A DNA stretch of 37,178 bases from the NCBI GenBank assembly GCA_029008615.1, contig JAQXJI010000011.1, forward strand, positions 1 to 37,178. Direction: 5' to 3'. Made by a program: the position numbers and the translations under genes. The notes under the pieces are model-generated. The model ran no database searches, had not been told where the DNA came from, and saw nothing but the letters and a program-made list of their open reading frames with translations. This document shows positions 1 to 37,178 of the stretch, one piece after another. Every line of letters starts with the position of its first letter. Position 1 is the stretch's first letter. The DNA is from Elusimicrobiota bacterium (GTDB taxonomy: Bacteria > Elusimicrobiota > Elusimicrobia > Elusimicrobiales > Elusimicrobiaceae).

Positions 1-6774: not shown

Positions 6775-8828
6775 ACGGCCTCCCCCGCGGGAAGAGTAAA
6801 GAGCATTTCGCACCCTTCGCCCTCTTTTGATAAAACCTTAATTTCCCCGCCGTGAGCCAAAACGGTTTGGCGGACTATGCTGAGCCCCAAGCCGTAACCT
6901 TTTTCGCTTCTGTCGGCGCGGTGATATTTTTCAAAAATTTTAGGCAGTTCATCTTCCGCTATGCCGCGGCCCGTATCTTTAACACAAAACTGATGTTCCG
7001 GCTTTTTGCCGTCTTCCCGCAAATATTTATAATTTACTTCTATGCCGCCTTTATCGGTAAATTTTACCGAGTTTGAAAGCAAGTTGGAAAACACTCTTTC
7101 TATAAGGCCTTTATCCGCATAAATTTCCAAAGGCTGAGGCAAAAAAGACTTAACGTACAGGCCTTTTTGCTCCGCCAAAGGTTTTATTGAAGCGATTACG
7201 TCGGACAAAGAAGCGGAAACGTCAAAACGGATTTTATTTAAAGTAAGAAGGCCGCGCTCCAAACGGGATACATTGAGGATATTCTCCACCAATGCACCCA
7301 GCATATTTGAAGAGCTTTCCATAGCTTCCAACATTTTGGTGCGTTTGGCTTCGTCCAAATCCCCTTCTTTAAGTATCATAATATAAGCTTGCAGACCCAT
7401 AATAGGCGCGCGCAAATCGTGTGCAACGGCATTGAAAATATCGTTCTTCATTGAGCGGATTTCGTGTTCGGCCGTAATATCACGGAAGATTATTATGGAA
7501 ACGGCTTCCTGATTGGCGGGACGGAAAAGCTCGTTTACGATTTCAAAATAACGTTTTTTATCTTCGCTTTCATAGGAAAACACCGTCCCGCTCTTAATGC
7601 CGGCGAGCTCTTTTATGCTCGGGCGCGGCATAGAACCGTAAAGAGTGCATTCCAAATCTCCGCAAAGAGCGTCACTTTCAAGAATTTTGCTTGCCGTGGC
7701 GTTGGCGAACAAAAGCCGCCCTTCCGCCGTAGCCATAATGAGGCCGTCGCGCATAAGCCCGGCGAGCATATCTATTTTCTTTTTTTCGTCCAACAGTTTA
7801 TCAAGCTGCACGGCTTGGTAAACGCTTAAACGGGAAGCCATTTCATTGAATGTTTTTATAAGGATTTCAAATTCTCCCCACGCTTCGGAAGAATCCAATT
7901 TTACGTCAAAATCGCCGGAGGATATTTTTTCCGCGCCTTTTTTTAAATTTTCAACGGGCTCGCTGATTTCTTTTGAAAAAATATAAGCCGCAAAATAAGA
8001 CAAAGTGGTTGTAACCAAAATGAAAAACGCTATCATCCAAGTGGTAAGTGTTATCGTATAAAAAGCCTCTTTGCCGTACTGCAAAGCCACGACGTAAACG
8101 CCCGGCAAAATGGTATCGGCGTAAGCACCTACGAAGATATCTCCTTCCTGCGTTTTGATATCTTTTATAAGGCCGTTGTTTTTAAACAAAGCCGAAGAGA
8201 GCAGGCCAGCCGAAACGGGCGGGGCCGGCAACATATTGAAATTTAAAAAGCCCTCGGGCGAAACCAAATAAAGCCCGCCTGTCAGGCCCAATCTTTGCAT
8301 ACCGACGGAATACCAAATGCGGCTCAAGTCCAAAACCGCAAAAAGAAAATCCCCATTTTCAAGCGGATAAACAACCCTGACATACGGAGCAGAAACGGAA
8401 TAATCCGCATAGCTTACGGAAATATCGCCGTAGCGAAGAGAGAGCAATGAGGAATCGGAAGAAATATCAACTGCGGACGAAAACGCTTCGCCGCCTATGC
8501 TCCTTGAAAGTTCTTTGCCGTCTTTTCCCAAAAGCGCGGCAAAGACGATATCGGGGTTGGCTTTTACGTCGTCTTCAAGCCGGGATTTAAAAGCTTCTTT
8601 GTCAGAATAATACAAAGGCGCGGATGAGCCCAAAAAATCAAGACGAGCTACGGAATCTTCTATATTCTGTTTGATATAAGCCGAAGAGATATCGGCAAGG
8701 TTAAAATAATTTTCAAGAATGGCTTGTTTGCCGCTGTTTTGATAGTAAAACAAAAATATCCCCGTTACGAATAATGGGGTTATTATAACTACTATAAACA
8801 ATTTGAACAGTCTTGAAAATAAAGTCAT
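6771..8828 (-). CDS. Membrane sensor histidine kinase (periplasmic sensor, HAMP, PAS, HisKA, HATPase)
   Basis: 685-residue two-component sensor kinase. In order: TM helix (about 8-28), a periplasmic sensor region of about 230 residues that looks like a double-Cache fold, TM helix (about 259-284), HAMP (about 283-336), a PAS-like domain (about 350-450), the HisKA dimerisation domain with phosphoacceptor H470 in NAVAHDLRAP, and an HATPase_c domain. The ATPase shows an N box (ERVFSNLLSNSVKF, 577-590), G1 (DTGRGI, 618-623), an F box region and G2 (GYGLGL, 644-649). All residues needed for activity are present. No response regulator gene is in the window, so the kinase is an orphan here. It overlaps the preceding secreted coiled-coil gene and the following DUF3307-like gene by 4 nt each. 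Confidence 0.93.
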   Translation of the reverse strand: MTLFSRLFKLFIVVIITPLFVTGIFLFYYQNSGKQAILENYFNLADISSAYIKQNIEDSVARLDFLGSSAPLYYSDKEAFKSRLEDDVKANPDIVFAALLGKDGKELSRSIGGEAFSSAVDISSDSSLLSLRYGDISVSYADYSVSAPYVRVVYPLENGDFLFAVLDLSRIWYSVGMQRLGLTGGLYLVSPEGFLNFNMLPAPPVSAGLLSSALFKNNGLIKDIKTQEGDIFVGAYADTILPGVYVVALQYGKEAFYTITLTTWMIAFFILVTTTLSYFAAYIFSKEISEPVENLKKGAEKISSGDFDVKLDSSEAWGEFEILIKTFNEMASRLSVYQAVQLDKLLDEKKKIDMLAGLMRDGLIMATAEGRLLFANATASKILESDALCGDLECTLYGSMPRPSIKELAGIKSGTVFSYESEDKKRYFEIVNELFRPANQEAVSIIIFRDITAEHEIRSMKNDIFNAVAHDLRAPIMGLQAYIMILKEGDLDEAKRTKMLEAMESSSNMLGALVENILNVSRLERGLLTLNKIRFDVSASLSDVIASIKPLAEQKGLYVKSFLPQPLEIYADKGLIERVFSNLLSNSVKFTDKGGIEVNYKYLREDGKKPEHQFCVKDTGRGIAEDELPKIFEKYHRADRSEKGYGLGLSIVRQTVLAHGGEIKVLSKEGEGCEMLFTLPAGEAV

Positions 8829-9274
8829 TTCTTCTTCGCTTTGTTTTTTACCTTGTCAAGCATCTTTTTCTTTTCCGATTCGTTTTTGATTTTTTCCACG
8901 GATTCTGCGCTGATAAGATAGTTAACCCTGTCCTTTACGGTTTGTTTTTTGTTCTTTTCGCGCTGTTCAAGTTTCTGCTTTAAAACTTTTATTTGCTCTT
9001 CCTGACGTTTTATTCTCTGTTTTTGTTTTTCTATAAGCTCTTCTTCCCGCGCGAGTTCCTTTTTTTCTATATCTTTTTTAACAGCCGGTTTTGAAGCCGC
9101 CGGAGCGGAAGCGTATTTAAGGATTAAAGCTTTAACGTCTTCTTCTTCCTCCAAAATGTCAGCTTCGGCCTGTTTTAAAGAATATTTGGCCGCCGCATTG
9201 GCTATGGCCTCTTTTTGGGCAGAGGCGAAAACTGCGCAGGACAGCAACAAAACGCTAAGTATAAAATATCTCAT
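8825..9274 (-). CDS. Small secreted Lys/Glu-rich coiled-coil protein
   Basis: 149-residue protein of unknown function. A clear signal peptide (residues 1-19, cleavage likely after FASA) suggests export to the periplasm. The rest is nearly all charged helix, with strong heptad-like Lys/Glu/Gln runs at about 65-112 and a very basic C-terminus. GAGG lies about six bases before the ATG. It starts 8 nt after queC and its stop overlaps the kinase start as ATGA. Because the kinase has a large periplasmic sensor, this could be an accessory or ligand protein, but that rests on gene order only. No homologous family is recognised. Confidence 0.7.
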   Translation of the reverse strand: MRYFILSVLLLSCAVFASAQKEAIANAAAKYSLKQAEADILEEEEDVKALILKYASAPAASKPAVKKDIEKKELAREEELIEKQKQRIKRQEEQIKVLKQKLEQREKNKKQTVKDRVNYLISAESVEKIKNESEKKKMLDKVKNKAKKK

Positions 9275-9282
9275 AAAAGCCT

Positions 9283-9984
9283 CTATTCGTCCTTAAGGCC
9301 GGCGGCTTTAAAACCTTCCGCGCGAAGTTTGCAGGCATCGCATTTGCCGCAGGGTTTTTTGCCGCCGCGGTAGCAGCTCCACGTCATTGAAAAAGGAACA
9401 TTAAGCTTTTTCCCCAGTTTGGCTATTTGAGCTTTGCTTAGCTTTAAAAGCGGAGTAATGATTTTAATGCTTCCGCCTTGAGAACCTTTCCTGGTGCCTT
9501 CTTTGACGGCTTTTGACAATGGATCGTAAAATTCCGGGCGGCAGTCAGGGTAGCCGGAATAATCTATGGCGTTGGGGCCGGCGATTATGGCGTCGGCGTT
9601 TATGGAATCGGCCAAGCTTGCCGCTATGGAAACAAACATCAAATTGCGGGCGGGAACATAGGTGGAAGGTATCCGTTTGGTATTTTTTATAGTTTCTAAA
9701 GATTCGTCGGGAATTTCGGCCTTGCCCACTAAAGAGGTGGCCGCCGCAAGCCAGGGTAAATTTAATTTTATTTCCGTAAGTTCCACTCCCAACTTTTTGC
9801 AAATCGCCCTTGCGCTTAAGGCTTCGCGGCTGTGCTTTTGGCCGTATTTAATATTAAGGGCGTAACATTTATAACCTTTATCCAAAGCCCAGTAAAGGCA
9901 GGTTGTGCTGTCCAGTCCGCCGGAAAATAAAACTACGGCCGTTTTTTGTTTGACCGTTTCAGACATTTTTTTAGTTGCTGGCAT
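9283..9984 (-). CDS. queC: 7-cyano-7-deazaguanine (preQ0) synthase
   Basis: ATP- and ammonia-dependent enzyme that turns 7-carboxy-7-deazaguanine into preQ0 in queuosine biosynthesis. The 233 residues include the PP-loop VVLFSGGLDSTT (about 17-28), the AGPNAIDYSGYPDCRPEF region and the C-terminal zinc cysteines in SCYRGGKKPCGKCDAC. The start at 9984 is favoured by GAGAGG seven bases upstream, inside the preceding gene, which gives a 14-nt overlap. A second ATG six codons later has no Shine-Dalgarno sequence. The other queuosine genes (queD, queE, queF) are not in the window, so the pathway must be dispersed. It is a middle gene of the long operon. Confidence 0.94.
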   Translation of the reverse strand: MPATKKMSETVKQKTAVVLFSGGLDSTTCLYWALDKGYKCYALNIKYGQKHSREALSARAICKKLGVELTEIKLNLPWLAAATSLVGKAEIPDESLETIKNTKRIPSTYVPARNLMFVSIAASLADSINADAIIAGPNAIDYSGYPDCRPEFYDPLSKAVKEGTRKGSQGGSIKIITPLLKLSKAQIAKLGKKLNVPFSMTWSCYRGGKKPCGKCDACKLRAEGFKAAGLKDE

Positions 9985-10411
9985 TTTTTAACCTCTCAAT
10001 TTCGGCGTATTCCCGTATTTTGGCTTTGTCTTCTTCAGTGATGTCTTTGGCGTATTTTACAAAATACGCCGCAAGAGTTATCGGATGGCCGTCTTCGGCG
10101 GCGGCGTCATCGTAAAATTGGTTTAAAATAATAGCGTTCGCGCCTTTAGCGGCGGCGGCTTTTTTTATTCTGAGGATTTCTGCTTTTAAAACGGAATCAT
10201 CATCCGGCAAGGCTTTTACTCTGTACATTCCGATAGGAGCCCAAGGTTCTTTGATGTCTTTTAAATATGTGAAAACCGGCATTTTTGAAATGTCCGTAAC
10301 CTGCACCGTAAGGCCGTCGGGCCCCATAGGGATATAGTCCGTATTGGTTATAATACCGGCGCAGGCGCATAAAACGCAAAGCGCGAAAACAGATAAAATC
10401 AATTTTTTCAT
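9971..10411 (-). CDS. Putative lipoprotein of unknown function
   Basis: 146-residue protein with a lipoprotein signal: basic start, hydrophobic core and lipobox LCAC, with the lipidated Cys at position 17. The mature part is small and includes KKAAAAKGANAIILNQFYDD (about 83-102), a motif style seen in several small envelope lipoproteins, but no specific family is recognised. A Glu/Lys-rich tail ends the protein. Its ATG overlaps the rlmN stop (4 nt) and it overlaps queC by 14 nt, so it is translationally tied to both. Likely anchored in the inner or outer membrane. Confidence 0.72.
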   Translation of the reverse strand: MKKLILSVFALCVLCACAGIITNTDYIPMGPDGLTVQVTDISKMPVFTYLKDIKEPWAPIGMYRVKALPDDDSVLKAEILRIKKAAAAKGANAIILNQFYDDAAAEDGHPITLAAYFVKYAKDITEEDKAKIREYAEIERLKNASN

Positions 10412-11445
10412 TTTTTATTGCTCTCCTTTGCCGCGAGCTGACCGCAGGCGGCGGAAATATCAGAGCCAAGGCTCTTTCTTATACTTACGTTAATGTTCAT
10501 AGCTTTAAGCGCGGAAGCGAATTTCTTTACCGTGCTTTCTTCCGTGGCAACGGCTTTGCCGACCGCCGGATTGCAAGCTATCAAATTTACGTGCAAAAGA
10601 TAATTGTCTTTAATGGAATTTATCCATTTGCCGAGTTTCCTTACGTGCGCAGGGGAGTTGTTTTCCCCCTCAATAACCGTGTATTCAATAAAAACTTCTC
10701 TGCCGGTGCGGGCAATATATTCTTCCAACTTTTCTTTTACGGTTTCAAGATTGTACTTGCGGTTTACGGGCATAAGGCGGGTTCTTTCTTCGTCGTCGGC
10801 GTTATGCAAAGAAAGCGCCAAATTTACCTGGGGCAAATCCTGGGCTAGGTTAAAAAACTTATCGGCTATGCCGGAAGTGGAAACCGAAATATGACGCTGC
10901 CCGATATTTAAGTAATCGGCGCAGGACAAATTATTTATGGCCTTTACAACATTTACATAATTTAACAAAGGTTCGCCCATTCCCATAAAAACTATATTGG
11001 AAACTCTTTCGCCCAAATTGTGTTTTTTAAGGAATTGATACCAAAATAAAACTTGGTCGGAGATTTCTTCGTCGGTCAAGTGGCGTTTAAAACCCATTTT
11101 GCCGGTGGCGCAAAAAGCGCAGCCGAGCGGGCAGCCCGCCTGAGAAGAAACGCAGACGCTCCAAGTTTTGCCGGGCTTCATTAAGACGGTTTCTATACGG
11201 TTGCCGTCATTAAGCCTAAGCAGAGCTTTAAAAACCAAATCCAATTTAGAACTCTGTATTTTGATAACGTCAAAAGAAAGAATTTTAAAATTCTTTTTAA
11301 GTTTTTCCCTTAAATCGGCGGGAAGACTGGCGGCTTCTTCCCAAGAAGTTACGCCTTTGTGATAGACCGCTTCGCGAATTTGTGAAATTCTGTAAAGCGG
11401 CAAATTATTTTCTTTTATAAAATTTTTTATATTTTCAAATATCAT
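10408..11445 (-). CDS. rlmN: Dual-specificity 23S rRNA A2503 / tRNA A37 C2-methyltransferase
   Basis: Radical SAM enzyme that methylates C2 of A2503 in 23S rRNA and of A37 in some tRNAs. The 345-residue product carries the cluster motif C-x3-C-x2-C within GCPLGCAFCATGKMGF, the NIVFMGMGEPLLNY segment and the C-terminal catalytic Cys in AACGQLA. All RlmN hallmarks are present. The start at 11445 (ATG) has AAGG six bases upstream; a TTG two codons earlier is less likely. It follows the small membrane protein by 11 nt and overlaps the lipoprotein gene by 4 nt. Confidence 0.96.
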   Translation of the reverse strand: MIFENIKNFIKENNLPLYRISQIREAVYHKGVTSWEEAASLPADLREKLKKNFKILSFDVIKIQSSKLDLVFKALLRLNDGNRIETVLMKPGKTWSVCVSSQAGCPLGCAFCATGKMGFKRHLTDEEISDQVLFWYQFLKKHNLGERVSNIVFMGMGEPLLNYVNVVKAINNLSCADYLNIGQRHISVSTSGIADKFFNLAQDLPQVNLALSLHNADDEERTRLMPVNRKYNLETVKEKLEEYIARTGREVFIEYTVIEGENNSPAHVRKLGKWINSIKDNYLLHVNLIACNPAVGKAVATEESTVKKFASALKAMNINVSIRKSLGSDISAACGQLAAKESNKK

Positions 11446-11456
11446 AATCAACCTTT

Positions 11457-11945
11457 TTAAGCTTGCTCCGCCGCATTGATTTGCTTTTTCTTTTTTGACG
11501 GCAAAGGTACGGTAAGTACGTAAATAAGATAGGTTTTGAGCAGCTCAAGACTGAACATAGCCGAAATTAAAACCATATTTATAAAGTATATCCACCCGTA
11601 ATCCAATGCGGAAAAATCCCCGCCGAAAATCATTTTGACGATATTTGCCAAAGGCAAAGCAGTAAAATCTTCATAAACGTAAAAACAAAAAAACGCCTGC
11701 AAAGCCGATACGACCCAGGCGTTGCGCTCCCTAAGCAAAATCAAAACAATCTGTGCAAAATATATCACGGACATCGCGACAAACACTTTTGTGGCCGTAG
11801 TGGAATAATCAAAGCCGTGATAGGAAAGCGCAAACAAATTCCTTAAAAGGCCGGCAAGACAAAAGAAGAATATAAGATATAAAACGGGGTCTATCGCGCT
11901 TAAGTAAGCAACCGCTTTTCTACCTTTCGATACTATAAGATTCAT
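11457..11945 (-). CDS. Small integral membrane protein of unknown function
   Basis: 162-residue protein with four likely hydrophobic helices (about 20-40, 55-70, 75-95, 115-140) and a basic C-terminus containing KKKKQ. No family is recognised. The ATG at 11945 is preceded by AGGAAAAGAG, a good ribosome site that lies inside the end of ddl, so the two genes overlap by 26 nt. An alternative TTG start at 11963 would add six residues. Its position between ddl and rlmN within a tight operon gives no specific clue to its role. Confidence 0.7.
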   Translation of the reverse strand: MNLIVSKGRKAVAYLSAIDPVLYLIFFFCLAGLLRNLFALSYHGFDYSTTATKVFVAMSVIYFAQIVLILLRERNAWVVSALQAFFCFYVYEDFTALPLANIVKMIFGGDFSALDYGWIYFINMVLISAMFSLELLKTYLIYVLTVPLPSKKKKQINAAEQA

Positions 11946-12981
11946 TTTCTCTTTTCCTGTCAAAAGCCGATTTTATAAGAGAATCAAGCACGTCTTCGTA
12001 CTTCTTGCCGCTTGCCTGCCACAACTGTGGGAATAAACTTGTCGCGGACATACCTGGCAAAGTGTTAATTTCCGAAAAATAAAACTGGCCGTCCGTTCCC
12101 AAAAGGAAGTCCATTCTGGCCAAACCGCATCCGCGAAGAACTTTAAACACCAAAGCGGAAGCTTTACGCATTTCGTCCTGAGTCTGCTGCGGGATATCGG
12201 CCGGGGCTTTTATATCACAGCCGTGAGGATCTTCGTATTTGGCTTTGTAATCAAAAAAAGCGCTGTTTAAAACTTTAAGTTCGCCGCATAAAGACGTATG
12301 AATATTCTTACCCGAACCAACGACCGCGCAGAAAACTTCCCGCGCTTTGTCTATGCCTTTCTCTACCAATATGCTGCCTTGATATTTAAAAGCTTTGGCT
12401 ATGGCGGGTTTAAGTTCTTCCGGCCCGTTTACGCGCGTAACGCCTACGGAAGAGCCGAGGCTGACCGGCTTAACGAACACCGGGTATCCAAGCCCGCCCA
12501 CCGCGGCCTGCAAAGAAGGCAAATCATAGTTAGCGTCTTTTTCAAGTTTTATATAAGGAGCGATTTTAACTCCGTAAAAAGAGGCCAAAAGTTTACAAAG
12601 TTCTTTATCCATACCAAGGGCGCTCGTCAAAACGCCGCATCCGACGTATGGCACTCCCATTATTTCAAACAAGCCTTGCATAGTGCCGTCTTCGCCCATA
12701 GCCCCGTGCAATACCGGGAAGAAGACATCCGCTTTATAAGTGCGTCCGTCAAGCGCGTATAAATTATAATCTTTGCCGATTACCGGGGAAATTTCCATAT
12801 CTCCCTGCCGAAACGGCCCGCATTTTTCCTGCAAGAACCATTTGCCTTCGCGAGAAATAAAAATTTTTATTATTTTGTATTTTTGTTCAAGAATATCGCA
12901 AACGTAGGCGGCCGAATGGACGGAAACTTCGTGCTCCGCGCTTTTGCCGCCGTAGATTACGCCTATGGTTATGTCTTTCAT
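11920..12981 (-). CDS. ddl: D-alanine--D-alanine ligase
   Basis: ATP-grasp enzyme making D-Ala-D-Ala for peptidoglycan precursors. The 353 residues show GGKSAEHEVSV at the N-terminus, VGCGVLTSALGMDK, the ATP-binding VKPVSLGSSVGVTRV and the C-terminal EINTLPGMSATSLFP with the Mg-binding Glu and Asn. Length matches the DdlA/VanA-size group. GGAG lies seven bases before the ATG. It starts 16 nt after the giant coiled-coil gene and overlaps the following membrane protein gene. Together with murA in this window it points to a peptidoglycan-containing cell. Residues that separate D-Ala from D-lactate specificity were not assessed. Confidence 0.96.
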   Translation of the reverse strand: MKDITIGVIYGGKSAEHEVSVHSAAYVCDILEQKYKIIKIFISREGKWFLQEKCGPFRQGDMEISPVIGKDYNLYALDGRTYKADVFFPVLHGAMGEDGTMQGLFEIMGVPYVGCGVLTSALGMDKELCKLLASFYGVKIAPYIKLEKDANYDLPSLQAAVGGLGYPVFVKPVSLGSSVGVTRVNGPEELKPAIAKAFKYQGSILVEKGIDKAREVFCAVVGSGKNIHTSLCGELKVLNSAFFDYKAKYEDPHGCDIKAPADIPQQTQDEMRKASALVFKVLRGCGLARMDFLLGTDGQFYFSEINTLPGMSATSLFPQLWQASGKKYEDVLDSLIKSAFDRKRENESYSIER

Positions 12982-12997
12982 TTTAAAACTCCGAAAT

Positions 12998-15900
12998 TTA
13001 TTCCTTAAAAAGCGACCATTTTATTCTGTAAAAAACGCTTTTTGTCTTTTTAAGAAAATCCGAATATGCTTCGCTGCCCCTGTATGTGGGCGGCAAACGC
13101 CCGACCGGCTTTCTGGAAACACCTTCGTGCGCTTTAATGGAATGGTCGGTAACTTCCATCTCGTCATAAGCCTTTAGGCCGTCCTGCACTTTAGCCAAAG
13201 GATTTTTGGACTGATTAATCGTAGTGGCTTTTACCATTTCGATATCTGGATTGGTGGCGGTAGCCATATTTTCGGCCGTGTCTTCTTTAAAGTTTACGTC
13301 ATCATCACCGAAAATCATACTCAAGTCCATTTCATTGCCGGCGACTTCCACTTCTTCCAAGCCTTGCGTGGGCTCGGGGAAAGCGGCTATCGCGTCGGCC
13401 GAAGAATCATAATGCGTGGAAGTTTTTTCCGCAGGCAGAGAAGTCGAAGTCTTCACGGCGTCCGCAGCCGGGATACTTTGAGTTTTCGGCGACATCGTTT
13501 TTGCGCTGTCCGCAGCCGGTTGCTGTGGCTTTTCCTGCTGAGGGGCGGCCGGGGCCTGAGGAGGCATAGTTTTACGCCTTTCCATAGCGGCTTTGGCGGC
13601 TGCGCGGGCCTGATCCGTTCTGATCTTATTTAAAGTAATCTCAGTTTTGGCTGCGTCCTCTTTTGCGAGGTTCAAAGAAGTGGCAAGATTTTTGTTTTCT
13701 TCTTCAACTTCGTCCAGTTTGCTGGCCAAAGCGCGTTCCCTTTTGTTTGTAACTTCGGCGGCTTGTTTAAGCTCGCGGTTTTCAGCCGTAAGGACTACGA
13801 TTTCTTTTTTAAGTTTTTCGATTACGGCATCATTATCGCTTATTTTGGCCTTTAAGCTGTTTAAAGCTTCGGCTGTTTCTTTCTCCTTGGCGGTAAGGCG
13901 TTCTATCTCCTTAAGCGCGCCGTCAAGCTGCTGTTTGAGAGAGGCCTTTTCCTTAGTGATTCTGGCTATCTGCGCGCTTAAAGCGGCGGCTTTGGCTTTG
14001 GCTAAAGTGGAAGCCGAAGCTTCTTTCTGTTTATAAGATGCCAGTTCGTTTTCCAAGCTTTGAGCTTTTTGGGAAAGAACATCATAGCTGTTTTGAAGTT
14101 TAAGTTTTTCTTCTTCCGCGGATTTAAGGCGGCTGTTATCCGTTTTGAGTTCTTCAAGTTCTTTAACTTGCTTGGCGCATAAAGCGGAAGCGTCTTTCAA
14201 TTCCGTTTCAAGCTTTTCTACCTTCTCTTCATACTCTTTGCGTACGGAAACTATGCCGTTTTCAAAATCCAAAGAGCTGAATTTGCTTTCCGCTTGGGAA
14301 AGCTGCTGCCTTAAAAGCAAAATTTCTTTGGCTTGGTCGGCCGATTTGCGCAGGGCTTCCAGCTTTTCGCCTTGGGCTTTTTTTACTTCCGCGTCCAAAG
14401 CGGCGTTTACGGATTTAAGCTGGGAAGTGTGCTCTTGAAGCTGCTCCACCGCGGAGTGTTCCTGTTTTACCTGCTCTTCGCTCTTGGCTAAAGCGGCCGT
14501 AAGTTTTTGAATTTCCTCTTCCTTCAAAGCAAGATCTTCTTTGGCTTTGGCGTTTTCCTTGCGGAGAGTCAAAATCTCGTTTTCAAGGCGGGCGACGGTT
14601 TCCCTGCTTTCGGAAAACTGCGCTTTAAGCTGATCCACCAAAACGGTATCCTGCAAGAAGCGGCTTTCCGCTTTCGCAAGCTGGGACTTAAGGGTAACGA
14701 TTTCATCGGTTTGTTCAACTATTTTACCGGCTTTAAGGCCCAAGTCCGACACTTTTGAAGATAAATTGTTCTTTTCCTGTTCAAGACCGGCTATTTGACG
14801 TTTAAGATCTTCAACGGTTTGGGTTTCGGCCGAGAGCCTTTCCTGCGCGGCTTTGAGTTTTTCTTCATAATCCGCCGCGGCTTTGCCGTGAGTTTCTTTT
14901 AAAGAGGCGACTTCTTCCTCATAACGCTGTTGGAAATCGGCTAAGGCTTTTGTTTTTTCCTCAAGCTGCTTTAAAATATCATATTTTTCGCCGTTGGCTT
15001 TTTTGAGTTCCTCGTCTATCGCGGCTTTCTGATTTGCCGCGGCGGAAGCTTCGCTCTTAAGCATATTGATGATATTTTCGTTCTCGCGGACGACCGTTTC
15101 CGCTCTTAAAAGCGCGGAAGTGATATCGGCGATTTTGCTTTGCGACTCGGAATTTAAAGCGCGGGCTGATTCTATTTCCCCCAAACGTTTTGCGTTTTCA
15201 GCTTTGGCGTTTTCAAACAAAGCGGAGATATCGGCATTGGCGCGTTTTTGCTCTTCAAGTTGGGCTTTGAGATGTTCTATTTCGCCGGTCATAGCGGCGG
15301 CACGCCTTTCGCTTTCGGCGGCGGAACTTCTTAAAGTTTCAATTTCTCCGTTAAGTTTCAGCGCGGCAGCTTCCCTTTCGGAAATGCCGTTTCTGAGGTT
15401 TTCTATTTCCGCGTTAAGACGGCCTGCTTCTTCATTTTTAGAGGCGAGCTCTTTCCTCAAAGCGTCCATTTCCGCGGAAAGATTTTGTTTTTCTTCGTTT
15501 CTGACGGAAATATCGCGCATTAAATTTTCTATATTTTTGGCAAGGCGCAATTTTTCGGCGTTGCCGGAGTTAACGCCCGCTTGCAGAGATGAGATTTCCT
15601 CGCTCAGACGGCGGCTTTCTTCGTCTTTACCGGTTAAAGAAGCTTTTAAAGAATCTATTTCGGCCGAAAGACGCGCTTTATCCCCGCGCAGTGCGGAAAC
15701 TTCGCCGCTTAAAGCGGAAATCGCTCCGGCGTGTTCCTTTTTCAAATTCTGTATTTCTATTGAAAGATTGGCAACCGCCGCGGCCTGTTCCGATTCCAAG
15801 GCCTTAATGCGGGATTGATAGTCGGAAAGTTCTTTGGAAAAAGTTTCCTCTTTGCCTTTAAGTTCAAGTTCAAAGGAGGATTTTTCCTGTAAAATTTCTT

Positions 15901-18520
15901 CCTTTTGGGCTTTAAGTTCCTCAATCTTCGCAAGATATTCTGCATTGGTTTTTTTGGCGGATTCTTCAGCGGCGGAAAGGGCATTTATGCGCGCTTCGTA
16001 ATCGGCCCCGGCTTTTTTATAGTCTTCCTCACGGGCGATAAATTCTCCGATTTGAGTTTCAAAACCGGCCTTTTCAAGCTTTAATGCCTCTTCGCTGGCG
16101 GAAAGCGCTTTTATGCGCGCTTCATAGTCCGCTCCGGCCTTTTTATAGCTTTCTTCGCGGGCGGTGAACTCCCCGATTTGGGCTTCATAACCGGCTTTCT
16201 CACGTTTTAAAGCCTGCTCGCTTGAGGTAAGGGCATTTATGCGCGCCTCATAGTCGACACCCGCTTTTTTGTAGCCCTCCTCGCGGGAAATGAACTCCCT
16301 GATTTGGGTTTCAAAGCCGGCTTTCGCAAGTTTTAAAGTCTGCTCGCTTGAGGTAAGGGCGTTTATGCGAGCTTCATAATCAGTACCGGCTTTTTTGTAT
16401 CCTTTTTCGCGGGAAATAAATTCCCCGATTTGCGCTTCGTAAGCGGCTTTATCGCGTTTAAGGCCTTCCTCGCGGGCGGAAATTTCCGTAATTTGTGTTT
16501 GATAGCCGGCATTTTCCCTCCGCAAAGCTTCTTCTTGTGCCTTAAGTTCGTTATAAGCGGCCAAATCGCGCTCGTGGCGGGCGTTCATTTTATTGAGTTC
16601 CGCTTTTAAAGACTCTTCCAAAGCGGCGTGTTCGGATTTTAAAGATTCAATGTCTTTGATGTACTTTTCATTGGCGGCCAACGCTTCGTCTTTTTCGGAC
16701 AGGATTTTGCGGATTTCCTCGCTAAGAGCGGCTTTTTCCGATTCAAGACCGGAAAGAGTTTGCTTTAAAGCCTGATATTGATTTTGTTCTCTGGAAAGCT
16801 TTTCCGAAGCGGAGGAAAGTTCCCCGCGCAAAGCTTCGATTTCCTGCAAGTGGCTTTCTTTGATAAATTCGATTTCGCGGTACAAATCGGTTGATTTGCC
16901 TTCAAGCCCGCGTTTTTGTTCATCAAGGTTTTTTACATCGTTTCTTAAAGATTCTATTTGCAGTTTTAAAGTATTTACGAAAGTTTCTTCCTGACGGTAT
17001 TTGTCTTCCGCCCGGCGAAGTTCAAGCGTAATGCTTTGGGCTTCCTGCGCTTTTTGATTTTTAAGAAGTTCAATTTCGCGCATTTGCTCGTTTTTAAGGG
17101 CGGAGATTTCCTTTTCGTGCTGGGCGCGGGCCGCTTCAAGCTGTCTAAGATTTTCTTCCGTTCTTAAGGAAAGAGCTGCGTTTTCCCCGTGCATCTGCTG
17201 GAGCTTCGTTTCCAAGGATAAAATCTTTTCCCTTAGACCGCCTGCTTCGTTTGCGCTTAAGTTTAAAAGTTCCTGCGATTGGGCGATGTTCCTTTTAAGT
17301 TTCTCAATTTCAACCCCCTGGGCGGAAGCCTCCCTCTTGGCGGCTTCGCGTTCGGCACGGGTAGAGTAAACTTCCTTATCCAAAGCGGCTTTGGCGGCTT
17401 CCAAGCCGGAAAGCTGTTCCCTTAAAAAAGAATTTTGTATTTCTTCCTGTTTAAATTTTTCTTCCGTCTTGCTTAAAGCCAGACGAAGGGACATAATTTC
17501 CTTAGCTTGCTCGGAAGATTTCCTGATGGAGGAAAGCTTTTCCTCCCGGACTTTGCGGATTTCGTCATCAAGGGCGATTTTTTCCTGATTTAAAATGGAA
17601 AGGTGCTGCTCCATACGGGAAAGCTTAAAATCGCCGTGGCGGGCCTTTTCCTCAACTTTGTTAAGCTGAACGCGCAGAGAAAGAAGTTCCTTTGTTTGCT
17701 CGGCTGATTTCCTTAAAGATTCCATTTTTTCGTTTTTGGCTCTTTTGACTTCGCTGTTCAAAGCCAAATTTATGGATTTAAGACGGTTGGTTTTTTCCCG
17801 CAGGCGATTGATTAAAGTTTGGTCTTGGTTAATTAAATTTTCTTCGTACTGCAGACGGGCGTTGACTATATTGTCAATGCTGCCCCTTAATACGGAAATA
17901 TCGTTTAAAACGCTTGACCTGCTGGAATTGGCAATAGCTTTAAGACTGCCTTTAAGAGTTTCAATCGTCGCCGACATATTTTTGTAAAACTCGTCATTGT
18001 TCTTAAAGCCCTGTTTTTCCTCGGTGTCGATATCTTCGATTTCGCGCTGAAGGCCGTTGAAATAGGATTTTTCTTTGTTTACGTCCACAAAGCTGGATTC
18101 AAGCTCCGATATTTTCTGCTCCAAATGCCTTAGGCCCTGCCCGCCTTCAAAAGAGGAATCGGCGTAAGAGGGGCGGGAGTAGTCTTCACGATAAGAAGGA
18201 ACTTCCTCCGCGTCGGCGTTATAACGATAAGAGTTTTTGTCGTCCGTATAAGAAGTTTCTTCCGGTTGATGCGGAGCGGAAGAAGAGTATTCTTCCTGCG
18301 CGGGAGCGGAATGCTGAGGCTGTTTCGGCTCTTCCGCGCGGGCGTCGGCGGAAGCAATGCCGTTTTCCTTCACAAAAGAATCTATATCAAAACTGTCGGC
18401 AAAAGGGAAGGCCTCGTCTTTGCCGCTTGAAGCGGAAGCCGCATCAATGCCATCATCATTTTGCAGAGATTGTAAAAATTCGTTGAAATCTTGGTTGTTC
18501 TTATCGTTATCTAAAGACAT
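12998..18520 (-). CDS. Giant cytoplasmic coiled-coil protein with 42-residue repeats
   Basis: 1840-residue protein with no recognised family, signal peptide or membrane segment. Residues 1-130 are acidic and Ser/Pro/Tyr-rich (disordered). About 135-1600 are almost continuous heptad-like helix rich in Glu, Lys, Ala and Leu. About 1600-1700 are Pro/Ala/Thr-rich, and the last 140 residues hold short acidic segments and a basic end (SVFYRIKWSLFKE). Residues 704-871 are four 42-residue repeats, each two 21-residue halves (three heptads), with further half-units from residue 662. A different unit containing LRKSAEQ.KE and a following LR.QL segment recurs near residues 250, 330 and 1370. No ATPase head is present, so it is not an SMC protein. 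A cytoskeletal, scaffold or polarity role is possible but unproven. AGAGGAAAT precedes the ATG. It heads the long operon. Confidence 0.85.
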   Translation of the reverse strand: MSLDNDKNNQDFNEFLQSLQNDDGIDAASASSGKDEAFPFADSFDIDSFVKENGIASADARAEEPKQPQHSAPAQEEYSSSAPHQPEETSYTDDKNSYRYNADAEEVPSYREDYSRPSYADSSFEGGQGLRHLEQKISELESSFVDVNKEKSYFNGLQREIEDIDTEEKQGFKNNDEFYKNMSATIETLKGSLKAIANSSRSSVLNDISVLRGSIDNIVNARLQYEENLINQDQTLINRLREKTNRLKSINLALNSEVKRAKNEKMESLRKSAEQTKELLSLRVQLNKVEEKARHGDFKLSRMEQHLSILNQEKIALDDEIRKVREEKLSSIRKSSEQAKEIMSLRLALSKTEEKFKQEEIQNSFLREQLSGLEAAKAALDKEVYSTRAEREAAKREASAQGVEIEKLKRNIAQSQELLNLSANEAGGLREKILSLETKLQQMHGENAALSLRTEENLRQLEAARAQHEKEISALKNEQMREIELLKNQKAQEAQSITLELRRAEDKYRQEETFVNTLKLQIESLRNDVKNLDEQKRGLEGKSTDLYREIEFIKESHLQEIEALRGELSSASEKLSREQNQYQALKQTLSGLESEKAALSEEIRKILSEKDEALAANEKYIKDIESLKSEHAALEESLKAELNKMNARHERDLAAYNELKAQEEALRRENAGYQTQITEISAREEGLKRDKAAYEAQIGEFISREKGYKKAGTDYEARINALTSSEQTLKLAKAGFETQIREFISREEGYKKAGVDYEARINALTSSEQALKREKAGYEAQIGEFTAREESYKKAGADYEARIKALSASEEALKLEKAGFETQIGEFIAREEDYKKAGADYEARINALSAAEESAKKTNAEYLAKIEELKAQKEEILQEKSSFELELKGKEETFSKELSDYQSRIKALESEQAAAVANLSIEIQNLKKEHAGAISALSGEVSALRGDKARLSAEIDSLKASLTGKDEESRRLSEEISSLQAGVNSGNAEKLRLAKNIENLMRDISVRNEEKQNLSAEMDALRKELASKNEEAGRLNAEIENLRNGISEREAAALKLNGEIETLRSSAAESERRAAAMTGEIEHLKAQLEEQKRANADISALFENAKAENAKRLGEIESARALNSESQSKIADITSALLRAETVVRENENIINMLKSEASAAANQKAAIDEELKKANGEKYDILKQLEEKTKALADFQQRYEEEVASLKETHGKAAADYEEKLKAAQERLSAETQTVEDLKRQIAGLEQEKNNLSSKVSDLGLKAGKIVEQTDEIVTLKSQLAKAESRFLQDTVLVDQLKAQFSESRETVARLENEILTLRKENAKAKEDLALKEEEIQKLTAALAKSEEQVKQEHSAVEQLQEHTSQLKSVNAALDAEVKKAQGEKLEALRKSADQAKEILLLRQQLSQAESKFSSLDFENGIVSVRKEYEEKVEKLETELKDASALCAKQVKELEELKTDNSRLKSAEEEKLKLQNSYDVLSQKAQSLENELASYKQKEASASTLAKAKAAALSAQIARITKEKASLKQQLDGALKEIERLTAKEKETAEALNSLKAKISDNDAVIEKLKKEIVVLTAENRELKQAAEVTNKRERALASKLDEVEEENKNLATSLNLAKEDAAKTEITLNKIRTDQARAAAKAAMERRKTMPPQAPAAPQQEKPQQPAADSAKTMSPKTQSIPAADAVKTSTSLPAEKTSTHYDSSADAIAAFPEPTQGLEEVEVAGNEMDLSMIFGDDDVNFKEDTAENMATATNPDIEMVKATTINQSKNPLAKVQDGLKAYDEMEVTDHSIKAHEGVSRKPVGRLPPTYRGSEAYSDFLKKTKSVFYRIKWSLFKE
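15908..16537 (-). repeat. 126-bp tandem repeat array inside the giant coiled-coil gene
   Basis: Four in-frame 126-bp units (15908-16411 on this strand) encode 42-residue repeats beginning with RE and containing YKKAG, DYEARI and EKAG-type segments. Equivalent bases recur at 16021, 16147, 16273 and 16399, exactly 126 apart. Two diverged 63-bp half-units extend the array to 16537. Units differ at synonymous and non-synonymous sites, so the duplication is not brand new. Confidence 0.85.
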
Positions 18521-18566
18521 ATTTCCTCTTAAATGTTATATATTAATATATAATACGCCATATAAA

Positions 18567-18595
18567 ATTTAAGCAGAAATAAGCCCTACTGTCAA
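18567..18595 (-). promoter_or_regulatory. Promoter of the coiled-coil-to-gpmI operon
   Basis: A perfect TTGACA (18590-18595) is followed after 17 bp by TTAAAT (18567-18572), a 4/6 match to the -10. AT-rich DNA continues to the start codon at 18520. No terminator separates it from folC, so some read-through from upstream is also possible. Confidence 0.55.
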
Positions 18596-18618
18596 GAAAT
18601 TGTTACACGAAGAATCCG

Positions 18619-19833
18619 TCAACCCGCCACGACGTTTAAAGCGGAAGCCAAATAGAAGCTTCCAGCGGCGATGACATTGCCGCTTAGCTCCAAAGGATTA
18701 AAAGATGAAATATCCCTTAAAAAGGATGTTTTTGCATTTTTATTAAAGCAGTTTAAAAGAATTTCAGGCGCGATATTGCGGGCCTTATCAGGGCAAGCCA
18801 AAACTATATTTTTGAAATTACTTTCGGCAAGCGCACAAAGAGCTTCATAGTTATGACCTTTTGAAGCCGCCAAAACAAGAGTATCTTCCGGCCCGGCGAA
18901 AGGGCTTTGTTTGTAAGTCTTTATAAGTTCTTTAAAAGCTGCCGGATTATGCGCACCGTCCCTAATAAAATATTTCCCGTTTTTAAGTTTAAACACTTCA
19001 AAGCGGCAGGGCAGAGCGAAACCGGCGCAAGCTTTTTGACATATTTTTGCTTCCGCACCCAAAATAAAAGCTGCTTTAACGGCCAATGCCGCGTTCTGAT
19101 TTTGCGCCACTCCGATAAGTTTGGTAACGAAATGACGGCCTTCAAAATCAAAACTGCTTTGAAGTTTTTTAAAATTATGGCTTAGATTTTCTGGTTTTTC
19201 AACCTGAAAAAGCGGCGATTTTAAAGACGACGCTTTTTTTTGCGCTATACGCAAAGCCGCTTTAGGCAAAGGGCCGAGCAAAACGGGGATTTTAGGCTTT
19301 ATAATGCCACATTTCTGCGCGGCGATTTCTTCAATGCTTGCGCCGAGCATAGCGCAGTGATCCAAAGCTACGGAAGTTATTACGGATAGTTCCGGCGCAA
19401 TGATATTTGTACTGTCCAAAAGACCGCCGATACCGCATTCAAATACGGCAAAATCCACTTTGTTTTCGGTAAAATAATAAAGTGAGGCCAAAGTTAAAAC
19501 TTCAAAAAAATTAAGTTCTGATGTTTGATTGTTTTTTACGGCTGCGACGGCTTCTATAAAAGAAGTTTCGTCTATATTCGCGCCGTTTATTTTAATGCGT
19601 TCCAAAGGGCTTTTTATGTGAGGAGAAGTAAAAAGACCGGTTTTGAAGCAGGACTTATTAAGTATTTCCGCCAAAAGGCCGGCGACGGTGCCCTTGCCGT
19701 TTGTACCCGCTATATGAACCGCCTTAAATTTAAGCGGCAGAAGATTCATTTTCAAGGCGGTGTCTTTTACATTTTGCAAGCTGCTTTTCCCCCTTGCGGA
19801 AAAAAGCGAGTTCAAACAATCTTCAAAAGTCAT
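18619..19833 (-). CDS. folC: Folylpolyglutamate synthase / dihydrofolate synthase
   Basis: Mur-ligase-family ATP-dependent enzyme that adds glutamate to dihydropteroate and/or folates. The 404-residue product begins with a helix containing TFEDCLNSLF and has the P-loop HIAGTNGKGT (about 40-49), then LFTSPHIKSPLERIKINGANI, VFECGIGGLLDSTN and, in the C-domain, RDGAHNPAAF. All are FolC signatures. The ATG at 19833 is chosen because GGCGG lies five bases upstream; a TTG seven codons earlier is the alternative. It lies 30 nt after murA and ends the prfA-prmC-murA-folC unit. Whether it has one or both activities cannot be told from sequence. Confidence 0.93.
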   Translation of the reverse strand: MTFEDCLNSLFSARGKSSLQNVKDTALKMNLLPLKFKAVHIAGTNGKGTVAGLLAEILNKSCFKTGLFTSPHIKSPLERIKINGANIDETSFIEAVAAVKNNQTSELNFFEVLTLASLYYFTENKVDFAVFECGIGGLLDSTNIIAPELSVITSVALDHCAMLGASIEEIAAQKCGIIKPKIPVLLGPLPKAALRIAQKKASSLKSPLFQVEKPENLSHNFKKLQSSFDFEGRHFVTKLIGVAQNQNAALAVKAAFILGAEAKICQKACAGFALPCRFEVFKLKNGKYFIRDGAHNPAAFKELIKTYKQSPFAGPEDTLVLAASKGHNYEALCALAESNFKNIVLACPDKARNIAPEILLNCFNKNAKTSFLRDISSFNPLELSGNVIAAGSFYLASALNVVAG

Positions 19834-19863
19834 AAAATCCGCCTTAAAATGCAATCGGAAAAT

Positions 19864-21126
19864 TTACTTAACGGGATTGACCCTCTTTATTTTTGCGCCG
19901 AGCTGAGTCAAGTTCTCTTCCAGTCTTTCATAGCCGCGGTCAATATGGTAAACGCGCTCGACTTCGCTTACGCCCTTGGCGCACAAACCTGCCAAAACCA
20001 AAGCCGCGCCGCCGCGCAAATCGGAAGACATTACCACCGCCGGGCTGAAATTCTTAACGCCGGTAATTTTTGCGGTGTTGCGCTCTATCATAATATTCGC
20101 GCCCATTCTTACAAGTTCCGGCGCGTGCATAAAGCGGTTCTCAAAAATATCTTCGCTTATTTCGCTTTGCCCGGAACAAAGGCACATTAAGGACATAAAA
20201 GGGGCCTGCAAATCGGTAGCAAATCCAGGGAAAGGAGCCGTTTTGATATTTACCGGTTTTATCTTCTTACATTTGGGCCTTATGCGGATAAAATCCGCGC
20301 CGGTTTGAATATCAAAACCGGCTTCTTTAAGGTAATCAAGCAAGATTTCATTATCCTCCGGCTGGCACTCCGTAACGGTTACGTCCCCCCGGGTAATTGC
20401 CCCGGCGATTACATAAGTGCCGGTTTGGATTCTGTCCGGGCAAACGGTATGCTCCATCGCGCCGAGCTCGCTCTTGCCTTCTATTATCAAGCGGCCTTTT
20501 GAGTCCTCCGTAATATCCGCCCCCATTGATCTGAGAGCTTTAATAAAATCTGAAACTTCCGGCTCCCGAGCGACATTCTCCAAAACCGTTTTGCCTTTTA
20601 TCAGGCAAGCGCACATTAGAAGGTTCTGCGTTGCGCCGACGCTGGGGAAACTCAAAATTATTTTTGCGGGATTTAATTTTCTGCTTTTAAGAATTACATT
20701 GCCGTTTTGAACCAGCACTTTCGCGCCCAATTTTTCAAAACCTTTCAAATGGATATCCACCGGCCTTACGCCTATCGCGCAACCGCCCGGCAAAGGTATA
20801 ACGGCTTTTTTAAATCTGGCCAAAAGCGGCCCGGCAACCCAAAAGCTGGCCCTCATTTGTTTGACCAAATCATAAGGAACTTCCGTCTTAAGTTTGCGCC
20901 CGGCTTTAACCGTTAAAGTGCCGGAATCGTATTCGACTTTTTTGCCGAGTTCCTGCAAAATTTTTATGGTTGTTCTGATATCGCGCAAATCCGGCACGCG
21001 GTTGATTATGCAGGTTTCATCGGTAAGCAAAGTGGCCATAAGTATCGGCAAAGCGGCGTTTTTGCTGCCGCCGATTTCCACAGTTCCCTTCAGTTTGCGC
21101 CCGCCGTTAATTATAAATTTATCCAT
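19864..21126 (-). CDS. murA: UDP-N-acetylglucosamine 1-carboxyvinyltransferase
   Basis: First committed enzyme of peptidoglycan synthesis, transferring enolpyruvate from PEP to UDP-GlcNAc in the cytoplasm. The 420-residue product has K22 and N23 in GGSKNAALP and the catalytic Cys loop PLPGGCAIGVRPVD with C116. Because the residue is Cys rather than Asp, the enzyme is expected to be of the fosfomycin-sensitive type. RGGAALVLAGL near the C-terminus is also typical. AAGGAACTGAA precedes the ATG. It starts 15 nt after prmC and is followed by folC. Confidence 0.97.
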   Translation of the reverse strand: MDKFIINGGRKLKGTVEIGGSKNAALPILMATLLTDETCIINRVPDLRDIRTTIKILQELGKKVEYDSGTLTVKAGRKLKTEVPYDLVKQMRASFWVAGPLLARFKKAVIPLPGGCAIGVRPVDIHLKGFEKLGAKVLVQNGNVILKSRKLNPAKIILSFPSVGATQNLLMCACLIKGKTVLENVAREPEVSDFIKALRSMGADITEDSKGRLIIEGKSELGAMEHTVCPDRIQTGTYVIAGAITRGDVTVTECQPEDNEILLDYLKEAGFDIQTGADFIRIRPKCKKIKPVNIKTAPFPGFATDLQAPFMSLMCLCSGQSEISEDIFENRFMHAPELVRMGANIMIERNTAKITGVKNFSPAVVMSSDLRGGAALVLAGLCAKGVSEVERVYHIDRGYERLEENLTQLGAKIKRVNPVK

Positions 21127-21141
21127 TTCAGTTCCTTAAAA

Positions 21142-21999
21142 TCAATTTTTAGGCGCGGATTTTTTACGCGCAAATATAAATCTTTCTATGCCGGCAAAAT
21201 CTTTGCGGCTGAAAGGGACTTCCCATTCTTCCTCGTTAAAGAATTTTAACACTTTTTCGCTTTGAGCGCATCCTATTTCCAGCGAAAGCAAACCGCCGTC
21301 CGCCAAATGAGCGGGCGCAGATGAAATGATTTTTCTTATAACATCAAGGCCGTCGGAGCCGCCGTCAAGAGCCAATCGAGGCTCGTTACGGACTTCTGGC
21401 GAAAGCGTGGCGATTACGTCCGTAGGGATATAAGGCGGATTGGATATTATAAAATCAAATTCGCCGTCAATATTTTCAAAAATATCGCTTTGAACAAAAT
21501 TAACTTTCTTGCCCAAATTCATATTTTCAGCATTTTTGCGGGCAACCTGCAAAGCTTCCGGCGAAATATCCGCGCCGATAATTTCCGCCGAAGGAAAAGT
21601 AAAAGCCAAACTTATCGCTATACACCCCGAACCGCTGCAAAGATCAAGTATTCTTGAGGGCTGTTTAAGCGGAAGATTTTTTATCGTTTCTTCCACAAGT
21701 TCTTCCGTTTCCGGGCGCGGAATAAGCACCGTGGGGCCGACGCTGAACAATCGCCCCATAAATTCGGCTTCCCCTATAATATGGGCAAGAGGTTTGCCGG
21801 AAAGTTTTTCCTCAACTATTTTGTTGAAAAGTTTTTCTTCCTTTTCGTAGACGACGTTCTGCCCGAAAGCCCTTATATAAGTTCGGCTTTTATTGAAAGC
21901 AAAAGCGGCGATAAGCTCGGCGTGGGCTAAAGCTTCGTCCACACCTTTGGCTTCAAAACGCGCTTTCGCGCCGTCAACAAGCTGCTTGATGGTTATCAT
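21142..21999 (-). CDS. prmC: Peptide chain release factor N5-glutamine methyltransferase
   Basis: SAM-dependent methyltransferase that modifies the Gln of the GGQ motif in release factors. The 285 residues show an N-terminal helical domain, LIPRPETEELVE (92-103), the SAM-binding ILDLCSGSGCIAISLA (117-132) and the catalytic NPPY (187-190). The gene starts 2 nt after the stop of prfA, its substrate, so the two are probably translationally coupled. This prfA-prmC pairing is widespread. It has no strong Shine-Dalgarno sequence of its own. Confidence 0.96.
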   Translation of the reverse strand: MITIKQLVDGAKARFEAKGVDEALAHAELIAAFAFNKSRTYIRAFGQNVVYEKEEKLFNKIVEEKLSGKPLAHIIGEAEFMGRLFSVGPTVLIPRPETEELVEETIKNLPLKQPSRILDLCSGSGCIAISLAFTFPSAEIIGADISPEALQVARKNAENMNLGKKVNFVQSDIFENIDGEFDFIISNPPYIPTDVIATLSPEVRNEPRLALDGGSDGLDVIRKIISSAPAHLADGGLLSLEIGCAQSEKVLKFFNEEEWEVPFSRKDFAGIERFIFARKKSAPKN

Positions 22000-22001
22000 A
22001 A

Positions 22002-23057
22002 CTATACTGCCATCGCCTTAAGTTTTTCCTCGGTGCGAAGCTTCCTTAAATGTTCAAGAATTTCGTCTATGCCGCCTTCCATAATTTCCGTAAGGTTATG
22101 GAAGTTCTCGTTAAGGCGGTGATCGGTTACGCGGCTTTGCGGAAAGTTGTAAGTCCTTATCTTTTCGGAGCGGTCCCCCGTGCCTACTTGGGCTTTTCTG
22201 GCGTCGTAAATTTCTTTATTGCGTTTTTCTTCTTCTATTTGGTAAAGTTTCGCCCTAAGCATACGCATAGCCTTTTCCCTGTTTGCGCCCTGGTGGCGTT
22301 CCTCGCGGCAGCTTACCACTATGCCGGTAGGTTTATGGATAAGCCTTACGGCCGTTTCCACTTTGTTGACGTTCTGGCCGCCCGCACCGCCCGCGCGGCA
22401 GGTTTCCATTTCTATATCGGCGGGATTAATTTGTATATCGATGTCTTCAGCTTCCGGCATAATTGCTACGGTTACGGTTGAGGTATGTACGCGGCCCGAA
22501 GTTTCCGTATCGGGTACGCGTTGGACGCGGTGCGTACCGGCTTCGTCCCTGAGCCAGGAATAAGCACCGTCACCCTTAATAAACATACTTGCGTATTTGC
22601 AGCCCTTAAGGCCGGTTGGAGTATATTCCAAAAGTTCGGTTTTCCAATTCCTGTTTTGCGCGAAATGCTGATAAACCCTTAAAAGTTCCGCGGCGAAAAT
22701 CGCGCTTTCTTCCCCCCCTGCGCCGGGGCGTATTTCAAGGTAAATATTCTTGGAATCGTTGGGATCGGGCGGAATAATCAAAACGCGCAGTTCTTTTAAA
22801 ATTTCATCGGGTTTGCCTTCAAGTTCGGCAAGTTCTTCCGCGGCCAAAGCAGCCATTTCCTTATCGCCGGATTCCAGCATTTCCCTGTCGGCTTTTATGG
22901 CTTCCTGCACTTTCGAGAGTTCCTGCGCCTTCTCTATAATCGGGCGCAAAAAAGCGTGGCGTTTGGTTTTTTCCTTAAAAACTTCCGGCGTTATGGTGCC
23001 GGCGGCCAATTCGGCCTCTATTTGCTCAAATTCTTCTTTAAATTTAGATATATCCAT
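22002..23057 (-). CDS. prfA: Peptide chain release factor 1
   Basis: Class I release factor that reads UAA and UAG. The 351-residue product has the catalytic GGQ (226-228) in [18 protein letters not shown] and the codon-recognition tripeptide in [14 protein letters not shown]. Here the tripeptide is P182-D183-T184, where most RF1 proteins have PAT or PVT. It lacks the SPF motif of RF2, so RF1 is the right call. AAAGG lies seven bases before the ATG. The gene follows the rpmE terminator and heads prfA-prmC-murA-folC. A candidate -10 (TATAGT) just past the terminator stem could provide its promoter. Confidence 0.96.
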
Positions 23058-23081
23058 AATTTACCTTTCCGTACTATAAAT

Positions 23082-23112
23082 AAGCAGCCCCACATTTTCA
23101 GAGGGGCTGCTT
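23082..23112 (-). terminator. Rho-independent terminator after rpmE
   Basis: A perfect 10-bp stem (23082-23091 with 23103-23112, AAGCAGCCCC type) with an 11-nt loop lies 17 nt past the rpmE stop. The minus-strand tail is TATTTATAG, only moderately U-rich. Confidence 0.7.
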
Positions 23113-23128
23113 AAATGGTTTTAAAAAG

Positions 23129-23476
23129 CTATTTTCCTTCTTTCTTTTCAGCTTTTTTATCGGCTTTTACGGTTTTCTTCGCAACTTTTACAGGGGCCGT
23201 GGATAAAGAAATTTTCCTAACGGAGCCTTTCTTGGCTTTTACTTCCGTTTTGGGTTTTCTTACCACCATTTTGCCCTGAGTGGATGCAAATTTCTTATTG
23301 AATTTTTCTACGCGGCCTTCCGTATCAAGCATTTTTTGTTTGCCGGTAAAGAACGGATGGCAGGCGGAGCAGATATCAAGCTTTACGGCTTTCATCGTGG
23401 AGCGGGTTTTAAATTTGGCGCCGCAGGCGCAGACCACTTCGACGACTTCGTATTTAGGATGGATATTTTCTTTCAT
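23129..23476 (-). CDS. rpmE: 50S ribosomal protein L31, zinc type, with long basic tail
   Basis: Large-subunit protein at the intersubunit bridge. The N-terminal 70 residues match L31 ([10 protein letters not shown], then [19 protein letters not shown] and VEKFNKKF). Zinc ligands C16, C18, C36 and C39 are intact, so this is the zinc-binding form. At 115 residues it is about 45 longer than usual: residues 72-115 are a Lys/Ala/Val-rich basic tail that probably contacts rRNA or is disordered. GAGG lies nine bases before the ATG. It sits between rho and prfA, with terminators on both sides. Confidence 0.94.
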
Positions 23477-23503
23477 TTCAGATTACCTCAAAAAATTAAT
23501 TCC

Positions 23504-23509
23504 CTTATA
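23504..23509 (-). promoter_or_regulatory. Candidate -10 of an rpmE promoter
   Basis: A TATAAT on the minus strand lies just beyond the rho terminator tail and about 30 nt before the rpmE ATG. The only -35 candidates are weak and would lie within the terminator stem. The call rests mainly on the perfect hexamer and on the need for a start site here. Confidence 0.35.
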
Positions 23510-23518
23510 TTATACTAT

Positions 23519-23554
23519 AAAAAGCGGCAATATTCATAATTTAAATATTGCCGC
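23519..23554 (-). terminator. Rho-independent terminator after rho
   Basis: A perfect 11-bp stem (23524-23534 with 23544-23554, GCGGCAATATT type) with a 9-nt loop is followed on the minus strand by TTTTTATAG. It lies about 20 nt past the rho stop and is one of the clearest terminators in the window. Confidence 0.88.
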
Positions 23555-23575
23555 CGTCTGGGAGTTTAAACTCGC

Positions 23576-25051
23576 TTAAAAACTGCTGACTTCCATTTGT
23601 TTTAAAAAGTCCTTATTGGACTTGGTGGCCGAAAGCTTTTCCAAAAGTAAAGTCATAGCGTCTACGGAGCTTAACGGGGAAAGGATTTTCCTCATAATCC
23701 AAGATTTGTTCAATTCTTCTTCAGTCATAAGCAGATCTTCTTTGCGGGTGGAAGAGCGATTGATGTCTATCGCGGGGAAAATTCTTCTGTCTGCCAGTTT
23801 GCGGTCAAGGCTGATTTCGCTGTTGCCCGTACCTTTAAATTCCTCATAGATTATATCATCCATTCTGCTGCCCGTTTCGACGAGAGCGGTGGCGATAATC
23901 GTCAAAGAACCGCCTTCTTCTATATTTCTGGCCGCGCCGAAAAACCTTTTGGGACGCTGCAAAGAAGTGGCTTCCAAACCGCCGGTAAGCACGCGGCCGC
24001 TGGCGGGGGTTATGGTGTTGTAAGCGCGCGCAAGACGGGTGATAGAGTCAAGCAAAATTACTACGTCCTTGCCGTTTTCAACGCCGCGCTTGGCTTTTTC
24101 CAAAACCATTTCCGCAACCTGTACGTGACGTTCGGCGGGTTCGTCGAAAGTCGATGCGATGACTTCCCCGTTGACGCTGCGGCTCATATCGGTAACTTCT
24201 TCCGGGCGCTCATCAATCAAAAGAACCAAAAGCTCAACGTCCTTATGATTGGCCGTAAGGGAATTGGCAATATTTTTAAGCATTACGGTTTTGCCGGTTT
24301 TGGGAGGAGCGACGATTAAAGCCCTCTGCCCCTTGCCGATAGGCGCCATTAAATCTATGACCCTTTGCGTAAGATCTTTTTTATCCACTTCAAGCGTAAA
24401 GCGGCTGTCCGGGTGCAAAGGCGTAAGGTTTTCAAACAGCGGTCTGCGGTAAACTTTGTCGGCGTCTATATCGTTGACTTTTTGAACTTGCAGCATTGCG
24501 AAAAATCTTTCATTGTCTTTAGGAGGGCGTATCAAGCCTTCTATTTTATCGCCTTTTCTTAGGCCCAAACGCTTAATCTGAGAGGGTGAAACGTATATAT
24601 CTTCCCCGCCGGCGAGGTAATTGTTTTCTTCCGACCTTAAGAAACCGAAGCCGTCGGGCAAAATTTCCAAAACACCGCCGCCGTAAACGGAACCGTTTTG
24701 CTTAGCTTGAACCGCTATAATCTTACCGATAAGCTGCTGCTTCCTTAAACCGGAAATATCCTCAACATTATAATTTACGGCAAGCTTGGTAAGTTCCGCC
24801 ACGCTGAGTTTGGAAAGGGCCCTGGCATCCATAGGTTTGGAACCGTTGGCTTTGGGCTGATGATAATTCTGTTCGGATTGAGTCCTTGAATAAACCGTTT
24901 TTGCGGCGGGCTTTTCCGCAGCTGCCGCGGGGGCGGAAGTTTTTTCCGTAACAGCCGTTTCCGCCGATTGCTGACGGGAGGCGTATCTGCGCGTCGCGGG
25001 TTTTTCTTTCGCCGTTTCTTTGGCGGCGGTTTTTACTTCTTTAGTTTCCAT
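23576..25051 (-). CDS. rho: Transcription termination factor Rho
   Basis: Hexameric RNA-dependent ATPase/helicase that ends transcription. After an unusual N-terminal region of about 75 residues (Lys/Glu/Ala-rich, low complexity), the Rho N-domain starts near [13 protein letters not shown]. The RNA-binding cold-shock-like fold contains [10 protein letters not shown] (131-140). The ATPase has Walker A APPKTGKT (248-255) and Walker B VVILLD (330-335). The R-loop region follows at [12 protein letters not shown] (349-360) and then VETGSRMDD. Length 491 versus about 420 is explained by the N-terminal extension. GAGG overlaps the end of coaE, 2 nt upstream, so coupling is likely. Confidence 0.97.
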
Positions 25052-25053
25052 AA

Positions 25054-25635
25054 TTACCTCATTGGTTTTTTGTTTAAAATATTAAAAAATCTTTCTGTTT
25101 TGTCTTTAAGTTCTTTTCTGCTTTCGTTATTATAAATGACGATATCAGCCTTCTGAGCTTTTACCCAAAGCGGAGTTTGTTTTAAATCGCGAGCTTTGAA
25201 ATCCTCCGCCTTAAAGCCTTTGTTTACCGCACGCGAAAGACGGATTTTGTCATCGGCGTATATGCACAAAGTAAGGTCAAAAGAGTTTTCAAGGCCGGCT
25301 TCAAAAAGCAAAGGCAAATCGAAAATTATAATTTTTTCCTCGGCGGAATTTATAATTTCCGCGGCTTCTTTTAATATGAACGGGTGCAAAAGATTTTCCA
25401 GCCATTTGCGTTTTACGTCATCTTTAAAAATGCGGGCCGCGATTTCCGCTCTGTCGCAGGAAGCAAAGGCTTCCCGTATTTTATCTTTAAAAATTTCAAA
25501 ATATTTTTTGCTTAATTCGTCCGCGCATATCGTAAGCGCGCCGAGTTCTTTAAAAATTTCCAAAGCCGTACTCTTGCCGCCGGAAATCCCCCCGGTCAAA
25601 CCTATGACGGTTTTGCCTTTTCTTCTGAAATCCAT
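25054..25635 (-). CDS. coaE: Dephospho-CoA kinase
   Basis: Last enzyme of coenzyme A synthesis, phosphorylating the 3' hydroxyl of dephospho-CoA. The 193-residue product has the P-loop [13 protein letters not shown] near the start, a [11 protein letters not shown] segment and an [10 protein letters not shown]-type C-terminal region, all typical of CoaE. The start at 25635 shares one base with the polA stop (TAATG) and has AAAGG seven bases upstream. A longer open frame to 25737 only reads the polA end in another frame and gives a basic, unrelated extension, so it was rejected. Co-location with polA is common in bacteria. Confidence 0.95.
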
Positions 25636-28292
25636 TAAATTACCTTTCCCATTTCGCTCCAATTTCGGCCGGCTTTCGCTTCCGCCAAAAGAGGTACGCG
25701 CAGTTTTACGGCGTTTTCCATTTTTTCCTTTACCCAAAGGGCCGTTTCTCTTGCGCGGCCTTCGGGAACTTCAAAAATCAATTCGTCGTGAACCTGCAAA
25801 AGCAGGCGGCTGCCTTCCAGTTCCGGCGCGGCGAAAATATCCGTCATAGCTTTTTTGATAATGTCCGAAGATCCGCCTTGAACCACAGTATTGACCGCCG
25901 CGCGGTTGGCAAAACTTGTAAGGCGCGAAGAAGCGGCTTCAAACTCGGGAATATACCTTATATGACCGAAAAGCGTTTTTACATATCCCGATTTACGGGC
26001 CTGTTCGGCCGTGGCGTTTATCCAGGTTTTAACGGTTGAGTATCTTTTAAAATATGCGTCAATATAATTTTTGGCTTCGCTCATAGAAATACCCAAACTC
26101 TGCGAAAGAGCCAAAGGCCCCTGCCCGTATACTATGCCGAAGTTTATCGCCTTTGCGCCGGAGCGCATTTCTTTAGTTACTTCTTCCGGCTTTACATTAA
26201 AAACTTCCGAAGCCGTTTGGCGATGTATATCCGCCGCGGCTTTAAAAGCGTTTATAAGAGCTTCGTCGCCGGATTCGTGGGCCAAAACGCGCAAATCTAT
26301 TTGGGAATAATCCACGGAAAGCAATACTTTTCCTTCCGGCGCGACGAAAGCCTGCCTTATCAGGCGGCCCTTTTCGCTTCGGACGGGAATATTCTGCAAA
26401 TTCGGGCTGAAGCTTGAAAGCCGCCCGGTTACCGTCCCGGTTTGATTGAAATTTGTATGTACGCGGTGCGTTTCGGGCCCGGCTAAATTTAAGAGAGTGT
26501 CAACATAAGTGCTTTTAAGTTTTGCACTTTCCCTGTATTTAAGTATTTGCCCGGCTATGGGATGAATTTTTTTCAAAGTTTCCAAGGCTTCTTCATCGGT
26601 GGAATAGCCCGTTTTGGTTTTCTTAGCCGCAGGGAGACCAAGCTGTTCAAAAAGCAAAACTCCAAGCTGTCTGGTTGAGTTTATATTAACATCGTAACCG
26701 GCGGTTCGATTAATTTCTTTTTGCTCCGCCTGCATTTCCTTATCAAGCAAAATTGATAAAGTTTTAAGCCAAGCCGTATTTACCATTATGCCGTTGTTTT
26801 CCATATTTAAAAGCACGCTCATCAACGGGATTTCCATTTCCGAATATACTTTTAAAGCGTCCTTTTCTTTTAAAAGAGTTTCCAGTTTGTCTTTAAGAGC
26901 CCAAATATTTTGGGCGTAAAAAGCCATTCTTTCTTTAAGGCCCGCGCCTATGCCGAGCATAACGCCCAAATTAACCGTAAGAGAGCCCATAAGGCTGAAC
27001 TCTCCGGAAGGATCAAGACAGTATTTGGCCAAAGCGCCGTCAAAACAATTTATAAATTTACCGGCTTTGGGATTATATCCCAAAACCCTAAAAGCGTATT
27101 TTACGTCATATCCTATTTTAAGTATAGAGTCATCGTCAAAAATATTAAATAAAGATTCTTCCTGTTCGGGGCTGAGAGTCAAAGCGTCGGCAAAGGCCGC
27201 ACATTGCGCGCTGGAAGCCAAAACCAGAGCGTCTTCTTCCGCATAAACAAAAAGCTCTTTACTTATTAAAGAGCGTTTTATCACTTCTTCAAAAGAGGAA
27301 AATTTATATTCTTCTCTTGCTTCTTTAACCGCCGCAGAAGGCTGAGGAATTTCCTCCGAAAAATCAAAAAGCTCGCCCTGTACCGGTGTTTGGGTTTGGA
27401 TTTCGGCGGGTGCAGATTCTTTAAAAGATTCTCTAAAGGCCAGCAAATTTTTAAATTCAAAACGGTTGGCAAAAATTTCCAACTCTTCTTCCAAAGGTTT
27501 TTTTACGGCGAAATCTTCAATATTCAAGCCAAGCGGCAAATCGTCTTTTAAAGCCGCCAGTTTTTGCGAAAGCAAAACGCTTTGCTTGGCGGACAATAGT
27601 TTTTTTATTACGCCCGGTTTGATTGAAGCGTCGCCCGATTCCGCGGCTTTATAAATCTCGGCGATATGGCCGAATTTATTTATAAGTTCCGCGGCGGTTT
27701 TGGGGCCTATGCCATCAGCACCGGGAATATTATCGGCCGTATCCCCTACTATGGAAAGATAATCAAGCATATAAGCGCAGGGAACGTTAAATTTGGCAAG
27801 GCAGGCTTCCTCGGATTTATATTCTTCTTTAGACGCACCCGACCATATTTTTACTCCGCCGCCTGCGGCCTGAAAAATATCTTTATCGGAAGTTACTATC
27901 ACAACTTCCTTGCCGGCCCTTTTGCCCAAAGCCGCCAAAGTAGCCATCAAATCATCGGCCTCCGCCCCGGGCAAAGCCGCAGTTTTAAGCCCCATAGCAG
28001 AGACCAAATCACGCGCCGTTTTAAGCTGGCTTACAAGTTCTTCATCGGTTTTCGGGCGATTGGCTTTATAATCCGGGTAAAGTTCGTGGCGGAAAGTCGG
28101 CCCCTTTGAATCAAAGCAAACCGCCGCGAAACAAGGCTTTTTATCCTTTAAAAATCTTATAAGCCAATTAACAAAGCCGTACAAAGCGCCGGCTTCCTCG
28201 CCTTTTGACGTTCTTAATTTAGGCAAAGCGTGATAATTTCTGTGCAAGAAGCCGTGTGCGTCTATGATAAAAAATTCTTTTGAAAAGGGCAT
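25635..28292 (-). CDS. polA: DNA polymerase I
   Basis: Family A polymerase for Okazaki fragment processing and repair, 885 residues. The 5'-3' exonuclease domain is at 1-290 (FIIDAHGFLHRNYHAL, PGAEADDLMATLA, VTSDKDIFQ, GDTADNIPGADGIGPKTA). The polymerase domain has motif A (SVDYSQIDLRVLAHE, D661), motif B (R710, K714, F718, Y722) and motif C (QVHDELIFEVPE, D836). The middle domain (about 325-480) keeps the fold but lacks the DxE of Exo I (LFVYAEEDAL instead), and GYDVKYA replaces the active Exo II pattern. Proofreading is therefore probably absent, as in Taq and Bacillus enzymes. No clear Shine-Dalgarno sequence precedes the ATG. It starts the polA-coaE-rho unit. Confidence 0.97.
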   Translation of the reverse strand: MPFSKEFFIIDAHGFLHRNYHALPKLRTSKGEEAGALYGFVNWLIRFLKDKKPCFAAVCFDSKGPTFRHELYPDYKANRPKTDEELVSQLKTARDLVSAMGLKTAALPGAEADDLMATLAALGKRAGKEVVIVTSDKDIFQAAGGGVKIWSGASKEEYKSEEACLAKFNVPCAYMLDYLSIVGDTADNIPGADGIGPKTAAELINKFGHIAEIYKAAESGDASIKPGVIKKLLSAKQSVLLSQKLAALKDDLPLGLNIEDFAVKKPLEEELEIFANRFEFKNLLAFRESFKESAPAEIQTQTPVQGELFDFSEEIPQPSAAVKEAREEYKFSSFEEVIKRSLISKELFVYAEEDALVLASSAQCAAFADALTLSPEQEESLFNIFDDDSILKIGYDVKYAFRVLGYNPKAGKFINCFDGALAKYCLDPSGEFSLMGSLTVNLGVMLGIGAGLKERMAFYAQNIWALKDKLETLLKEKDALKVYSEMEIPLMSVLLNMENNGIMVNTAWLKTLSILLDKEMQAEQKEINRTAGYDVNINSTRQLGVLLFEQLGLPAAKKTKTGYSTDEEALETLKKIHPIAGQILKYRESAKLKSTYVDTLLNLAGPETHRVHTNFNQTGTVTGRLSSFSPNLQNIPVRSEKGRLIRQAFVAPEGKVLLSVDYSQIDLRVLAHESGDEALINAFKAAADIHRQTASEVFNVKPEEVTKEMRSGAKAINFGIVYGQGPLALSQSLGISMSEAKNYIDAYFKRYSTVKTWINATAEQARKSGYVKTLFGHIRYIPEFEAASSRLTSFANRAAVNTVVQGGSSDIIKKAMTDIFAAPELEGSRLLLQVHDELIFEVPEGRARETALWVKEKMENAVKLRVPLLAEAKAGRNWSEMGKVI

Positions 28293-28369
28293 AATTTGTT
28301 TTTATGCGGCATATTCAGCGCATAAAGCGCGCAAGTTGGAAAGGAAACCTCTGGTTTTGAAGGATTTTA

Positions 28370-28399
28370 TCTTTGCCCGCTTATTACGGCGGGCAAAGA
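28370..28399 (-). terminator. Strong hairpin after trxA, possible terminator
   Basis: A perfect 11-bp stem (28370-28380 with 28389-28399, TCTTTGCCCGC type) with an 8-nt loop lies about 30 nt past the trxA stop. There is no real U tract after it on the minus strand (TAAAATCC), so termination may be partial, or the hairpin may only stabilise the trxA mRNA. Confidence 0.5.
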
Positions 28400-28427
28400 A
28401 TATTCGGCAAGTTTTATATTATAAATT

Positions 28428-28748
28428 TTACAAAAGAGCATCAAGCTGTTTTTTAAGTTCTTCTTTGCTCTGCAAGCCCATAAGCTGCTTCTTCAATTCC
28501 CCGTCTTTGAAGAAAAGAAGCGTCGGAATGGAAGCTATGCGGTACTGAGCGCTTTTTTCCGCGGCGTCGTCAGTATTGATTTTACAGATTTTGGCTTTGC
28601 CTTCGTATTCGGAAGCGAGCTCTTCTATAACCGGGCCCAACATCCTGCAAGGGCCGCACCACGGCGCCCAAAAATCTACCAGCGCCACGCCTTTGTACTG
28701 CAAGACTTCTTTGTCAAAATTCGCGTCGTTAAGATGAATTTCACTCAT
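28428..28748 (-). CDS. trxA: Thioredoxin
   Basis: Small cytoplasmic thiol-disulfide reductase. The 106-residue product has the active site in VDFWAPWCGPCRMLGP, the partner-facing KINTDD and the cis-proline loop IASIPTLLFFKDG. Length and order are standard. The ATG at 28748 is preceded by AGGGGTG six bases upstream; an in-frame GTG three codons earlier lies within that ribosome site. It has its own promoter (28789-28817) and diverges from the MORN-like repeat gene. No thioredoxin reductase gene is nearby. Confidence 0.97.
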   Translation of the reverse strand: MSEIHLNDANFDKEVLQYKGVALVDFWAPWCGPCRMLGPVIEELASEYEGKAKICKINTDDAAEKSAQYRIASIPTLLFFKDGELKKQLMGLQSKEELKKQLDALL

Positions 28749-28788
28749 TATAAACACCCCTGTAACTTAAATATCGTCGTCTTATTTA

Positions 28789-28817
28789 AGAATATATCAT
28801 TCCTCCGCCGTTGTCAA
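28789..28817 (-). promoter_or_regulatory. Promoter of trxA
   Basis: Minus strand TTGACA (28812-28817), 17 bp, TATTCT (28789-28794). The predicted leader is about 35 nt. Its -35 overlaps that of the divergent rightward promoter. Confidence 0.7.
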
Positions 28818-28838
28818 TAACTTATAAAAAAGTATAAT
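28811..28838 (+). promoter_or_regulatory. Divergent promoter toward the MORN-like gene and ispE
   Basis: Plus strand TTGTCA (28811-28816), a 16-bp spacer and a perfect TATAAT (28833-28838). The expected leader is about 67 nt. The -35 overlaps the trxA -35 on the other strand by five bases, so one polymerase would exclude the other. Confidence 0.6.
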
Positions 28839-28911
28839 GGTAACGAAACGGACGCGACCGAATTCGTTTTAAATCTTTTAAGATATATTTTTTGATACAA
28901 TAAAGACAGAT

Positions 28912-29910
28912 ATGGATACAAAAGAACAGATAATAGCGATAGTTTTCGGCAATAAAAAAATGTTTTTTAAAGCCGCTTTGATTTCCGTAAGGGAAGCCGA
29001 CACGCAAAGCACTTCCGAACTGGAAGAAATCCCCGACGGCCAAGTAAAGGAATACTACGCCGATTTGTGTATGGAGAAAACTTACAAAAACGGCAAACTT
29101 AAAAAATCTCTGACGCTTACCGGAAGAACGGAAAGGACTTTTTCCTCCATATCGGATAAAAACGAACCAAATGCCGCGCTTTTCGCCCAAGGAAAAACTT
29201 TTATAAGGAATTTGCGCCAAAGGTTGTTTTTTATAGACGGGGAACAAATCGGCGCGCAGGAACTGGACGAAGCCGGACGGGTGTTAAGCGTTCAGGGAAA
29301 GGCTTTCAGCGGGGAAGCAAAAGAATTTTACCCCAACGGCAACGTAAAGAGGGAAGCTTCTTTCAAAAACGGCCTGCCTTGCGGAAGCGTAAAAACTTAC
29401 GACAAAGAAGGCAGACTGATATCCCAGGAAGAATATAAAAACGGACTCAGAGACGGCAAAGCCAAACGCTTTAATTTTATCCATAATATACCTACGGAAG
29501 AACAACTTTCTTACAAAGACGGATTTTTGAACGGAACCAGAAAGATCTTCGGGCCGGACGGAAAATTGCTTATGTCCGAAGAGTACCGGGCCGGCAAACG
29601 CGACGGAGAGGTAAAATATTTTAATTCGGAAGGTTCTATGGAAGTTAAAGCCGAATACAAAAACGGCAAAAAACACGGCAAAAGGATTTTCTATTACGAC
29701 AACGGAAATATTATGCACGAAGAAACATTTTCCGGCGGAATGCTGCAAGGAGAGCGGAAAACTTACGCAAAAAACGGACGGCTTACGCTTACAGAAAATT
29801 ACAAGGATAATCTGCTCTGCGGGCAGAGGACTGCGTTTGATACGGAAGGAAAAGAACTCCGCAAAGAACTTTACGAAAACGGCAAACTTATAAACAAAGA
29901 GGATAAATAA
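28912..29910 (+). CDS. MORN-variant (YwqK-like) repeat protein
   Basis: 332-residue protein without signal peptide or membrane helices, so probably cytoplasmic. Residues about 135-325 hold roughly eight imperfect repeats of 22-25 residues with the pattern Y..G......Y.NG...G....F...G, as in EFYPNGNVKREASFKNGLPC and YYDNGNIMHEETFSGG. This matches the bacterial MORN-variant repeats of YwqK-type proteins, which form an elongated beta sheet. The first 130 residues have weaker repeats. The ribosome site is weak (AAAGACAG). It lies 2 nt before ispE and is probably co-transcribed with it. Binding partner and function are unknown. Confidence 0.82.
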   Translation: MDTKEQIIAIVFGNKKMFFKAALISVREADTQSTSELEEIPDGQVKEYYADLCMEKTYKNGKLKKSLTLTGRTERTFSSISDKNEPNAALFAQGKTFIRNLRQRLFFIDGEQIGAQELDEAGRVLSVQGKAFSGEAKEFYPNGNVKREASFKNGLPCGSVKTYDKEGRLISQEEYKNGLRDGKAKRFNFIHNIPTEEQLSYKDGFLNGTRKIFGPDGKLLMSEEYRAGKRDGEVKYFNSEGSMEVKAEYKNGKKHGKRIFYYDNGNIMHEETFSGGMLQGERKTYAKNGRLTLTENYKDNLLCGQRTAFDTEGKELRKELYENGKLINKEDK

Positions 29911-29912
29911 TT

Positions 29913-30815
29913 ATGGAAATATCCGTATTCGCTCCGGCAAAAATAAATTTGTTTCTTGAAGTTACCGGCAAAAGGGAAAACGGCTATCATAATTTGGCTA
30001 CGCTTTTTGCCAAACTTGCCATAGGCGACGACATAAAAATATCCGCGCAAAGAACGGAACAAACCAATATAGAATTAAAGATAAAAGGCCCGTTCGGCGC
30101 AGGCTTAAAAGCGGACAAAAGCAATTTGGCTTATAAAGCCGCAAAAGCTTTTTTTGAACATTTTGATATAAAAGCCGACTGTAAAATCCGCCTGGAAAAA
30201 AATATGCCGTTGGGTTCGGGGCTGGGCGCGGGCTCTTCCGACGCGGCGGCCGTATTAACGGGGCTTTGCAGCCTTTTTAATATAGAACTTAACTCCAAAC
30301 GAATGAAAGAACTTGTAAACATAGCCGCAAAACTGGGCGCGGACGTGCCTGTGTTTTTATACCCGGAAACTTTTTTTAAAGCGGAAGGAATAGGCGAAAT
30401 ACTTACCCCGGTAAAAAGCAAAATAAACTCGCCTTGGATTATAATAGCTTATCCCGGAGAAGGCTCCGATACGACGGAAGCATACAAAAAATTAAGCCTT
30501 AATCCGCAAGAAAAAATCTTGACACATATCTCTAATCTTAATAAACTAATATATAGTATTGAAAGCGGTAGTCCTTTAAATGACTATGCTAATCTTATTT
30601 ACAATAAACTTGAGGACTCTGTTCTTCCGTACAAGGGAAGCGTCGCTCAGCTTAAAAGCGAACTTTTAAGCTTGGGTGCGCATTATGCCTTGATGTCGGG
30701 ATCGGGCGCCTGCGTATTCGCGCTTGTCCGGGACGAACAAAAGGCAAAGGGAATCGTTAAGAATATCTCAAAAGAAAACAGGACGATCTTCTTAACGCAT
30801 TTTTGGAGGACTTGA
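29913..30815 (+). CDS. ispE: 4-diphosphocytidyl-2-C-methyl-D-erythritol kinase
   Basis: GHMP-family kinase of the non-mevalonate (MEP) isoprenoid pathway, phosphorylating CDP-ME. The 300 residues contain APAKINLFLEV (K10 region), the ATP loop PLGSGLGAGSSDAAAVL (99-115), the catalytic GADVPVFL (D144) and the C-terminal MSGSGACVFAL. All family motifs are intact and length is normal. GAGG lies ten bases before the ATG, within the end of the preceding gene. spoVG follows 2 nt after the stop, reminiscent of the ispE-spoVG neighbourhood of Bacillus. Confidence 0.96.
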   Translation: MEISVFAPAKINLFLEVTGKRENGYHNLATLFAKLAIGDDIKISAQRTEQTNIELKIKGPFGAGLKADKSNLAYKAAKAFFEHFDIKADCKIRLEKNMPLGSGLGAGSSDAAAVLTGLCSLFNIELNSKRMKELVNIAAKLGADVPVFLYPETFFKAEGIGEILTPVKSKINSPWIIIAYPGEGSDTTEAYKKLSLNPQEKILTHISNLNKLIYSIESGSPLNDYANLIYNKLEDSVLPYKGSVAQLKSELLSLGAHYALMSGSGACVFALVRDEQKAKGIVKNISKENRTIFLTHFWRT

Positions 30816-30817
30816 GT

Positions 30818-31153
30818 ATGAAGATCACAGAAATAAGGATTCACCTTATGGGCGAAGAACGCCTTAAAGCGTTTGCCAGCGTAACATTTGATGATTCTTT
30901 TGTAGTCAGAAATATGAAAATAGTGGAAGGCGGCAAAGGGGTGTTTTTGTGTATGCCTTCAAGAAAATTACCGGACGGTTCGCATAAAGATATGGTTCAT
31001 CCGATTAATCAGGAATTCAGGAAATATCTTGAGGAAAATATTATTAAAGCTTATCAGGAAGAACTTGCCAAGAACCAAGGCGGAAATTCCTCCGAACCGG
31101 AAGACAAAGGGCCCGATACGACAGAGGCCTGTTTGCCTGTTGCGGATAAATAA
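30818..31153 (+). CDS. spoVG: SpoVG family RNA/DNA-binding regulator
   Basis: 111-residue protein matching SpoVG along its core: MKITEIRIHL, LKAFASVTFDDSFVVRNMKI, GVFLCMPSRKLPDGSHKDMVHPIN and EFRKYLEENIIKAYQEEL. Relatives in Firmicutes and spirochetes bind nucleic acids and tune expression post-transcriptionally or transcriptionally; the sporulation name is historical. The ATG at 30818 has GGAGG eight bases upstream, and an in-frame TTG at 30803 overlapping ispE was rejected. The C-terminal 25 residues are acidic and variable. The ispE stop and this ribosome site are interleaved, implying coupled translation. No sporulation genes are seen. Confidence 0.95.
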   Translation: MKITEIRIHLMGEERLKAFASVTFDDSFVVRNMKIVEGGKGVFLCMPSRKLPDGSHKDMVHPINQEFRKYLEENIIKAYQEELAKNQGGNSSEPEDKGPDTTEACLPVADK

Positions 31154-31161
31154 CGTATAAT
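31133..31161 (+). promoter_or_regulatory. Promoter for tRNA-Gln
   Basis: TTGCCT (31133-31138), 17 bp, then a perfect TATAAT (31156-31161), overlapping the end of spoVG. The expected start is near 31168, about 30 nt before the tRNA. Confidence 0.5.
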
Positions 31162-31199
31162 ATATTATCGGATTGAAAATATCAAAAATATTTTGATTT

Positions 31200-31270
31200 T
31201 TCCGGGTGGTGTAGCGGTAACACGTCTCCCTTTGGAGGAGAAATCCTAGGTTCGATCCCTAGCCCGGAAG
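31200..31270 (+). tRNA. tRNA-Gln, anticodon TTG
   Basis: A full cloverleaf can be drawn: acceptor TTCCGGG with CCCGGAA; D stem GTGT with ACAC; anticodon stem TCTCC with GGAGA around loop CTTTGGA; and T stem CTAGG with CCTAG around TTCGATC. The anticodon TTG is at 31232-31234. The U1-A72 pair and G discriminator fit bacterial glutamine tRNA. CCA is not encoded. It is a single tRNA between spoVG and a terminator. Confidence 0.95.
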
Positions 31271-31279
31271 CTTTGATTT

Positions 31280-31310
31280 AAACGGTGCGTCTTAAGGCGC
31301 GCCGTTTTTT
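31280..31310 (+). terminator. Rho-independent terminator after tRNA-Gln
   Basis: AAACGGTGCG pairs with CGCGCCGTTT (10 bp, one T.G pair) around an 8-nt loop, followed by a run of six T. It lies about 10 nt past the tRNA. Confidence 0.85.
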
Positions 31311-31334
31311 AGAATAAAAACAAAAGGAGTAAAT

Positions 31335-31988
31335 ATGTTTCAAACTTTACTTTTAAAAACCTGCCTTATTTTGGCCGCTTCGCTTTTTACGGCCTATATC
31401 GGCAGCAGGCTTTCCGCCGGGATATTCCAACGCGCAGTCCAAACCGGGGACATAAGCAAAATAAAAACTACTATGTGGACTGCTTTAATAGTGAACATAA
31501 TCGCTTTCTTACTGCTTTTGTTCTTTAAAACGAATTTGCTTTTAAGCTTCGCGTTTATGTTCGCTTTTACGCTTTCAAGCGGATTTACCTTGGGCATTTA
31601 TACGCTTTCAAACCCCGAAGTCGTGCAGAAAGCCACGCTTATCACCGCCCTTACGACGGTGGTTACCGGTGCGATAGCCAGCTATCCCGGGATAGATTTT
31701 TCCTGGCTCGGCAAAATTTTATTCTTCGCGCTTTTGGCCGTAATAGTAATAAGCGTTATAGGCCTTTTTGTAAAGATGAAAAATTCCGTCAACCGCTTGA
31801 TATCGGCGGCGTCGGTACTTATTTTTACGGGCTATCTGCTTTATGATTTTAACCAACTGGCAAAACTTAAAACCGTAGCCGCGGCAAACAACTGGGGTAC
31901 GGCTTTGGATTTTGCCGTAAATATTTATCTTGATATCGTCAACCTCTTGATAAATTTGATAAATCTAATGAGCAGTTCCAACAACTGA
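31335..31988 (+). CDS. Bax inhibitor-1 (BI-1/YccA-like) family membrane protein
   Basis: 217-residue protein made almost wholly of about seven hydrophobic helices. The family signature is at the C-terminus: LIFTGYLLYDFNQLAKL (about 162-178), followed by AVNIYLDIVNLLINLINL, which matches the last two helices of BI-1/TMBIM proteins. Relatives act as membrane ion (calcium) leak channels or as modulators of membrane protease FtsH, so either role is possible here. Length is normal. AGGAG lies five bases before the ATG. It is monocistronic, between the tRNA terminator and its own strong terminator. Confidence 0.8.
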   Translation: MFQTLLLKTCLILAASLFTAYIGSRLSAGIFQRAVQTGDISKIKTTMWTALIVNIIAFLLLLFFKTNLLLSFAFMFAFTLSSGFTLGIYTLSNPEVVQKATLITALTTVVTGAIASYPGIDFSWLGKILFFALLAVIVISVIGLFVKMKNSVNRLISAASVLIFTGYLLYDFNQLAKLKTVAAANNWGTALDFAVNIYLDIVNLLINLINLMSSSNN

Positions 31989-32004
31989 TAAAGCGTTTTG
32001 TTTT

Positions 32005-32034
32005 AAAGCCCCGGTTTCGGCCGGGGCTTTTTTT
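32005..32034 (+). terminator. Rho-independent terminator after the BI-1-like gene
   Basis: A perfect 10-bp stem AAAGCCCCGG/CCGGGGCTTT (32005-32014, 32021-32030) with loop TTTCGG ends in seven T. It lies 16 nt past the stop codon. Confidence 0.93.
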
Positions 32035-32076
32035 ATTAAGCGGGGCCGACGCGCCCCCAAAAGGCCTTTTACGGAT

Positions 32077-32106
32077 TTGAGATTGTATTGCTAAAAATGA
32101 TATCAT
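32077..32106 (+). promoter_or_regulatory. Promoter of the acyl-CoA dehydrogenase/etf operon
   Basis: TTGAGA (32077-32082), 18 bp, TATCAT (32101-32106); each hexamer matches consensus at 5 of 6. The start would be near 32113, about 20 nt before the ATG at 32134. No operator-like repeat is evident. Confidence 0.55.
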
Positions 32107-32133
32107 ATAAGTAATCTTTTTTAGGAGATATCT

Positions 32134-37178: not shown

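Follow-up and report, generated by a model that had tools for sequence, protein, structure and literature searches.

The window analysed here, a 37,178-nucleotide stretch of DNA from an Elusimicrobiota bacterium of the family Elusimicrobiaceae (GCA_029008615.1, contig JAQXJI010000011.1), encodes a coiled-coil protein of 1840 amino acids (hereafter CC) on its minus strand; the earlier note on this DNA had given no strand. CC is single-copy in the window's genome, and its ATG start is supported by a ribosome-binding site, AAGAGGAA, and by the conserved N-termini of its orthologues (Table 1). The gap between CC and the upstream folC-like gene spans 98 bp and contains a candidate promoter. Promoter-scan counts were not above those of shuffled sequences, and the promoter owes its credibility to conservation across species: six species share the two hexamers unchanged while their flanks diverge, so the CC gene probably heads its own transcript. 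The ddl gene starts 16 bp downstream of the CC stop codon and the subsequent genes are tightly packed, which, together with the conserved promoter, supports the earlier proposal that CC leads a long operon. The gene for a multi-TM membrane protein lies beside ddl in nearly all Elusimicrobiaceae examined and stays with the CC–ddl pair when other neighbours change. Elsewhere, the window carries a probable zinc metalloprotease gene (2369-3763; weak M6-domain match, HEFGHVLGL motif) and, as read from the sequence, genes for a MORN-like repeat protein (28912-29910), an acyl-CoA dehydrogenase followed by EtfB- and EtfA-like proteins, the EtfA-like one with a ferredoxin-like N-terminus (32134-35767), and a type IV pilin-like protein (36465-37004).

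Table 1. Features of the CC locus, in window coordinates; residue numbers refer to CC.
Feature	Position	Strand	Basis or remark
Multi-TM membrane protein, no family match	11457..11963	-	usually adjoins ddl
ddl, D-Ala-D-Ala ligase	11920..12981	-	constant downstream neighbour of CC in Elusimicrobiaceae
CC gene	12998..18520	-	ATG to stop, 1840 codons
Amphipathic C-terminal tail helix with R-x-K-W, residues 1816-1840	13001..13075	-	conservation; AF2 helix 1817-1839
Disordered Pro/Ala/acidic C-terminal linker, residues 1652-1815	13076..13567	-	AF2 pLDDT <50 over most
MDLSMIFG motif within the disordered C-terminal linker	13307..13330	-	D, L, S, I, F, G invariant in 7 genus members
Coiled-coil rod, proline-free, residues 130-1651	13568..18133	-	periodicity, composition, AF2
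Internal duplication copy B, residues 1306-1475	14096..14605	-	L149 match, E 2e-36
Tandem repeat, 126 bp / 42 residues, 4.1 copies	15971..16482	-	TRF
Internal duplication copy A, residues 232-298	17627..17827	-	L149 match, E 3e-16
Disordered acidic/Ser-rich N-terminal tail, residues 1-129	18134..18520	-	AF2 pLDDT <50 over 55-126; composition
N-terminal short helix, residues 6-20 (includes DFNEFLQSLQ)	18461..18505	-	AF2; conserved in orthologues
Ribosome-binding site AAGAGGAA	18523..18530	-	ahead of the CC ATG
Promoter TTGACA-18-TAAATT, folC–CC gap	18566..18595	-	cross-species conservation
folC-like Mur-ligase-fold gene	18619..19854	-	upstream of CC

CC consists of a coiled-coil rod of approximately 1,500 residues between disordered ends. 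No proline occurs across residues 118-1652 (1,535 amino acids), and over residues 420-1620 the sequence exhibits a hydrophobic period of 3.50-3.54 residues with a power of 11-25, where shuffled sequences average about 5; residues 130-420 give a weaker signal. Such a composition and periodicity would be very unlikely by chance. AF2 models covering the two ends of the protein place helices at residues 127-166, 177-198, 201-382, 388-419 and 1544-1651 between low-confidence ends, and further helices at the extremes (residues 6-20 and 1817-1839, the latter with pLDDT in the low 70s), separated from the rod by low-confidence linkers. The earlier picture of a heptad helix between disordered ends is borne out for the rod and the disorder, but the ends are not featureless, as a conserved amphipathic helix closes the C-terminus. 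Searches of CC for a Walker A or ABC signature and for a TM segment or signal peptide found none (maximum 19-residue hydropathy 0.73), Pfam and NCBIfam gave no match above the cut-off, the PDB sequence search returned nothing, and neither did Foldseek with the N-terminal model (best E 2.2). These results confirm the earlier description of a 1840-residue coiled coil devoid of a recognisable head domain and of ATPase, membrane or export signals; a defined family spanning the full length, SMC and crescentin included, was looked for and none was found.

The protein terminates in a near-invariant amphipathic tail (…DFLKKTKSVFYRIKWSLFKE) that the earlier note had missed. Its R-x-K-W-[S/A] motif (13016-13027) is present in 35 of the 36 Elusimicrobiales homologues examined, and R, K and W are invariant in all 25 aligned proteins from the Elusimicrobiaceae (f1); the tryptophan is the sole one of CC, as it is in most f1 orthologues. 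In comparisons with the three nearest species, in which dS is near saturation and the ratios are rough, the 25 tail codons exhibit a pN of 0 at a pS of 0.61-0.68, and the disordered regions of the gene a pN of 0.27-0.29. No other part of the protein is as constrained as these last 25 residues. The tail has a moment of 0.53 and, in the window, a charge of +2; in other genera the charge goes down to -3. Across windows and genera it spans about +3 to -3, so that docking on a protein and anchoring in lipid are equally likely. The idea that R-x-K-W is a shared sorting tag was rejected, as searching the genome with a degenerate DNA pattern for it gave a single occurrence, the one in the CC gene. A tail profile matched in 61 f1 genomes and weakly (E 0.008-0.05) in the sister family (f2), mostly in coiled-coil ORFs of 735-861 aa; those whose ends were read finish in RLKWAIKGK or a similar sequence. 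A profile of the extreme tail alone (C-terminal 30 residues) fails to reach the tails of f2 or of the f1 genera g3 and g5, and outside the Elusimicrobiales, in other classes, CC tails differ.

A search with CC found a match in 17 of the 18 genomes of its genus, the lone exception being 69% complete. In five f1 genera (g1, g2, g3, g5 and g6) the CC gene lies directly upstream of ddl whatever flanks the pair further out, the order being folC-CC-ddl in g3 and CC-ddl in g5; the g4 genome G020 has no CC gene beside ddl. Positional orthologues range from 544 to 1840 aa. Residues 218-284 of the short orthologue L149, a protein of about 625 aa, match CC twice (copies A and B in Table 1), and the long form therefore arose through internal duplication, together with a species-specific 42-residue repeat, a comparable one being found in none of the eight genus relatives tested. 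The repeat equals six heptads, and multiples of seven preserve the heptad register. Of the filament, cell-length ruler or scaffold previously suggested, a scaffold or filament is still the best general idea; the ruler is disfavoured by the span of orthologue lengths and by the approximately four 42-residue repeats gained in this species alone. In two genus members the gene is interrupted, by a split into two ORFs in G006 and by an in-frame TAA stop codon in G014 (L146, 4252-7889; L144, 1698-4679), which may reflect decay or assembly error. CC may thus be dispensable, or both interruptions may be assembly errors.

Because coiled coils cross-match easily, more distant relationships were traced by a stepwise chain with reversed decoys, using phmmer and hmmsearch scored at PDB database size (Z=177,635). 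CC matched the short f1 forms of g2/g6 at 8e-44, a g2/g6 profile matched g3/g5 members at 2.5e-15, and a g3/g5 profile matched the f2 sister-family proteins at 1.6e-36; a joint g3/g5 and f2 profile then reached CC directly at 3e-8. Whatever the profile, no reversed decoy did better than 8e-4, and in an unrelated-coiled-coil control against the whole PDB the best scores were 0.06 for an E. minutum-type protein and 0.74 for a g5 protein. BLAST with reversed controls agrees with the chain. Most small hhalign comparisons between groups failed and full-length profiles with decoys succeeded. A profile of the N-terminal domain (A4, E<=1e-8) gave no direct match in the window's genome, the link running via the g3/g5 intermediates; without g3 and g5, the connection between CC and the sister family would be weak. 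Given the profile chain, the common folC-CC-ddl position in g3 and the common tail motif, we take CC and the motor-linked genes described below to be orthologous. CC is a diverged, elongated, lineage-specific member of a previously unnamed, Elusimicrobiota-wide coiled-coil family.

In the sister family, the CC gene lies within a cluster of motor-like genes. The order at locus L163 (3020-14350) is PorV/PorQ-family protein with TPRs, FliG-domain protein, CC, MotA, MotB, lipoprotein-like gene, mnmA and ddl, and the Pfam and NCBIfam assignments include PorV/PorQ (NF033709, over its cut-off), MotA (PF01618) and MotB (PF13677 plus OmpA). In most members the FliG-like protein begins with a hydrophobic segment; approximately 200 further residues, one TM segment near residue 210, FliG domains and TPRs follow, a layout suggestive of a FliF-FliG-type fusion. 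FlhA (PF00771) was not found in 59 of the 60 genomes searched, which means that the cluster does not represent a flagellum there. Profile A4 matched in 79 of 248 Elusimicrobiota genomes and 40 of 76 genera, inside and beyond the class, and at 20 sampled loci CC lay mostly beside FliG-like and PorV-like genes, often with motA-motB. A search of the literature found no description of Elusimicrobiota FliG/MotAB or gliding, and a paper on non-flagellar MotAB (PMC12505986) does not mention the phylum.

Further observations concern the variety of these clusters. The non-flagellar set of PorV-like, FliF-FliG-like TPR, CC, MotA, MotB and lipoprotein genes also occurs at L162, L164-L168, L231-L233, L235-L237, L242 and L243, and genomes with it nearly always proved to lack FlhA where they were tested. 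An additional ORF of 1,500-2,100 aa, coiled-coil-like where read and sometimes TPR-ended, lies between the FliG-like and CC genes at L227, L228, L229, L234, L238 and L245; at L227 and L229, this large ORF is followed by a probably exported protein of approximately 1,200 aa with the C-terminus GxYIYQ...VVVAR. Most f2 genomes (G026, G027, G031, G033, G053, G057 and others) encode several more FliG_C proteins, each of approximately 500 aa, as well as additional MotB proteins; these genes often lie close together on one contig and are probable paralogous motor systems. A rare f2 member (L255, G059:C78) encodes FlhA and a separate 320-aa FliG, pointing to a true flagellum or a related export system.

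Gene content is different in the window's genus and in its relatives from the gut. FliG_C, MotB_plug (above cut-off) and a PorV orthologue were not found in the g1, g2 and g6 genomes searched, the window's genome included, apart from one marginal PorV-like match (9e-7) in G023. These gut lineages have nevertheless kept CC, with ddl still adjoining, and the rod is under purifying selection in them. We infer that CC was ancestrally linked to the motor genes and that these later disappeared from the gut lineages. Since the f2 gene follows the FliG-like gene and stands upstream of motA-motB-lipoprotein-mnmA-ddl, the CC–ddl pair looks like a remnant of the motor cluster. The ddl linkage, previously read as a hint at cell shape or envelope organisation, is genuine and holds throughout the family; this neighbourhood looks inherited, however, and is consequently weak evidence for a cell-wall role.

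We propose that CC would form parallel homo-oligomeric coiled coils in the cytoplasm, approximately 0.22 micrometre long (about 220 nm, from 1,500 residues at the standard value of 0.1485 nm). The C-terminal R-x-K-W helix would dock either on a membrane protein or directly on the cytoplasmic membrane, at its inner face; the N-terminal short helix and the disordered tails would recruit clients. Originally the protein may have served a non-flagellar envelope motor driven by MotAB as its cytoplasmic scaffold or tether, an association to which gene order points; after motor loss, it would have been kept as a membrane-linked structural scaffold. To this overall explanation, an elongated family member that once served a motor as scaffold or tether and was retained as a membrane-linked scaffold, we give slightly better than even chances. 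A bolder reading, which we put forward tentatively and at somewhat less than even chances, holds that the Elusimicrobiota possess an undescribed envelope motor, flagellum-independent and driven by MotAB, of which the family forms a structural part. This motor, probably for gliding or surface transport, would be built from a PorV-like outer-membrane protein, a FliF-FliG-like TPR rotor, the coiled-coil scaffold or track, MotAB and a lipoprotein, and the window protein would be its relic, kept when the gut lineage lost the motor, lengthened by internal duplication and given a new job.

The strongest alternative, which we nonetheless regard as unlikely, is an intermediate-filament-like cytoskeletal element of the crescentin/FilP/Ccrp type, which would assemble laterally into filaments and set cell shape, unrelated to an ancestral motor. 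CC has the long heptad rod, the short non-helical ends and the lack of an enzymatic domain of such an element, and crescentin is likewise described as a filament-forming coiled coil in two publications (PMC3087291, PMC10873595). A g3 member (L150) also gave a sub-threshold crescentin-rod (PF19220) match (E 0.007, 15.8 bits versus a cut-off of 100), but the window protein gave none, so that crescentin membership fails. Moreover, the window's genome already encodes MreB and a bactofilin, and CC is thus not the sole cytoskeletal candidate; the extreme length variation and the invariant tail favour tethering as much as polymer packing. A scaffold for cell-wall synthesis, functionally tied to Ddl and the adjacent envelope genes, is improbable. 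The adjacency of CC and ddl throughout the Elusimicrobiaceae examined, with close spacing in the window and usually the same multi-TM gene, speaks for it, but Ddl is a soluble cytoplasmic enzyme, and loss of the four genes that intervene in f2 explains the adjacency. A chromosome-organising SMC-like or Rad50-like protein can be dismissed almost entirely, since the SMC_prok_B match (E 2e-32) reaches 112 bits against a 567-bit cut-off and involves coiled-coil segments only (best 924-1203), a product of coiled-coil cross-matching in NCBIfam, and CC has no ABC-type ATPase head (Walker A, LSGG) and no PDB match.

Under the favoured scaffold-or-tether explanation, what was an anonymous giant coiled coil belongs to a family that can be traced, has a conserved docking tail and a set of ancestral partners, and plays a role that is experimentally testable. 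The explanation further draws attention to a non-flagellar cluster of FliG-MotAB motor genes that is widespread in a poorly studied phylum and undescribed in the literature searched; if true, this would be a case of a motor's scaffold outliving the motor.

Several known systems invite comparison. CC shares the long heptad rod, disordered ends and lack of an enzyme domain with crescentin and other intermediate-filament-like proteins, but has no sequence membership, a much longer rod, the R-x-K-W helix and relatives in a motor cluster. SMC and Rad50 proteins resemble it in coiled-coil composition, hence the strong but partial profile scores, and differ in their ATPase head and signature motifs. 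The tail may be analogous to the C-terminal membrane-targeting amphipathic helices of the FtsA/MinD type: it is amphipathic, but its charge, +2 in the window, goes down to -3 in other genera. In ZorAB, a long cytoplasmic coiled coil is attached to a MotAB-type stator, as proposed for the CC family; CC, however, is a separate protein, the MotA is of normal size and no defence-gene context was seen. The AglZ–AglRQS gliding system of Myxococcus likewise combines a large cytoplasmic coiled coil with a flagellum-independent MotAB-type motor. AglRS is named as a non-flagellar MotAB homologue in PMC12505986. CC differs from AglZ in lacking a receiver-like domain, the rotor-like partner of its relatives is a FliF/FliG-like TPR protein, and the window's genome retains the coiled coil without the motor.
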